DNA of 64,000 nucleotides, from NCBI GenBank assembly GCA_003584625.1, contig AP017647.1, positions 1,412,603-1,476,602 on the forward strand, in the 5' to 3' direction. The notes beneath the pieces were generated by a model. It was not told where the DNA came from, made no database searches, and saw only the letters and a program-made list of their open reading frames with translations. This DNA is from Methanothermobacter sp. MT-2. Lineage in GTDB: Archaea; Methanobacteriota; Methanobacteria; Methanobacteriales; DSM-23052. Shown piece after piece: positions 1 to 64,000 of the stretch (positions within the stretch are counted from its first letter, which is position 1; the number at the start of each line of letters is the position of its first letter). A program made the position numbers and the translations under genes.

Positions 1-1
1 A

Positions 2-1447
2 GTGTTTATCGGCAGCGTTTCAGCAACCGAATTATCATATAATGAAATTTCAGACACTTCACAGATAATAGCAGACCAGGCTTCGAAAACAGGCCAAATA
101 CCATCCCAAATCACAGTAAACAACAAAAACATCACCCTAGACGACTACCTATACGCCACAAGCACCACCACAATAAACCTAAACACCAACAAAAAAACAA
201 ACATAAGCACCAACAACTACAAACCACCAACAAACCCCCCGAGTAATACAGCAACTGGAAAACTCACAAAAACAACATACCTACAGGTAGCACAAAACAT
301 CAAAAAATACATGGAAACCAATGGAAGATCGCCAAATTATGCCACCACAACAATAGGAAAAATAAACTATCCAAGCCTGATCTACACCTACGCCAAAATA
401 ATAAACTTCTACAACACCAACGGAAGACTACCAAACTATGTAACAATAAACAATGTAGATCTTCAAACAATTCCTACACCAGTCACAGGCAACTTAACAG
501 ATCCCTCCAATGAGACCCAAATTAAATATTATCTTGACAAGTCCTACTACCTCAAAAACTATGATAAACTTTTGTCAGCAGCTATTGATGAAAATAAAAG
601 GATAAGGGATCGTTTATATTCGAAATATAAGAGTACTGGTGACCAAAGGTACTATACAGCTTATATAGATGCAGGATATGCGGTTGAAGTTTTCAAAAAT
701 ATTAAAAAGAACAGGCCCCTCACATCCGAAGAAAAGATAATTGAAATCAAAACAATCCAAGCAAATAATGCCTATTATTCAAGGAGCTTGTCACCATCAC
801 AGAGTTACACAGGAATCCTATTTAGCAACAGATCATCACGTTACACCAATTTTATCGTGCCAGAATTTGAAAGCACTCTACCATTCGTCTATTACAAAAA
901 CAAAGGATGGAACCTCTATCCTGTCACAACATCAAATCTCGCAGCAACCTATACTGATGAAAGATTCTTCGAAATCCTCGATGAACTGAAACTAATGATC
1001 ACATTCCAAACATACAATAGTATGCCTTATGCCCTTTTCAAAATATACTTTGAATATGAAGGATCAGGGATTGGTTGGATCAATTCCTTCTCCCAGGCTA
1101 ACCTTGCAAGTTTATATGCTAAAGCCTATAAGCTTAGTGGTAACACAGAATACCTTGACATATCAAATGCTCTTATAAACAGTTTCATAGCCCCTAACAA
1201 TCTCGTGAAAGAGACAAAATATGGCAGTTTCTACCTTCAATATCCCTTTATGAGAGAACATTACATCCTAAACGTTCACCTTATCGCCACCGTAGCATTC
1301 TATAATACATATGAGGCCACTGGAAACACTCTTGCATTAACACTCTTTGAAAAAGGTGTTAAAACATTTGAAAAAATGGCTAAATTATTTGATAGTGGCA
1401 GTTGGACCTATTATGCAGTGAGCGGTCCAGATTATAAACCGGCATAG
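2..1447 (+). CDS. Surface protein with pseudomurein-binding repeats and C5-epimerase-like domain (5' end cut, early TAG)
   Basis: The frame is open to the window edge, so the true start and any signal peptide lie outside. Residues about 10-55 and 90-155 look like pseudomurein-binding repeats (PMBR family), with recurring GR(S/L)PNY-type ends that in relatives anchor proteins to the pseudomurein wall. Residues about 290-480 resemble the C-terminal domain of D-glucuronyl C5-epimerases, an alpha/alpha-barrel fold. The frame stops at TAG 1445-1447, but the same frame continues to 1591 with the family's typical DYHRLHV segment, so the gene looks broken by one nonsense codon. The repeat part is A/C-rich compared with the domain part. 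Probably an extracellular wall-bound protein; activity is not proven by sequence. Confidence 0.7.
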
Positions 1448-1591
1448 CTTGCAGAAACCGACTACCATAGACTCCATGTAAATTTCGCGAATAAACTTTA
1501 TCTTATCACAGGAAACTATTACTTTAAGGAACTAGCTTTAAAATGGAACAATTACCTCATCCAAAAAGGGCTTAAAGGAGAAAACATTTAA
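1448..1591 (+). other. In-frame continuation of the epimerase-like domain after the TAG
   Basis: Read in the frame of the preceding gene, these 47 codons encode LAETDYHRLHVNFANKLYLI and then a further helix before TAA at 1589-1591. The D-Y-H-R-L-H stretch is the end expected of the C5-epimerase C-terminal domain, so this is the severed tail of the upstream gene rather than spacer. There is no ribosome-binding site for separate translation. A single base change (for example TCG or TGG to TAG) would explain it. A sequencing error is the main alternative. Confidence 0.7.
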
Positions 1592-1850
1592 CTTTTTGTC
1601 GCTCCTAGGCCCCCCCCAAATGGGGGGTAATCCTTTATATACTTTCAAGGAAAAAACAGCATAAGTACGAATGTAGGGCTAGGACACTCCCCCGCCACGA
1701 ACACCTGTTTTTTCAAGAACTGATACTCTCAAATACGGGTTATCCCCCCTAAGGCCCCCTTTCGATAGGTCTCTTTGGCTGAAATTTCATACTTACTAAA
1801 ACCATTAGGAGGGATACCAATTTTCTATCGAACTTGGAACCGCAAGCAGT

Positions 1851-1883
1851 GTATGGATACCATAAAATATTATATTGTAAATA
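1851..1883 (+). repeat. Direct repeat copy 1 (GTATGGATAC...)
   Basis: The copy begins GTATGGATAC and ends ATATTATATTGTAAATA. It matches the copy at 1917-1947 except for one substitution and a two-base length difference in an A/T tract. The copies are 66 bases apart on the same strand, upstream of the glycosyltransferase-like gene. They may be duplicated promoter or operator sequence. Confidence 0.6.
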
Positions 1884-1916
1884 CGGATCTCGGACACTCC
1901 AGATACCCTTTCTTCT

Positions 1917-1947
1917 GTATGGATACTATAATATTATATTGTAAATA
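1917..1947 (+). repeat. Direct repeat copy 2 (GTATGGATAC...)
   Basis: Second copy of the element at 1851-1883, here with TATAATATTATATTGTAAATA after the shared GTATGGATAC. It lies about 70 bases before the start codon at 2020, where a promoter or operator would sit. The function is unknown. Confidence 0.6.
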
Positions 1948-2019
1948 GTGGGATAAAAGGACATTATCTTAACATTTTCCAATCCAAAAAAAATGTTATG
2001 ATATGGGAGGACCTATACT

Positions 2020-3069
2020 ATGAAGGTATTGTTCATGATCACGGGACGTGGTATGGGGGGTGACGCGGTCATGGGCCTTAACATCGCACAGACCCTCTCT
2101 AATAAGGGTTTTGAATGCGAATTTGCATTAGATCATAAAGCCCCTGGCCTACTCTTTAAAAAAAGGAATATCAGATGGTATAAGACAAGCATACCTCAAG
2201 CTGGTGGTCATGCCGCCACAACCCTAACCTTGGCTAAAGCCGCTCTAAAAGCCGTTAAAGCAACATGGGAAGGTTACAAACTGATAAGAAAGGTTAAACC
2301 AGATATAATTGTTGGGGTTATAGGTGGTGGTGCTATAATCGGCTGCCTATCCGCTAAATTGGCTAGGGTGCCCTCTGTGAGCATATCAAACACAATAACA
2401 GATGCAAGGGTATGTAGAAGGCTTAACCCAACTATAATGTTACCAGAATCTGGACTATTCGGCGTCAAGAACATGAAAAACGTTTACAGTTCCTATTCTC
2501 CCATAAACCCCAACATAGTGGGGGGAAATGCCAAGCACGCCCTTGAAAAGATGCCATCATCCTTCAGAGAAGACCTGCCAACAATATTATTCTCCTCAGG
2601 CTCCTCCCTCTTCGAATTAATGGCTAAAGCCGCCCATAAAATAAGTGAAAGTGATATAAAAGCAAATATTCTCGTAGTTGGCCATCCTTTAAAAGAAGAT
2701 TATGAAAGATACCTCCAAAGTCCCAGGATAATAAACTTGGGTTATATAGATTGGATTCCAGATCTTTACCGTCTTGTTGACCTTGCAGTGCTATCTGATG
2801 ATGGTGTTATGATACACGAGGCCATAGCATGTAAACTCCCGATAGTTGCATTAAAAGGCGTGAAATATGGCAGATATCATAATATGGCTTCTGTGTTTCC
2901 TGGTGCCGTTGTTGAAAGCGATTTTAATAACCTTGAAGATACCTTGAAAAAATCGCTTATGATCAGAGATGAAATGAGGGAGAAAGCCTCAGTCTATAGT
3001 GAAAAGGTTATAAGAGCTTCTGATAAAATCGCTGATATAATTGTGAGAGTTGCGAAGAGAAAAATTTAA
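2020..3069 (+). CDS. MurG-like GT-B glycosyltransferase family protein
   Basis: A 349-residue protein. The N-terminus has the GT-B signature (MITGRGMGGDAVMGLNIAQT, residues 6-25), and the C-terminal half carries a donor-site-like segment (about 245-285) in which a conserved acidic residue sits in HEAIACKLPIVAL. This resembles MurG/UDP-glycosyltransferase proteins that move sugars onto lipid or wall precursors. The acceptor cannot be read from the sequence. It starts at ATG with GGGAGG upstream. Its stop overlaps the stop of the convergent oxidoreductase by four bases. The upstream wall-binding protein would fit an envelope role, but that link is only inference. Confidence 0.65.
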   Translation: MKVLFMITGRGMGGDAVMGLNIAQTLSNKGFECEFALDHKAPGLLFKKRNIRWYKTSIPQAGGHAATTLTLAKAALKAVKATWEGYKLIRKVKPDIIVGVIGGGAIIGCLSAKLARVPSVSISNTITDARVCRRLNPTIMLPESGLFGVKNMKNVYSSYSPINPNIVGGNAKHALEKMPSSFREDLPTILFSSGSSLFELMAKAAHKISESDIKANILVVGHPLKEDYERYLQSPRIINLGYIDWIPDLYRLVDLAVLSDDGVMIHEAIACKLPIVALKGVKYGRYHNMASVFPGAVVESDFNNLEDTLKKSLMIRDEMREKASVYSEKVIRASDKIADIIVRVAKRKI

Positions 3070-4355
3070 TATTTTGCGAAAAAGCGCATTAGTTTATATA
3101 GAACGTCAGTTGATGGGTGGGTCTCTACAAAATTTTCGAAATCATAGGTTCTAGCACCTAACCTTAAGAGAAGGGAAAGATAGGCTACCACATTACGACT
3201 TGAAGGGGATATGGAGTAAACTTTTTGGATTGTGCCTGTTCCAAGATCTACTTGGACTTTACTGAAACCTGTATTATCATCTAGGACTCTCCAGAACGAT
3301 CCGGGGCCAGCGGCGCCTGGCATTTTCCCCTCCACAAACTTTTCTCCCTTGGTTTCTTCTATTTCAATGAAACTTACATCATAGTTTAGTGATATTGCAT
3401 GTGGGATATAATTATAGTCTATCCTTTTTTCTATGCCCGCGGCGTTTAATCCTGCTATGGCGCCTTCCATGCGCGCGACTGGGGTTGTTCCAATCCCTCC
3501 AATAACATCTCCTGCAGCGTAGATGTTCTTGCAACTTGTCTCCATTTTATCATTGACTATGATGTTTCCCTTTTCACCTTTTTTAACGATGTCTATTATC
3601 TCTGAATTGGGGGTCATCCCAGTGGCCAAGAACGGCAGACCTTCTATGTAACCCTTTTCTGTTTTAACACCTTTTTCTTTTATTTCCTCTGTTTTAGTGT
3701 TTGTGTAAATTTTAACATCATTTAATAGTCTAGTTATATAGTCTCTTATTTCATCATCTATCCTTGATAGGAATTGTCCTCTGCATATTATATTGACCTT
3801 GGATCCTAGGATAGAGAATATGTTGGCTATTTCAGCTGCTATCACTCCACTTCCAATTATGGTGAGGTTTTCAGGCACTTCTTCTAGGTCTAGGAGGTTT
3901 TGGTAATTTATGGCGTTTTCGCTTCCCTTGATTGGTGGTGTGTATGGCCTTGCACCTGTTGCTATTATAAGGTTGTCATATGCTATTTTTTCGCCTTCTA
4001 CTTCCACATGGTTTTTGTCTGGGACTTTGGCTTCTCCGTATATTACTTCTATCCCAGCATCTTTGGTTTCTTTTTTTGTCACATCTCTTATCTTTGAAAT
4101 TACTTTTTTGACGCCATCTGCTATATTCTTGTATTTAAAGTTGTAATCGACTTCTAGGATGTTATGTTCATCAAAGTTTTTTGCATCATGTAGGAATGAG
4201 GTTATGTCTCTTAATCCGCATATGACCATGCAGCCTTGGTTGAGGCATGTGCCGCCTAGATGGTTCTTTTCTATGATTGTTACTTCTTCTTCTAGGAATG
4301 ATAATTCTAGGGCGGCGGCTCTTCCCGCCGGTCCTCCGCCTATGATGATGTTCAT
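3066..4355 (-). CDS. FAD/NAD(P)-dependent disulfide oxidoreductase (dihydrolipoamide dehydrogenase-like)
   Basis: A 429-residue flavoprotein. The N-terminal GGGPAG motif (residues 6-11) binds FAD. The redox pair is CLNQGC (about residues 37-42), the class I disulfide reductase motif. IIATGAR (about 129-135) and IGSGVIAAEIA (about 166-176) form the NAD(P) part, and IYAAGD (about 272-277) is the second FAD site. The dimerisation domain ends with a THPSTDVLYK segment holding the expected His-Pro. No 2-oxoacid dehydrogenase genes are nearby, so its disulfide substrate is unknown; a thiol, CoA or mercuric-type substrate is possible. A GGAGGAT site precedes the ATG. hypC is divergent. Confidence 0.75.
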   Translation of the reverse strand: MNIIIGGGPAGRAAALELSFLEEEVTIIEKNHLGGTCLNQGCMVICGLRDITSFLHDAKNFDEHNILEVDYNFKYKNIADGVKKVISKIRDVTKKETKDAGIEVIYGEAKVPDKNHVEVEGEKIAYDNLIIATGARPYTPPIKGSENAINYQNLLDLEEVPENLTIIGSGVIAAEIANIFSILGSKVNIICRGQFLSRIDDEIRDYITRLLNDVKIYTNTKTEEIKEKGVKTEKGYIEGLPFLATGMTPNSEIIDIVKKGEKGNIIVNDKMETSCKNIYAAGDVIGGIGTTPVARMEGAIAGLNAAGIEKRIDYNYIPHAISLNYDVSFIEIEETKGEKFVEGKMPGAAGPGSFWRVLDDNTGFSKVQVDLGTGTIQKVYSISPSSRNVVAYLSLLLRLGARTYDFENFVETHPSTDVLYKLMRFFAKY

Positions 4356-4451
4356 AAACTTATCCTCCGGGTGATTATTTTATTTGATAATCTTTATAAG
4401 TAAGCTTGTTTCAATTAGTATATTATACTTATTGATAGAGGGGTTAACAAG

Positions 4452-4697
4452 ATGTGTATAGCAGCGCCTGCTCAGATAATAGAGATTAACAAGGAAGAGA
4501 ATAGTGCAGTGGTTGATTTTGGTGGTGTGAGACAGAAGGTTAAGCTTGATCTTGTAAAGGATGTTAGAGAGGGTAAATATGTTCTTGTGCATTCAGGTTA
4601 TGCTATTGAAGTGTTGTCTGATGAGGCTGCAAGGGAGTCATTGGAGGCATGGGATGAACTGTTAAGGGTTCTTGAAGAGGAGAACCCCATAGATTAG
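4452..4697 (+). CDS. hypC: Hydrogenase maturation chaperone HypC/HupF
   Basis: 81 residues beginning MCIAAP, the HypC hallmark whose Cys2 helps deliver the Fe(CN)2CO unit to the large subunit of [NiFe] hydrogenases together with HypD. The small OB-like core with the VDFGGVRQKV segment also fits. Methanogens need this for Frh, Mvh and Ech-type enzymes. A TATA box (CTTTATAAGT, about 4389-4398) lies upstream. The stop overlaps the trpY stop by four bases in a tail-to-tail arrangement. No other hyp genes are adjacent. Confidence 0.9.
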   Translation: MCIAAPAQIIEINKEENSAVVDFGGVRQKVKLDLVKDVREGKYVLVHSGYAIEVLSDEAARESLEAWDELLRVLEEENPID

Positions 4698-5197
4698 TAT
4701 ATTGAAACTCTTTTCACGCCTTTTATTTTTAGAAATTTTTTAAGGAGATTACCTGGAATAGGCTTTTCTGTTATAATGGTTAATTTTGGTCTTTCCTCGA
4801 GTTCTGGGTCGCTTGCATGGGCCTGTCTTATGCTTATGTTTTCTGATGCTATTAGTGAGGCCGCTTTTGCTAGTATACCTGGACTGTTGGCGTTTGCTTC
4901 TATTTCAACAACGCCAAATTCGAGGCTTTTTGCAGTTTCTTTGAGGAGGGCTCCTGCCGGTATTATCTTTTCAAAGATTTCTTTTAGATCATCGTCTTGG
5001 AGTATGACATTTGTAGTTGCCCTTACTGTTCTTCTGTCAACGTTAGCGGCCCTTGCAAGTGCCATGTCACTTATTTCCACGTTTCCACAGTATATTTTTC
5101 CTGTAGGGTCTACGCGGAATCCGAGTTCCACTATTTTTTTAGCCACGTTTATTCTGGCGGGGTATTTTTGGAATTTGTGTTTTATTTTTTCCCACAT
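4694..5197 (-). CDS. trpY: Tryptophan-sensing repressor TrpY (HTH-ACT)
   Basis: A 167-residue protein divergent from trpE, matching the trpY position in Methanothermobacter. Residues about 45-60 hold an HTH-like segment (ISDMALARAANVDRRTVRAT). The C-terminal half is an ACT domain (VVEIEANANSPGILAKAASL and onward), which binds amino acids. The known TrpY represses both itself and trpEGCFBAD by binding TGTACA boxes, and binds tryptophan. I chose ATG at 5197 (MWEKIK) because a GGTGG site sits six bases upstream; the longer TTG start at 5209 would abut the operator. Specific assignment rests on context plus ACT/HTH structure. Confidence 0.85.
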   Translation of the reverse strand: MWEKIKHKFQKYPARINVAKKIVELGFRVDPTGKIYCGNVEISDMALARAANVDRRTVRATTNVILQDDDLKEIFEKIIPAGALLKETAKSLEFGVVEIEANANSPGILAKAASLIASENISIRQAHASDPELEERPKLTIITEKPIPGNLLKKFLKIKGVKRVSIY

Positions 5198-5291
5198 CAA
5201 AACCACCAATGTACATTATTATACAAGTAAGATTTAAATAGTACCTTAAAGTATAAGTATTTTGTGCATTATACAAAAAAGGAGTGATAAA
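5198..5291. promoter_or_regulatory. trpY-trpE divergent control region with TRP boxes
   Basis: This spacer contains TGTACA at 5210-5215, the published TRP-box core for TrpY of Methanothermobacter. Degenerate versions follow: TATACA (about 5220-5225), TGTGCA (about 5263-5268) and TATACA (about 5270-5275). A TATA box for trpE, TTTAAATA, lies at about 5233-5240. GGAG at 5281-5284 is the ribosome-binding site for the downstream start. The boxes overlap both promoters, so one repressor could shut both genes. Confidence 0.75.
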
Positions 5292-5327
5292 ATGCAAGGA
5301 AGTGAATATTTTTGGAAACCCCCCTAA
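5292..5327 (+). other. 11-codon ORF with Trp codon overlapping the trpE start
   Basis: ATG at 5292 has the best-placed ribosome-binding site in the leader (GGAGTGAT, 5281-5288) and reads MQGSEYFWKPP then TAA. It overlaps the 5' end of trpE in another frame. It could be a leader peptide. Alternatively, removal of one base from the C6 run at 5319-5324 would join it to trpE as MQGSEYFWKPPKTFKLDF. The sequence cannot decide between these. Confidence 0.35.
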
Positions 5328-6654
5328 AACATTCAAACTCGACTTTAAAGACCCATTCAAACTATTCAAAAAACTATACTATAATAATGATTCTGTTTTT
5401 CTCCTAGAATCGATGGAAAGCGACACAGGACTCTCAAGATACTCATTCATAGGATTCAAACCCACCCTAACCCTCAGAGCCAAGTCAAACACGATTGAAA
5501 TAGAAACAGAAGACAACAAAGAAAAAATACACACCGAAAACCCATTTAACATCATAAAAAATTTCCTAAAACAAGGAAACAAATGCAAAGGCTTCTCAGG
5601 CGGCCTTGTAGGATACATTTCCTATGAAGCCGCAAGATTCTTCGACAAAATCCCACTCAAACCCGGCGACTTCCCAGACTTCGAATTCGGATTATTCCTC
5701 GACGGAATAAAATTCAACCACCACACAGGTAAATGCACATACATAACACTATCAGAAAACAGACTAGACTGGATAAAAGAAATAGAAAATACCCCAGAGG
5801 ACCCTGAAAAACTCTCCTTCAAAGACAATGGAAGAATATTCTCCAGAGACCAATACGAAAAAATGGTCCTAGAAACAAAAGAAAGAATAAAGAAGGGCGA
5901 AATATTCCAAGCCGTGATATCGAACGCCCATGAATACAAGATAAAAGGAAACAAACTCCAATTCTATGAAGCCTTGAGAAAAGTTAACCCTTCACCCTAC
6001 ATGTACCATCTAAAAATAGGTGAAAGGGAAATCATAGGCTCAAGCCCAGAAATGCTTGTAAGAGTCGAAAACAGGAACGTGGAAACGTTCCCAATCGCAG
6101 GAACCCGCCCAAGAGGATCAAACAAAACAGAAGATGAAAGAATCGCCAAGGAACTCTTATCAGACGAGAAAGAACTGGCAGAACACCTAATGCTAGTAGA
6201 TCTTGCAAGAAATGACATAGGAAAAATCAGCGAATTCGGCTCAGTTAAAATCAAAGAATATATGAGTATAAAAAGATTCTCACACGTACAACACATCTTC
6301 TCCCATGTAAAAGGAACACTCAAAAAGGACAAAACAGCAATCGACGCGCTAGCATCAGTATTCCCCGCTGGAACCGTGACAGGAGCCCCAAAAATACGTG
6401 CAATGGAAATAATAGATGAAATAGAAACCAAACCCAGGGGTGCATATGCAGGAGCCCTCGGATACCTTTCATTAAATGGAAATGCTGATTTTGCAATAAC
6501 AATACGATCCCTCATAACCCAAGGAACCCATGGAAAAATACAAGCAGGCGCAGGCATAGTATACGACTCCATACCAGAAAAAGAGTTCCTAGAATGCGAA
6601 AACAAGGCGAAAGCACTACTATATTCACTCAAAATGGCGGGTGAAACAAGATGA
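5302..6654 (+). CDS. trpE: Anthranilate synthase component I
   Basis: Makes anthranilate from chorismate with TrpG, the first committed step of tryptophan synthesis. The LLESMESD segment near residue 35 corresponds to the feedback-inhibition (tryptophan-binding) motif. The C-terminal chorismate-binding domain (about residues 180-445) shows SSPEMLVRVE, PIAGTRPRG, DLARNDIG, TVTGAPKIRAMEII and GAGIVYDS, all typical. The start is uncertain: GTG 5302 (MNIFGNPP) is used here; GTG 5284 has no properly spaced ribosome-binding site, and ATG 5292 is out of frame. It overlaps trpG by ATGA. First gene of trpEGCFBAD, controlled by the TRP boxes upstream. Confidence 0.93.
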   Translation: MNIFGNPPKTFKLDFKDPFKLFKKLYYNNDSVFLLESMESDTGLSRYSFIGFKPTLTLRAKSNTIEIETEDNKEKIHTENPFNIIKNFLKQGNKCKGFSGGLVGYISYEAARFFDKIPLKPGDFPDFEFGLFLDGIKFNHHTGKCTYITLSENRLDWIKEIENTPEDPEKLSFKDNGRIFSRDQYEKMVLETKERIKKGEIFQAVISNAHEYKIKGNKLQFYEALRKVNPSPYMYHLKIGEREIIGSSPEMLVRVENRNVETFPIAGTRPRGSNKTEDERIAKELLSDEKELAEHLMLVDLARNDIGKISEFGSVKIKEYMSIKRFSHVQHIFSHVKGTLKKDKTAIDALASVFPAGTVTGAPKIRAMEIIDEIETKPRGAYAGALGYLSLNGNADFAITIRSLITQGTHGKIQAGAGIVYDSIPEKEFLECENKAKALLYSLKMAGETR

Positions 6655-7247
6655 TACTCCTAATAGACAACTACGACTCCTTCACATACAACCTCCACCA
6701 ACTAATCGGAGAAATCATAAAAGAAAATGGCATAACCCAAAAATTAAAGATCCTGAGAAACGACGACAAAAAACTCCTCAAACTCGACAAATCAAAAATA
6801 GAAAAAATAATAATATCACCAGGCCCAGGCACACCACTAAATAAAAAAGATTTCGGATTCTGCCAGGAAATAATCAAAAAATTCAAAAATAAGCCAATAT
6901 TAGGCGTCTGCCTCGGACACCAAGGAATATACACCACATTCGGTGGTGGAATATGCTACATCGAACCAGTACATGGGAAAATAACAACAATAATCCATAA
7001 CGGAACCCACATCTTTAAAAACATCCCAAACCCCATCAAAGCCACACGATACCACTCAATTGCATGCGACCCCCTCCAAATACCACCAGAAATCCAAGTA
7101 ATAGCCTGGTCCATTGACGGCATTATAATGGCGATAAAACATAGAAAATATCCAATATATGGCCTACAATTCCACCCAGAATCCATAGGAACGACCTATG
7201 GCAAAAAAATAGTCAAAAACTTCCTTTTAAACGGTGAATCCCATTGA
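6651..7247 (+). CDS. trpG: Anthranilate synthase component II (glutamine amidotransferase)
   Basis: A 198-residue class I glutamine amidotransferase that supplies ammonia to TrpE. The nucleophile is Cys87 in GVCLGHQ, and the catalytic His-Glu pair lies in LQFHPES near residue 175. The N-terminal LLIDNYDSFTYNL is the family hallmark. The ATG overlaps the trpE stop (ATGA), implying translational coupling. It is a separate subunit, not fused to trpD as in some bacteria. A dual role with p-aminobenzoate synthase cannot be excluded. Confidence 0.95.
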   Translation: MILLIDNYDSFTYNLHQLIGEIIKENGITQKLKILRNDDKKLLKLDKSKIEKIIISPGPGTPLNKKDFGFCQEIIKKFKNKPILGVCLGHQGIYTTFGGGICYIEPVHGKITTIIHNGTHIFKNIPNPIKATRYHSIACDPLQIPPEIQVIAWSIDGIIMAIKHRKYPIYGLQFHPESIGTTYGKKIVKNFLLNGESH

Positions 7248-8056
7248 TACTCAAAGAAATAATCAGAGAAAAGAAAAAAGAAATCTCTAAAACCAAAACT
7301 AAAACACCAGCCAATGACCTAAAAGATAAAATAAGCATAACAAACCCCCCCACCGATTTTAAAACAACCCTAAAAGGAAAATTTTCCATAATATGTGAAT
7401 ACAAAAGGGCCTCACCATCTACAGGATTCATATCATCAACAAGACTAAAAGACGCTATAAAATCATTTGAAAATGGTGGTGCAAGTGCAATTTCAATTTT
7501 AACCGAAAAAAAATTCTTTAAAGGAGATATTAAGTATTTGGAGATGGCTAAATCAATAACAAACCTACCAATCTTGATGAAAGATTTCATAATAGACGAA
7601 TACCAGATATTACAAGCCAGAGCCCATGGTGCAAGCTCAATACTCCTAATAGCCAGCATATGCCCCAACCTAAAAACCTTCATAAGATTATCAAGAAGCC
7701 TCGACATGGAACCCCTCATAGAATGCGGAAACTCCCTAGAAATCTACAAGGCTCTTGACAACGGAGCCGAAATAATAGGAATAAACAACCGGAACCTCAA
7801 CGACTTCAACATAAATTTTAACAGGACAAAGGCATTCGCACCTCTCATACCCCATGACAAAGTCCTAGTATCTGAAAGTGGTGTGAAAAGAGCAGAAGAC
7901 GTTAAAAAACTCCGCAGATACGGTGCAGATGCAATCTTAATAGGAACAGGAGTCATGAAATCAAAAAACCCAACAGACTTCATAAAAAACCTTCTAATCA
8001 CCGGAACCCACACCCCAAAGGAAAGGAGGAACCCACTTGAATCCAATCCAAATTAA
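7244..8056 (+). CDS. trpC: Indole-3-glycerol phosphate synthase
   Basis: A 270-residue TIM-barrel enzyme converting CdRP to indole-3-glycerol phosphate with loss of CO2. Seen: EYKRASPSTG (about residues 50-59, catalytic Lys and phosphate region), LMKDFIIDEYQI (about 106-117), GINNRNLNDF (about 180-189) and SESGV (about 209-213). It starts at TTG 7244, overlapping the trpG stop. It is monofunctional; trpF follows as a separate gene with a 20-base overlap. Confidence 0.94.
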   Translation: MILKEIIREKKKEISKTKTKTPANDLKDKISITNPPTDFKTTLKGKFSIICEYKRASPSTGFISSTRLKDAIKSFENGGASAISILTEKKFFKGDIKYLEMAKSITNLPILMKDFIIDEYQILQARAHGASSILLIASICPNLKTFIRLSRSLDMEPLIECGNSLEIYKALDNGAEIIGINNRNLNDFNINFNRTKAFAPLIPHDKVLVSESGVKRAEDVKKLRRYGADAILIGTGVMKSKNPTDFIKNLLITGTHTPKERRNPLESNPN

Positions 8057-8705
8057 AATCTGCGGAATAACAAACAAGAAAGACCTCAAACTAGTCAACA
8101 ACAAGGCACATTACATAGGATTCATAAACGTCAAAAGATCACCCCGCTACATCACCCTATCCAAAATAAAAAACCTAGCAGACGATAAAGAAAAGGCCGT
8201 GCTCGTATTAGAACCAGAAAAACCAGAGGAAGTCCTGGAAAAAATTGAAGAATCCAACATATTCAACATTCAGATCCATTCACTCAACCCATCAGAAATA
8301 AAAAAGTTGAAAATTCAACTCCCAGAAAACATTCTAATCATAAAGGCTGTTGGCATATCAGATAAACTCACAATCCGGAAAATGAAGGAAATAGAAACCT
8401 TTGCGAAAATTTCAGATGCCATACTATTCGATTATGAGCTTCAAGGACAAACTGGGGGAACAGGAACCCAGATACCATTAAATATAGCATGTCATGCAGC
8501 GAAAATCGCTTCAAATGCGAACAAAAAGATAAAACTTTTCCTCGCGGGTGGTATGAACCTCAAAAGTTTAAAAGAGAATTTTAAGATTATAAATTCACAT
8601 TTTGATGTTGTAGATTTTAATTCATCCCTCGAAAAATCCCCTGGGATAAAAGATCCCAGAAAAATCAAGGAACTATCAGAATACATAGACAAGGTGATCA
8701 GATGA
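8037..8705 (+). CDS. trpF: Phosphoribosylanthranilate isomerase
   Basis: A 222-residue TIM barrel that isomerises phosphoribosylanthranilate to CdRP. The N-terminal KICGIT (residues 7-12) contains the catalytic Cys. [14 protein letters not shown] near residue 130 corresponds to the region with the catalytic Asp and a Gly-rich phosphate loop, and LAGGMN (about 170) is a second phosphate-binding turn. It starts at TTG 8037 inside the end of trpC, with AAGGAGG shortly upstream, and overlaps trpB by four bases. Confidence 0.92.
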
Positions 8706-9880
8706 TTAAAAACGGCAAATTCGGCAAATACGGTGGAATATTCGTACCAGAACTTCTAATACCGGCATTAGAAGAACTAGAGGTAGCTTTTTTCAAATAT
8801 AAATATCATAAAGGATTCAATGAAAGCCTAGATTATTATCTGCGAGAATTCGCAGGACGGCCAACCCCATTATATTTCGCATCAAACCTCTCCAAAAAAC
8901 TAGGATGCAAAATATACCTCAAAAGAGAAGACCTACTCCACACAGGCGCCCACAAAATAAACAACACACTAGGACAAGGCCTACTAGCGAAATACATGGG
9001 CAAAAAAAGGCTAATAGCAGAAACAGGCGCCGGTCAACATGGCATAGCAACCGCAGCAGTCGGTGCAATGCTAAAAATGCCAGTAGACGTCTACATGGGA
9101 GAAGAAGACATACAACGCCAAAAACTGAACGTATTCAGAATGGAAATCTCAGGAGCCAGAGTCATACCAGTAAAAACAGGATCAAAAACACTAAAAGACG
9201 CGATCAACCAAGCAATGAGAGACTGGATAAGCAACGTAGAAGACACATACTACCTCATAGGCTCCACAGTAGGCCCACACCCCTACCCCACAATGGTAAA
9301 ACACTTCCAAAGCATAATCGGAGACGAAACCAGAAAACAGATACTACAAAAAGAAGGTGAATTACCAGACGCCATCATAGCCTGCGTAGGTGGTGGCAGC
9401 AACTCCATAGGAATATTCTCAGCATTCCTAGATGATGAAGTGGAACTTATAGGAGTTGAGGGAGGAGGAACCGGCCTAGAAACAGACAATCATGGAGCTA
9501 CACTCTGCGCGGGGAATGAAGGAATACTCCACGGTTCATTATCCAATGTACTACAAGACAAAGACGGGCAGATAAAAGAAGCACATTCAGTATCAGCCGG
9601 ACTAGATTATCCTGGAGTAGGACCAGAACACTCATACCTTAAAGAGATTGGAAGGGCACGTTACGTGGCAATAACAGACCCCGAAGCCCTAAGAGGATTC
9701 CAATTACTCTCAAAATATGAAGGTATCATGCCAGCCCTTGAAAGCGCCCACGCAATAGCCTACATGGAAAAATACGCCAAAAAACCTGAAAATAAAGGTA
9801 AAAGGATAATAGTCAACCTTTCAGGTCGAGGAGACAAAGACATGTTCCTAGCAGCCAAACTACTAGGAGTGAAAACATGA
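8702..9880 (+). CDS. trpB: Tryptophan synthase beta chain (TrpB1 type)
   Basis: A 392-residue PLP enzyme that condenses indole with serine. Lys85 in [10 protein letters not shown] forms the PLP Schiff base. GGGSNSIG (about residues 230-237) binds the PLP phosphate. Length, the N-terminal [10 protein letters not shown] and the adjacent trpA identify it as the alpha-partnered TrpB1 form rather than the longer TrpB2. ATG overlaps trpF (ATGA), and its stop overlaps trpA. Confidence 0.96.
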
Positions 9881-10685
9881 AAACATACAATGAAATGTTC
9901 AACGACCTTAAAGAAAAAAAAGAAGCTGCATTCATGCCATTTATAGTGGTAGGAGATCCAGATTTTGAAACTTCACTAGAGATAGCCAAAACACTAATCA
10001 ATAATGGTGCAGATGCACTCGAGATAGGATTTCCATTCTCAGATCCAATAGCAGATGGCGCAACAGTACAAGAAGCAGACATAAGAGCCCTTGAAAATGG
10101 GATAACAATAGATAAGTGCTTCAAATTTCTAAAAAAACTGAGAAAATTCACATCAATACCCCTAGGATTACTCGTCTATTATAATCTTGTCTACCAGCGC
10201 AGCATAAAAAAATTCTACCAAGACGCGATGAAAGCAGGTGTTAACAGTATATTGATCGCTGATTTACCCCCAGAAGAAGCGGGGGAGGCTCTCAAGGCAT
10301 CAAAAGAATATAATATAGATCAGATATTCATCATAGCCCCCACCACATCAAATAAAAGATTGAAGATGATCTCAAAACATGCCTCAGGATTCCACTACCT
10401 CGTATCAGTCATGGGAGTTACAGGCGCGAGAAAGGAAATTAAAAAAAGCACCCTCAGCTTCATAAAAAGAATAAAAGAAAATGGGAAACTCCCAGCAATG
10501 GTTGGCTTCGGAATATCTAAACCATCACATATAAAGGAAATAACTATGGCAGGAGCTGACGGAGCCATTGTAGGGAGTGCGATAATCGACATCATAGCAA
10601 AAAACTTGAAAAACCAAGAAAAAATGCTCGTAGAAATCTCCAAATTCGCCAATACCATGAAAAAAGCCACTAGGAGGCCTTATAG

Positions 10686-10689
<4 letters not shown>
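9877..10689 (+). CDS. trpA: Tryptophan synthase alpha chain
   Basis: A 270-residue TIM barrel that releases indole from indole-3-glycerol phosphate and channels it to Trp[14 protein letters not shown] (about residues 48-60) holds the catalytic Glu (48) and Asp (59) positions. GVTGAR and GFGISKPSH are phosphate-binding loops. The ATG overlaps the trpB stop, and the 3' end overlaps the TTG start of trpD. Confidence 0.95.
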
Positions 10690-11826
<1,137 letters not shown>

Positions 11827-11837
11827 CCTCTATACAC

Positions 11838-11862
11838 TTTTTTTGCATTATACTTTTTTTTA
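11838..11862 (+). terminator. Oligo-T terminator of the trp operon
   Basis: Two plus-strand T-runs (T7 at 11838-11844, T9 at 11854-11862) follow trpD and the antisense tRNA. Archaeal RNA polymerase typically stops at such oligo-T tracts without a strong hairpin. The placement fits the end of the trp transcript. Confidence 0.5.
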
Positions 11863-11878
11863 TCCTATAAATCTTTTG

Positions 11879-12442
11879 TTATGAATCAGAAGTTTTATGT
11901 AGCGTTAACACTCTTTTCATTTCATTTAGGGTTTCGTTAAATTTTATATTTTGGATTATGGATAGTGTGCATCCTATCATGGCAGAGGATATCATCATTG
12001 ATACCCTTAACATTTCCATGTGCTCTGTTAAGGTTTTTATCGTGTCTTTTATCCTTTTTTTCGCGTCAAGTCTTCTTCTGAGGAGTATGAGCTCTGGGGG
12101 GGATTCTATGAGTATTATAAGTGCTGGTTTTATGATCTCAATTGGAAGGGATAATATGTATCCTTTAGGTGATTGGTCGAAGCCATGTAAGTCTATCAGG
12201 GCTTTTTTTTGCTTTTTTATTTGAAGTGCGGTTTCTCGCCATATTTGATATTGGGTTCTTATTGGGAGGGAGAATAATTCATTTTCTGTCCTTGCGAGAT
12301 CCCATTCCCTTGCAATATCTAACATGAGGTCTCCATAGTTTATATGAGGATAGTCTACTCTCTTTGAAAGTTTTCTGCAGAGGCTGGTTTTACCCACGCC
12401 TGGTACTCCAACAACACTTACAAAATCTTTTATTCTTGGCAT
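11879..12442 (-). CDS. Archaeal-type adenylate kinase (AdkA-like)
   Basis: A 187-residue P-loop kinase. GVPGVGKTS (about residues 12-20) is the Walker A motif in the form used by archaeal adenylate kinases. INYGDLMLDIA (about 34-44) and LIDLHGF (about 83-89) match the AMP-binding and Walker B regions. LIESPPELILLRR (about 111-123) leads into the Arg-rich lid. It converts AMP and ATP to two ADP. The tail after about 150 is hydrophobic and less typical. It follows the DUF59 gene on the same strand with a three-base gap. Confidence 0.75.
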   Translation of the reverse strand: MPRIKDFVSVVGVPGVGKTSLCRKLSKRVDYPHINYGDLMLDIAREWDLARTENELFSLPIRTQYQIWRETALQIKKQKKALIDLHGFDQSPKGYILSLPIEIIKPALIILIESPPELILLRRRLDAKKRIKDTIKTLTEHMEMLRVSMMISSAMIGCTLSIIQNIKFNETLNEMKRVLTLHKTSDS

Positions 12443-12445
12443 TTA

Positions 12446-12739
12446 TCATTTGTTGACCATTTCTGTGATGGCGTCTGCCATTAGGTGTCCGGAGATGATG
12501 ATCTCTGCCTTGTCGATCCCTTCAACTTGTTCTACCATGTTTCTTGCGTCCATGGCCATTCTAGCTGCGCTCATGCAACCGGGATTTGTTGGTCTTATTG
12601 TTATTTTAGCTATTGTCTGGTCTCTCTTTTCTATTTCAATGTTTTCAACGAGTCCCATTTCCATTATACTTATTCCCATATGTGGATCGGCAACTTTTGC
12701 TAAAGCCTTTTTTATTTTCTCCATAAGGTCATTTGCCAT
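12446..12739 (-). CDS. DUF59/MIP18-family iron-sulfur assembly protein
   Basis: A 97-residue protein. DPHMGISIMEMGLVENIEIE (residues 18-37) is the DUF59 signature, and the single conserved Cys is in PTNPGCMSAARMA near residue 55. Relatives (SufT, Cia2/MIP18, PaaD) help insert Fe-S clusters into target proteins. A methanogen with many ferredoxins would need such factors. Its particular client is unknown. Possibly co-transcribed with the kinase downstream. Confidence 0.8.
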   Translation of the reverse strand: MANDLMEKIKKALAKVADPHMGISIMEMGLVENIEIEKRDQTIAKITIRPTNPGCMSAARMAMDARNMVEQVEGIDKAEIIISGHLMADAITEMVNK

Positions 12740-12815
12740 TATATTACCTCTAATTATGATTGGATGATATGGTTTGATTTTTCTAATCTTTTTCTACTTT
12801 TAGTATTTAAATAGT

Positions 12816-13733
12816 TTATTGTTTGATTCTGTGACGTATTTTAACAGCCACTCCATATTCGGCGTTTACCATCTCTTCTCCGTTTAGAATGGCTTTACCA
12901 ACCCCTACGAGTTCTCCTTTCCATGTTATTATAACCTCGTCGCCCGGGATTATATTAGGATCCGCTCCCACCACTCCGGGCGCAAATATGGTGTTTGAAT
13001 CTAATTTAAAATCTATTTCAACCCATTTAACCTTTAAATCTGATAGTAGACGTCCGCCGCGGAGTGTGAGCACATATAATCCCCTATCCATCATTAGTGT
13101 GTAGAGATGATTATTTTCGTTGTCTAGGATCATTTTGTTATATCTTCCTTTTATCTTAAAATTTTCTGGTATTATCTTAGCTCCTTTTTTTCCAAATTGG
13201 TATTTTGCTATGGACCTTAACCCGTTTAAAAGTTTTATATGGGTGGGTATTTTCTTGTAAGGTTTTATCTCTCTTTTAAGGTTGTCTATGGACTTTTTGG
13301 ATGTTGGATTACCATCAATGCAAGTGAATTTGCATTCATCTAAATATTCTTGGCACACTTCCTTGTAGCCACCAGTTACATGGGCTATAACATCTTTGTC
13401 CTCAACATAACCTTTTAAGATTTCGCCCACAACCTTCTTCTCTTCCCATGACCATTTACCGGTTGTTGAAACATCATAGGATGAGATAGGATATGTGTTC
13501 TCCATTTCCCTTGGGCAGATCGCGAAGGGTGATGTTAATATAAGTTCTTGGATCTTACTGGTAACTCTCCTGAATATTTGATGAGACTTCGAAGTTGAAT
13601 AGGGTTTTTTCATACTACAAGGTAATATTACCACTGCTTCTCCGATGGGTTTGAGGAGTTTCATCCGTTCCCGCCAACGGACAGCCTCTGGACGATAAAG
13701 AGATTCCTCAATTGAACATTGAACCCTAATCAT
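12816..13733 (-). CDS. arcS: Archaeosine synthase subunit alpha, short form (DUF5591-PUA)
   Basis: A 305-residue protein. The PCSMKKPYSTSKSH segment (residues 38-51) is the distinctive ArcS core motif. The C-terminal part (about 220-300) is a PUA RNA-binding domain (NIIPGDEVIITWKGELVGVG). ArcS adds lysine to preQ0 at tRNA position 15, and RaSEA (50348-51415) then yields archaeosine. Many euryarchaeal ArcS proteins are near 550-600 residues with an N-terminal TGT-like domain that is absent here. Its ATG overlaps the stop of the glutamate-synthase gene (ATGA), so the two are translated together. Confidence 0.8.
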   Translation of the reverse strand: MIRVQCSIEESLYRPEAVRWRERMKLLKPIGEAVVILPCSMKKPYSTSKSHQIFRRVTSKIQELILTSPFAICPREMENTYPISSYDVSTTGKWSWEEKKVVGEILKGYVEDKDVIAHVTGGYKEVCQEYLDECKFTCIDGNPTSKKSIDNLKREIKPYKKIPTHIKLLNGLRSIAKYQFGKKGAKIIPENFKIKGRYNKMILDNENNHLYTLMMDRGLYVLTLRGGRLLSDLKVKWVEIDFKLDSNTIFAPGVVGADPNIIPGDEVIITWKGELVGVGKAILNGEEMVNAEYGVAVKIRHRIKQ

Positions 13734-15190
13734 CTCCTAACTCCTGGTGTGCCATCAAGCCATTTTATACCAGCGATCTCTGCAAGTCCCTTTTTAAGGG
13801 AGAATATATCAGCATCATTTAACAATCTAATATCATTCTTGCCGGTTACACGTGCAAAATCCGCGATCTCATCAGTAGCTACCCTTATAAAGTTCTCCAA
13901 TCTTTTGGTAGCCTTATCAAAATCGAACTGTTTTAAAAGTTGAGGGTCATGTGTCGTGATACCAGTAGGGCACATTCCAGTATGGCATAGACGATGTTGT
14001 TCACAGTTTAGGGCTATGAGCGCAGCAGTACCTATATAGATTGCATCAGCACCCAGAGCTAAACATTTAGCCATGTCAGCCGAAGTTCTAAGACCGCCAC
14101 CGACTATAAGGGAAACTTCTCCCCACTTCCCTTCTTCTTTAATCACGCGAACTGCTCTTGGAAGCGCGCTGATAAGTGGAAATCCCACATTTTCCCTTAT
14201 ATGGGTGAATGTTGTGCTTGTACCACCACCGAAACCATCAATACTTATAAAATCCACACCAGAATCAAGAAGTATCCTAACATCCTCTTCAATGTCTCCA
14301 CAGCCTATTTTAGCACCAATAGGAGCGTCTTCATTTATGTCGCGGAGCCATTTTATCTTATCCTTTAAGTCTTCTGGACTTTTTATATCAGGATGATGGG
14401 CTGGTGAATACGCTCCCTCACCCTTTTTCACGCCCCTTATCCGCGCAACTTGTGGGCTTATCTTTTCAGGTGGCAGATAACTTCCTTTACCTGGATAGGC
14501 CCCCTGGCCAAATCTTATTTCTATGGCGGCGGCCTTTTTTATAATGTTATTGTTTAATCCGAATCTTCCAGTTGAATATTGTAGGATGAGCTGGGATGAT
14601 GCAACTTCTAGTTCATGTTCGAGTACTCCGCCTTCACCTGAATTATAGGCTATTTTCAGTTTTTTAGCCACGGTTGCAATGGCTTTTTTGGCCTTTTCTG
14701 ATATGGCCCCATAGCTCATTCCACTTATTATGATTGGGGAGTTGATTTTGAGTGGTTTTTTGGATTTTGGACCGATTGTAACTTTTGTGTTAACCTTTTC
14801 TTTTCCGTTTAATGGTATTTTATGGATTTGTGCTGGTATGAAATGTATGTCATCGAATGTATAGGGTAGTTTTTTTGGGGAGCCCATTGAGGCTATGACG
14901 CTTTTTCCTTTTGACATTATCTTTATCTGGATTATCTTTTCATATTCTCTAGGGTTTTCTTCTTTTCTTCTCCGGCGCATGAAAATGTATTCATCACCTA
15001 TAAGGTCCTTGTTACAAAAGTAGAGGCCTTTAAAGTTTTTTTCTTGGTATACTGGACATGAGGCGCAGAGACATCCTCTTTCTTGTACTTCGAATTGGCT
15101 ATTACCTTCAAGACAATAGAATGATTCCCTATGGAATGGATAGCTTGGGCATTTTGGACAAAGACAATCTTTATTTGGCATTTCACACAC
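13730..15190 (-). CDS. Glutamate synthase domain protein with Cys-rich N-terminus
   Basis: 486 residues. The N-terminal 50 residues carry CLCPKCPSYPFH and CLCASCPVY, a Cys-rich (DUF2769-like) segment. Residues about 130-470 form the FMN/Fe-S synthase barrel: SGMSYGAIS, GEGG, SIDGFGGGTS, VGGGLRT and CHTGMCPTGI, whose Cys residues ligate the [3Fe-4S] cluster. This corresponds to the central GltB domain that archaea encode separately from the amidotransferase and GXGXG parts. Neither partner is adjacent, so classical glutamate synthase activity is uncertain. Coupled to arcS by a four-base overlap. Confidence 0.82.
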   Translation of the reverse strand: MCEMPNKDCLCPKCPSYPFHRESFYCLEGNSQFEVQERGCLCASCPVYQEKNFKGLYFCNKDLIGDEYIFMRRRRKEENPREYEKIIQIKIMSKGKSVIASMGSPKKLPYTFDDIHFIPAQIHKIPLNGKEKVNTKVTIGPKSKKPLKINSPIIISGMSYGAISEKAKKAIATVAKKLKIAYNSGEGGVLEHELEVASSQLILQYSTGRFGLNNNIIKKAAAIEIRFGQGAYPGKGSYLPPEKISPQVARIRGVKKGEGAYSPAHHPDIKSPEDLKDKIKWLRDINEDAPIGAKIGCGDIEEDVRILLDSGVDFISIDGFGGGTSTTFTHIRENVGFPLISALPRAVRVIKEEGKWGEVSLIVGGGLRTSADMAKCLALGADAIYIGTAALIALNCEQHRLCHTGMCPTGITTHDPQLLKQFDFDKATKRLENFIRVATDEIADFARVTGKNDIRLLNDADIFSLKKGLAEIAGIKWLDGTPGVRR

Positions 15191-15203
15191 CAGAATGGAT
15201 GGA

Positions 15204-15686
15204 TTATAGGGTTCCTATGAGCTCCTTGTGTAAATTTTTAAGTCTTTCTATTGCAGGATGTTTTTCTCCTAATCTTTTTTTCCATTTTTTTATTACGAAG
15301 GATATGTCCACTTCTTTTTCCCCGTTTATAAGGTTATCTGCATGTGCGACTATTTTTTCTTCTAGGGTGACTGGTATGTAATTTTTTGGGGGTAATCCTA
15401 ACAGTATTGCTTCATTTTTGGGTATGCCGGCTCCTATATGCCTTTCAACTATCCGTATTATCTCTTGTGGGTATCCTTTTTCTTGGAGGATTTTGGCTCC
15501 TATTATCCCATGTTTAATGCTGTTTGTTTCGCATCTTCCAATGTCGTGTAGTATGGCGCCTTCTTTGATCAGTTTTTTATCAACTTTAAAATTTTTTGAT
15601 ATTTCAAGGGCTTTTTCAGCTACTTTCTTAGAATGAATTATGACCCATTGGGGGCAGCCAACTTCCTTGAGTAGATGGATACTCAA
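15204..15686 (-). CDS. HD-domain phosphohydrolase family protein
   Basis: A 160-residue protein with HS (residue about 18), ILHDIGRC (about 46-53), a KHG...H pair (about 58 and 83) and ADN near 117, the metal-binding pattern of HD hydrolases. It resembles the small archaeal TIGR00295 group. Substrate unknown; nucleotides or cyclic nucleotides are usual for the superfamily. It lies 13 bases before the glutamate-synthase gene on the same strand. Confidence 0.78.
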   Translation of the reverse strand: MSIHLLKEVGCPQWVIIHSKKVAEKALEISKNFKVDKKLIKEGAILHDIGRCETNSIKHGIIGAKILQEKGYPQEIIRIVERHIGAGIPKNEAILLGLPPKNYIPVTLEEKIVAHADNLINGEKEVDISFVIKKWKKRLGEKHPAIERLKNLHKELIGTL

Positions 15687-15716
15687 AGGTTCACCTAGAT
15701 ATTATTTTTTTGTCTT

Positions 15717-16244
15717 CTAAGAATAAGATTTGAAGTTGAAGGCGATTTCTGAGCCATTATTCTCATATAGGCTTAGTTCTCTTTTGAGTTGTTGGATTAT
15801 CTCTGAGTTGTCCATGTATTCAAGTTCTTCTTGGCATTCTGGGCATCTGAAATTGTTTTCAGCAGCTTCATCAAAGGTGTATCTGTAATGGCCATTTTTA
15901 CATGCGAAGAACATGTTGTTTTCTTCGAATGCTAGCATTTCTCTCAAGTTTTCTATGATTTCCTGGTTTCTTTTTTTTATTATCTCTTCAATTTTTTCTG
16001 ATTCGAATTTCCAAGTGTAGGTGTACCATTGGGTTTCAGGGTCTTTACTCCTCTTGTAACTTGCTATACCGGCATCGTAGAGTTTATATAATATTTTGCG
16101 GACTGTGTTTAGTTTTAGGTGGGTTTTCTCGGCTATTTCTTCATCTGTTATGCTGCCTTCCATGAGACATTCCACTACTGGTACGCCCTCCTCCTCTTTG
16201 ACTATTTCATGGATTAGCTCTTGCACTATTGTGTTGTTAATCAA
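15717..16244 (-). CDS. tfe: Transcription initiation factor E, alpha subunit
   Basis: A 175-residue protein. An N-terminal winged helix (about residues 5-95; [20 protein letters not shown]) is followed by a zinc-ribbon with ACKNGH and CPEC (about 113-137) and an acidic tail. TFE stabilises the open promoter complex with TBP and TFB. It starts at TTG 16244 with GGGGG about 9 bases upstream. The promoter reads TTTATATATAAAT on the minus strand (about 16358-16372), giving a leader of roughly 90 bases. Confidence 0.93.
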
Positions 16245-16443
16245 ATTAAATTCCCCCTGAGACTGAAAGCAAAGCTTGTGAAAAAGTTTGCACTGCCACT
16301 TTTCTTTTTGGTGATCTGCTTGTATCAGTTTGCATGTAATCTTATGGAAATAATATTATATAAATTTATATATAAAAGGGAAATGGAAGCTTTTAAATAG
16401 GGGATCCTTTGATTTTGTAGAGATCATGATAAGATCTAAATCT
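16245..16443 (-). promoter_or_regulatory. tfe promoter and leader; palindrome at end of CofE-like gene
   Basis: The minus strand carries an A/T-rich TATA element near 16358-16372 for tfe. TAGAGAT (16418-16424) and ATCTCTA (16440-16446) form a hairpin over the stop of the upstream CofE-like gene and could aid termination. No gene is seen in this spacer. Confidence 0.5.
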
Positions 16444-17280
16444 CTAGATTTCTCTGAGTATGAGCGCAGGCACATGCTCAACTGATTCTAGATTTCTGAT
16501 AGTTATCCTATCCCTTTTTTCCTTAAAGATATCCTCCATATCATAGACGGTTTCAATGTATTCTGTATGGTTTTTATGATAATCTTCAGCAACCTTTGCA
16601 ATTTCAAAAATTTTATCTATACTCATCTTTTTCGAGACTGCAAGTGGTGTTGGTAGTATATTATCCGAAAACCTTCCAAGCAGATAACCCAAAAATCCAG
16701 TATCAGATTTTATACCATCTATGGCGCAAGGTAAAGGTGTGAAATAACGTCCCATCAGCTTGTAAGTTGCATCGGTATCTATTATAATGACGGTAACATC
16801 CCTATTATAAGATTTTTGTATATTTTCAGCAATATACTCTGAAACACCCTGAGGATCCTCTGGTAAAAGAGCTGCTAAAGTCCCCGGAAGATTACTTAAA
16901 TCTATACCAGCCTCCGAACCGGGCTTCAAGGCATGTTTAACACCATAATGTCTGAGAACAGCCTCTTTATGAGCCCTAGCCTCCTTTGGCAGTCTTCTAA
17001 GGTTCTTTATAGTCCTCTTCTTCACCCCTAATAAAGGCCCTAAAAGATAACCCCAAATATACTTAGACCATATATCCGCAAGGAAAAAAGCCAAAAAAGA
17101 CGGTTCATAATCAGATTCATCAATCACGCGCCCCTGGGATATGGCGACAGGCGTCTCAGAAACCACAAGATAATCCCCATCCTCAACTACTGGACCAGCC
17201 TTATCTATAATCACGTCCAAACCATCATTAGGCCTTATATACCCTGTTCTCACTGGGATGACCCTATATTTATCATCCAT
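16444..17280 (-). CDS. CofE-like (F420-0:glutamate ligase family) protein
   Basis: A 278-residue protein. RVIPVRTGYIRPNDGLDVII (residues 5-24) and VEDGDYLVVSETPVAISQGR (about 32-51) match the start of the CofE fold, which uses GTP to add glutamate to F420-0. IIIDTDATYK (about 165-174) resembles the metal site. Residues 60-120 differ from standard CofE and contain WSKYIWGYLLGPLLG, a hydrophobic insert. This makes it more likely a paralog with another acceptor. It lies six bases from the Fe-S protein gene in a four-gene minus-strand cassette. Confidence 0.65.
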   Translation of the reverse strand: MDDKYRVIPVRTGYIRPNDGLDVIIDKAGPVVEDGDYLVVSETPVAISQGRVIDESDYEPSFLAFFLADIWSKYIWGYLLGPLLGVKKRTIKNLRRLPKEARAHKEAVLRHYGVKHALKPGSEAGIDLSNLPGTLAALLPEDPQGVSEYIAENIQKSYNRDVTVIIIDTDATYKLMGRYFTPLPCAIDGIKSDTGFLGYLLGRFSDNILPTPLAVSKKMSIDKIFEIAKVAEDYHKNHTEYIETVYDMEDIFKEKRDRITIRNLESVEHVPALILREI

Positions 17281-17286
17281 GGGGGA

Positions 17287-17967
17287 TCATCTTTCCAATT
17301 TTATAGGCGGAGCCCAAACCTTCAAATCAATCCCCTCTATAAGGGCCCTTTCACCTTCTAACTGTACTATGACTCCAGAATGCACTTTCTGCATCATACA
17401 ATGATGGGGTATGAAACGGACAGTCTCGCCAACAGAAGGCAATCTACCTTCTATCACACCCTCAAAACCCCCAACAAGACATATACCAATCTCCCTAAAC
17501 TCAAAATCTTCACCAAGCCTATGACATGGCCCCACGATATGCACTGTTATAAGCCCATGATTCTCATCTATTATCTCTGCAAAATGGGTTATGGGACAAC
17601 CAAGGGGCCTGTAACGGATCACCTCTCCTATGGTGAGTTTTTCATTTGTGAATGGATAAAGTATTTCTCGGCATGAACTTTCACCTGGAAGCGGTTTCAA
17701 TATAAAATCCGCCTCATAATCATCCAAGAGGCCTACTATCACTTTTTCTTCAGGTATTATCTTCTCTTCTCTGAGTAGCTCTTGAAGTTCTTCAAGGTTT
17801 TCTGTGAAAATCTCCTGGTATAAGAACCTGCATCCCTCAAGTTGGGCGTGTCCTTTTATTAGGGCGCCTGCAAATTCGTCACATCTTGCATAACCACATA
17901 TACCACAATTGAAACCTGGGAGGAGTGAAATAACCTTCTCTTTAAGTGAACTCTTTTCCATTATCAT
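17287..17967 (-). CDS. Four-cysteine [4Fe-4S] domain protein of methanogen cassette
   Basis: 226 residues. [20 protein letters not shown] (residues 14-33) with a later Cys46 is the four-Cys cluster motif found in RnfB and CO dehydrogenase proteins. The remainder (about 60-226) contains [11 protein letters not shown] and [10 protein letters not shown], with further Cys residues, and a beta-rich end with no clear family. It is soluble, with no membrane segments. It sits between the CofE-like gene and the HypB/UreG-like GTPase, suggesting cofactor or metal-centre maturation (inference). Confidence 0.6.
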
Positions 17968-18020
17968 ATAATACCTCTCATGAAAATTAATCGCAAAAAA
18001 GAAACTTGGGATTTTATAAG

Positions 18021-18722
18021 CTATTCGCCTTGATATGTTTGGAAGCCATCTATTCTCCTGAGTATCCCCCTATGATGCTTCTTATTAACCCTTGTTTCAC
18101 CCACACATAAAGTGCATACTGCAAGTGGAGCGGAGTGTCTGAGTTTTTCACTCTCAAGGGACACCTCTGGACTTTTAATCATTTCTTCTGCCAATTCTAG
18201 GCATCCTTGACCGCTTAGTCCATTAGCTTCTATTATCTTGGCATTAGGATTTACTTCAAGTATTCTTTCCCTGAATATTTCGCGTTCAGCCTGTGATATC
18301 ATATCCCCTTTGGTCACAACCACAATATCCGCGGTTGAAAGGAATGGACCCACCTTTAATGGTGTGTTAGGTCCGCTTGTAGCATCTATGACGCATACGC
18401 CTAGACAATTTTTTGTATAAGGGGCGCATCTATGACATAAACCTGCTGTTTCCACTATGAGAAAGTCCGAATTGTTTTCCTGCGCCCAGTTTATCATATC
18501 CTCTATGTTGTATATTGCATAATGGTCTGGGCACATGTCCATTGACAAGCCTACAAGGGTGGGTATGCCTAGTTTTTTAAATTTTTGATCATCATCAGTG
18601 TAAAGACAGTCAATTTTAACAACTGAAGCTGTGAAATTATCCCTCATAAGACTCCTAAGAGCATGGATTAGGACAGCTGTTTTCCCAGAACCAGGAGTTC
18701 CCGCCACTATAACCATACGCAT
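18021..18722 (-). CDS. HypB/UreG-like GTPase with cysteine cluster
   Basis: A 233-residue P-loop NTPase. [11 protein letters not shown] (about residues 7-17) is Walker A, ETAG (about 93-96) the switch, and TKGD (about 136-139) the base-recognition motif. [15 protein letters not shown] (about 98-112) and CTLC near 208 could bind a metal. HypB and UreG use GTP to load nickel, but this protein is not in a hyp or ure operon. Its neighbours (Fe-S protein, ABC ATPase) suggest a methanogen-specific metal or cofactor insertion step. Exact target unknown. Confidence 0.65.
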
Positions 18723-18750
18723 CCTCTGACAACTCCCACTATCCCATTTT

Positions 18751-19527
18751 TTAGCTGGTCAGACCCTCAATTTTTATATTTTCTATGATTTCTCCGTGTC
18801 TGACCTTATCCCTTAGATTAAGAAGTAGATCATCTATTTTACTCAGTTCCTTTGAAAGTTCCTTTTCATGTGGTGTGGTGGTGACTATCTTTTGCATGCC
18901 ACCATTCTTCATAACAATCCTTTTATCTGTCATCAGGGCAAGGATAGGATCATGGGTAACCACCATAACAATCTTACCATGCCCTGATAGAACCTCTAAC
19001 GCCTCATGCTTCCTTATACCAGCATTTTCTATCTCGTCAATGAGCACTATAGGAGAATCACTTATTATGGCCACATCAGCCACCATAAGGGCCCTTGACT
19101 GCCCGCCACTTAATATTGTTAAGTCATGGCTCTTTTTTATAGGTTCTCCTGTTAATGTGTTGGCCAATTTTATAACCTTGTTTACACAAGATTTATGCGC
19201 GCCTCTACATTTAGCATGAAGTGTCAAGAATTCTCCTACTGTCATGTCCGCCAGGAAATTCATGTTCTGCGACAATTGGGCCACCATCTTTTTACGGGGG
19301 TTGGTACGATCTTCATATGTTGGTTCCTTACCATTTACGAGTATTTTTCTCCTGGAGAAGGTGTCCCTTTGGGCTAATTGTTCAATATCGGCGATTAGTG
19401 AACTTTTTCCGCTGCCTGTTGGGCCTACTACACCGAATATTTCACCCCTATTTATATCAACTTTCCTTACGGGTTCTTTTTCCCCGAATTTGTCATAGCC
19501 GCCTAATATTGTCACTTTTTTTATCAT
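18751..19527 (-). CDS. Solitary ABC ATPase of methanogen cassette
   Basis: A 258-residue ABC domain: Walker [10 protein letters not shown] (about residues 35-43), signature LSGGQSR (about 139-145), Walker B VLIDE (about 161-165) and a switch His in VVTHDP. No permease or binding protein gene is nearby, so a non-transport role like AtwA, RLI or SufC is more likely. It overlaps the comA stop by one base and reads toward the GTPase and Fe-S genes. The function is not established. Confidence 0.65.
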
Positions 19528-20300
19528 TAGAGCTTCACCTTTCCTAGGGTATCCCCTCTAAGCCCTCTTCGCATGCTTTCAAGGGAAATAACATCCTCTG
19601 GGGGTATGTTACCAAGGTTAGCGTTGGGTCCTATCTTCAAGATAAAGTATACTTGTTGATTTTTTTGTGGAGCTTCCCATATCAACTTTTCCATTGGCAG
19701 GTTTCTTATAAGATAATCTACTTCATCCTCTTTAACATTACCTTTTTCATCGTATATTCCAATGTTTTGGCCGCTTTCCCGGGCTTCAATTAATACTTTC
19801 TCTGCTCCGGCTTCAATATCTTTTTTCACAGATTCCACTCTCTCCTTGAGGCTTATTAATTTATCTTTACTTGGATCTTTTTTACCTACTTCAGATATTA
19901 CCTTGAATCCATGGTCTATTGTATCCTCTATGAGTTTGGTCTTTTCATTTTGGGGTAGTTCTATTGAACCGTCTGATATCTCAAGGTACTTGAAGCCGAG
20001 TTTTTCTGCTTCATCAAGATATTCCTCAAACTTGTTTTTAATATATGCTATCTCGGATAGTGTACCTCCGGGGTGTGCTTCAACTCCATAATCCCGATAA
20101 ATCTCGATCTTCTCTTTTATAATATTTCTATCACATAAACTTATGATACCCCATCCAAATTTCACAAAATCCAAATGTTCACCAGCTATTTCCAGGAAAT
20201 CTTCCACCATACGGGGGCCTAAACCTTTATCCAGCATCATGGTGATACCAGCATCATCTTCCCTTATCCTAGCTGGTGCTAAGAAATTAAAAGCATGCAT
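19527..20300 (-). CDS. comA: Phosphosulfolactate synthase
   Basis: A 257-residue TIM-barrel enzyme that adds sulfite to phosphoenolpyruvate, the first step of coenzyme M synthesis in methanogens. Recognisable segments are MMLDKGLGP (about residues 21-29), DFVKFGWG (about 43-50), [13 protein letters not shown] (about 73-85), YLEISDG (about 104-110) and IEAPQ-like WEAPQK near 209. First gene of the minus-strand cassette of ABC ATPase, GTPase, Fe-S and CofE-like genes. This association hints that the cassette serves a methanogenic cofactor. Confidence 0.92.
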
Positions 20301-20398
20301 TATACTTCACCCTACTTTTCCTATGTTATAAAGTTAATGTTTGTTCTTAGTGGATTAAAAATATAAGCTGCTTAATATAATAAATTATGGTGATTTTT

Positions 20399-20962
20399 AT
20401 GATAAAGAGTATATGCTATTTTGAAAGTCCGGGCCCTGAAAACACCGAAACATTATTAAAACTTGTTAAAGAAAGATCAGAGGAACTTAACATCAAAGAT
20501 ATTGTTGTCGCATCTGTTTCTGGTAGAACAGCCCTCAAATTATCGAAGATGTTACCTGATGCCAATATTGTGTGCATCACCCACCATGCAGGTTTTAAAG
20601 AAAAGGGGAAACTAGAATTAGATCCTAAAATAAAGGAAAAATTAACAAGGAAAGGAATAAAAGTATATGCAGGATCTCATGCACTAAGTGGTGTTGGAAG
20701 GGGAATCTCAAACAGATTTGGTGGTGTCACGCCAGTTGAGATAATGGCAGAAACCCTCAGGATGGTCTCGCAAGGATTCAAAGTCTGCGTCGAAATCACC
20801 ATAATGGCCGCCGACGCTGGCCTCATACCAATGGATAAGGAGATCATAGCAATAGGTGGCACTGCACAGGGAGTTGACACAGCCCTAGTCGTCTCACCAG
20901 CCCATATGAACAGTGTTTTTGACCTTAGAATACATGAGATAATCGCCATGCCAAGACCTTAA
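20399..20962 (+). CDS. Pyruvate kinase C-terminal (alpha/beta) domain-like protein
   Basis: A 187-residue protein from ATG 20399, chosen because GGTGAT (20389-20394) is properly placed; an upstream in-frame ATG at 20387 overlaps that site. [20 protein letters not shown] resembles the allosteric domain of pyruvate kinase, where it would hold effectors. Here it stands alone without the catalytic barrel, as in a group of archaeal proteins (COG1751). The role is unknown. Transcribed away from comA. Confidence 0.72.
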
Positions 20963-21203
20963 ACAGGAGGTGATGTGAAGCTTTAGCCATGAAAAATCCA
21001 AGGGGGCGATCTCAATAGAAACCCCATAGACCATAAAAGAAGGGGAATAACGTTAAAGTTTATATATACCTACATTAAATAATACACAATTATAATCAAT
21101 ATTAGATAAAAATGTTGAATTCCCTTTAAGGGAGAATTATTATCCATTCAAAAGACTGTTAACTATCATACAACTCCCAGAAATATCCTATAAATCTCTA
21201 TGA
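20963..21203 (+). other. Intergenic region with orphan ribosome-binding site
   Basis: A perfect AGGAGGTGAT (20965-20974) is followed only by GTG-AAG-CTT-TAG, so no real protein follows; it may be gene debris. An AATTCCC/GGGAgAATT inverted repeat sits at about 21118-21138. A/T-rich TATA-like sequence lies near 21060-21070. No gene is supported. Confidence 0.4.
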
Positions 21204-21359
21204 GAAAATATAAATCCCTTTAGATTATAAGGCGTTCATAGATTCTCATCCAAAAAGTAAAAGCCCATCATTACGCTTATCCCGTCTTGGGGTGAACGGC
21301 CAATCCCAGGATCAAGACAGGATAAACTATCAAAAAAAAAACTTATGTGGGGGTAGCAA
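21204..21359 (+). promoter_or_regulatory. ftsZ promoter and structured leader
   Basis: A TATA-like AATATAAAT (about 21206-21214) would place the start near 21235. The leader then holds a long hairpin: TTATCC-C-GTCTTG (21277-21289) pairs with CAAGAC-A-GGATAA (21313-21325), with a GGG/CCC inner stem. A GTGGGGG ribosome-binding site (about 21347-21353) precedes TTG 21360. The hairpin may control ftsZ translation. Confidence 0.55.
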
Positions 21360-22484
21360 TTGAAATTTATTGATGATGCTATAAAAGAGGAAAAAAGACA
21401 TAGGCCAAGTCCTACACCAATGGACGAAGATCTTAAAGAGGTTATAAAAGAAAACCGGGCGAAAATATACGTTGTAGGGACTGGTGGAGCAGGGAATAAT
21501 ACAATAACCCGCCTAAATGAGATAGGAATCGAGGGAGCGGAGACCATAGCCATCAACACAGACGCGCAAGACCTCTATTATACTCTTTCTTCCCGTAAAC
21601 TCCTAATAGGGAGAAGTATATGTAACGGCCTCGGAGCTGGTGGCATTCCTGAAATCGGGGAGGAATGTGCAGAGGAAAGCGAAGACGAGATACGAAGAGA
21701 ACTTGAAGGAGCAGACATGGTATTCGTTACCTGCGGCCTTGGCGGGGGCACAGGAACTGGTTCGGCACCAATAATATGTAAATTATCAAAAAAGATAGGA
21801 GCCCTAACAATCGCAGTTGTAACATTACCATTCAGTGCAGAAGGTCTCAAAAGGAGAGAAAATGCAGAGATTGGCCTGGAAAAGTTACAGAACGCCGCGG
21901 ATACTGTTATTGTCATCCCTAATGATAGACTCCTCGAAGTCGCGCCTAACCTCCCCATCAACAAAGCATTCATGGTAGCAGATGAAATACTAGGCCGAGC
22001 AGTTAAAGGTATAACAGAACTCATCACAAAACCAGCGCTTGTCAGCCTAGACCTTTCAGATGTCAAAAGTATAATGAAGGGTTCAGGAATGGCAATAATA
22101 GGAATGGGCGAATCAGAATCAGGAGACCGGGCATTAGAATCCGTACATGAAGCCCTTAACAGTCCACTCCTTGATATTGACATATCCAATGGTAAAGGAG
22201 CCCTAATAAACATAGCGGGAAGTTCAGACCTCACATTACAAGAAGCCGAAAATATAGTCCAAGTAGTCGCCGAAGAATTAGACCCCGACGCAAATATAAT
22301 CTGGGGAGCCCAGATACAAGACGAACTCCAGAACTTGATAAGGACAACCATAATAGTCGCAGGAGTAAAATCCCCCTACATTTATGGTTCACCAACTGAA
22401 AAAGAGATGATAACTGAAAGAAAAAAAGAAAGGAAATCCGTGGAAGACTCAGCACTAGAAGAATTTATAGACGGTGTATTCTAA
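21360..22484 (+). CDS. ftsZ: Cell division GTPase FtsZ
   Basis: A 374-residue tubulin homologue. [11 protein letters not shown] (about residues 38-48) and the [10 protein letters not shown] tubulin signature (about 128-137) bind GTP; NPDR-like [10 protein letters not shown] and DLSDVKSIM are further T-loops. It forms the division ring. The N-terminal 30 residues are a charged extension typical of archaeal FtsZ1. It starts at TTG 21360. The secE-spt5-ribosomal operon lies downstream. Confidence 0.95.
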
Positions 22485-22607
22485 ACCCCCATATTTTAGA
22501 GTGAGGGCGACGAAGAATTTATAAATACAACCGCCAATATATTTATATATCATTATCATAGAATTTTTTTCACTCCTCCTTTTTAACATCAAAGAGTAGG
22601 GATAATC
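22485..22607 (+). promoter_or_regulatory. Promoter of the secE-spt5-ribosomal protein operon
   Basis: Two TATA-like elements, TTTATAAATA (about 22519-22528) and ATTTATATAT (about 22541-22550), precede secE. AGGGATAAT (about 22598-22606) abuts the ATG. This is the only clear promoter before spt5-L11. Confidence 0.5.
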
Positions 22608-22787
22608 ATGGGTTACAAAGAATCTATTCTAGAGTTTATAGAAAAATCGAGGAGAGTCCTAAAAGTCTCAAAGAAACCCGACAGAGAAGAATACTTCACC
22701 GTAGCCAAGGTCACTGGCCTAGGCATAATCATAATCGGAGTAATAGGCCTCATAATAACACTCACGACACAAATCCTTGGTAAATAA
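22608..22787 (+). CDS. secE: Protein translocase SecE / Sec61-gamma
   Basis: A 59-residue protein. The N-terminal half is amphipathic ([20 protein letters not shown]) and is followed by one membrane helix (about residues 36-54, [20 protein letters not shown]). This is the SecE/Sec61-gamma architecture: it clamps SecY in the translocon. Starts at ATG 22608. The order secE-spt5-L11 is conserved in archaea. Confidence 0.9.
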
Positions 22788-22807
22788 CATGCAGGTTGTG
22801 TGTTTCA

Positions 22808-23272
22808 ATGGAAAATAAAAATGCCATCTATGCCCTGAAAACATCAGTAGGTCAAGAGACAAATGTGGCAAGGATGCTAGCGAGAAAAGTTAAAAGCAGT
22901 GGCATGGAGATAAACGCCATACTAGCCCCAGAATCCCTAAAGGGATACATTCTAGTAGAAGTATCAGGAAAACTAGACATTAGAAACCCTGCATTAAGGG
23001 TGCCTCACTTGAGGGGTATAATAGATGGTGAAAAACCCATAGACTTTGATGAGATAAGAAAATTCCTCAAACCAGAACCCATAATCTCATCCATCAAAAA
23101 AGGTAGTATAGTTGAACTCATATCAGGACCCTTCAAAGGAGAAAGGGCAAAGGTTATACGTATAGACGAATCAAGGGAAGAAGTAGTCCTAGAACTGATA
23201 GAAGCAGCCGTACCAATCCCTGTAACAGTTAAAGCTGACCAGATACGTATAATACAAAAGGAGGCTGATTAA
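22808..23272 (+). CDS. spt5: Transcription elongation factor Spt5 (NusG homologue)
   Basis: A 154-residue protein. The N-terminal NGN domain (about residues 1-85) has the typical [10 protein letters not shown] opening, and a KOW domain follows ([16 protein letters not shown], about 100-115). With Spt4 it binds the RNA polymerase clamp and promotes processivity. The ATG at 22808 (MENKN) is preferred to TTG 22796. It ends immediately before the TTG of L11. Confidence 0.92.
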
Positions 23273-23758
23273 TTGGCTAAAGAAACCATTGAAATCCTCA
23301 TAGATGGTGGTAAAGCCACCCCAGGACCGCCCCTAGGTCCGGCCCTCGGACCATACGGAGTCAACATGATGCAAATCGTCGAAGAAATCAACAAAAAAAC
23401 AGAAAACTTCGAGGGAATGAAAGTCCCAGTGAAAATCACCATAGACACTGAAACAAAAGAATTTGAGATCCAAGTAGGCACACCACCCACAACAGCCCTC
23501 ATAATGGCAGAACTAGGCATCGAAAAAGGATCACAAGACCCTGGAATGGACAAAATCGCAGACATATCCATCGAACAAGTCTTAAAAGTGGCCAAGATGA
23601 AATCCGACTCACTACTCGCAAAAGATTACAAAAGCGCGGTTAAAGAGATAATGGGAACATGCGTAAGCATGGGGATAACAGTAAACGGAAAAGACCCCAG
23701 AGAAGTCCAAAAAGAAATCGACAATGGAGTCTATGACAAACTATTAGAAGAATCATAG
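23273..23758 (+). CDS. rpl11: Ribosomal protein L11
   Basis: 161 residues. [20 protein letters not shown] (residues 12-31) is the L11 signature near the 23S GTPase centre. The C-terminal domain binds rRNA (about 70-140). Starts at TTG 23273 directly after the spt5 stop. It takes part in factor binding together with the L10-L12 stalk encoded downstream. Confidence 0.96.
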
Positions 23759-23835
23759 ACCACAAATTATAATTATAATAAAAACCAAAAATCTTATTTT
23801 ACAATAAAACTCTTTTCTCATGGAGGATATAAAAA

Positions 23836-24474
23836 ATGAAACAAGAGATACTAGAAGCGGTGAAGAAGGCTAAGGAAGAATCCAAGCCGCGGAACTTCAC
23901 ACAGTCAATCGATGTCGTCATAAACATCAAAGACCTAGATGTGAAAAAACCAGAAAACAGATTCGAAGAAGAAATCTCACTACCCCATGGCCGCGGCAAA
24001 AAAATTAAAATAGCAGTCATCGCAGACGGAGAATTAGCCCTACAAGCAAAAAAAGCAGGAGCAGACCTAGTAATAACAAGAGACGACCTGGAAGAACTTG
24101 GAAAAAACCGTAAAAAAGCGAAAAGACTAGCCAACGAATACGAATTCTTCATAGCGCAAGCCGATCTAATGCCACTCATAGGCCGATTTCTAGGACCAGT
24201 ACTAGGACCCAGAAAAAAGATGCCAAAACCAATACCAGCAACAGCAAACCCAGCACCACTCATAAAAAAACTCAGGGACACAGTAAGGGTCAGAGTAAAA
24301 GACCAGCCACTAATACATACAATTGTAGGAACAGAGAAGATGGAAGACGAAAAAATAACAGAGAACATAGAATCTATACTAGACGCCCTTGACCGTAACC
24401 TCGAAAAAGGCAGGAAACAAGTAAAATCCATGTATGTGAAGACAACCATGGGACCAGCAATAAAGGTGATCTAA
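23836..24474 (+). CDS. rpl1: Ribosomal protein L1
   Basis: A 212-residue two-domain protein with [17 protein letters not shown] (about residues 115-131), the L1 hallmark. It binds 23S rRNA at the E-site stalk; in methanogens L1 can also repress its own operon by binding its mRNA. The 77-base spacer before it, with GGAGGAT before the ATG, is where such control could act. Confidence 0.95.
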
Positions 24475-24475
24475 A

Positions 24476-25486
24476 ATGGCTCATGTAGCTGAATGGAAAA
24501 AGCAAGAAGTTAAAGAACTTGCAGAGATGATGAAAGGACATGACGTCATAGGCATAGTCGACCTATCAGACATCCCAGCAAAACAGTTACAAAAAATGAG
24601 ACAGAACCTCCGCGAAAAAGCAAAAATTAGAATGTCAAGAAAAACCTTAATTTCACTAGCACTAGAAAGGGTGAACAAGGAAAAGAAAAACATAGAAACC
24701 TTAAACGATACCATGGAAGGCCAACCAGCCCTCATAGTCAGCGACATGAACCCCTTCAAATTATTCAAGATACTTGAAAAGAGCAAAACCCCATCCCCCG
24801 CAAAACCAGGGGCCATAGCACCCCAAGACGTGATAATACCAAAAGGCGATACTGGCTTCGCCCCAGGACCAATACTCGGGGAATTACAGCAACTAGGCAT
24901 CCCCGCGAAGATAGAGAAGGGTAAAATCGTTATAACAGAAGATCACACCATATTAAAAGCTGGGGATGAAATAACACCTAAAGTGGCTGAAATTTTAAAC
25001 CGCCTCGACATACAACCATTAGAAGTTGGTATAGACCTTAAAGCCGCCTATGAAAATGAAACAATTTATACATCTGATATTCTAACAATTGATGAAAACA
25101 AGACAATAAATGATATCAAAAGGGCATTTTCACAAGCCTTCAACTTGTCAATTAACGCACTAATCTATACAAAGGAAACAATACCATATATAATACAAAA
25201 CGCAGCTTCAAAAGCATTCAACCTAGCCTATAACGCCATGATACTTACCCCAGAGACAACAGAGCCAATATTAGCCAGAGCATACGCACAGATGCTATCC
25301 CTAGCAGCGGAGATAGCACAAAATAACAAGGATGCCCTTGACCAAGAATTATTAGAAAAGATCTCAACAAAAACCAAACCAACAACAAAAAAAGAAGAAA
25401 AAAAAGAAGAGGAGAAAGAAGAGGAAGAAGAGGAGGAAGAAGAGGAAGAGGAGGCAGCGGCCGGTTTAGGCGCGCTCTTCGGCTAA
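24476..25486 (+). CDS. rpl10: Ribosomal protein L10 (P0)
   Basis: A 336-residue stalk base protein. The N-terminal rRNA-binding domain (about residues 1-105) and an inserted domain (about 106-180; [20 protein letters not shown]) are followed by helices that bind L12 dimers. The end is a Glu-rich hinge and GLGALFG, the factor-binding tail shared with L12. The last 69 coding bases before the stop are identical to those of L12. Confidence 0.95.
25416..25484 (+). repeat. 69-bp direct repeat, L10 copy
   Basis: Bases 25416-25484 are identical to 25759-25827, covering the Glu-rich hinge and the [10 protein letters not shown] tail. Identity extends through synonymous positions, which suggests recent gene conversion rather than only protein-level selection. 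Confidence 0.85.
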
Positions 25487-25520
25487 AATTTTACAAAAAA
25501 ATTAAATCTGAGGTGATCAT

Positions 25521-25829
25521 ATGGAATATATATATGCAGCAATGTTATTACACGCTACAGGCAAAGAAATAAACGAAGAGAACGTGAAAAAAGTGCTAGA
25601 GGCAGCTGGAGCAGAAGTCGATGACGCCAGAGTAAAAGCCTTGATAGCAGCACTAGAAGAAGTCGACATCGAAGAAGCAATGGAAACAACAACTATAACA
25701 GCAGCAGCGCCAAGTGGAGCTGCAGAAGAAGAAAAAGAAGAAGAAGAGAAAGAAGAGGAAGAAGAGGAAGAAGAGGAGGAAGAAGAGGAAGAGGAGGCAG
25801 CGGCCGGTTTAGGCGCGCTCTTCGGCTGA
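25521..25829 (+). CDS. rpl12: Ribosomal protein L12 (P1)
   Basis: A 102-residue stalk protein. N-terminal helices ([17 protein letters not shown]) form the dimer and bind L10; an Ala/Glu hinge and a GLGALFG tail recruit translation GTPases. GAGGTGAT precedes the ATG. Its tail is identical in DNA to that of L10 over 69 bases. T-runs follow the stop. Confidence 0.95.
25759..25827 (+). repeat. 69-bp direct repeat, L12 copy
   Basis: Perfect match to 25416-25484 in rpl10; the copies differ from each other at the first base of the stop codon context (TAA versus TGA) and upstream of the tract. Spacing is 343 bases. Confidence 0.85.
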
Positions 25830-25852
25830 AACTTCTTTTCCCCTTATAAAAT

Positions 25853-25861
25853 CTTTTTTTT
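25853..25861 (+). terminator. Oligo-T terminator after rpl12
   Basis: A T-run at 25853-25861 follows the rpl12 stop by about 25 bases, ending the ribosomal operon before alaS. No strong hairpin precedes it, as is usual in archaea. Confidence 0.5.
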
Positions 25862-25907
25862 AACATTCACACTACTTTTTCTAAATAAAAAAAGACCATT
25901 GATTACC

Positions 25908-28607
25908 ATGCCCCACCAACTAAAAAAACTTGGATATGGAAAAAACAAGTGCAAAACATGTGGGAGATACTTCTGGTCTATAGATGAACGCGAAACATGC
26001 GGAGACGCTCCATGCGACCCATACACGTTCATAGGAGATCCTCCGACAAAGAAAAAATATGACCTCTACAAGGTACAGGACACCTTCATAGAATTCTTCA
26101 AAAAAAGAGGACACGAACCCATCAAAAGATACCCAGTACTCGCAAAACGCTGGAGAGACGACGTATTCCTAGTAGGAGCATCAATCTACAACTTCCAACC
26201 ATGGGTAACCTCAGGTCTGGTTAAACCCCCAGCAAACCCACTAGTAGTCGCCCAACCCTCAATAAGACTAAACGACATAGACAACGTGGGAAGAACAGGA
26301 AGACACCTAACCTGCTTCACAATGGGAGGCCACCACGCATTTAACTCCCCAGAAAAGCAAATATACTGGGAAAACGAAACAATAAAATACTGTCACGACT
26401 TCTTAAAACATATTGGTATAAAATCAGAAGAGGCAACATTCATAGAATCATGGTGGGAAGGAGGAGGGAACGCCGGACCATGCTATGAAGTCTGTGTAAG
26501 AGGCGTTGAACTCGCAACCCTAGTATTCATTCAATACGAGATCTTACCAAATGGTAAAAAAAGAGAAATCCCACTAAAGATCGTTGACACAGGCTATGGA
26601 CTTGAAAGATTCGCATGGATATCCCAGGGGACCCCAACAGCATATGACGCATCATTCGGGCCAGTAATCCAAAAATTAAAAGAACTGGCATCAATCAAAG
26701 TCGACGAGGAAATATTAAAAGAAAACGCCCAAGTCGCAGGGATGATGGACATAGAAACATATGCAGACCTTAAAACCCTCAGAAAAAAGGTGGCGGACAA
26801 ATTAGGTCTTTCAATAGAAGAACTTGAAGCCTCTGCAAAGCCAATGGAATCAATCTATGCAATAGCAGACCATACAAGATGCTTGGCCTTCATGCTAGCA
26901 GATGGTGTAATACCATCAAATGTGAAAGAAGGATACTTGGCACGCCTAATCATTAGACGCGCAATCAGACTAATACAAGAATTAAACCTGGAAAAATCAT
27001 TAAAAGACATAATGGAAATCCAGATAGATTTCCTAGAACCCCAATACCCAGAAATAAAAGAACATCACAAACACATACTAGACATCATCAAACTAGAAGA
27101 GAAAAGATATAAAAAGACAATACAAAAGGGTAAAAGAATCGTTAAAAAGACAATAGACCACTTCAAAAAAGAAAAAGAAGAGATACCCCCAGAAACCCTC
27201 ATAAAACTCTACGACTCCCATGGCATACCCCCAGAACTAGTGAAAGAAATAGCAAAAACCCAAAACTTCAATTTAAAAATCCCAGACAACTTCTACACAC
27301 TAGTAGCTCAAAAACATGAAAAAGAAGAAGAAACAGAAACAACAAAAATTGAACTAGATTACCCAAAAACAAAATTACTATTCTATGAAAAACCAAACAA
27401 AACAAAATTCAAAGCAAAAATAATAGGAATCCACGAAAACGGGATCATACTAGACCAAACACTATTCTACCCAGAAGGCGGCGGCCAACCATCAGACAAA
27501 GGAACACTAGAAACAGAAGAAATAAAACTAAAAGTTGAATATGCAGAGAAAATAGGGGACATAGTACTCCACAGAACAGACACAGAAAAACTACCCAATA
27601 AACTCATAGGCAAAACAGTGAAAGGAGACATAAACTGGGAAAGAAGAATGACACTAAGCCGAAACCACACAGGAACACACCTCATAGTAGCAGCAGCACG
27701 CCAAATCCTAGGAGACCACATCTGGCAAACAGGAGCCCAAAAAGGGATCAAACAATCAAGGATAGACTTATCACACTACAAGCGGATCAAAATAGATGAA
27801 ATAGAAAAAATAGAAGAACTAGCCAACAAATACGTGAGAGAAAACCTTCCAGTTAAAACCAAATGGATGGAAAGAAACCTAGCCGAGAAAAAATACGGTT
27901 TCATATTATACCAGGGAGGAGTAGTGCCAGGAGACAAGATAAGAATAGTTAAAATAGACAAAATCGACGTACAAGCATGCGGAGGCACACACGTACCCAG
28001 AACAGGAGACATAGGACTTATAAAAATCAACCGCACAGAAAGAATACAAGACGGCGTTGAAAGAATCGAATTCTCAGTAGGAAAAGCTGCAATAGAACAA
28101 ATACAAAAAAACAACCGCCTATTAACAGAAAGCTCAAAAATATTCAAAGTACCAATAGAACAACTCCCAAAAGTCTCTGAAAGATTCTTCAAAGAATGGA
28201 AATCATTCAAAAACGAGATAAAACGCCTAAAAGAAGAAATAGCACGTCTAAAAATAGAAAACCTCATCAACAAAACCACAAAAATCAACAACCTCCTACT
28301 CCTAGCAGAAATTGTCGACGCAGAAATGGACGAAATGCAAAAAATGGCACTAAAACTCACAGAAGACAAAAACATAGACATCACCATCCTACTAAACAAA
28401 GACGGGAAAATCGTGGGAACATCATCCCAAAAAGCCATCAAAAAAGGCATCCAAATAAACAAAATCATAAAAGAACTCGCAACAATCCTCGGCGGCGGCG
28501 GCGGAGGAAAACCAAACCTCGCCCAGGGAGCCGGCCCCAAAACACACAAAATAGAAGAAACCCTAAAAAAAGCCCCAATATTAATAAAAGAGGCTCTTGA
28601 GGGTTAA
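25908..28607 (+). CDS. alaS: Alanyl-tRNA synthetase (archaeal type)
   Basis: About 899 residues, usual for archaeal AlaRS. The N-terminus holds a Cys-rich archaeal extension (CKTCGRYFWS). The class II core shows SIRLNDIDNVGRTGRHLTCF. The editing domain has NHTGTH (about 580) and CGGTHVPRTGDIG (about 690), and the C-terminal domain includes GGGGGGKPNLAQGAG. It charges tRNA-Ala and clears Ser/Gly. ATG 25908 (MPHQLKK) is preferred over TTG 25899; neither has a clear ribosome-binding site. Confidence 0.95.
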   Translation: MPHQLKKLGYGKNKCKTCGRYFWSIDERETCGDAPCDPYTFIGDPPTKKKYDLYKVQDTFIEFFKKRGHEPIKRYPVLAKRWRDDVFLVGASIYNFQPWVTSGLVKPPANPLVVAQPSIRLNDIDNVGRTGRHLTCFTMGGHHAFNSPEKQIYWENETIKYCHDFLKHIGIKSEEATFIESWWEGGGNAGPCYEVCVRGVELATLVFIQYEILPNGKKREIPLKIVDTGYGLERFAWISQGTPTAYDASFGPVIQKLKELASIKVDEEILKENAQVAGMMDIETYADLKTLRKKVADKLGLSIEELEASAKPMESIYAIADHTRCLAFMLADGVIPSNVKEGYLARLIIRRAIRLIQELNLEKSLKDIMEIQIDFLEPQYPEIKEHHKHILDIIKLEEKRYKKTIQKGKRIVKKTIDHFKKEKEEIPPETLIKLYDSHGIPPELVKEIAKTQNFNLKIPDNFYTLVAQKHEKEEETETTKIELDYPKTKLLFYEKPNKTKFKAKIIGIHENGIILDQTLFYPEGGGQPSDKGTLETEEIKLKVEYAEKIGDIVLHRTDTEKLPNKLIGKTVKGDINWERRMTLSRNHTGTHLIVAAARQILGDHIWQTGAQKGIKQSRIDLSHYKRIKIDEIEKIEELANKYVRENLPVKTKWMERNLAEKKYGFILYQGGVVPGDKIRIVKIDKIDVQACGGTHVPRTGDIGLIKINRTERIQDGVERIEFSVGKAAIEQIQKNNRLLTESSKIFKVPIEQLPKVSERFFKEWKSFKNEIKRLKEEIARLKIENLINKTTKINNLLLLAEIVDAEMDEMQKMALKLTEDKNIDITILLNKDGKIVGTSSQKAIKKGIQINKIIKELATILGGGGGGKPNLAQGAGPKTHKIEETLKKAPILIKEALEG

Positions 28608-28609
28608 AC

Positions 28610-29848
28610 TTGGAAAAAACAATCCAAGATATAAAAAAAAGGATAAAAAAAGGCGAAGCGCAAATATTCACAGCCGAGGAAATAAAAAACATGCTCCGCC
28701 AAGGAGAAACACCATCCATCCAAGACATAGACATCGTAACAACAGCCACCTGCGGAATAATGTCAGGCACCGCAGCAATCATGCACTTTAAAGCCACAGA
28801 ACCCGGAAAATTCAAAAAAGCAAAAAAAGTCTACCTAAACGGGATCCCAGCATCCCCAGGCCCATGTCCAAACGAAAACCTAGGCCTAATAGACCTTATA
28901 CTCCATGGAACATCAAAAAGCATAGAAAACCCAGACTACGGAGGAGGATTCCTACTCAAAGATATAACAAGTGGCAAAAAAATAGAAGTAACCATAGAAA
29001 CAGACTCCAAAACCATAAAAACAACAACAACCCTAGATAAGATCAAAACAGCGAAGATAATCGGCACAAGAATGGCATACAAAAACTATACCGCCTTTGT
29101 AAACCCTGGAAAACAACCAATAGCATCCATATTCAATCCAGTGCCAATGGAAGGTCCATTCAAAGGCCTCTCATTTTCTGGATGTGGTGAACTAAACCCC
29201 ATCCAAAACGACCCCCAAATGAGAACAATAAAAGCCAGCTCACCCATACTCCTAAACGGTGCGCTTGGCATGATAATAGGAGAAGGTACAAGAAGCACAC
29301 CAGAAAAACCCAATCTTATGATAGCCGCCGACATCCACGATATGAACCCATACTACCTGGGAGGTTTCAGGACAGCAGCAGGCCCAGAAATATTCAATAC
29401 AATCGCAATCCCAATACCCATACTAAACAATGAAATACTTAAAAACGTCCTTATAATGAACCATCAGATACCGCTGCCAGTAGCAGATATAAGAGACAGA
29501 AGCATCATAGACCAGACAAATTATGAAACTGTTTGGATGGGGGATGAAAGACCATCATATCATCCTGAAAGGTGTGCTGATTGTGAAAAATGTCTCGTGG
29601 CTGAAAGATGCCCCACATTCGCCTTCAAGAACAGCCTAGACCTTGAGAAATGTTTTGGTTGCGGAATGTGCGCAAATTCTTGCCCAAATAATGTATTTGA
29701 AATGGAAACAGGAGAGGTTACGCTACATTTTAACAATAAAAATATCTATGTGCCAGTAGTATGCAGACAATCAGATATAAAACGTGCCAAAAGATTGGCA
29801 GAGGAATTAAAATCCAGGATAGAAGATGAAAGTTTCCCCATTAAATAA
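28610..29848 (+). CDS. Methanogenesis marker protein 16 (DUF39-ferredoxin)
   Basis: 412 residues. Residues about 1-315 are a DUF39/HcyBio domain (TTATCGIMSGTAAI, NGIPASPGPCPNENLG). The C-terminus has two ferredoxin clusters (CADCEKCLVAERCP and CFGCGMCANSCP). DUF39 proteins make homocysteine from aspartate semialdehyde with a separate ferredoxin subunit; this fused form matches the marker-16 group, whose specific role is less certain. Starts at TTG 28610, two bases after alaS. Confidence 0.8.
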   Translation: MEKTIQDIKKRIKKGEAQIFTAEEIKNMLRQGETPSIQDIDIVTTATCGIMSGTAAIMHFKATEPGKFKKAKKVYLNGIPASPGPCPNENLGLIDLILHGTSKSIENPDYGGGFLLKDITSGKKIEVTIETDSKTIKTTTTLDKIKTAKIIGTRMAYKNYTAFVNPGKQPIASIFNPVPMEGPFKGLSFSGCGELNPIQNDPQMRTIKASSPILLNGALGMIIGEGTRSTPEKPNLMIAADIHDMNPYYLGGFRTAAGPEIFNTIAIPIPILNNEILKNVLIMNHQIPLPVADIRDRSIIDQTNYETVWMGDERPSYHPERCADCEKCLVAERCPTFAFKNSLDLEKCFGCGMCANSCPNNVFEMETGEVTLHFNNKNIYVPVVCRQSDIKRAKRLAEELKSRIEDESFPIK

Positions 29849-29862
29849 ACTTTGGTGTTCTA

Positions 29863-31005
29863 ATGGATTATGATCTTATACTTGGACGTTACGGTGAAAT
29901 TGCCCTTAAAAGTCCGCGGGTTAGGAGGAAATTTGAATCTCAGCTCATTCATAACATAAAAAGCGCATTTAAAACAGAAGCACATATAAAAAGTGGTAGG
30001 ATATTCATCTACCCAACTGATTTTGAAGAGGCCTTAAATCGCCTAGAAAAAATTTTTGGGATAGTCTCATTTTCACCAGCAATTGCAATGAAAACAGACA
30101 AAAACACCATCAAAAACAAACTCGAAGATTATGTGGAAAAACTAAACTCAGAGAATCTATTAGATAATAAAAGATCCTTCGCCATAAGGTGTAAAAGAAC
30201 AGGAGATCATGAATTCACAAGCCAAGAACTAGCAGCATATGCAGGTTCCATAGTTGTGAATAAAATAGGAGCCCCGGTCAACCTCACAAAACCCGACATA
30301 GAAATATTCATAGAAGTCCGCGGCAGAGAAACATACATTTTCCATGAAATGTCACCAGGTCCGGGGGGACTTCCAGTTGGCACAAGTGGAAAAGCAGTAT
30401 CTCTACTCTCTGGTGGCATAGACTCTGCTGTTGCAACATACCTCATGATGAAAAGAGGATGTAAAATAGCGGCCCTACACTTTGACACTTATCCTTACAC
30501 AAGCAAAAAAACAAGAATCAAAGTTAAAAACTTAGTAGATAAATTAAGAGAATATTCCCCTGGTGTGAAATTTGAACTCCTAACAATAGAATATGGCGAA
30601 TACCTTGATTACTGCATATCAAATGCTCCCAGAAACCTCACTTGTATATTATGCAAGTTTGGAATGTACCATCTTGCGGAAAAAATAGCTGAGAAGATAG
30701 GCGCCCTTGCGATTGTAGATGGTAGCAGCCTTGGACAAGTCGCCTCCCAAACTTTGTCTAACATTTTGGCAACACGTTACAATGTGAAAATCCCCATTTT
30801 AAGCCCCCTAATAGGCTTCGACAAGGTAGAAATTGAAAACCTTGCAAAGAAGATAGGAACTTATGAAATTTCCATAACACCCACTGGAGGGTGTAGCGCA
30901 GCCCCTTCACATCCTGCCACCAAAATAGAACCTCAAAAACTATTAAAGGTAAAAAAGAGCATAGGATTGGATTCAAAATTAGAAAAAATAGTAACTTTAA
31001 ATTAA
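29863..31005 (+). CDS. thiI: tRNA 4-thiouridine synthase ThiI
   Basis: 380 residues. The N-terminal RYGEIALKS (about residues 9-17) opens the NFLD/THUMP tRNA-binding part, and SLLSGGIDSAVA (about 181-192) is the PP-loop that adenylates uridine 8. CILCKF (about 259-264) provides the paired Cys used in methanogen ThiI proteins, which lack the bacterial rhodanese domain. It makes s4U in tRNA. Confidence 0.9.
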   Translation: MDYDLILGRYGEIALKSPRVRRKFESQLIHNIKSAFKTEAHIKSGRIFIYPTDFEEALNRLEKIFGIVSFSPAIAMKTDKNTIKNKLEDYVEKLNSENLLDNKRSFAIRCKRTGDHEFTSQELAAYAGSIVVNKIGAPVNLTKPDIEIFIEVRGRETYIFHEMSPGPGGLPVGTSGKAVSLLSGGIDSAVATYLMMKRGCKIAALHFDTYPYTSKKTRIKVKNLVDKLREYSPGVKFELLTIEYGEYLDYCISNAPRNLTCILCKFGMYHLAEKIAEKIGALAIVDGSSLGQVASQTLSNILATRYNVKIPILSPLIGFDKVEIENLAKKIGTYEISITPTGGCSAAPSHPATKIEPQKLLKVKKSIGLDSKLEKIVTLN

Positions 31006-31062
31006 ATAATCTCAATATATTCTAATAATGTTCATAACTGTATACTCCGGAGGTGTATTACC

Positions 31063-32160
31063 ATGAAAACAACTATTAGTGTGATTAAAGCTGATGTAGG
31101 AAGCCTAGCAGGTCATGTGCGCGTCCACGAGGCCCTAAAGGACAAATGTGAAGATATACTCTCAGAGGCCAAGGACACAGGGATTCTAGAAGACTATTAT
31201 ATAACCAATTGTGGTGATGACATCGACCTCATCATGACGCATCAAAGAGGCGAAGAAGATGAGGAAGTACATGAAACCGCATGGAAGGCCTTTAAAGAAG
31301 CAACAAACCTTGCAAGGGAAATGAAACTATACGGAGCGGGTCAAGACTTGCTCTCAGACACGTTCTCAGGTAACATAAAGGGTATGGGTCCAGGTTGCGC
31401 CGAGATGGAGTTCAAAGAAAGACCAAGCGACCCAGTAATCATATTCTGTTGTGATAAAACAGAACCAGGCGCATTCAACCTCCCACTCTTTAGAATATTC
31501 GCCGATCCCTTCAACACAGCAGGACTCGTCATAGACCCAAGCCTACACAACGGTTACAAATTCGAAATATTCGACGTCATAGAACACAAAAAAGTGACAA
31601 TGTCATGTCCAGAAGAAATGTATGATCTGTTAGCCCTTCTAGGCTCCATAAGCCGCTATGTGATCAAAAAAATATACAGAAAAGATGATGATGAAATAGC
31701 AGCCTCCGTAAGCACGGAACGATTAAACATCATGGCAGGGAAATACATTGGAAAAGACGACCCAGTAGCCATAGTAAGAGCCCAGTCAGGCTTCCCGGCA
31801 GCAGGAGAAGTGCTCGAACCATTCTCAGTCCCGCACCTTGTAGGTGGCTGGATGAGAGGATCCCACAATGGTCCACTAATGCCAGTAGCGCAAAAGAACG
31901 CCACACCAGTCAGATTCGATGGTCCGCCACGAGTCATCAGCCTAGGATTCCAAATTGCAAACTGCAAATTAACCGGGCCAATAGACCTCTTTGATGATCC
32001 ATCATTTGACCGTTCAAGGGCACTAGCAGCTGAAATAGCAGAGTATATGAGAAGGCATGGACCATTTGAGCCTCACAGACTCCCAAGTGATGAAATGGAA
32101 TACACAACACTACCAGAGATCCTCAAAAAATTAAAGGGAAGATTCGAGGATATAGAATAA
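31063..32160 (+). CDS. fbp: Fructose-1,6-bisphosphate aldolase/phosphatase
   Basis: A 365-residue bifunctional enzyme of archaeal gluconeogenesis (type V FBPase). The N-terminal TISVIKADVGSLAGH begins the metal-binding core; GAGQDLLSDTFSGNIKGMGP and CCDKTEPGAFNLP carry further metal and substrate residues. It condenses triose phosphates and dephosphorylates the product. GGAGGTG precedes ATG. A hairpin follows the stop. Confidence 0.95.
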   Translation: MKTTISVIKADVGSLAGHVRVHEALKDKCEDILSEAKDTGILEDYYITNCGDDIDLIMTHQRGEEDEEVHETAWKAFKEATNLAREMKLYGAGQDLLSDTFSGNIKGMGPGCAEMEFKERPSDPVIIFCCDKTEPGAFNLPLFRIFADPFNTAGLVIDPSLHNGYKFEIFDVIEHKKVTMSCPEEMYDLLALLGSISRYVIKKIYRKDDDEIAASVSTERLNIMAGKYIGKDDPVAIVRAQSGFPAAGEVLEPFSVPHLVGGWMRGSHNGPLMPVAQKNATPVRFDGPPRVISLGFQIANCKLTGPIDLFDDPSFDRSRALAAEIAEYMRRHGPFEPHRLPSDEMEYTTLPEILKKLKGRFEDIE

Positions 32161-32170
32161 AAAAATTTTT

Positions 32171-32211
32171 GTGGCTCCCCCCATGATTTCATGGGTTAGG
32201 TATGGAGCCAC
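32171..32211. terminator. Long hairpin between convergent fbp and DUF434 genes
   Basis: GTGGCTCC (32171-32178) pairs with GGAGCCAC (32204-32211); within it, CCCATGA and TCATGGG form a 7-bp stem with a two-base loop. An A7T5 tract precedes it. It lies just after fbp and overlaps the last codons of the convergent gene, so it could end both transcripts. Confidence 0.6.
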
Positions 32212-32836
32212 CTATCAAATATTTCCATGCGAAAAAAGGAATATCAAAGACCCTCTTAACTTTATCTATAATGGCACTATCACTTGTGGCCACTACAAAA
32301 TCATCAGATTCCCTTTTGATATTGTAATCAACCTGGGGGGATACTTCGACTTCCCCGGGTATATTATAATCTTTTAATAATCTTCTTACAATGGATGCTA
32401 GTTCTCCGCTGAAACTGACATTTTTATCAAAATAGAATTTCACAAAATCCACTTTTAAAATTTTTAATGTTTTAAAGACGATTTTAAGAGCTTTGAGTGT
32501 ATCATCATTTAATTTGTATTTTCCGAAAATTCCCCTGGAATCTCTTAAAAATCCATCCTGGGCTATGAAAAAATCTCCTCGAAGGACACTCTCCACACTT
32601 ATAAGAACATTATAACCATCTATAAGTATCTTAGATCCTCTAAGGGATTCTGGATTTGCTATTTTCTTTCTTCTCTTTTTTATTGTGGACTCTGAAAAAA
32701 CGTATCTTGCAAGGTAATTTCTATCCTTTCTTTTGAGCTTATAGTGGTTCGCAACGAAATCAAGGGCAACTCTCTTTTTATAACCTTTGTCTAGAAGATA
32801 TCGGAGATCCTCCCTGGCATCTTTGAGGGTCATCAA
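32189..32836 (-). CDS. DUF434/DUF5616 family protein
   Basis: A 215-residue protein. The N-terminal ~50 residues (DAREDLRYLLDKGYKKRVAL) match DUF434; the rest, with LIDGYNVLISVESVLRG (about 72-88), KFYFDKNVSFSG and DDFVVATSDSAII, looks like a PIN-like nuclease fold with acidic residues. The specific substrate is unknown. Its start overlaps the stop of the DUF47 gene. Ends inside a hairpin shared with fbp. Confidence 0.65.
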   Translation of the reverse strand: MMTLKDAREDLRYLLDKGYKKRVALDFVANHYKLKRKDRNYLARYVFSESTIKKRRKKIANPESLRGSKILIDGYNVLISVESVLRGDFFIAQDGFLRDSRGIFGKYKLNDDTLKALKIVFKTLKILKVDFVKFYFDKNVSFSGELASIVRRLLKDYNIPGEVEVSPQVDYNIKRESDDFVVATSDSAIIDKVKRVFDIPFFAWKYLIGGSIPNP

Positions 32837-33489
32837 CCCCTCCTCTTAGCAGCTATAATTAGTACGCGGTCTGAGGCATCCTCTGCCCTATCAGCTATAT
32901 TTCCAATGTGTATGGCAATCTCCTTCATTTCTAGGAGTTTGACCACGCCAATTTCTTCGCTTTTATAGGATCTGTAAAGTTTGGTTAATATTCTTCTTTC
33001 AATCATGTCTGCTTTTTCTTCAAGTTTTTCTATCTCATGGGCTTTTTTAATCGCTTCTGTAAGATCTTCTTCTAGGAATTTTATACAATCTCTCAGGGCT
33101 TCTACAACTTGTCTTATAACATCCATGAATGCTTCAAAATCTTCCCTGAATTTTGAGGGAAATTCAACTTTACTCAAGGATATTATGAATGCTGTGGATT
33201 CTAGGGTGTCAGCTACTTTATCCACATTTTCAGTTAACATAATCCTATCTTCCCTGTCAAATGGCAAGAAAGCCCCCTCATAGAATCCCAATTCCATCTT
33301 TCGACGTATTTCATCAGCTTCATGCTCCAATGAGGATATCTTCTTTGTTAAAACATCCACCATATCATATTCCCCATTATAAAAGTGGAGCATAATGTCC
33401 TCGAATTCCTCGTAGCACTCATAAACTTTCTCCACATGCTCTTTAGCATATAGTTCAACTTTACTTTCTTTTAAGAAGAACCTTCTCAT
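32833..33489 (-). CDS. DUF47 (PhoU-like) family protein
   Basis: A 218-residue all-helical protein with two PhoU-like halves; HEADEIRRKMELGFYEGAFL (about residues 54-73) and IGNIADRAEDASDRVLI (about 193-209) match the conserved metal-binding E/D-x-x-x-D patterns. DUF47 proteins often accompany phosphate transporters. No pit gene is next to it. It overlaps its neighbours by four bases and one base, in an operon with the DUF357 and lipid-synthase genes. Confidence 0.8.
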   Translation of the reverse strand: MRRFFLKESKVELYAKEHVEKVYECYEEFEDIMLHFYNGEYDMVDVLTKKISSLEHEADEIRRKMELGFYEGAFLPFDREDRIMLTENVDKVADTLESTAFIISLSKVEFPSKFREDFEAFMDVIRQVVEALRDCIKFLEEDLTEAIKKAHEIEKLEEKADMIERRILTKLYRSYKSEEIGVVKLLEMKEIAIHIGNIADRAEDASDRVLIIAAKRRG

Positions 33490-33725
33490 TATTTAACCCC
33501 TATTCCATGTAGAATACGTAGGGAATCAATCAACCCATGGGCATAATTTATACAACCAAAGGATGTTAGATAATCCCCCTTTTCCAGATAATATATAGAG
33601 TCCTCTTTATAATTTTCAGCCCTCTGGATAATATCCTTCTCTTCTCTACTGAAATCTAGGTATGACATCTCCCTTAAATTTTTCTCTAAAAGTTCAATAT
33701 CCTTCCTAATCCTTTCATATGCCAA
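33489..33725 (-). CDS. DUF357 family protein
   Basis: A 78-residue helical protein (MAYERIRKDIELLEKNLREM; YLEKGDYLTSFGCINYAHGL) matching the small archaeal DUF357 family, in which a conserved Asn-Tyr-Ala-His-Gly motif closes the second helix. Function unknown. It lies between the phospholipid synthase and DUF47 genes with almost no spacing, so it is probably co-expressed. Confidence 0.75.
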   Translation of the reverse strand: MAYERIRKDIELLEKNLREMSYLDFSREEKDIIQRAENYKEDSIYYLEKGDYLTSFGCINYAHGLIDSLRILHGIGVK

Positions 33726-33731
33726 AGCCCA

Positions 33732-34304
33732 TCACCTGTTGGACATCATCCTCCAAGAATAATAGATCCTCTGAGCCACAGTAAAATATCCTAGGACTAT
33801 GATAAGTATAACAGCAACTTCCATGATAAAATCTCCAAAAATCGAAGCCAAAAACGCTCCAATAATTAATATTATCAATCTTTCAGCTCTTTCAGCCACT
33901 CCTATACCACAGGGTATACCTTCACCCTCTGCACGGGCCCTAACATAACTTACAGTCATCGAGGCGTGGAGTGCCAACATCCCAGTTAACCATCCTGTAA
34001 AACCACCATAAGTTATACCTATTATCATAGATGCATCTGAGAACCTGTCCAATGTCGAATCTAGGAACCCTCCAAATTTTGTCGCCTTAAAATTCCCCCT
34101 TGCAAGAGCACCATCAACAATATCCATAAAACCACTCAAGGCCACCAATAAGCCGCCGATAAACAATTCCCTAACTGCAAACATGTAAGCAGCTGCCAAG
34201 GCTGCGATAAAAGCCATCAGAGTAACATAATTTGGGTTCACCTTAATCTTTGACAGAATAGGGTCTATTATACCCTCAAGGTATGGTCTGAGATTATTTA
34301 GCAT
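33732..34304 (-). CDS. Archaetidylinositol phosphate synthase (CDP-alcohol phosphatidyltransferase)
   Basis: A 190-residue membrane enzyme. DIVDGALARGNFKATKFGGF (residues about 61-80) followed by LDSTLDR gives the D-x2-DG-x2-AR-x8-G-x3-D-x3-D active site. Six membrane segments are likely. Methanothermobacter makes archaetidylinositol phosphate from CDP-archaeol and inositol phosphate with such an enzyme, and the adjacent DUF357, DUF47 and TsaC genes fit that locus. Exact headgroup is inferred from family and context. Confidence 0.8.
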   Translation of the reverse strand: MLNNLRPYLEGIIDPILSKIKVNPNYVTLMAFIAALAAAYMFAVRELFIGGLLVALSGFMDIVDGALARGNFKATKFGGFLDSTLDRFSDASMIIGITYGGFTGWLTGMLALHASMTVSYVRARAEGEGIPCGIGVAERAERLIILIIGAFLASIFGDFIMEVAVILIIVLGYFTVAQRIYYSWRMMSNR

Positions 34305-34386
34305 AGAATATTCTTATAAAATTCAATTTATATATATTCCATGGACACCCCCCCACACATAATAAGAAAATCTTGGGAATCCGAAA

Positions 34387-35031
34387 ATGAAGATCATAAA
34401 AATAGAAAATCAACACTTAAAAAAGCATTTAAAAGAAGCAAAAGCTATTCTAAAAAGTGGAGGTATCATATTATACCCTACTGACACCCTATATGGTCTG
34501 GGAGTTGACGCATTTAATGAAAAGGCTATAAAAAGACTTTACAGGTTAAAGAGGAGACCTCTAAATAAGCCAATGTCAATATGCTTACATGACACGAAAT
34601 GGATTAAAAGAGTCGCCCACCCCAACCCCAAAATCGAAAAGATAATAGATATGATCCTACCAGGACCATTCACCATCATACTCAAAAAAAAGAACACAAT
34701 CCCCTCCATTTTAACCAGTGGCAGTGAAAAAATTGGTATAAGGATCCCAGACAACACCATTTCCAGAGAACTTGCAAGTGAATTCCCAATAACAACTACA
34801 AGTGCAAATATATCTGGGATGAAAACCCATAATAACATCAAGGACATAATCCAACAAATAGGAGAAGTAGACCTAGCCCTCGACGCGGGTCCGCTCAAAA
34901 AAAGAAAACCATCCACTGTAGTAGATCTCACAAAAGATCCCCCAAAAATTTTAAGAAAAGGAGCAGGACATGAAAAGATCAAAAAATTAATATTAAAAGG
35001 TTATGAATATGAGACTCCTCTCAAACATTAA
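34387..35031 (+). CDS. Threonylcarbamoyl-AMP synthase (TsaC/Sua5 family)
   Basis: A 214-residue YrdC-fold protein. [18 protein letters not shown] (about residues 25-42), [11 protein letters not shown] (about 55-65), PGPFTIIL and TTTSANISG are typical nucleotide- and threonine-binding motifs. It makes threonylcarbamoyl-AMP for t6A37 in ANN-decoding tRNAs, later used by the KEOPS complex. It lacks the Sua5 C-terminal domain. Its 3' end overlaps radB by 29 bases. Confidence 0.9.
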
Positions 35032-35716
35032 AAAACCAGCCAGAATACCAACAGGCTGCTCCCTAGATAAAATACTAGGAGGGGGCGTGGAAAAAAGAAA
35101 CCTAACACAATTCTATGGACCTCCAGGATCCGGGAAGACGAACATAGCCATAAAACTAGCCGTAGAAACAGCGAAAAACCATGGGAAAGTGATATTCATA
35201 GATACTGAAGGTGGAATGTCAATAGAAAGAATAAAACAAGTAGCAGACAAAGACTTCGACAAAGTAGCCAAAAAAATAATATTATTCGAACCAGGAACAT
35301 TCCAAGAACAAAGCGAAACAATAAGAAAAATATGGGCACTCCTACAAAGACACCCAAAAGAATTCGACCTCATAATCCTAGACTCTGCAGTAGCATTATA
35401 CAGATTAAAAGACGGGAACTCCCCAAGAATACACAGCGAACTAGGCAACCAAATGGCCCTACTTTTAAGGATGGCGAAAAAATATGACGTCGCAGTTGTA
35501 ATCACAAACCAAATATATTCACTATTCGATGCTGAAGGCAGAAACGCCATCGAACCAGTAGGAGGCACCATACTCAAATACTGGAGCAAAATAATCATCG
35601 AACTACAAAAAGGAGATGTCATCGGAGAACGCCGCGCAATCCTCAAAAGGCATAAAAACAAACAAGAAGGACTCGAAACAACATTCAGAATAGTTGAAAA
35701 CGGTCTTGAAGGATAA
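35003..35716 (+). CDS. radB: DNA repair and recombination protein RadB
   Basis: A 237-residue RecA-fold ATPase, shorter than RadA because it lacks the N-terminal HhH domain. Walker A is GPPGSGKTN (about residues 37-45), Walker B is [10 protein letters not shown] (about 119-128). RadB assists RadA-mediated recombination. It starts within the end of the TsaC/Sua5 gene, at ATG 35003 or 35009. Confidence 0.9.
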
Positions 35717-35796
35717 ACCATCTGAAGAAAATCATATACTCAGATGCCATGAAAACTTTTATTAACCCTCTAAACTAATAATAGTCTAAAAAAATC

Positions 35797-35862
35797 ATGA
35801 CAGATTTTCTTTCCAATGAAGAGTATAGGAGCAAGAACATGATCTTCTCCAATGTCACATAA
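35797..35862 (+). other. Possible 21-codon ORF before the aminotransferase gene
   Basis: ATG 35797 reads MTDFLSNEEYRSKNMIFSNV-T and stops at TAA 35860-35862. A TATA-like TTTTATTAA (about 35757-35765) could place a start near the ATG, so it could be leaderless. It has no ribosome-binding site and may be chance. Confidence 0.2.
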
Positions 35863-35879
35863 AAAACATAGTGATGAGC

Positions 35880-37034
35880 ATGATATCACCCAAAAAATAT
35901 CACAGAACAGCTAAAATGCCACCTAATGATTTTAAAAATGTTAATGAATTTTTTAATCATGTTTTCCAGGACAAAAAAATGATATGGATGGGTCAGAATA
36001 CAAACCATCTCAACGATCACAAGGAAATAAAAGAATCAATGATAGAATTCATAAAAACCAACGAATATTGTAAATACCCCCCACCAGAAGGATTCCCAGA
36101 ACTCCAAGAACTAATAATAAAAGACCTAGGATTAAAAAACGGCTTCGAATCCCTAATAACAGCTGGGGGGACAGAATCCCTCCATATATGCATGCAAAGC
36201 ATCATAAAAGTAGGTGATGGGATCATAACATGCGACCCAGGATACCAAATAATCGAAAACTTCGCCAGAAGATTCGGGGGAAAAGTAAAAAGCGTGGAAA
36301 TATACAACAATGAATGCTCCTATAAACTCACACCAAAACTCGTAGAAGATAACATAGACAAAAAGACAAAGATAATATCACTCATAGACCCCCTAAACCC
36401 CCTAGGATCATCCTATACAAAAGACGAGATAAAAGAATTCGCTGAAATAGCCGAAGAAAAAAACCTATACCTCCTACATGATATAACATACAGAGATTTC
36501 GCAAGAAAACACTACCTAGCAGCTAAATACGCCCCTGAAAGAACATTAACAATCTATAGTTTTTCAAAGATCTGTGGAATGGCCGGTTTAAGGATCGGAA
36601 GCGTTATAACAACACCAGAAATGATGAAATCCCTAAAAGATTTCATGATAAACGATCTTGGAACAAATGTCCTATCACAAGTCGGCGCGATAACAGCCCT
36701 AAAATCAAAGAAAAAATGGATCAAGAAAGTGCGTGAACGCACATTCAAAAACCAGAAGATCATAAAAAGGGCTGTTGACCAAGTAGAAGGTACATTCATA
36801 CCAGTATACCCATCACAGGCCAACATGATGGCCATAGACATATACAATACAGGCGTGGACCCAGTTGATCTCACAAACTATCTTCTAAAAAGAAAAATTT
36901 TCGTAAGACAAGGATCATACACCAGCAGAACCTATGGTAACAGATACATCAGATTAAGCTTCTCAATACCAAAAGAACAGGTCCAAATATTCGCAGAAAA
37001 CTTCATAGACTTAATGGGATTCCTAAGAACCTAA
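35880..37034 (+). CDS. PLP-dependent aminotransferase, class I/II
   Basis: A 384-residue fold-type I enzyme. PLP Lys lies in YSFSKICGMAGLRIG (about residues 224-238); YPPPEGFPELQELI (about 63-76), AGGTESLHICMQ and IDPLNPLGSSY fit cofactor and substrate binding, and RLSF near the end contains the carboxylate-binding Arg. It resembles aspartate/histidinol-phosphate aminotransferases, but the substrate is not readable. ATG 35880 is chosen since GTGAT upstream can act as ribosome-binding site. The structured RNA copy A lies downstream. Confidence 0.82.
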   Translation: MISPKKYHRTAKMPPNDFKNVNEFFNHVFQDKKMIWMGQNTNHLNDHKEIKESMIEFIKTNEYCKYPPPEGFPELQELIIKDLGLKNGFESLITAGGTESLHICMQSIIKVGDGIITCDPGYQIIENFARRFGGKVKSVEIYNNECSYKLTPKLVEDNIDKKTKIISLIDPLNPLGSSYTKDEIKEFAEIAEEKNLYLLHDITYRDFARKHYLAAKYAPERTLTIYSFSKICGMAGLRIGSVITTPEMMKSLKDFMINDLGTNVLSQVGAITALKSKKKWIKKVRERTFKNQKIIKRAVDQVEGTFIPVYPSQANMMAIDIYNTGVDPVDLTNYLLKRKIFVRQGSYTSRTYGNRYIRLSFSIPKEQVQIFAENFIDLMGFLRT

Positions 37035-37144
37035 AATTAGGAGAGTTCCAGAAAAATTTAATTATTTTTCACATCTATATCCTTATTTTGCTTGTCAACC
37101 CCCAAAAATAGAGGATACACATGGGGGAAACTTGGATAGTTAAA

Positions 37145-37345
37145 TTTAAATATCACATTTTAGATAGATTCCTTTTGTAGCTCTGCTCCCTAACGAGAGT
37201 AGCATAGGATACAAGGGGTTCCGAGCCAAGAGGGGAGTATGATTCCATGGGCGTAAAGCCATGGTGGTGAACTCCTCAACTCTGTAAGATTCCATGTTGG
37301 AAACCTCACGTGTAAGCATGGGGGGAGACCAACCCCTCATAGAGG
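37145..37345 (+). ncRNA. Structured RNA family, copy A
   Basis: TATA box TTTAAATA (37145-37152) implies a start near 37172. Elements shared with copies B and C: CCCTAA-GAGAGTAGCAT (from 37188), GGGGAGTATGA (37232-37242), and TTCCATGTTGG (37290-37300). Predicted helices: P1 AGGGGTT (37214-37220)/AACCCCT (37331-37337); P2 GAGGGG (37230-37235)/CTCCTC (37273-37278) with a GU pair; P2a CCATGG/CCATGG (37245-37250/37259-37264); P3 TTCC/GGAA (37290-37293/37299-37302). No open frame fits. It precedes the sequon-rich small protein gene. I do not recognise the family. Confidence 0.7.
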
Positions 37346-37411
37346 TCCATTATATTTTTCAACCAATTAATGAAAATTTATAGGATGAAAAGGACAAAGG
37401 GAGGTGTTTAC

Positions 37412-37717
37412 ATGGATAAATTAACAATTATAATCCTACTAGCTATAATAGCAGTTAGTGGGGTTGCAGCAGGTTACCATTATTACGGGGGAGAAAAACT
37501 ACAATCACAGACACAGTTAAAGATCCAAAATCAAACGAAACTTCAAAATCAGACACAAATAAGAAACCAGACACGATACATGAACCAAAGTTGTCTCTCA
37601 GTTGACCAGTTAAACAGCGCAAATGGGAATCTAATACAATATCAAGATCAGAACATGTTCAGTGGCGGGTCACTACATCAAGAACAAAATAGGAACAGAA
37701 TCAGGAATAAAACATAG
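37412..37717 (+). CDS. Small membrane-anchored, glycosylation-sequon-rich protein
   Basis: A 101-residue protein from ATG 37412 (GGAGGTG is 6-12 bases upstream; a start at 37370 would lack a site). Residues about 3-22 (KLTIIILLAIIAVSGVAAGY) are a signal-anchor helix. The exposed remainder has NQT three times, one NQS and one NKT, the N-x-S/T sites used by archaeal oligosaccharyltransferase, within a Gln/Asn-rich, near-repeat sequence. I do not recognise a family. Probably an extracellular glycoprotein-like peptide. Preceded by RNA copy A. Confidence 0.65.
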   Translation: MDKLTIIILLAIIAVSGVAAGYHYYGGEKLQSQTQLKIQNQTKLQNQTQIRNQTRYMNQSCLSVDQLNSANGNLIQYQDQNMFSGGSLHQEQNRNRIRNKT

Positions 37718-37812
37718 AAAGTAACATTCGATGGAAGACTTTTGGCGTCATCAGCCCAAGAAGAGAAATTCTGGGGGAAAGTTCTTATAAATTAAATTAT
37801 GATCCCCTCAGA

Positions 37813-39594
37813 TTATTCAATTTTAAGGTAATAATATTCTCCGATTTCTTTTTGTTTACGATCAAGGAAACTATTGATTTTGTTCACCCTGGGCCTTCTT
37901 GTTTCTTTATCTCTTCTGAATGTTATCCCCACTTGGGATAAGAACTTGTTCATGGCTCTTCGAAGTTCTGTCGGGCTTGTAGCATATCCTTCTATACCTG
38001 GCATGCCATAAAATACCATGGCTCTATCTGATATATAATCAAGGAATATTATATCATGGTCTATTATGATGGCAGAAGAGTCCCTACCTTCTATTATTTT
38101 TCTCATGGCTTTAGCTGTCATCAATCTTTGTTCAACATCTAGGAATGCTGTGGGTTCATCGAAAACGTAAAGATCGGCTTCCATTGAAAGTGTGGTGGCG
38201 ATGGATAGTCTTTGAAGTTCGCCTCCGCTGAGCTCTTCAACCTTTTTATCCTCTAATTCTTCGAGGGAAAATGGCCTTGCAATTTCGCTTTTAAATATTT
38301 TAGTCCCGTATCCTTGTGCATTTAAATGTAGGAATTCTCTAACAGTGCCCTTGAAATTGGATTTTAGGTATTGTGGTTTATAGGCTACTTTGAGTTTCTT
38401 TTTAATTTTGCCATTATCTGGTTTTTCTTCTCCGGCTAGGATTTTTGCAAAGGTTGTTTTACCTATACCATTTGGTCCGAATGCGGTTACTATCTCCTTT
38501 AGGTATACTTTACCTTCTTCGACGTTTAATTGGAAACCTTTATACTTTTTGGTTAATTTTGTGTATTCTGTGAGTGTTTCGCCCTCCTCTTCTGGGGTGG
38601 GTGGTTTTATTTTAAATTGGATTTCGCCTTTTCTAAATCTGACATTTTCTTCCCTTAAGAAACCTTTTATGTAGGCATTTATACCGACCCTCACACCTCT
38701 TCTCTTTGATACGACTCCATAAGCCCCCGGCTTACCATAGAGCACGTGAACGTAATCTGAGAGCGCGTCAAGGGCTGCTAGGTCATGTTCTATCACCATA
38801 ACTGCTTTGCCCTCTTCCTGGAGAGATCTTATCACTTTAACGGCATTTAGTCTCTGTTTAACATCTAACCAAGATGTTGGCTCATCAAAATAATAGAAAT
38901 CAGCATCTCTAAGGGCTGCTGCGGCTATAGCTATGCTCTGGAGTTCTCCCCCGCTTAAATTTTTAATATCCCTTTTTAGTATGGGTTGGAGTTCAAGTGT
39001 TTCAATTATAAAATCTAATTTGCCACGTTCATCAATCCTTGAAAGGAGTTCATACACTTTACCCTTCACATATTCAGGGATGAGGTCTATTATCTGGGGT
39101 TTATGAACTGCCTTTAATTTACCTGCTGAAAGTTTCTTAAAATATTCCTGTAACTGCGAGCCCCTGAAAAAGCGTGTTATCTCATCCCATCCTGGTGGGT
39201 TTTCATAATCTCCAAGATTAGGTTTTAATTCACCTGACAAAATACGGCTTATAGTCGATTTACCTATCCCATTGGGTCCTATAAGTCCAACCACGTCACC
39301 TTGACTGATAACTGGTAATCCGAAAAGTTCAAACATGTTCTCCCCATAACGATGAACAGGATCCTCAAGGGCCTCTGGTAGATTTATTATACTTATAGCA
39401 TTAAAAGGGCACCTATTAGTACATATACCGCAACCAGAACATAATTCTTCTGATATCACCGGCTTTTTCGTTTTTTCGTTAACGGTTATCGTGTCTTCAC
39501 CCATTCTGACACCTGGACAATATTCAATACATAGATAATTACATTTTTTTGGCTGGCACCGGTCATGATCCAAAATAGCAATCCTAGTCATCAA
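37813..39594 (-). CDS. ABCE1/RLI ribosome recycling ATPase
   Basis: A 593-residue protein. An N-terminal di-cluster ferredoxin part ([15 protein letters not shown] and [12 protein letters not shown]) is followed by two ABC domains. NBD1: [16 protein letters not shown] and [13 protein letters not shown]2: [18 protein letters not shown] and [10 protein letters not shown]. It splits 70S ribosomes after termination. The promoter is on the minus strand at about 39683-39693 (CTTTAAATACC). Confidence 0.95.
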
Positions 39595-39787
39595 ATCACC
39601 CTTTAGGAAAACAGTGAAAAGGTTAAACTTTAAATTGGCTCCGGTGAATTACCCTTCTTATTCCGGAAGGTGGACCCCCCCAAAGGTATTTAAAGGTATA
39701 GGCTCCCAGATTTAAGATACTATTTCCTTCTAAAAAAAATTTCATTCCCATAAAAAAAGGAAAATAAATATATAAAAATTGATATAA

Positions 39788-40000
39788 TTAAAGTTCTTTC
39801 TTTTTAAATGCCAAATCTATGTCCTCTGCTTTAACGGTCTTTCTACCAGCGTGTTTTGCTAGTTTAACAGCTTCTTCTGCTATTTCTTCGCCTATTTCTT
39901 CTAGGGCTTTTGCTAGTGCTTCCCTTGCATCATCACTTATTCTTTGCGCACCGGCATTTTTTATGATTCTTCCAACTGGTGCTATTGGTAATTCACCCAT
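39788..40000 (-). CDS. Archaeal histone
   Basis: A 70-residue histone-fold protein ([20 protein letters not shown], then helices ending in [14 protein letters not shown]), similar to HMfA/HMtA/HMtB. It wraps DNA as dimers and longer stacks. GAGGTGAT precedes the ATG, and ATTTAAATAC (about 40035-40044, minus strand) is a promoter. It is transcribed away from pth2. A T-run near 39753-39759 on the minus strand ends it. Confidence 0.95.
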
Positions 40001-40233
40001 AATATCACCTCATTTTTATCTTCAAATCTCTAGTATTTAAATTTATCGTTTTTTTCCCCATTTTTGTGACCAATATCCCATTTGTAAATATGAGAACCAC
40101 ACTAAAGACAACAATAGAACTTTGAAAAATTTTTCGTACCATCAAGATACTCCCATAAAGTTTCACACAATATAATAACCTATATACCCCATACCATAAT
40201 AAGATAAAAAAAACTAAAGGGTGAGACCCCCAG

Positions 40234-40572
40234 ATGAAACAAGCCATTATAATCCGCACCGACCTTAAAATGGGAAAAGGTAAACTCGCAGCCCAAGCCT
40301 GCCACGCATCCATCGAATCATACAAAAGAACACCTAAAGAGAAAATAAAAAAATGGGAAAAAGAAGGTTCAAAAAAGATAATCCTAAAAGTGAAAAACCT
40401 AGAAGAACTCATAAAAGTATACGAAACAGCAAAAAAGAAAAAAATCCCCCACTACCTTGTACGCGATGCAGGACACACACAACTACCCCCAGGTACAATA
40501 ACAGCCCTCGGAATAGGCCCAGACAACGATAAAAAAATAGATAAAATAACAGGCCACCTAAAACTATTATAA
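40234..40572 (+). CDS. pth2: Peptidyl-tRNA hydrolase Pth2
   Basis: A 112-residue Pth2-type enzyme. [20 protein letters not shown] (residues 2-21), HASIES (about 25-30) and [12 protein letters not shown] (about 82-93) are the catalytic-site segments. It frees tRNAs from stalled peptidyl-tRNA. First in a likely operon with the mfnE-like gene, the zinc-ribbon protein and EF-1beta. Confidence 0.95.
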
Positions 40573-40643
40573 AACCCAAAAAAATAACATAGGGACCTTT
40601 AAAAAATGATTTTCATCAACACAACACCAAGGAAGTGCCAATA

Positions 40644-41288
40644 ATGGAATGGACAGTTAAAATAGGAGGCAGTTTATTCCCCCACCACGCAAAAAAACTC
40701 CTAGAAAACCTATCAAACGAAGACGTCATCATCATACCTGGAGGTGGAGAATTCGCAGATAAAATAAGAGAATACGACAAAAAAATCGGACTTTCAGACA
40801 CTGCTAACCACGAAGCGGCAATACTATCAATGGATATAATGGGCATACTCCTAGCAGACCTTGTGAAAAGGGCTGAAACAACCCACACAATCAAAGGCGC
40901 CCGAAAAATAAAAAAAGATGGTAAAATCCCCATCCTACTACCATCAAGAATACTACATTACCTAGACCCCCTCAAACACTCATGGAAAGTAACATCAGAC
41001 TCCATCGCATTTTACATATCAAAACTCATAAATGCAAAACTATTAATAGCAACAGACGTAGATGGTATATACACAACAAAACCCACAAAAAAAGGGGCTA
41101 AACTTATAAATGAAATAACTGCTAAAAAGTTACTAACTTTTGGCGAAACCGCAGTGGATGAAGAACTACCAAAACTACTACTAAAATACAAATCTGATTG
41201 TTACATAGCCAATGGAAAGCATCCACAACGGATTCTTTCTATCATAAGATCCACTGACACCATACATACAAAGATAAGAGGTGATTAA
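40644..41288 (+). CDS. mfnE: Amino-acid-kinase family protein, MfnE-like (methanofuran synthesis)
   Basis: A 214-residue AAK-fold kinase: VKIGGSLFP (about residues 5-13), IIPGGGEFAD (about 34-43) and LIATDVDGIYT (about 135-145). MfnE phosphorylates the aminomethylfuran phosphate to the diphosphate in methanofuran synthesis; this small form and its presence in a methanogen support the call, though a general carbamate/glutamate kinase cannot be ruled out. ATG 40644 has GGAAGTG in place; a longer GTG start at 40635 lies within that site. Confidence 0.72.
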   Translation: MEWTVKIGGSLFPHHAKKLLENLSNEDVIIIPGGGEFADKIREYDKKIGLSDTANHEAAILSMDIMGILLADLVKRAETTHTIKGARKIKKDGKIPILLPSRILHYLDPLKHSWKVTSDSIAFYISKLINAKLLIATDVDGIYTTKPTKKGAKLINEITAKKLLTFGETAVDEELPKLLLKYKSDCYIANGKHPQRILSIIRSTDTIHTKIRGD

Positions 41289-41450
41289 ATGGCCAAAATA
41301 AGATGCACATCATGCAAACAAGAAATACCACCAGTTGAAAGTTATGTCAAATTCGAATGCCCATTCTGCGAAGAAATAATATACAGATGCGAAAAATGCC
41401 GAACCTTCGGCCACCCATACAAGTCTAAATGCGGATTCGAAGGCCCGTAA
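41289..41450 (+). CDS. Small zinc-ribbon protein (HVO_2753-like)
   Basis: A 53-residue protein with four CxxC-like pairs: CTSCK, CPFCEE, CEKC and a final Cys in SKCGFEGP. It matches the archaeal HVO_2753-type small zinc-finger proteins, function unknown. The ATG follows the mfnE stop directly. It sits between mfnE and EF-1beta, an arrangement that supports joint expression. Too short for most gene finders. Confidence 0.8.
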
Positions 41451-41472
41451 ATTTAACATTGGAGGATTTAAT

Positions 41473-41742
41473 ATGGGAGAAGTTCTAGCCACAATCAAGA
41501 TAATGCCAGAAAGTCCAGAAATAGACATGTCAAAACTAAAAAATGAAATCCAATCATCCATCCCCAAAAGCGCCGAACTATATAAAATAGAAGAGGAACC
41601 AGTAGCATTTGGCCTCATAGCCCTTAAAATAATGGTTATTGTAGATGACGCGGCCGGGGGAACAGAAAACGTCGAAAAAAACTTATCAAAAATTGAAGGT
41701 GTAAGCAATATCGAAGTGACTGATCTTCGACGTTTAATCTAA
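41473..41742 (+). CDS. ef1b: Elongation factor 1-beta (aEF-1B)
   Basis: An 89-residue protein with the guanine-exchange fold for EF-1alpha: VLATIKIMPESPEIDM (residues 4-19), ELYKIEEEPVAFGLIALKIM (about 36-55) and IVDDAAGGTENVE (about 57-69). GGAGGAT precedes the ATG. A decayed second copy exists at 43548-43767 beyond the MFS gene, so only this copy is functional. Confidence 0.93.
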   Translation: MGEVLATIKIMPESPEIDMSKLKNEIQSSIPKSAELYKIEEEPVAFGLIALKIMVIVDDAAGGTENVEKNLSKIEGVSNIEVTDLRRLI

Positions 41743-41804
41743 ACATCCGCTATCCTATTTTAAAAAACATTCTTATTTATATCATGTGTGGGGGGGTTAA
41801 TAAT

Positions 41805-43340
41805 ATGCCTAGTGGCCAGTATAAATGGGGGGCAGTTTTAGTTGCCTGTTTGGCAATTTTCATCATAGTTTTAGATACATCAGCAATGAATGTGGCAATA
41901 ACCACACTAGTTGTGGAGCTAAATACTACATTGTCAACAATTCAGTCCATAATCGCTTTATATGCATTAATAATAGCCTCATTCATGTTATTAGGGAGCA
42001 AACTTCAAGATATCCTTGGCAGAAAAAAGACATTTTTAGTGGGATTGATCATTTATGCTTGTGGAACGAGCATCGCTACTTTAAGTATCAATGCAGGGAT
42101 GCTCATGATAGGATGGGCCATTTTAGAGGGTGTTGGCGCGGCTTTGATGTTCCCAGCGACCACAACCCTTGTGGGCGCTAGTTATGAGGGTGAAGATAAA
42201 GTTACTGCTTTTGGAATTTGGGGTGGTATAGCAGCCATGGGCGCGGCCATAGGCCCTATAATAGGGGGAATTTTCACGACATACTTTACTTGGAGGCTAG
42301 TGTTTGCATTTGAACTCATTTTTGTAGCATTAATTTTAATTTTCAAGGACTATTTAACGGAATCTGAACCAACTTTGAAATGGAAGGATTTAGACATATT
42401 AGGCGCCATTATTTCCACAGTATCCCTAGTATTAATTGTTATGGGGATTTTACTCCTTTCAAAACCGCGAAACTGGGAATATGTCCCGGTTTTACTAGTC
42501 TCTGGTTCTATTCTCTTTGTTGTCTTTTTATGGTGGCAGAGAAGAAGGCTTAACCAAGGTTTAGAACCGTTATCTGATGTATCTCTCTTTAGGAATCGTC
42601 TGTTTGGATTAGGTACTATTAATTCCATAATACAACAAATACCCTTAGCAGGTTTTCTTTTCATCATACCAGTTTTCCTGCAACAGATTACCAAACTCAA
42701 TGCATTTGATACTGGGCTGACTCTTCTACCAGCATCCATCTCTATCCTCATGTTTTCAATTTTAGGGGCGAGATTCTCAACAATTTTAGATTCCAAACAT
42801 ATTATGATGATTGGTTTTCTTATTTCTGCACTGGGAACATTCCTACTGGGAGGGGTGTTTAACTTAAACACTCAAATGATGGACATTATACCATCGACTA
42901 TTGTCTTTGGTGTGGGAATCGGCCTTTTACTTTCACAATTAACCAACCTTACCATGTCAGCTGTCAGGAGCGAACAAGAAACAGATGCCTCAAGTTTACT
43001 TAATTCATTTAAAAATCTAGGTTATTCACTAGGAACGGCTTTGATAGGAGTTTTACTTTTAATAGGAATTTTCAATGGACTTACAACTGGAATAGAAGCA
43101 ACTGGCCAGACTGGAAACATGACTACACAGGAAATTCGGGATAGTCTTTTTGAATATGTAGAAAAGATGCAGACTGGACCACCTCCACAAATATCGCCAC
43201 AAATACAACCTTATGCAACTGAAATTGTGGATCTATCTATTAGTTCTGCAATGAGGCAAACATTTAACGTATTGTCTTTGATTCTCCTCTTAGGATTCAT
43301 ACTAAGCATTTTCTTACCAAGAAAATCTAAATTGGGATGA
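41805..43340 (+). CDS. MFS drug-exporter-like transporter (EmrB/DHA2 type)
   Basis: A 511-residue membrane protein with about 14 helices, the DHA2/EmrB size. The early motif LDTSAMNVAI (about 23-32) is that family's motif D1, and LGSKLQDILGRKKTF (about 65-79) is MFS motif A. Substrate unknown. ATG 41805 follows a G7-TT site. The gene lies between an intact EF-1beta gene and its broken copy, indicating insertion with duplication, possibly by horizontal transfer (inference). Confidence 0.85.
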   Translation: MPSGQYKWGAVLVACLAIFIIVLDTSAMNVAITTLVVELNTTLSTIQSIIALYALIIASFMLLGSKLQDILGRKKTFLVGLIIYACGTSIATLSINAGMLMIGWAILEGVGAALMFPATTTLVGASYEGEDKVTAFGIWGGIAAMGAAIGPIIGGIFTTYFTWRLVFAFELIFVALILIFKDYLTESEPTLKWKDLDILGAIISTVSLVLIVMGILLLSKPRNWEYVPVLLVSGSILFVVFLWWQRRRLNQGLEPLSDVSLFRNRLFGLGTINSIIQQIPLAGFLFIIPVFLQQITKLNAFDTGLTLLPASISILMFSILGARFSTILDSKHIMMIGFLISALGTFLLGGVFNLNTQMMDIIPSTIVFGVGIGLLLSQLTNLTMSAVRSEQETDASSLLNSFKNLGYSLGTALIGVLLLIGIFNGLTTGIEATGQTGNMTTQEIRDSLFEYVEKMQTGPPPQISPQIQPYATEIVDLSISSAMRQTFNVLSLILLLGFILSIFLPRKSKLG

Positions 43341-43547
43341 AGAATAAAAAAGAAGGAAATAAATAGTACGTCAATAACCCCTTTTTTTATATTGACAATC
43401 TTTAATGGTATTTCTGTGAGATTTTTTTATCGGAGGTTTTTTTATCCTGCGAAAAACGTCACCAGAGAAATTCCCAATCCATGATATTCGAAAACCACAT
43501 AAAATATAAATAATAATAATAATGTTGAATATAATATTATGTCTGGG
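43341..43547 (+). other. Spacer after the MFS gene with T-tracts
   Basis: Three plus-strand T-runs (about 43382-43389, 43423-43429 and 43438-43444) probably end the MFS transcript. The A/T-rich remainder contains no supported gene. The EF-1beta duplicate begins at its 3' end. Confidence 0.4.
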
Positions 43548-43767
43548 AGTTGATATGGGGAAAGTTCTCGCCACAATCAAGATAATGCCAGAAACCCCCC
43601 CAAAATAGGAACGCCAAAACTAAAAAATAGAAGAGGAGCTTGTAACATTCGGCCTCATAGCCCTCAATGTAATGGTTGTCGTAGATGACGCGGCCGGGGG
43701 AACAGAAAACATTGAAAGCTTATCAAAAATTGAAGTTGTGAAATGGCTAATCTTCAATGTTGAAAAG
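43548..43767 (+). pseudogene. Decayed duplicate of EF-1beta
   Basis: From the ribosome-binding site and ATG 43555 the sequence tracks the intact gene at 41460-41742: GTTCTCGCCACAATCAAGAT, then TAG at 43606 after an indel in a C7 run. About 60 bases equivalent to the middle are missing, and GATGACGCGGCCGGGGGAAC and AAAATTGAAG resume. The remains run into the TctA-like gene in frame. It cannot make EF-1beta. Confidence 0.88.
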
Positions 43768-43770
43768 TTG

Positions 43771-45012
43771 GTGGTTGAAATTTTCGATTTCATCCTCGCC
43801 TGCTTTCTAGGGATTATCTGCGGTACAATAACAGGTATTATACCTGGTATCCATGTTAATACCGTAGGTGCATTCGTATTCGCTGCCACTCCCTTCCTTC
43901 TCAAGTTTTTCTCCCCTGAATTTTTAGCTGTTTTCCTGCTTTCAATGTCTATTGCCCATGCACTCCTAGAATTCATACCATCCATGCTCCTAGGCGTACC
44001 AGATGAATCAACAGCATTATCCATCCTTCCAGGCCATAGGATGATATTGGAAGGGCAAGGTAGAAAGGCCATAAGACTAACAGCCATTGGAGGGCTTGGA
44101 GGCATAATATTCACAGTATTATCCCTACCCTTATCCATAATTTTCCTACCTCCAACATATAATCTGATAAGACCATATATAGGACTATTACTCCTTATAG
44201 TGTCAATTTACCTTATAATAAGCTTGAATAAGAATTTAGAGGCTACTATATGGTCCCTTGTAATATTCATCCTTTCAGGGATCCTAGGATGGGTTATGTT
44301 AAATACTCCGCTTTCATCAAATATCTCTCTATTATGTACCTTCAGCGGCCTATTTGGTGTGAGCACATTAATTCACAGCCTAGGTAAACACTCGATTTTA
44401 CCCAGCCAATATACTGTGAAGGAAATTAGAATCGATACTAGGATTATAAGAGGAATCCTTGGAGGAGGAGTTGCAGGAACCCTATTAGGGTTTCTCCCAG
44501 GTTTTGGACCGGCGCAGGGCAGTATACTGGCCCAGGAAATCAGTGGTGGGAGTGATGATAGGATAGAGAACCTTTTAACATCTCTCAGCGCCTTGAACAC
44601 TTCAGATGCTCTTTTTTCACTTATGACAATATATCTCATGGGAAATGCTCGCAGTGGCATAGCAGTCTACATTTTGAAGATAATAGAAAATTTCAGTTTA
44701 AATTATCTCATATTTTTTAGTTTTGCATCTTTATTATCAGTTGCAGCATCTTTTATCCTGTGCATAAAATTGGGGGATTTTCTGGTTGATCGTCTACAAT
44801 ACCTAGATTACAATAAGCTTTCCAAACTGGTAATATTTTTTATAAGCTGCCTAGTGGTGATATTCTCCCTATGGGAAAATGCACCAGTCCATTTCATCTT
44901 ACTTGCCTATGTAACATCCATCGCCGTTGGTTTGATACCACATTATATTGGTGTGAGTAAATCTTATTTGATGGGAGTCCTTATAATACCCGCCCTGGCC
45001 ATCTATCTTTAG
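43771..45012 (+). CDS. TctA-family (DUF112) membrane protein
   Basis: About 413 residues with roughly 10-12 membrane helices and the signature GTITGIIPGIHVNTVG (about residues 15-30), plus LLGFLPGFGPAQGSILAQEI, matching the TctA/COG1784 group. Relatives form the large subunit of tricarboxylate transporters; the archaeal ones often lack TctB/TctC, so the substrate is unknown. A longer frame from 43672 begins with EF-1beta pseudogene sequence (MVVVDDAAGGTEN), so I start at GTG 43771; the ribosome-binding site is weak. Confidence 0.72.
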   Translation: MVEIFDFILACFLGIICGTITGIIPGIHVNTVGAFVFAATPFLLKFFSPEFLAVFLLSMSIAHALLEFIPSMLLGVPDESTALSILPGHRMILEGQGRKAIRLTAIGGLGGIIFTVLSLPLSIIFLPPTYNLIRPYIGLLLLIVSIYLIISLNKNLEATIWSLVIFILSGILGWVMLNTPLSSNISLLCTFSGLFGVSTLIHSLGKHSILPSQYTVKEIRIDTRIIRGILGGGVAGTLLGFLPGFGPAQGSILAQEISGGSDDRIENLLTSLSALNTSDALFSLMTIYLMGNARSGIAVYILKIIENFSLNYLIFFSFASLLSVAASFILCIKLGDFLVDRLQYLDYNKLSKLVIFFISCLVVIFSLWENAPVHFILLAYVTSIAVGLIPHYIGVSKSYLMGVLIIPALAIYL

Positions 45013-45962
45013 CAGATTAAAATTATTTCCTTGGCAAGCTTTCTAGAAGTTTTAACGAAAGGTGTGGTATCAACATTTGGGAATGGATCTATGATACAAA
45101 GATCATATTTTTCATCAATGAGTGAAGGCAGATCCCTTATATCTTCATTGTACACCTCAAATTTCTCATCTGCAAGTTTAAATCCATTCACTTCCAAATT
45201 TATAATGGTTGTTTTTATGCTTTCAGTCCATATATCATTGAATATTACCTTATCGGCGCCTGTGAAGAGTGAGAATAATCCGAGGGTTCCAGGGCCGCAT
45301 GTAGCATCTATAACCTTAAATGGACCTTTAAATTTTCTCAGGATATTATAGAGATTCATGATCTTTGAATATGAAGATCCTAGGGATTCGATGTGCATCC
45401 TACTCTGTCTTTTATAAATGCATAAGGCCCCCCTTGGACTTTTTATGATGTCGCAGCGCATATCACATCCGGCTAATTTCTCATATACGATTGGTTTATG
45501 ATCTGAGTCAAGCATGCCTACTGTCTTCCCTGGATCGCCTTTGATAACCCCTTTAACTTCTGGCACTTCCCCGATTATCTGTTTAGCTGTTTTTTTATCC
45601 AGTTTATCAGATAATATTAATAGGGATTTTGATGGTAGAAATGGTGCTCTTGAAAGAGGATAGCCTATGGTCATGAGTGGAGTGCCAACGTTTCTTAGAC
45701 TTGATTCTTTATCTAGTAGTCCTTTGTCAACCATTATACTCAGAATATGCCCCATTGTGGAGTCAAGGTGCCTTTTACCACACTCACATCTACCCCAGTC
45801 TCTATCAATGGATTTCAAGTTTAATTGATCCCCTAGTGGGGTTCTTTTATCTATGTGAGGATCATGGCAATTTTTACATCCATTATAAAAATATTGGATC
45901 TTTTCTAACAAAGATCGCCTATCTATTATGCACTTTTCCCCACATTCACACCTTAATCCCAT
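45009..45962 (-). CDS. SAM-dependent methyltransferase-like protein with N-terminal Cys pairs
   Basis: About 317 residues. N-terminal CECGEKC, CKNC and CECG pairs form zinc-ribbon-like segments. KVIDATCGPGTLGLFSLF (about residues 219-236) is the SAM-binding motif I, and CIIDPFPN near 298 resembles motif IV. The fold hints at RNA or protein methylation (a Trm5-like likeness), but the target is not readable. ATG 45962 (MGLRCEC) is chosen; an earlier ATG at 45986 overlaps the TATA box of the divergent gene. Confidence 0.6.
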   Translation of the reverse strand: MGLRCECGEKCIIDRRSLLEKIQYFYNGCKNCHDPHIDKRTPLGDQLNLKSIDRDWGRCECGKRHLDSTMGHILSIMVDKGLLDKESSLRNVGTPLMTIGYPLSRAPFLPSKSLLILSDKLDKKTAKQIIGEVPEVKGVIKGDPGKTVGMLDSDHKPIVYEKLAGCDMRCDIIKSPRGALCIYKRQSRMHIESLGSSYSKIMNLYNILRKFKGPFKVIDATCGPGTLGLFSLFTGADKVIFNDIWTESIKTTIINLEVNGFKLADEKFEVYNEDIRDLPSLIDEKYDLCIIDPFPNVDTTPFVKTSRKLAKEIILIC

Positions 45963-45997
45963 ATAAAATTTAAATATAATGTTCATTATATTAAAAG

Positions 45998-47563
45998 ATG
46001 ATTCTCATGAAGGATAAAAGGAAAGCCATCCTAAAGGAAATCCTGGGAGATTTCGCTTCTGAAAACTCTGAATCTGAGGGAAGACTTGAATCAAAGGATG
46101 AGAGCAGTTTTGATATATCCAAGATAATTAAGAAAAGACCCCCAAAACTTGGAGCAGATGTTGAAGAAGTCGAAATCGTCGAAGAAGAACTAATACCACT
46201 ATACAGGGTTTCCATCCCCAGATTCACTGAAAAAGAAAGGGAACTTATAAACGAGATAAGGGCAAAGCTCGTTGAAGCCGCTGTAAGTGCGGGTGGCGAA
46301 TTTAAAGTTGATAAAAAAACCCTTATGAAAGAGGTTAAAGATTTCCTCAGAATAAAAGGAGTTCGCGATATTGACAGACTCGCCAAGCAAATCATACAAG
46401 AAATGCTAGGCTATGGGGAAATCGACCCCCTCATAAGAGATGATAACCTCGAAGAAATAATGATAATCGGCGTGAAAAAACCAGTTTTTGTCTACCACAG
46501 AGAAAAAGGCATGATGATCACAAACCTCGTATTCGATGACGCGAACAACATAAAAGCCCTAATCGATTTAATCGCAAGACAGGTAGGCCGCCGCATAGAC
46601 CAACAAACACCCATACTCGACGCAAGATTACCAGACGGATCAAGGGTCAACGCAACCATACCCCCAGTCTCCCCAGATGGCCCCACCCTAACAGTGCGTA
46701 AATTCAGAAAAGATCCCTACACCATCATAGATCTTATAAATTTCAAGACAATGTCATCTTACCTTGCAGCCTTCCTTTGGGTGTGTACAGATGGCCTCGG
46801 AGCCAAACCATGCAACGCAATAATCGCCGGTGGTACAAGCTCTGGTAAAACAACAACCTTGAATACAATAGCAGCATTCATACCACCCCGCGAACGTGTT
46901 ATCACAATCGAAGACACCCTAGAACTCCAACTCCCACACCCACATATTCTAAGGTTGGAAACAAGACCCCCAAACATAGAGGGAAAAGGCGAAATTGACA
47001 TGGACACCCTAGTCAAAAACTCCCTACGTCAAAGACCAGACCGGATAATAGTAGGGGAAGTGAGGGGGCCAGAAGCCATAACATTATTCACAGCCTTGAA
47101 CACTGGACATTCAGGGTTCGGCACATTACACTCCAACACCGCACGTGAAACAATCACAAGACTTACAAACCGTCCAATGAATGTGCCAAATATTATGATA
47201 CCCGCACTAGACTTCATTATAATGCAGAATAGGATGTACAGTTCATCTGGCCATTCAATAAGACGCATAACCGAAGTAGCCGAAGTTGTGGGGATGGAAG
47301 AAGACAAAGTCCAATTAAACAGGATATTTGAATGGGATAACGTCACCGACAAAGTGGAATACGTGGGTATAGCAAGCCAAACACTAAGAGAAATAGCAGA
47401 AATGCGAGGTATAAACATAACAGAGATAGAAGAAGAAATCGAGAAAAGAAGACTAGTCCTAGAGTACATGGCCGACGAAAACATAAGATCTATAGATGAA
47501 GTAGCTAAATATATACATAGTTATTATAAGAATCCTGAGGAAATCTTGGAGCAAATACTCTAA
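45998..47563 (+). CDS. Type II/IV secretion-like ATPase (TadA/CpaF-like)
   Basis: A 521-residue secretion ATPase. [17 protein letters not shown] (about residues 274-290) is Walker [16 protein letters not shown] (about 304-318) holds the Asp box; [15 protein letters not shown] (about 346-360) contains the Walker B and His-box area. Such proteins power type IV pilus or archaellum assembly. TATA TTTAAATATA lies about 25-30 bases before ATG 45998, so the gene may be leaderless; an ATG at 46007 is an alternative. No pilin genes are near, only tadC. Confidence 0.85.
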
Positions 47564-47596
47564 AGTCCCCCGAATATAAAAGAGGGGATGTCCACA

Positions 47597-48655
47597 ATGG
47601 TTTTAAAAAAAATTTTTGAAAAACTCGGCAGCCTAACAATAGATGCGGGTAAAAAGGTGGAAGAGGGGGTTAAAGTCCCCGCCACGAAACTAAACATTGT
47701 CAAGCCTTCATTCACTAGTAAAATGCCATCAATCCCTGGTAAAATTGATTTTAGGAGGACTATAAAGCGTAGAAGCACATCCGTGATCTTGGAACGGATG
47801 AAGATGACCCCAGAGGAGATAGAAATATTCAAGGATCTTATCGAAGCCGATAAACGTCGCGAGGAAAAGGAAAAAGAAAGTGAAGAGAAGTATATGGAAG
47901 CTTCACTCGAGGAAATATTAAAGGAGAGAGAGAAAAGGAGACTCGAACCTAAACTGGTAATGACATTAGGAGGCATTTCCGGCTTCTTACTATTATTGAT
48001 AACAGTTATATTAGGTTTTGGCTTAGATATTGGGCTTATATTAATGTTCTCAGTAATTTCCCTATCTATACTCTTAATGTTCGCGCCAGAATTACAAAAG
48101 GGGAGAAGATCTTCAGAAGCGGCACGTCAACTACCATTTGCTCTGAGGCAAATGGCAACAGAACTTAGAGCAGGACTAGGACTCCATGATACCATGCGCT
48201 CAGTAGCAATGTCAGGGTATGGGGCGTTATCCCAAGAATTCGCAAGGACTCTGGAAGAAATAAGGTATGGTGAAACCACAGAAAATGCTTTAAAGGAAAT
48301 GTGTAACCGTGTGAACTCAGAAGGTTTGGATAGGGCTATTTATCAGATTACAAGGACTCTAGAGAGTGGGGGGGACCTAGCTAAAACCCTTAACATTATA
48401 GCAGAGGATGTGGCCTATGAGATGAGAATGAAACTTAGAGATTATTCCCAGAAGCTTAACTCTTTTACCATGATATACATGTTCATCGCCATCCTAGGAC
48501 CAGTTATATTCCTAGTAATGTTACTTGCAGCCACCACAGTCATGGAAAGGTCAGTTTTACCCCCAATTGCCATACTGTTATTATATCTATTATTATTCCC
48601 AGCGATAGTAGGGTTCATGGCCTTCATGATAAAAAGACTTGAACCAAAATTATAA
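47597..48655 (+). CDS. Type II secretion F-domain membrane protein (TadC-like)
   Basis: About 352 residues. The N-terminal ~115 are charged and soluble; membrane helices occur near 120-165 and 290-345, flanking the T2SSF domain (LPFALRQMATELRAGLGLHD). It is the platform protein for the ATPase encoded just upstream. ATG 47597 is preferred because GAGGGGATG serves as its site. The two genes form a minimal assembly module without obvious pilins. Confidence 0.82.
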   Translation: MVLKKIFEKLGSLTIDAGKKVEEGVKVPATKLNIVKPSFTSKMPSIPGKIDFRRTIKRRSTSVILERMKMTPEEIEIFKDLIEADKRREEKEKESEEKYMEASLEEILKEREKRRLEPKLVMTLGGISGFLLLLITVILGFGLDIGLILMFSVISLSILLMFAPELQKGRRSSEAARQLPFALRQMATELRAGLGLHDTMRSVAMSGYGALSQEFARTLEEIRYGETTENALKEMCNRVNSEGLDRAIYQITRTLESGGDLAKTLNIIAEDVAYEMRMKLRDYSQKLNSFTMIYMFIAILGPVIFLVMLLAATTVMERSVLPPIAILLLYLLLFPAIVGFMAFMIKRLEPKL

Positions 48656-48770
48656 ATTACGACCCAAAGGGAATTCCAAGTGGACTTGTAGCCCAATAAG
48701 CTTCTCTTTTCCTTTTATAAATTGGGTGCAGGTATATAATCTAAAATATGGATAACCGTTCAGTTAATAA
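48656..48770 (+). other. Spacer between tadC and the mer promoter
   Basis: No gene is supported. GTATATAATC (about 48731-48740) is TATA-like and may be an extra promoter element. Otherwise A/T-rich. Confidence 0.3.
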
Positions 48771-50024
<1,254 letters not shown>

Positions 50025-50046
50025 AACAACCCCCAACCTTTTCTAA

Positions 50047-50070
50047 TTTTTTTACAAAAACTTTTTTTTT
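50047..50070 (+). terminator. Oligo-T terminator after mer
   Basis: T7 at 50047-50053 and T9 at 50062-50070 follow the mer stop by about 22 bases. These plus-strand runs are good archaeal termination sites and separate mer from the RNA gene downstream. Confidence 0.55.
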
Positions 50071-50122
50071 ATCTAAATTCTGCAAGAAGACCCTCCCATA
50101 GAGAGGGGGATAATTGTAAAGC

Positions 50123-50290
50123 CTTAAATACTGCCTTCCACATACACCCTTTTCTAGACCATACCTTAAAGAGAGTAGCATGGAATACTGGGCCCCAAGC
50201 GAGAAAGGGGATATGAATGTAAAAGTCTTGGGTTCAAACCCCGCAAGCCTCCATGTTGAAGAAGTCTCCACGCGTGGGGAGGGTCACTCT
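50123..50290 (+). ncRNA. Structured RNA family, copy B
   Basis: TATA box CTTAAATACT (50123-50132) implies a start near 50152, the same spacing to the conserved CCTTAAA-GAGAGTAGCATGG (from 50164) as in copies A and C. P1 GGCCC (50191-50195) pairs with GGGTC (50281-50285); P2 GGGG (50207-50210)/CCCC (50239-50242); the CCATGTTG loop is at 50250-50257; CTCC...GGGGAG closes P4. Its internal hairpin is shorter than in A and C. It lies between mer and the RaSEA gene. A G/C inverted repeat (50091-50110) precedes the TATA. Confidence 0.7.
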
Positions 50291-50347
50291 AAAATATAAA
50301 TAATCTTTAGACAAAATGATTATAAATAGAAGTTTTAAAAGGGGAAA

Positions 50348-51415
50348 ATGATAAGAGAATTAGCACTGAAAACTAGGAAAAAGGCCATCAAAAGGATTAG
50401 AAGAAGATCACCAGAAGAGTTAGCGACGAGCTGGTGCCAAGACGACTTGCTCTATTCGGGAAAAGGCAAATCCATTTTCATGATACTCCCCACCAAGGGG
50501 TGCTCATGGGCATTATCAGAAAGTGGTGGTTGCACCATGTGCAGCTACCTCTCAGATTCACTACTTGAAGATATCAAATCCGAAAAACTAAACCAGATAT
50601 TCAAGGATCTAATATCAAAATATAAGATAAAAGAGAAAACCGCGGTTAAAATATTCATCTCAGGCAGCTTCCTAAACCCAGAAGAATTCCCAGAAGAATC
50701 CAGAAAATTCATACTAGAATATCTTGATAAAATCGACAAAATAGAAGAAATAATCATAGAATCCCGACCAGAATACATAAACAAAGAAACACTCATTGAA
50801 TGTTGCAAACAAGCACCCAACAAAATCATAGAAGTTAGCATAGGACTCGAAACAGCAGACGATTACACCCGCAAATTCAAAATAAACAAAGGATTCACAA
50901 AAAAAGACTTCGAAAAAGCCATAAAAACCATAAGAGGTCTTAAAAAAGACTTCAGGATAAAATCAAAAGCCTATATCCTTGTAAAACCAATCCTAACATC
51001 AGAAAAAGAAGCCATCCAAGATTCAGTTGAATCTGCGATTTACGCAGAAAAAATAGGGGTGGACAGAATATCATTCTGCCCCTCAACCATCCACAAAGGC
51101 ACAATAATGGAAGAACTCTGGAAAAAAGGCTCATACAAACCCCCATGGATATGGAGCCTAATCGAGATAATAAACCGCACCCGAAAAACCCTAAAAATAC
51201 CCACAATAATGGACACCTCAGGACTAGGAACACCAAGAGGCCCATACAATTGCAAAAAATGTAACATGAAACTTAAAAAAATGATAATAGAATCCAACCT
51301 AACCCAAAAAACCATACCATGGATAAAATGCGACTGTTACAAAAATTGGATTGCCGAAAAAGAACTTGGAGATTTCGTAAGATCATCCAACACCATCAAA
51401 TATCAAATATACTAA
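50348..51415 (+). CDS. Archaeosine synthase radical SAM subunit RaSEA
   Basis: 355 residues. The radical SAM cluster motif is in CSWALSESGGCTMCSY (about residues 57-72), which differs from the plain CxxxCxxC spacing, as is characteristic of this family. Further Cys pairs (CKKCNMK and a late CDCYKNW) lie near the end. RaSEA cleaves the lysine adduct made by ArcS (12816-13733) to form the archaeosine formamidine on tRNA G15. ATG 50348 follows AAAAGGGG. It lies between RNA copies B and C. Confidence 0.85.
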   Translation: MIRELALKTRKKAIKRIRRRSPEELATSWCQDDLLYSGKGKSIFMILPTKGCSWALSESGGCTMCSYLSDSLLEDIKSEKLNQIFKDLISKYKIKEKTAVKIFISGSFLNPEEFPEESRKFILEYLDKIDKIEEIIIESRPEYINKETLIECCKQAPNKIIEVSIGLETADDYTRKFKINKGFTKKDFEKAIKTIRGLKKDFRIKSKAYILVKPILTSEKEAIQDSVESAIYAEKIGVDRISFCPSTIHKGTIMEELWKKGSYKPPWIWSLIEIINRTRKTLKIPTIMDTSGLGTPRGPYNCKKCNMKLKKMIIESNLTQKTIPWIKCDCYKNWIAEKELGDFVRSSNTIKYQIY

Positions 51416-51508
51416 GAACACGAAACAGATTAAACTTTTCATGCAAAATCTTATTGCTTGTAAGACCCCCCACACCTTGAAAGGGAGGTATACAATGAGA
51501 TAAGTAAA

Positions 51509-51694
51509 TCTAAATACTATTTTTTTCATAGAGTTTTTTACAGCCCACACCCTAAGAGGTATAGTATGCAGGGCCTAGTGACCGTCCAGAGGGGAGTATG
51601 AACCCATAGGTATGAAGCTGGATGAACCCCCTCAACTTTGCAAGCTTCCATGTTGGGAAGCTCCATGTGTAAACGTGAAGAGGAGGTCACTCTA
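51509..51694 (+). ncRNA. Structured RNA family, copy C
   Basis: TATA box TCTAAATACT (51509-51518) implies a start near 51540. Helices: P1 GTGACC (51578-51583)/GGTCAC (51685-51690); P2 GAGGGG (51589-51594)/CCCCTC (51628-51633); P3 AGCTTCC (51643-51649)/GGAAGCT (51656-51662) around the conserved ATGTTG loop; P4 CTCC/GGAG. Conserved GGGGAGTATGAA is at 51591-51602. An upstream TTGCTTGT (51454-51461) matches copy A at 37088. It sits directly before the nucleotidyltransferase gene. Confidence 0.7.
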
Positions 51695-51712
51695 CAAAAT
51701 TTAGGGGAGTTT

Positions 51713-52999
51713 ATGATTGGTATAAGCGCAGATTTCGACCCACTACATAAAGGACATGTGAAACTCATAGAAAAAGGACGCGAAATAGCGGGAAAAACCG
51801 GGAAAAAACTCGTTATATACCTTAACAAAGATTATAGCGCCAACCACGCCCCATTCTTCGCATCATATGATGCACGTAAGAAAATGGCGCTTAAAGCGGG
51901 TGCTGACAAGGTTATACCAATTGAAGGTCTGCACTACAGACTGACCTTAGCATACACAGTGCCTATAAGGATAGCTATGATGATAGAAGATGGTATCACA
52001 GATTACGTGGATGCAGCGAATGTATCACCACACTTCATAAAAAAAGAGGCGGAATACTTCGCGAAAAGAGGCATATTCAGCGGCATACCATCAAATCTCC
52101 CAAACAGGAACGTTATAAGATGGTTCGCTGTTAATGAATTTTTCCAAGGAAAATATAAACGTAAAATGAAATTTCACATAATCCCAGAACTCACAGAAAA
52201 CGGTTCAAAAATTTCCGGCAGAGAAATAAGAAAAAAAATAATAGAAAACAACCTAGAAATACCCGAAGACGTGGCTAAACTTCTACCTGAAACCACCACA
52301 AAAATCCTCGAAAAGGAACTCAAAAAAGGTAGAGCACCAAGTAAAAGAAACCTTAATCTAATAAAGGATAAGATGAACAGACTTTCACGAGCAGACCTCC
52401 TAGAGATAGCCTACCTCAATGCCAACCTCATAAACTCCATGATCAAATGGAGACCCCATCATACAGAAAACCAGATATGGGCAACTTTCAGAAAAGCCGG
52501 GTACGGTCCAGTGCTAACAAGACTAGCAATGAGCTCAATGGAAATGAACGTCACAAGAAAAGAAGTCTATGACCTCATAGGATACTATGAAAAAAAAGGA
52601 TGGATACCACCAGACCAGAAAAGGAAAAAGATAATCCAAAGAGCCTGGTTCATATCAAAAAACATAAAAAAAGGTTACACTTCAAAAGAAGCCCACAAAA
52701 AATTCCTAGAAGGCCACATACCATCCGAAGAGCCTGAAAGATCCCTTAATGCAGGGTTGAGCTTAAGAAAATTTGAAACAAGAAAATTAAGGGAAGGAAC
52801 AAAGGCCAAGATATATGTGAAGGAAGATGGTGTTATCTCTTGCCAGATAAAAGACGATATTAAAATTAAAAGTCCACTGATCCTTCCAGGTGCAATGGCA
52901 ACTTACCTCCGCCTAATAATAGATTCACATATCATACCATTCAACAGCCGACTCATCAAAAAAGATGAAAGTTTCAGGATCCAGATAAACATCGGATAA
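51713..52999 (+). CDS. HIGH-superfamily nucleotidyltransferase-like protein
   Basis: About 428 residues. DFDPLHKGHVKLI (about residues 7-19) is the H-x-G-H nucleotidyltransferase motif, and SGREIRKKI near 170 resembles the second (ISSTxxR-like) site. It resembles the TmcAL-type tRNA-modification ligases of bacteria (HIGH_NTase1), but the roughly 200 residues at the C-terminus differ and the substrate is unknown. ATG 51713 with GGGGAG upstream is the start; a frame extended to 51638 would cross the RNA gene. Preceded by RNA copy C. Confidence 0.6.
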   Translation: MIGISADFDPLHKGHVKLIEKGREIAGKTGKKLVIYLNKDYSANHAPFFASYDARKKMALKAGADKVIPIEGLHYRLTLAYTVPIRIAMMIEDGITDYVDAANVSPHFIKKEAEYFAKRGIFSGIPSNLPNRNVIRWFAVNEFFQGKYKRKMKFHIIPELTENGSKISGREIRKKIIENNLEIPEDVAKLLPETTTKILEKELKKGRAPSKRNLNLIKDKMNRLSRADLLEIAYLNANLINSMIKWRPHHTENQIWATFRKAGYGPVLTRLAMSSMEMNVTRKEVYDLIGYYEKKGWIPPDQKRKKIIQRAWFISKNIKKGYTSKEAHKKFLEGHIPSEEPERSLNAGLSLRKFETRKLREGTKAKIYVKEDGVISCQIKDDIKIKSPLILPGAMATYLRLIIDSHIIPFNSRLIKKDESFRIQINIG

Positions 53000-53003
53000 A
53001 AGT

Positions 53004-53198
53004 TTATTTTTCTTTTCTATGTTCTACTATGGGACATGTCCATGATTTACAAAATGTCATGACAAATGTACCTTCACCAGTATCTAGATGAATCCTCCAG
53101 CACTCATCATCATAAAACTTAAATTCAACGTCAAGGATCTTTTTTCCAATCAATTTTTTAAGATTTTCCCTACACTCATTTATGATGCTTTCTCCCAA
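53004..53198 (-). CDS. Small conserved-looking hypothetical protein
   Basis: 64 residues (ECRENLKKLIGKKILDVEFK; then a beta-rich EGTFVMTFCKSWTCP end with two Cys). TTG 53198 is the start because GGGTGAT lies 4 bases upstream. I do not recognise a family. It is convergent with the nucleotidyltransferase gene, four bases apart. The good start site is the main reason to call it. Confidence 0.5.
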   Translation of the reverse strand: MGESIINECRENLKKLIGKKILDVEFKFYDDECWRIHLDTGEGTFVMTFCKSWTCPIVEHRKEK

Positions 53199-53234
53199 CT
53201 AAATCACCCACATTATCTTATCCGTTTTAATATA

Positions 53235-54053
53235 TTATAAATCTTTAATATAATCAAAAACCATAGTATAATCTTCAAACTCCGCATCAAAACCTTCTAA
53301 TTGCTTTATTATCCTCTTAAATGTCCTGAGGGTGCACCTTGACATTATTGGAGTTATATTCTCGGATAAAAACGATTCAACATCCTTCATCTCCTCATAT
53401 CTCCTCCCGGAATGGAAAGCCGAACTTATAACCCTTGAAATTGCACGTTCACTGAAACCATCACCCTCAGTCTCCTCAAGTATATCTAATAGAGGCCCAT
53501 CAAGACCTAGATTATATGCAGCTAATAAAGTTTCCCATAGAATTGCTGAAACACCCTTAGTATAAGAACTCCGCAACATTTTAAGGGCAGAAGCATCACC
53601 AACACTACCAGCCACAACTTTTATATTGAACCCATAATCATTTAACCTAGCAAATTCATCAGCCGCAGTTCCAGATGCTAAAATTTTAACCTTCAAACCT
53701 ATACGTCCCATGATAGCAGCATCAACCACCCTCCCATTCCTTATATTCTCAAGAGCTCTTTTCACAGTAGCCGGGGCAACATTATTTATATCAACATAAA
53801 CCCCCCTAACATGATCACCAACCTCCTTAGCAATCTTAACAGCCACCCCAGGCGTGACCGCAGATATTACAATATCAGATTCCCTGGAAACCTCCCTGAT
53901 GTCAGCACAATCAACAACCCCTAAATCACGTGCTAGTTTCCTTGTGCGTTCACTCCGACCACTAGTAGATGTTAAAACCTCAACCCCCTCTTCCAAGAGC
54001 TTTGAGGCCATGATAGATGCTACTTCACCAAATCCTATAAAACCAACCTTAAT
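53235..54053 (-). CDS. NAD(P)-dependent oxidoreductase (DUF1932/6PGDH-like), apparent ATT start
   Basis: About 272 residues. The frame must extend beyond ATG 54011 to include VGFIGFGEVASIM, the Rossmann nucleotide motif. Upstream, a perfect GGAGGTGAT (54057-54065) is followed by ATT-ATT-AAG-GTT with no ATG, GTG or TTG, so initiation probably uses ATT at 54053 (or 54056). The C-terminal GSVGDASALKMLRSSYTKGV is the DUF1932 dehydrogenase domain. Substrate unknown. A one-base sequencing error at the start codon is the alternative. Confidence 0.75.
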   Translation of the reverse strand: MKVGFIGFGEVASIMASKLLEEGVEVLTSTSGRSERTRKLARDLGVVDCADIREVSRESDIVISAVTPGVAVKIAKEVGDHVRGVYVDINNVAPATVKRALENIRNGRVVDAAIMGRIGLKVKILASGTAADEFARLNDYGFNIKVVAGSVGDASALKMLRSSYTKGVSAILWETLLAAYNLGLDGPLLDILEETEGDGFSERAISRVISSAFHSGRRYEEMKDVESFLSENITPIMSRCTLRTFKRIIKQLEGFDAEFEDYTMVFDYIKDL

Positions 54054-54085
54054 AATATCACCTCCTACCAGAAAGAAAGACAGCG

Positions 54086-54961
54086 CTAATGAGAGGTGGG
54101 ATTAATTTTTATCATTACATTAGATCCTACCTTCACTCCAATATCTTTTGCTATGGCTGTGCATTTAGCATTTAATAGGCAGAACACCTGTTTTTTACCG
54201 AGTGGCGCTTCTGTTAAACCCTCATAATTACCAAGGCCCTTGGCTATTATAAGAGGGGATTTGTCAAATATTTCCCTGAATTCATCCGAGAATTCATGGT
54301 AGATCACACCAACAGAATCTGTTCCAGTAGTAACTATATCAGCGAATTTGTGGAGGCCTGCTTCAAATGCATCTTCTATACAAGCGTCATTGAGTATAGG
54401 CCTATCCTTAACAGCAATTATAACATGCAAATCATATTCTAGTAGTTTTTCTATTAGTAGTCTGTCGAATATGATCTCACCAGTATTATCTGCGAGATAG
54501 AGGAGTTCTCCAGCCTCTTCCAGGGCCTTTTCAAGGATTCTGGTATGGTTTATTTCTAGGGGGGAGTGGAGTGCTTCTATAACCACTTTTTCATGGTTGA
54601 AGTCAAGTCCAAGGGCTCCGAAGTCTATTATGTTGCCGGTTATCGCCACTTTTATGAAATCCTCGAGATTATTATTATTTTTTAGGAATTTTCTTGCGGT
54701 TGGCAGGAAACTTTGGGCTATCCTGTTACATCTTTTCTTTTCATTGGCATATGGGTCCTTGTTGTTGGTCATTTCTTTGATGAGTCTATGTATGCTAGTA
54801 CCTATCTCATTGGATACCGCACCTTCCCTGAACATGGAATTGAGTAGGTTTACTATTTTTGTCATTATTTTGAGTTTTAGTTTTGCATCATCTGTTGCAA
54901 GATCCAAGGCTTCTCTTGCTTGTCTAAGGAAACATGGAGCGCATTCATAGTATACTTTCAT
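54086..54961 (-). CDS. DUF89 (ARMT1-like) damage-control phosphatase family protein
   Basis: A 291-residue metal-dependent protein. CAPCFLRQA (about residues 7-15) is the archaeal DUF89 opening; LADNTGEIIFDRLL (about 155-168) holds the conserved DN metal pair and the following TTGTDSVG and LIIAKGLGNYEGL complete the site. Relatives remove damaged phosphometabolites. Its own substrate is unknown. Next to the sulfur-carrier gene with a three-base gap. Confidence 0.82.
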   Translation of the reverse strand: MKVYYECAPCFLRQAREALDLATDDAKLKLKIMTKIVNLLNSMFREGAVSNEIGTSIHRLIKEMTNNKDPYANEKKRCNRIAQSFLPTARKFLKNNNNLEDFIKVAITGNIIDFGALGLDFNHEKVVIEALHSPLEINHTRILEKALEEAGELLYLADNTGEIIFDRLLIEKLLEYDLHVIIAVKDRPILNDACIEDAFEAGLHKFADIVTTGTDSVGVIYHEFSDEFREIFDKSPLIIAKGLGNYEGLTEAPLGKKQVFCLLNAKCTAIAKDIGVKVGSNVMIKINPTSH

Positions 54962-54964
54962 GGA

Positions 54965-55165
54965 TTATCCACCATATATGACCTTTATAACTTCTATGAT
55001 ATCACCGTCGTCTACTGGTTCTTCTTCAAGTACTATTTCACCATTTTTTTTAATAACAACAGCTTCTAGTGGTATTTTGAAATCTTTAAGCAAGTCTTTG
55101 ATTTTTAAACTTTTATTGGTTTCCATGGCCCTTTTCTCATCATCTATTATGAGGGTGAATTTCAT
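54965..55165 (-). CDS. Ubiquitin-like sulfur carrier (ThiS/MoaD/SAMP type)
   Basis: A 66-residue beta-grasp protein ending in YGG, the Gly-Gly tail that is adenylated and thiocarboxylated. LKIKDLLKDFKIPLEAVVIK matches ThiS/Urm1. It overlaps the start of the thiolation enzyme gene and so is probably its sulfur donor. The activating E1-like enzyme is not in this window. Confidence 0.85.
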   Translation of the reverse strand: MKFTLIIDDEKRAMETNKSLKIKDLLKDFKIPLEAVVIKKNGEIVLEEEPVDDGDIIEVIKVIYGG

Positions 55166-56079
55166 TTCGATCCCCCGAGTATTTCTTCTAGGAAGGTGCA
55201 GGCTTTACACAGTTCCTTGGAAGCTGGCTGACCACATCTTTGGCATTCTATTAGCTTTGGTTCTTTTTTATATTCTTTTAGGGGTTTTCTGATTTTTTCA
55301 TGGCCTCTTAGTGTTGAGTATAATATTGTGGGGTGTTCTTGTGATAGTTCTTCTAGTATTGTTGCTATTTTTTTTCTGAATGAGGTTTTTCGGTATGGGC
55401 ATTCTTCAAGGTGGACATCTAGGCCCCTTGCTTTTACGTATAATTTGATTTCTTTTTCTGGGATTTCTCTTAGTGGTTTAATTTTGGTTACGAATTTTTT
55501 TGAGTGGGTTGCTGGGCCTATTCTGGTGAGGTTTTCGATGTTTCCTTCTAGATAGTTCATTATTATTGCTTGTGTTTCATCGTCTAGGTTGTGTCCTGTT
55601 GCTATTTTATCTGCTTTGAGTTTTTTGGATTCTTTGTTGAGTATCCATCTTCTGAGCACTCCACAGTATGTGCATGCTTTTCTTGGCGGTTTTGATTCCA
55701 TTATTTCGTCTATTGTTATGTTGAAATGTTCTTTGAATGATGTTATGTGTTGAGGTATCCCAAGTTTTTTGCATGTTTTTGTCGCTGCTTTTATTCCTTT
55801 TTCGCGGTAGTCTTTTATACCTTCGTTGATTGTTATTGCTTCAAGTTGGATTATGTTTCTCTCTGCGAGGATTGATAGTATATCTAGTGCTGTTGTGCTG
55901 TCTTTTCCGCCTGAAAGCGCGACTAGTACTTTATCGCCTTTTTTTATTAGGTTGTGTTTTTTTATGTCTCTTAGGACTTTTCTTTGGATTGTTTTAATGA
56001 AGCATTCTTTGCATAGTTGTTGTCCTGAATATTTTCTGTGGATGATAACCTTTTCTGAGCCACATTTTGTACATGACAT
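55162..56079 (-). CDS. tRNA 2-thiolation protein (NcsA/TtuA-like, TIGR00269)
   Basis: A 305-residue PP-loop enzyme. The N-terminal zinc pairs CTKCGSEKV and CKEC, the PP-loop VALSGGKDSTTAL (about 49-61), and CTYCGVLRRW (about 134-143, cluster Cys) fit the TtuA/NcsA group; C-terminal CQRCGQPASKELCKAC is a second zinc site. It adenylates tRNA uridine for sulfur transfer (s2U34 or m5s2U54). Paired with the adjacent sulfur carrier. Confidence 0.85.
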   Translation of the reverse strand: MSCTKCGSEKVIIHRKYSGQQLCKECFIKTIQRKVLRDIKKHNLIKKGDKVLVALSGGKDSTTALDILSILAERNIIQLEAITINEGIKDYREKGIKAATKTCKKLGIPQHITSFKEHFNITIDEIMESKPPRKACTYCGVLRRWILNKESKKLKADKIATGHNLDDETQAIIMNYLEGNIENLTRIGPATHSKKFVTKIKPLREIPEKEIKLYVKARGLDVHLEECPYRKTSFRKKIATILEELSQEHPTILYSTLRGHEKIRKPLKEYKKEPKLIECQRCGQPASKELCKACTFLEEILGGSK

Positions 56080-56102
56080 TATTTTACTCCTAGAGAAGAG
56101 TT

Positions 56103-57674
56103 TTATAGTTTGAATGGTTTTTTGAAGAGTTCAAGGTCTTGTCTGTAATCTTTTTTTGTGATGAGTGCTATTTCTGCTTTTTGTAATTCTGCTCCTAGGT
56201 ATGCTGCATGTTCCATGCGGGTTACAAGGTTTCTTTTTATTATTTCTTCATAAAGTTTTTTAGCGCTTTTAGAGGTTAGTGCGATTTGTGGTTTCATTTT
56301 TTTGTAGTGGATTACTTTTATTTTATTGTTTTCTATTGTTATTTTGAAGCTGCCGGCTTTGTCTTGTATGAATTTCAGCCCACCTGAGGCTTCGATGGTG
56401 GGGATTTTGGTTTTTTCTTTGATTTCTTCGTGTTTTCTTTTATCTTTGAATAGTATGAGGTCTATGCCTGTGTTTTTGGGTGCTGATCCTCTGTTTTTTG
56501 CTATGAACATCATGCGGGATGCTACTGCGAGTTCGTATACGCTGCCTTTGTTTTTACTGCTTACTTCTGGTGTGAAGAGGATCCCTGCACCTAGTTCCAT
56601 TCCCATGCCTGCGAGGAGTGCGTTTACTCCGGTTGAATCCACGTCTATGAGTTCTGCGACATTGCCTGCGCCGAAGAATATGGGTTCTGGGTTTCTTAGT
56701 GTGTATTCTCTGCAGGCTTTTATTGAATCCACGATACTTTTACTGTTTACTGGGTCTAGGATCGGGTCTGGGATAATATTTATGCTTTTACATTTTTTCT
56801 TTAGGGATTCTAGAGATTTTACTCTTTCTTCAGCGGTTTCTGGTATCCAGCCTTTGTTATAGTTTGTGGGTAATATAACTGCGGGGATGTTTTTTTCTTC
56901 TAGTATGGGTAGTACTTCTTTGTAGTTTCCATGATCGAGACTTAGAACAAGGTCTGCGCCGGCTTTTACAGCTGCTTTTATTTCATCTGGGTTTAATGTG
57001 TCAATACTGACTGGGAGGTTGCCTGCTGCTTTTTTCGCTGTTTTAACTATTTCCGGTATTTTTTTTGAGAGGTCTTCGCCTGCTATGGTTCTGAGGTCTA
57101 TTATGTCAGCTCCATTTTTTATGAAGTATTTGATTTTTTTTATTAGTTCTTCTCTTTTGATGAATGGTGCATCTGCAACTTCCGCTAACACTCTCATTGG
57201 GAAGTCTCTTCCTACAGGGAGTTTGCCTACAAGGATGTTCTCGTCTTTTTTGAGTAATTTTTCACGTTTTTCTTCGTCTTCCTCAAAATCTTTTATGAAT
57301 TTAAGAGCCCTTTTACGCTGTTCTTCTTCTATGAGCCTGTCAGCAGCCTTTTTAGGTGATAAATTCAATTTATCGAGTAAGTCAAGGACTATTGGGAGAT
57401 CCGCGGCATCTGTAGGCCCCTTATAGGTGGGTATCCCTGTCTCTTTTGTTATTATACTAGCATCTCTGGGTATTAGACCAGGGATGAGTATAATATCTAA
57501 GCTCGAGATAAGGGGTTCATCTAGTTTTTTTATTTCATTTATTATCCTTTGGGGTGTTAGGAAAGCTGCTATGAGTATATCTGCGATGTGAACATGTACA
57601 TCGTGCTTTTTGGTGGATGAAACTTTCTTTACATGTTGTCCTGCAAGTTTTCCTGTGACTATAAGTACCTTCAT
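56103..57674 (-). CDS. Dihydropteroate synthase-like protein (H4MPT pathway)
   Basis: A 523-residue protein of the TIGR00284 type. An N-terminal ~190 residues precede a DHPS-like TIM barrel: IKNGADIIDLRTIAGEDLSK (about 191-210), PVSIDTLNPDEI (about 227-238) and NYNKG (about 276-280). A homologue from Methanocaldococcus joins a pterin diphosphate to the ribofuranosylaminobenzene phosphate in tetrahydromethanopterin synthesis. Context with mer fits. The N-terminal domain's role is unclear. It is transcribed away from the por operon. Confidence 0.78.
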   Translation of the reverse strand: MKVLIVTGKLAGQHVKKVSSTKKHDVHVHIADILIAAFLTPQRIINEIKKLDEPLISSLDIILIPGLIPRDASIITKETGIPTYKGPTDAADLPIVLDLLDKLNLSPKKAADRLIEEEQRKRALKFIKDFEEDEEKREKLLKKDENILVGKLPVGRDFPMRVLAEVADAPFIKREELIKKIKYFIKNGADIIDLRTIAGEDLSKKIPEIVKTAKKAAGNLPVSIDTLNPDEIKAAVKAGADLVLSLDHGNYKEVLPILEEKNIPAVILPTNYNKGWIPETAEERVKSLESLKKKCKSINIIPDPILDPVNSKSIVDSIKACREYTLRNPEPIFFGAGNVAELIDVDSTGVNALLAGMGMELGAGILFTPEVSSKNKGSVYELAVASRMMFIAKNRGSAPKNTGIDLILFKDKRKHEEIKEKTKIPTIEASGGLKFIQDKAGSFKITIENNKIKVIHYKKMKPQIALTSKSAKKLYEEIIKRNLVTRMEHAAYLGAELQKAEIALITKKDYRQDLELFKKPFKL

Positions 57675-57763
57675 TTTTCTATCCCTCTGATTTATACAAT
57701 TTGACCATCATGTATATATATTAAAAATTTATAATGATTAACAATGAAAAATGGAGGTAGACC

Positions 57764-58294
57764 ATGATCGAAATCCGATTTCATGGACGCGGCGGACAAG
57801 GCGCCGTAACAGCAGCAGAGATCCTCGCTAAAGCCGCATTTGAGGATGGGAAGTACTCACAGGCATTCCCATTCTTCGGAGTGGAAAGAAGAGGCGCCCC
57901 AGTCATGGCCTTCACAAGACTAGATGAAAAACCCATAAGAAGAAGACATCAAATTTACAACCCCGATTATGTTGTTGTACTAGACGACGGACTCCTAGAA
58001 GTCGTTGACGTATTCGCAGGACTAAAAAACAACGGTGCAGTCATCATAAACACGAGAGAAGAACATGAAGTGCTGCCAGGAGCCAAAAAATATACCATAG
58101 ACGCCACAGGCATAGCATTAGAAATCCTGGGCAGGCCAATAGTCAACACAACAATGTTAGGCGCGTTCGCAGGCGCAACAGGTGAAGTAACAATAGACTC
58201 AATAATAAAAATAATCAAGGAAACATTCCCTGGTAAAATCGGGGAAAAAAATGCAGAGGCTGCTGAAAAAGCCTATGAAAACCTAAAAAGGTGA
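57764..58294 (+). CDS. porC: Pyruvate:ferredoxin oxidoreductase gamma subunit
   Basis: 176 residues with [20 protein letters not shown] (residues 5-24), the gamma-subunit signature for CoA binding, and [10 protein letters not shown]-like [14 protein letters not shown]. It joins PorA, B and D to reversibly make acetyl-CoA and CO2 from pyruvate; in autotrophic methanogens the enzyme runs toward pyruvate. First gene of porCDABEF. TATA-like sequence lies near 57712-57730; GGAGGT precedes the ATG. Confidence 0.95.
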
Positions 58295-58300
58295 ATATAA

Positions 58301-58543
58301 ATGGAGATTGGAGCCACCGTCAAAGAACCAGGAAGCACACGAAAAAACAAAACAGGCACCTGGAGAACATTCAAACCAATCCTAGACAAAGAAAAATGTA
58401 TAGAATGCGACAATTGCCTCCTATTTTGCCCAGACGCATGTATAAACCCAGAATATGAAATAGATTACGATTACTGTAAAGGATGCGGGATATGCGCAGA
58501 AGAATGCCCCGTAAAAGCAATAAAAATGGAAAGAGAAAGATAA
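58301..58543 (+). CDS. porD: Pyruvate:ferredoxin oxidoreductase delta subunit
   Basis: An 80-residue ferredoxin with two cluster motifs, [15 protein letters not shown] and [15 protein letters not shown], that carry electrons from the PorB thiamine site. The N-terminal extension ([19 protein letters not shown]) is typical of PorD. Six bases after porC. Confidence 0.95.
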
Positions 58544-58556
58544 CCAGGGTGAAAAA

Positions 58557-59708
58557 ATGACACTAAAAGTAATATCAACAAACCGGGCCGTCGCAGAGGC
58601 CGTGAAACTCGCCAAACCAGACGTCATACCAGTCTACCCCATAACACCACAAACCTCCATATCAGAATACCTAGCACAATTCGTAGCCAACGGCGAACTA
58701 GAAGCAGAATACATAAGAGTAGAATCAGAACACAGCGCAATGAGCGCATGCATAGGAGCATCAGGAGCAGGAGCAAGAGTATTCACAGCAACATCATCAC
58801 AAGGATTAGCCCTAATGCACGAAATACTCTTCGCAGCAGCAGGACTAAGAAATCCTATAGTAATGGCCAACGCCAACAGATCGCTATCAGCCCCATTAAG
58901 CATATGGAACGACCATCAAGACTCCATAGCTGAAAGAGACTCAGGATGGATACAAGTATACGTCGAAAGCGCGCAGGAAGCTCTAGATTCTATACTCATA
59001 TCTTACAAGGTATCCGAGAACAAAAAAGTGCTTTTACCCAGCATGGTCTGCCTAGACGGGTTCATATTAACACACACCGTAGAACCAGTTGAAATACCCC
59101 CAGAAGAAGAAGTAGACAATTTCATCCCAGAATATAAACCAGAACATGCAATACTAGACCCAGAAACGCCAATGTCACTCGGAACATTCACAGACCCAAA
59201 CTACTACATGGAAGCAAGATACCAAATCGAAGAAGCCACGCAAAAATCCAAGAAAATCATAGAAAAAGTAAACAAAGAATTCAATGAAACATTCGGACGC
59301 CAATACAACTTCCTTGAAGAATACAAATGCGAAGACGCAGAAATCATACTCGTAGCAATGGGATCACTCTGCAGCACCCTAAAAGAACTAGTCGACGAAT
59401 TCAGAAAAGAAGGTAAAAAAGTAGGACTACTCAAAGTAAGAGTCTACAGACCATTCCCATACAAAGAAATTTCTAAAGCGATAAAAAACGCTGATAAAAT
59501 AGCGGTCCTCGACAAAGACATAACATTCAGCATGGGAGGAGCCCTCTACACAGACATCATGTCGAAAATCCACGACAAAGAAATCTACAATTTCATCCTA
59601 GGATTAGGAGGACGCGACATAACACCCCAAAACATCAAAGAGATTGTAGAGAAAACAGAAAACCCAGAAAAGGACATTACATGGATTGGATTAAAGGAGG
59701 AATCCTAG
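58557..59708 (+). CDS. porA: Pyruvate:ferredoxin oxidoreductase alpha subunit
   Basis: A 383-residue protein. [19 protein letters not shown] (about residues 24-42) and [19 protein letters not shown] are the domain I signature of 2-oxoacid:ferredoxin oxidoreductases; the C-terminal half (about 250-383) contains the domain II region ending [19 protein letters not shown]. Forms the PorA/PorB catalytic core. GGGTG precedes the ATG. Confidence 0.95.
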
Positions 59709-60575
59709 ATGGAAATACCTAAAGAAGAACTCCTCGCCCCAGGTCACCGAGGCTGCGCAGGATGCGGCGCAACCCTAGGCGTGAGATTAGCATTAAAAGT
59801 CCTTGGCAAAAATACAATAGCAGTTTCAGCAACCGGCTGCCTAGAAGTTATCACCACACCCTACCCCGAGACAGCATGGGAAATACCATGGATACACGTA
59901 GCATTTGAAAATGCAGCCGCAGTTGCCTCAGGAGTTGAAAGAGCACTAAAAGCCAAGGGCAAAACAGACGTGAATGTAGTTGCATTCGCAGGAGATGGTG
60001 GAACAGCAGACATAGGCCTGCAAGCCCTCTCAGGGGCAATGGAAAGAGGCCATAACATCATCTACATTTGTTACGATAACGAAGCATACATGAACACAGG
60101 AATACAAAGAAGTGGAGCAACACCATACGGCGCATCAACCACAACATCACCACCAGGAAAAAAGAGCTTCGGCGAAGACAGGCCAAAAAAGAACATGCCA
60201 TTCATCATGGCAGCCCATGGAGTGCCCTATGTGGCAACAGCATCAATATCATACCCAGAAGACTTCATGAAAAAGGTTAAAAAGGCCAAAGAGACAGAAG
60301 GACCAGCATACATACACTTACATCAGCCTTGTACAACAGGATGGGGATTCGACCCATCACAAACAATAGAAGTTGGAAGACTCGCAGTAGAAACAGGCGC
60401 TTGGTTACTATACGAGATAGAAGAGGGAGAATTCAGGATAACCTACAGGCCAATCCAGAGAAAACCAGTCGCAGAATATCTAGATGTCCAGAGAAGATTC
60501 AAACACTTAAAAGAGCAGGAGAAAGCTAAGATACAGGAGTATATTGACAATATATGTGCAGAGCTTAGAATATAG
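59709..60575 (+). CDS. porB: Pyruvate:ferredoxin oxidoreductase beta subunit (TPP-binding)
   Basis: A 288-residue protein. [16 protein letters not shown] (about residues 13-28) gives a CxxC cluster pair, and [20 protein letters not shown] (about 95-114) followed by [12 protein letters not shown] is the TPP/Mg site. Further Cys at LEV-linked CLEVITTP and QPCTTGW complete the [4Fe-4S] set. Starts at the base after the porA stop with AAAGGAGG upstream. Confidence 0.95.
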
Positions 60576-60591
60576 AGTGGAGGATAAAGAG

Positions 60592-61074
60592 TTGAAAAAA
60601 ATCCTAAGCCAACCAGAATTATGCGACGGCTGCAAAGACTGTGAAGAAGCCTGCGAGAAACTTTACGAAGCTCCAAGGATAATTATACGTGAAATAAACG
60701 GGAACTATTATCCTATTATATGCCAACAATGCGAGGACGCGCCATGCAAAGCAATCTGCCCCACAGATGCCATCAACAAAAGCATAGACCCTGAAAGATG
60801 CATAGGCTGCGGACTCTGCATGGTAGTATGCCCATTCGGCGCCATCATACTATCAGACAGAAAAGCCCACAAATGCAACCAATGCACCGACCTAGACACA
60901 CCAGCTTGCATAAAAGCATGCTCAAAAAGAGCCCTAGCATTAATAGACGCAGAGAAACTAAAACTCGAAAAACAAGAACAACACATAGCAAAAATTGCAG
61001 GAATCACCAAACCGGAACCAGACATCCTAAACTTGATTAAGACAACTAAAAAAGCCGAGGAAAAACTGAAATAG
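60592..61074 (+). CDS. porE: Por-associated polyferredoxin PorE
   Basis: A 160-residue protein with several cluster motifs: [36 protein letters not shown] and [16 protein letters not shown], consistent with about four [4Fe-4S] centres. It probably feeds electrons from the hydrogenase or ferredoxin pool to Por; this role is inferred from operon position. TTG 60592 is chosen because GTGGAGG lies 8 bases ahead; an ORF start at 60544 would overlap porB. Confidence 0.88.
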
Positions 61075-61086
61075 GGGGCCTCAACA

Positions 61087-61518
61087 TTGAGAGAATTAAT
61101 CTTAAGCCCAGAATTATGCGATGAATGCCTAAAATGTGAAAGAATATGTCCAAGGAACTCCATCAGGTTAATAAATGGAGTGCCAATCTTCTGCATGCAC
61201 TGCGCCCCAGAAAAGGCTCCCTGCCTCAACATTTGCCCAGAAGGCGCCATAATAGAAAAGGATGGTGCCATTATAATCGATGAGAAAAAATGTGTAGGCT
61301 GCGGACTTTGCAGAGACGCCTGTCCCATCGGTGCCATTTACACTGACGAACATGGAATTCCACACAAATGTGACCTTTGCATAGAATACGAAAAACCACT
61401 TTGTATCGCAGCTTGTCCCACAGGGGCCCTTATAGAAAGCTCAGAGAATCTACTATCCACAAAAAGGGATAAACTAGCAACTGAACTTAGAAAAATTAAA
61501 GACCTGATCCAGTTATAG
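61087..61518 (+). CDS. porF: Por-associated polyferredoxin PorF
   Basis: A 143-residue paralog of por[41 protein letters not shown] and [17 protein letters not shown] indicate four clusters. It starts at TTG 61087, 12 bases after porE. porE and porF follow porCDAB in Methanothermobacter relatives, so they are probably the electron carriers of the enzyme. Confidence 0.88.
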
Positions 61519-61541
61519 GCTCTGGGGGGGAACAGCAGCAC

Positions 61542-62384
61542 ATGATCAGCCAAGAAAAAGTCAAGGAAACAGTATGCCAACTTTTTAAAGAGGCAGTGAC
61601 AATATTACCCGCGGATGTTGAATCATCCCTCAGAAAAGCCTTCATAGAAGAAGAGGATGAAATAGCATTATTAAATTTGAAGGCCATCCTGGATAATATC
61701 AAAATTGCCAAAGAAAATGGAATTCCCCTATGCCAGGATACAGGACTCCCCATAGTATTCGTGAAAATGGGTAATATCAAGGTTGAAAATCTCTACCAGG
61801 GGATTATAGAAGGTGTTAAAAAGGCAACTTCACAGGTTCCATTAAGGCCGAATGTTGTGGATCCTATCTCAAGAGAGAATACTGGAGACAATACAGGTAA
61901 GATGATCCCGCAGATAGACTTGGAGTTAGTTGATGGGGATTTTCTTGAGATAACAGTCATGCCAAAGGGTTTTGGTTCAGAGAATAACAACAGTTTAAAA
62001 ATGGGGCTTCCTGGTGAAGGTCTTGAAGGTGTCAGAGATTTTGTTGTTGAGACAGTGATTAGGGCTGGTGGTAAACCATGTCCACCCATAGTTGTGGGTG
62101 TTGGTATCGGCGGCTCTTCTGATCTTGCGCTGAAACTTGCTAAAAAAGCTTTGCTCAAGAAAATTGGGGAAAGGAACGAAAACCAGGAAATCGCGGAGAT
62201 GGAAGAAATTATACTTGAAGAAATAAACAAGACTGGTATAGGTCCAATGGGCCTTGGTGGTAAAACAACTGCCTTAGATGTTAAAATAGAAACTGCTCAC
62301 ACACATACTGCAGGTTTGCCTATTGGAGTTTGCATACAATGTTGGGCTTCAAGACACGCCACAGCCATCCTAGAAGACAAATAA
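61542..62384 (+). CDS. fumA: Fumarate hydratase, alpha domain (class I)
   Basis: A 280-residue N-terminal domain of the [4Fe-4S] fumarase, with [18 protein letters not shown] (about residues 60-77), [19 protein letters not shown] (about 177-195) and [19 protein letters not shown]. Archaeal class I fumarase is two subunits; the beta gene is not in this window. It hydrates fumarate in the incomplete reductive citrate pathway, after pyruvate is made by Por. A seven-G run precedes the ATG. Confidence 0.9.
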
Positions 62385-62446
62385 ACCAAAAAAAATAGTT
62401 GTGGGAATATTTAAACCTCCGTTTTCAAATCCCCTTTTTTTGCAAG

Positions 62447-63106
62447 TTATGGTTTTTCGCATGTTATCATGAATATTGTTCTGTCAGCGATGCTCACAGC
62501 CCTGTCAGCTACTCTTTCAAGGAATCTTGCTATGAATAGTAGGTTGACAAGGTAATTGATAGCCTCTTTATCCTTGAACATGCTAATGGTCACATGTTCT
62601 AATGTTTGGTCGAATAAATCATCTACTTTATCATCGTCATGTCTGAGCTCTTTAGCCATTTCTATGTTCTGATCAAGAAATGAATATATTCCTTTGGAGA
62701 GCATCATCTGGACAAAATCTGCCATGTGCATGAGATTTTCTAAGGGTTTTTTAGGTATTTCCTCATCTTTTATATTCTCTGAATATTCCGCCATATCAGC
62801 TGCAAGGTATCCTATCCTTTTCAAGTGGCTTCCAACCTTTATACAAGCCTCTATGAACCTTAAATCTCTCGCAACTGGCTGTTCAGCAGCTATTAAACTT
62901 ATACATTTTCTTTCGAGGTTGAATACCATGTCATCTATCTTTCTGCTATTGGATATTACTTCTTCCTTTCTCTTTTCATCAAAATCGAATAAGAGGCCCA
63001 CGGCCTTTTTATGTGTTTCAAGGGTTTTCTGCGCTATTTTTTCCACATCTTTTCTCAAATCTTTTAACCTTTTTCTGAAGAGTATTCGCGGATATTTTTT
63101 CTCCAT
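62447..63106 (-). CDS. phoU: Phosphate uptake regulator PhoU
   Basis: A 219-residue helical-bundle protein of two similar halves; ISNSRKIDDMVFNLERKCIS and RADRAVSIADRTIF-like segments carry the E/D metal-binding pattern. In the pst operon it modulates the phosphate transporter and its sensor. It lies 28 bases after pstB on the same strand. Confidence 0.9.
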   Translation of the reverse strand: MEKKYPRILFRKRLKDLRKDVEKIAQKTLETHKKAVGLLFDFDEKRKEEVISNSRKIDDMVFNLERKCISLIAAEQPVARDLRFIEACIKVGSHLKRIGYLAADMAEYSENIKDEEIPKKPLENLMHMADFVQMMLSKGIYSFLDQNIEMAKELRHDDDKVDDLFDQTLEHVTISMFKDKEAINYLVNLLFIARFLERVADRAVSIADRTIFMITCEKP

Positions 63107-63134
63107 AACATTTTCCTCCTAGAAACCGGAAAAA

Positions 63135-63893
63135 TTATCCGAATCTGCCAGTTATGTATTCTTCCGTCCTCTTATCCTGTGGTTCTACGAATATCTTTTC
63201 TGTTAAGCCGCTTTCAACGATTTCACCATTTAGGAAGAATGCTGTATACTTTGAAACTCGTGTGGCTTGTTGCATGTTGTGTGTCACGATTATTATGGTG
63301 AATCCACGTTTTAGTTTGTGTATTAGATCCTCAATCTTAGTTGTTGAAATAGGATCTAATGCCGAACATGGCTCATCCATTAATATTACCTCTGGTTCTA
63401 TTGCTATTGTCCTTGCAATGCACAGACGTTGCTGCTGCCCCCCTGAAAGGCTGAGTGCGGACTGATCCAACTTATCCTTAATCTCATCCCAGAGCGCCGC
63501 CGCTTTTAAACTTTCCACCACCCTATTTTCTATCACTTCCTTATCAGTAATCCCATGAACTCGAAGACCATATGCAACATTCTCAAATACAGATTTAGGG
63601 AATGGATTCGGCTTCTGAAAAACCATACCTACCTTTTTCCTTAACTCCACAACATCCACATCAGGATCATATATGTCCTTCCCATCCAAGTAAACATGAC
63701 CCTCATGACGGAACCCTGGTATAACATCATTCATCCTATTAAGAGTTCTTATGAAAGTGGATTTACCACAACCTGAAGGGCCTATGAGAGCCGTTACTGT
63801 ATTCTTAGGTATCTTCAAGTTTATATCCTTCAAAATGTGCTCTTCGCCAAAGTAAACGTTTAAATCTTCAACTTCAATCCTGTACATGATCAT
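63135..63893 (-). CDS. pstB: Phosphate ABC transporter ATP-binding protein
   Basis: 252 residues. Walker [10 protein letters not shown] (about residues 38-46), signature LSGGQQQRL (about 147-155), Walker [13 protein letters not shown] (about 168-179) and the switch His in [30 protein letters not shown] at the start is PstB-like. It powers phosphate import with PstA and PstC. ATG 63893 overlaps the pstA stop (ATGA); ATG 63887 also fits. Confidence 0.93.
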
Positions 63894-64000
63894 CGCCCCA
63901 TCATCTTTCCCCTATACCTTTCAACAAGAGTATTGGTTGTGATTGTAATAATAAGAACCATTATCACGAGGACGGCTGCAGTCCCATAAGCGTTTTTAAG
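63890..64000 (-). CDS. pstA: Phosphate ABC transporter permease PstA, C-terminal fragment
   Basis: Runs off the window edge. The last 36 residues ([20 protein letters not shown], then [13 protein letters not shown]) form the final membrane helix and charged tail expected of PstA. The stop TGA at 63890-63892 overlaps the pstB start. Assigned by its position upstream of pstB. Confidence 0.75.

Follow-up and report, generated by a model that had tools for sequence, protein, structure and literature searches.

The three related loci that a first-pass annotation had singled out in the window (the 64,000-nucleotide stretch of the Methanothermobacter sp. MT-2 genome analysed here) are best explained, at a probability we put near three in four, as non-autonomous IS200/IS605-type, PATE-like elements that carry a promoter-driven omegaRNA-like RNA, with the right flank as its guide. 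The PATE-type assignment rests on dispersed copies, presence and absence among sister genomes, insertion at T(T)TAT, hairpins near the termini and an IS605-like left end. The annotation had described the loci as a three-copy structured RNA family; the sequence blocks and helices it quoted are present letter for letter, and to speak of a structured RNA family is fair, as two hairpins show compensatory change. It missed the mobile, IS200/IS605-type nature of the loci, however, and the helix offered as its main evidence is not one of those that co-vary.

Architecture of the element and its RNA segment

A single copy is an interspersed element of ~215-275 bp, too short for a transposase, in which a left-end hairpin is usually followed by an archaeal TATA box and then by a structured RNA segment of ~130-165 nt, whose end coincides exactly with the right end of the element, GTCAC. 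Homology reaches ~75-90 bp further upstream of the RNA, across both the TATA box and the left-end hairpin. All three window copies lie on the plus strand. Copy A (37087-37333, from whole-element alignment) is preceded by TTAT (37083-37086) and contains the match to model R1 at 37178-37329; its right terminus is degenerate, with GACCAAC replacing GGTCAC, so that this border is placed only to within a few bases. Copies B (50073-50287) and C (51455-51690), both delimited by alignment and profile match, are preceded by TTTAT (50068-50072) and CTTAT and end in GGGTCAC and GGTCAC, respectively. The left-end hairpins, read from the sequence and the alignment of copies, lie at 37099-37127 in A (CCCCC...GGGGG), 50091-50109 in B and 51466-51488 in C, the left ends resembling that of an IS605 element described below. 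Although hairpins are found near both ends, terminal inverted repeats are absent: reverse-complementing the left end (C.../TTGCTTG) does not give the right end (GGTCAC).

TATA-match analysis placed the boxes at 37145-37152 in A (TTTAAATA), 50124-50131 in B (TTAAATAC) and 51509-51517 in C (TCTAAATAC), and a box with at least 7/8 matches is present in 12 of the 20 copies, compared with 6% of shuffled sequences. From profile and alignment, the putative omegaRNA-like RNAs would span 37174-37333 (start placed by TATA spacing), 50153-50287 and 51540-51690 in A, B and C, respectively. The presumed 16-nt guide regions, assigned to flanking DNA according to the TnpB reRNA model (PMC8612924), would then be 50288-50303 for B and 51691-51706 for C. 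None of the matches to PF07282, PF01797 or PF01385 falls at an element copy, and tnpA or tnpB coding sequence was not found in the copies, which are thus not autonomous IS200/IS605 elements. The earlier statement that no open frame runs through the loci needs qualifying, since mechanical frames overlap B (50008-50271, minus strand) and C (51638 onward, plus strand), but it holds to the extent that none of them resembles an element gene.

To assess pairing across the family, we asked whether cognate arms pair better than arms swapped between copies. This was the case for the 5' hairpin (p=0.017, 20 copies), located at 37184-37204 in A, 50159-50183 in B (CCAT/ATGG base) and, in weak form, 51544-51573 in C, and for the tip of the right-end hairpin (37304-37325, 50266-50281 and 51661-51683 in A, B and C), where 16 copies with arms picked by eye gave p=0.001, or 0.016 without near-duplicates. 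A rule-based choice of right-end arms, tried first, had failed the test (p=0.29) because some arms were mis-anchored. The outer helix P1, on which the annotation had built its case for covariation, is not a family feature: its cognate arms pair no better than swapped ones over 20 copies (p=0.27), and in copy A the AACCCCT arm (37331-37337) falls at or past the homologous right end. The compensatory pairing claimed for P2 likewise gave no cognate-arm advantage (p=0.39, 20 copies). Alternative GTGAACTCCTC/GAGGAGGTCAC helices also failed. RNAalifold, run on the 15-copy MAFFT alignment A5, found zero consensus pairs and gave no consensus structure; a structured covariance model was therefore not built, and searches used the sequence-only models R1 and R2.

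These data bear on whether only the DNA ends mattered, in which case the copies would be plain IS605-type PATE fossils, with a leftover promoter and RNA segment in the middle that has no guide function. The PATEs of Haloquadratum walsbyi, which have no assigned RNA role and persist where the resident IS200-type transposases are pseudogenes (PMC3119063), give this explanation a precedent, and it fits a genome without intact TnpB in which several copies carry internal deletions. We nevertheless consider it unlikely, as the best-conserved stretch is the internal RNA core and not the left end (identity 0.75 in the core vs 0.49 in the left spacer), most copies retain the TATA box, and the 5' hairpin co-varies though it lies away from both DNA ends.

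Dispersal, empty sites and insertion specificity

Searching for homologues with a model, as the annotation had proposed, showed that its count of three was far too low: family members occupy 21 places in the 1.52 Mb MT-2 genome (19 of them at E<5e-4 with a seven-copy profile), and there is one extra partial copy. The same profile scored A, B and C at 93.4, 59.4 and 80.4 bits, these loci being among its training sequences. The copies are scattered over the genome, and their dispersal looks random. With MT-2 labelled G000 and its sister genomes G001, G002 and G003, profile searches found the family at two places in G001 and did not find it in G002 or G003. Beyond the genus, R2 gave no convincing match in 150 genomes of the order; weak matches at E 0.002-0.01 were taken as chance.

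For six of eight copies tested, the joined flanks are continuous in sister genomes, and those of copy B are continuous in all three. Copy C is missing from the sisters, yet its site is not clean, and L050 is likewise not a clean empty site. At L043, L038 and L046 the borders are sharp: the element follows T(T)TAT directly on its 3' side, and the target is not duplicated. Insertion of this kind is a hallmark of IS200/IS605 'peel-and-paste' elements. T(T)TAT adjoins most copies.

The empty sites largely refute the annotation's own reading, in which a family of host RNAs, regulatory or structural, was duplicated for a cellular job, and we dropped it on that ground. The promoters carried by the copies, the structured RNA and the lack of a coding region would all suit such a family, but the precise empty sites, the absence of the family from two of three congeners, the random-looking dispersal and the deletion derivatives are all marks of a mobile element and make it highly improbable, though some copies may have been co-opted later. 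Mobility and non-coding RNA are also united in IS110 bridge RNAs, IS607, group II introns and retrons. Derivation from one of these is scarcely credible here, given that T(T)TAT insertion without duplication and two near-terminal hairpins point to IS200/IS605, that the left end resembles that of a tnpA(Y1)-tnpB element, and that, among families in Rfam, only a tRNA reaches the gathering threshold in the window.

Relation to IS605 elements and to known guide RNAs

Domain searches detected no TnpA and no intact TnpB in MT-2, where tnpB survives as a C-terminal relic only. Traces of the TnpB Zn-ribbon occur in G000 and G001 and not in G002 or G003, the same distribution as that of the elements; of these four genomes, only G001 yielded TnpA and the part of TnpB covered by PF01385. 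This sister genome carries a decayed tnpA-tnpB IS200/IS605 element at L062:4080-5322, the left end of which is matched by the small-element profile (E=0.003) and aligned by 7 of 20 copies at p<=0.007. It can be aligned with the small elements base by base at the left end (TAAGNCCCC..CTG.AAAGGGA..GNATACA..GGG..GTGG) and shares with them a right end of GGGAAGCYCCATNNGTAAA plus a TTCAC-type terminus. Similarity on the right is weak, and weaker than on the left, with three copies matching at p<=0.017 (best p=0.007, for GGGAAGCTCCATGTGTAAA vs GGGAAGCCCCATCCGTAAA). Unlike the small elements, the G001 element has decayed tnpA and tnpB genes, and its internal RNA is not clearly similar to theirs. The element profile had no match at the right ends of the tnpB loci sampled from other genera. 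The tnpB relic of MT-2 is not significantly similar to the elements and therefore may not be their parent.

Like the Haloquadratum PATEs (PMC3119063), the MT-2 elements have near-terminal palindromes, lack terminal inverted repeats and target duplications, are too short for a transposase, have ends related to IS605-type transposons, and exist as heterogeneous copies beside decayed resident transposases. The PATE host is a haloarchaeon, whereas MT-2 is a methanogen, and, unlike PATEs, most MT-2 copies carry a TATA promoter inside the element, together with a conserved RNA segment that reaches the right end. In length and position that segment fits the right-end RNA of ISDra2, which is ~150 nt long and in the TnpB reRNA model takes a 16-nt guide from the flank (PMC8612924): here, too, a predicted structured RNA of ~150 nt would end at the transposon right end, with a 16-nt flank available as guide and an AT-rich pentamer adjoining the insertion site. 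In contrast to ISDra2-type omegaRNA, the MT-2 segment lies outside any tnpB gene, with its own promoter, in a genome without functional TnpB.

For a non-autonomous IS605-type element with an omegaRNA-like RNA, we infer the following cycle. The in-element TATA promoter would transcribe a ~150-nt omegaRNA/reRNA scaffold with conserved 5' and right-end hairpins, and the transcript would read on beyond the right end, taking the first ~16 nt of flank as its guide. With both proteins present, TnpA would have peeled and pasted the element, and RNA-loaded TnpB would have cleaved the vacated donor site (T(T)TAT plus guide), allowing repair to restore the copy. Since tnpA went undetected and all that is left of tnpB is a C-terminal relic, the MT-2 copies are probably now orphans; they may still be transcribed.

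What had been an unexplained RNA family thus becomes a mobile, guide-RNA-like element whose borders are precise, and MT-2 offers a natural case of an IS605 lineage in which, without detectable TnpA or intact TnpB, ~21 copies of the RNA segment are left, most with a promoter. It can now be tested whether the element was retained by solo omegaRNAs acting in trans, and what becomes of guide RNAs once their nuclease decays. It is rather improbable that promoter-driven TnpB-type guide RNAs persist after nuclease loss through co-option, by another effector, as trans regulators or as mobile promoters for neighbouring genes. A case in point for the last would be the nucleotidyltransferase-like gene at 51713, which lies 22 bp downstream of the end of copy C and has lost its ancestral upstream region.

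The annotation had recognised no known family, and Rfam agrees: at gathering thresholds it returned only a tRNA in the window, and relaxed searches only the multi-copy archaeal RNA HgcC (RF00062), below threshold. Copy C is a full-length but weak match to HgcC (26.3 bits vs a gathering cut-off of 50); copy A reached a very weak 12.4 bits, and none of the other copies tested matched at E<5. None of 152 genomes from the phylum yielded an HgcC match at E<=1e-6, and our literature search found no paper naming HgcC together with TnpB. In Thermococcus kodakarensis HgcC is partly transcribed from transposase genes (PMC4247193). The present findings suggest that it would be worth checking whether HgcC and other orphan multi-copy RNAs of archaea are omegaRNAs.

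Copies, anatomy and borders of the element

The letters and helices that the first-pass annotation had described at three loci of the window are all present where it placed them, and a MAFFT alignment of these copies (A, 37087..37333; B, 50073..50287; C, 51455..51690; all on the + strand) shows that their similarity reaches far past the RNA, into a common TATA-like stretch. Seven genome copies, collected by a pattern on the block CCATGTTGRRRAA and inspection of the matches, were used to train a sequence-only model (R1). This gave 22 genome matches with E<1, one of them on the opposite strand inside another copy, and placed the RNA element at 21 genome positions (19/21 with E<5e-4), instead of the three first proposed. 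The window copies, all part of the training set, scored 93.4 (A), 80.4 (C) and 59.4 bits (B). An additional partial copy (locus L061:6980-7093) lies close to a tnpB relic. The proposed model search of methanogen genomes yielded further copies in MT-2 and two in one of the three other genus genomes, with which a whole-element model (R2) agrees; among the remaining genomes of the order, 150 in all, R2 found no convincing match.

Read from the left, the aligned copies show TTTATC (with variants) and then a short spacer. A hairpin follows (TTGTAAGACCCC..GAAAGGG..GGTATACAAT..GGGG), in most copies a TATA box, then ~20-25 bp and a 5' hairpin (GTAGCCCAC...GGTGTGGG type). To the right of a variable middle come GTGAAGCC, a conserved core (GTGAACTCCTCAACTTTGCAAAGTTTCATGTTGGGAAGCCCC), and a right-end hairpin, its loop often GTAA-type, before the terminus GGTCAC, after which similarity stops. 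The TATA box (>=7/8 matches, -45..-15) was found in 12/20 copies versus 6% of shuffled sequence. Column identity peaks in the core (0.75) and is lowest in the left spacer (0.49), and several copies (L043, L046, L049, L050) carry internal deletions.

For eight copies outside the window, flanks were joined and searched in sister genomes; six gave one continuous match, each in one to three sisters. Three junctions are sharp: L043 (own, GGACACCAATTTAT/element/AGGATATCTTTT; sisters, CACCACCTAT/AGGATAT), L038 (own, CTATTAT/element/TTTATCTGACATGG; sister, GATATTAT/TTTATCCGACATGG) and L046 (own, CTTTTAT/element/CTTTTGTGCC; sister, TCTTTAT/CTTCTCTTGTACC). They place the element directly 3' of T(T)TAT, with the flanks there unduplicated. 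The joined flanks of copy B are continuous in 3/3 sisters, and in one of these (G001) just ~100 bp separates the two genes. At the sites of C and L050 the sisters hold other intergenic DNA (~150-260 bp), so these are not clean empty sites; for the right flank of copy A, none of the three sisters gave a match.

A mobile element related to IS605

These data show a mobile element with defined borders and target, whose left end is related to IS605. Insertion 3' of a short motif without target duplication, together with hairpins near both ends, is IS200/IS605 behaviour; ISDra2 inserts 3' of TTGAT, also without duplication (PMC8612924). The G001 locus L062 contains a whole IS605 element, and a small-element profile built without it matches its left end directly before tnpA (E=0.003). 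The base-level alignment there is clear (ATCATTTG-TAAGACCCC--CTGAAAAGGGA-AGTATACA vs ATCAGCTGCTAAGTCCCCTTCTG-AAAGGGAGGGGATACA), with p<=0.007 in 7/20 copies, while the right-end match is weaker (GGGAAGCTCCATGTGTAAA vs GGGAAGCCCCATCCGTAAA, p=0.007; three copies p<=0.017).

Traces of the TnpB C-terminal domain and the RNA elements have an identical distribution among genomes. The TnpB C-terminal domain left traces in MT-2 (relic near 760.8 kb) and G001 and was not found in the sisters G002 and G003; among the four genomes, TnpA (decayed) and the PF01385 part of TnpB occur in G001 only. The degraded tnpB at L061:4200-5035 (genome ~760.2-761.0 kb) has an IS605-like right end, a hairpin followed by TAGTTGAC.

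The RNA segment and its reading

The evidence supports a promoter and, running up to the right border, an RNA segment that carries two conserved hairpins. In an alignment-independent covariation test, the 5' arm of each copy was set against its cognate 3' arm and against the 3' arms of other copies. Own arms paired better in the 5' hairpin (p=0.017) and in the right-end hairpin tip (p=0.001; 0.016 without near-duplicates), the latter p-value being indicative only, as its arms were picked by eye after a rule-based choice had given p=0.29. The claimed outer helix (P1, p=0.27) and P2 (p=0.39) failed this test, own arms pairing no better than swapped ones. The outer helix claimed for copy A has its 3' arm at the homologous end of the element or beyond it, and RNAalifold on the aligned copies returned zero consensus pairs.

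Our verdict is a PATE-like (palindrome-associated transposable element) IS605 derivative with a putative promoter-driven, omegaRNA-like RNA. Solo omegaRNAs exist. ISDra2 TnpB binds a ~150-nt right-end RNA whose last ~16 nt are flank (PMC8612924), and the RNA here would likewise be an omegaRNA of TnpB that takes its guide from the flank, presumably acting in trans while TnpA and TnpB were available. The guides look orphaned in MT-2, since its genome has no detectable tnpA or TnpA and no complete TnpB. Non-autonomous IS605 elements are already documented: Haloquadratum PATEs offer a parallel, being IS605-related without terminal repeats or duplications, and having moved even though almost every IS200-type transposase resident there is a pseudogene (PMC3119063). 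New here are the combination of a PATE-like element with an omegaRNA-like RNA, the copy number and the apparent nuclease loss.

A relation to HgcC is no more than a lead: copy C reaches 26.3 bits, where the cut-off is 50. Of the five HgcC RNAs expressed in T. kodakarensis, three come from transcription of transposase genes (PMC4247193), which would fit a candidate reading of HgcC itself as omegaRNA-like. HgcC also matched, very weakly at 12.8 bits, a stretch outside the element family (genome 636381-636512, L030).

Neighbouring genes

Copy C (region 51416-51712) ends 22 bp before a HIGH-nucleotidyltransferase-like gene (51713-52999), which its promoter may now drive, because the ~240-bp intergenic DNA of the sisters is missing in MT-2. 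Downstream of A, a small ORF (37412-37717) encodes an N-terminal hydrophobic stretch and then a Gln/Asn-rich part; it had no match in a Pfam search, and the flank holding its start is unmatched in the three sister genomes. With its left end, the L041 copy (genome ~379.6 kb) appears to reach into the 3' end of a coding sequence, whose last codons the element may supply; the joined site has an open frame of 498 aa. Two copies adjoin tRNA genes: L040:1501-1795 is truncated directly before two of them, and L054:1-320, from G001, follows an apparent one.

Follow-up and report, generated by a model that had tools for sequence, protein, structure and literature searches.

Likely horizontal gain of an MFS transporter gene, with duplication of EF-1beta, in Methanothermobacter sp. 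MT-2

In the genome of Methanothermobacter sp. MT-2, a gene for an MFS transporter lies between an intact EF-1beta gene and a second, defective copy of EF-1beta, which raises the question of how the transporter came to be there and which of the two copies occupies the native site. The window analyzed here, meaning the whole stretch of 64,000 nucleotides, corresponds to G000:C1:1412603-1476602 in a 1.52 Mb single-contig genome, and a literature search found no paper on this locus. The gene order is ABCE1 (minus strand), pth2, an amino-acid kinase gene, a Zn-ribbon gene, EF-1beta copy 1, the MFS gene, EF-1beta copy 2, tctA, an ORF on the minus strand, and a gene for a T2SSE-type ATPase; there is no Rfam match in 35000-50000. 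The features at the junction, in window coordinates, are the following.

41289..41450, plus strand: Zn-ribbon gene (HVO_2753-like), the native upstream flank (Pfam PF07754, NCBIfam NF011481; collinear in congeners)
41473..41742, plus strand: EF-1beta copy 1, intact (TIGR00489; protein identity to congeners 85-89%)
41805..43340, plus strand: MFS transporter gene, DHA2/EmrB type, probably acquired horizontally (Pfam MFS_1, E 2e-42; absent in congeners; tree conflict)
43341..43487, no strand: intergenic stretch after the MFS gene (single-copy; the congener spacers have no recognizable homology to it)
43488..43554, plus strand: native promoter-like region and leader of EF-1beta, kept before copy 2 (matches the spacer directly 5' of the congener EF-1beta)
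43555..43764, plus strand: EF-1beta copy 2, a pseudogene (alignment to copy 1, disabling changes, substitution spectrum)
43771..45012, plus strand: tctA-like gene, with the start taken from the congeners (Pfam TctA, E 3e-57; frame fused upstream with the pseudogene)

The relatives of this strain show the locus without the transporter. Collinearity with the window extends to both sides of the MFS gene in two congeners (G001 and G002), with ~81-87% DNA identity over 36000-41450 and 43621-50000, and a third (G003), represented by a shorter contig, agrees with them. In all three congeners, EF-1beta adjoins tctA across a gap of 7-8 bases, with neither an MFS gene nor a duplicate in between, and in the sister family the gap is 9-97 bases. 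The window-type MFS is absent from the three congeners, whose best matches, at 27-28% identity, are distant paralogs, and a second EF-1beta match was found in no other genome searched. Taken together, the EF-1beta-tctA joins of the congeners, the collinear flanks, and the absence of the MFS gene indicate that the insertion is a derived feature of this lineage. The preliminary description had proposed that the MFS gene entered between EF-1beta and the TctA-like gene with a duplication, and both these empty sites and the MFS phylogeny support such an entry. It is very likely that a transferred MFS gene was inserted, and EF-1beta duplicated, in this lineage.

Copy 1 is a full-length aEF-1beta, scoring 114.7 bits against TIGR00489 (cut-off 61.2) over positions 1-88 of 88 and also matching Pfam EF1_GNE, which bears out the earlier reading of 41473-41742 as an intact gene. 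Copy 2 aligns with copy 1 (41450-41737 to 43528-43764) with 195 of 227 aligned positions identical (86%) and a score of 232.8, against a best score of 30.8 in 200 shuffles, and the genome contains no further match to copy 2 besides copy 1. It is disabled by an in-frame TAG at 43606-43608, a 44-base internal deletion, smaller deletions, and the loss of its stop codon; its homology to EF-1beta, these disabling changes, and the disappearance of codon-position constraint identify it as a pseudogene. The start at ATG 43555, the RBS-like stretch, the stop at 43606, and the internal deletion that had been described for this copy are all present, but it is not truncated as had been stated, with the RBS-like stretch and ATG retained at one end and the 3' end of the gene at the other.

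The polarity of substitutions was determined at 202 sites for which the alignment covers both copies as well as the three congeners. At 8 of these sites, copies 1 and 2 have a derived state in common against all congeners, while the changes that followed the duplication fall mostly on copy 2 (17 of 20, with 3 of 20 on copy 1; p=0.003). By codon position, the changes are distributed 7/7/3 on copy 2, 1/0/2 on copy 1, and 6/1/26 in the variation among congeners, and the spectrum of copy 2 differs from that of the congeners (Fisher test, p=5e-5). It is clear from the shared derived sites and the change spectra that the duplication took place in this lineage, that copy 1 is functional, and that copy 2 has decayed. 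The two copies are sisters from one duplication within this lineage, and the decay of copy 2 is neutral. An origin of copy 1 in another genus was rejected, as the two copies are sisters. The copies differ at 27 of the 202 sites, and the event is therefore neither recent nor an artefact of assembly; the decaying duplicate dates it after the species split.

The surroundings of the two copies bear on which one is in its native place. In the congeners, the spacer before EF-1beta is 207-244 bases long and contains a TATA-like box, and a similar box precedes EF-1beta in the sister family. Copy 2 carries the box at the matching place, around 43500-43515, with scores of 47, 39, and 36 against best shuffles of 38, 37, and 36, a similarity in AT-rich sequence that lies modestly above the shuffles, and its join to tctA is also the native one. 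Copy 1, by comparison, starts 22 bases past the Zn-ribbon stop behind a short leader that resembles the end of the native leader, and the 5' portion of the spacer seen in congeners cannot be recognized anywhere in the window. Divergence from the congener spacers has left the joint within 43341-43487 unreadable, and a scan with bacterial promoter and terminator models, which are unsuited to an archaeon, gave results near chance. With the native 5' region and the tctA join both at copy 2, the extra block would be EF-1beta plus MFS; that is, an intact EF-1beta gene and the MFS gene were probably added between the Zn-ribbon gene and the native promoter, with some of the spacer lost. The earlier statement that the MFS gene duplicated its target is apt in the sense of a gene-length duplication by recombination. 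It does not hold in the sense of a transposon-type target-site duplication, and it is the pseudogene, not the intact copy, that has the native surroundings.

The lost stop codon of copy 2 also has a consequence for annotation. The 3' two-thirds of the pseudogene reads through into tctA in the same frame; this frame is open from 43624, ATG 43672 is its first start codon, and the gene finder gives tctA 446 aa from this ATG (ORF 43624-45012). The congeners indicate a start near GTG 43771, and automatic calling would add a piece of EF-1beta to TctA. Two separate observations concern tctA elsewhere. A TctA-like fragment at G000:C1:1365768-1365935 (minus strand), 55% identical to TctA residues 300-358 and with an internal stop, is possibly a second tctA remnant, and in several other genera (L076, L079, L082, L087) the distance from EF-1beta to tctA is ~0.7-2 kb, with other material at the junction.

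Ancestrally, the order was Zn-ribbon, promoter, EF-1beta, and tctA. Once this lineage had separated from the three congeners sampled here, it very likely gained a DHA2-type MFS gene from another group within Methanobacteriales, and EF-1beta was doubled. The DNA that came in, with EF-1beta ahead of MFS, may have paired with the resident Zn-ribbon/EF-1beta region, its far end then being joined without homology in a one-sided recombination. The outcome would be EF-1beta and MFS upstream, with the resident EF-1beta, its promoter, and its tctA join downstream, and the downstream copy would thereby be free to decay. The 5' region of copy 2 has probably been kept because it is still driving tctA, a promoter role that we infer for it. 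Copy 1 and its upstream flank are compatible with a one-sided homologous anchor, and the duplicated flank and the downstream shift of the resident gene fit one-sided recombination as proposed elsewhere (PMC5361080). A donor with EF-1beta followed by MFS was seen in none of the genomes searched, and we hold this route tentatively, giving it a little less than an even chance.

Two other routes lead to the same arrangement. A Campbell-type single crossover within EF-1beta, with circular DNA that bore the MFS gene together with a segment containing EF-1beta, would in one step and with no recombinase place two EF-1beta copies around the new DNA. However, copy 1 would later have to lose the promoter and spacer upstream of it by deletion, and the insert has no plasmid-like genes, which makes this route possible but somewhat unlikely. 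Alternatively, a tandem duplication of EF-1beta may have come first and the MFS gene may then have entered harmlessly between the copies, consistent with the copies being sisters within this lineage and with a redundant copy being a tolerant target. This requires two events in place of one, no relative was found to have a second EF-1beta but lack the MFS gene, and we regard it as rather doubtful. The one-sided route may also be carried further, to a capture of the foreign gene without any recombinase, through homology at one side: the EF-1beta that arrived would now supply the protein, and the resident that it displaced would serve tctA as promoter and leader, with the EF-1beta remnant possibly translated in TctA. 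In this extended form it is unlikely.

As for the transporter itself, its start is likelier at ATG 41805 than at ATG 41784, with an RBS-like GGGGGGG at 41790-41796 and homologs beginning near that residue. Its best NCBIfam match is to the DHA2 family drug efflux permeases (TIGR00711, efflux_EmrB; residues 19-511, E 7e-56), yet at 189.9 it falls short of the curated cut-off, 230.2; the protein is still a member of MFS_1 and would presumably act in efflux. Its GC3 of 0.33 is similar to that of the neighbouring genes, and composition therefore gives no hint of a foreign origin. Matches in phage records are distant (25-27% identity among the matches listed), and a scan of genome contigs gave one MFS homolog, in a MAG titled Euryarchaeota archaeon K_DeepCast_300m.

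The source of the gene is indicated by phylogeny. In a species tree built from ABCE1 and the T2SSE-type ATPase, the strain's own family (f1) joins f2 (100/99), and G150, G043, G034, G148, and G149 form a separate clade. In the MFS tree, the window's gene instead groups with G150, G043a, G148, and G034 (82/91), and in a smaller-set tree with G043a, G148, and G034 (93/89); G008, the sole f2 genome with a close MFS homolog, is placed elsewhere, at 59%. Forcing the six nearest MFS rows from another family (f3) together without the window's gene was rejected (AU p=0.0006), and forcing the four nearest rows alone was not (p=0.086). The MFS identity of the window's gene to G150, G043, and G034 is 75.5, 77.1, and 71.8%, and the corresponding ABCE1 identities are 73.8, 72.0, and 72.8%; among these three genomes, MFS identity is 72-77% and ABCE1 identity 84-89%. 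As the MFS is about as similar as the highly conserved ABCE1 when the same genomes are compared, it is too similar for vertical descent. The gene is thus absent from close relatives and its tree conflicts with the species tree, as expected of horizontal acquisition, and it was probably transferred within Methanobacteriales from another group belonging to another family. Homologs of the subfamily are scattered through the order, as might follow from vertical inheritance with loss in the congeners, but the tree conflict, the ABCE1-like identity, and the clean EF-1beta-tctA joins in three congeners and the sister family make that history highly improbable. In G150, G148, G034, and G043 (L118, L119, L120, L121; three genera), the MFS gene shares two neighbours, a 108-aa protein and a ~280-aa membrane-like protein or region, and these partner genes do not lie beside the window's MFS.

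A transposon or integrative element carrying the MFS gene, with terminal repeats or attachment sites, is scarcely credible: a 23-base inverted pair (83%; 41769-41791 and 43495-43517) might suggest its ends, but the right arm is native promoter sequence also present in congeners, no credible element ends were found around the insert, no tRNA lies nearer than one 30 kb away, and copy 2, in contrast to an att fragment, covers the full length of the gene. The preliminary description had seen no transposase or integrase, and a scan of the proteins encoded nearby, covering the main ORFs between 35003 and 51415, likewise gave none. A repeat or insertion-sequence remnant 3' of the MFS gene was also considered and rejected, as the stretch is single-copy in the genome.

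The event is a horizontal acquisition of an ordinary kind that left a decaying duplicate, and its value lies in being a readable record of horizontal gain in a small methanogen genome, complete with the empty site in close relatives and a probable group of origin. It resembles integrative elements that duplicate part of their target gene, in that the inserted DNA is flanked by a gene and its second copy, but differs from them in that no integrase was found and the second copy is gene-length, not an end fragment. Another parallel may be the orphan immunity gene arrays of Vibrio, for which homology-facilitated illegitimate recombination has been proposed (PMC5361080). Unlike in those arrays, the displaced copy here is a decayed housekeeping gene, and the limits of the anchor and the non-homologous joint are unreadable; as in them, a new gene would have arrived with an upstream homologous anchor, and the resident gene would have been moved downstream and retained.
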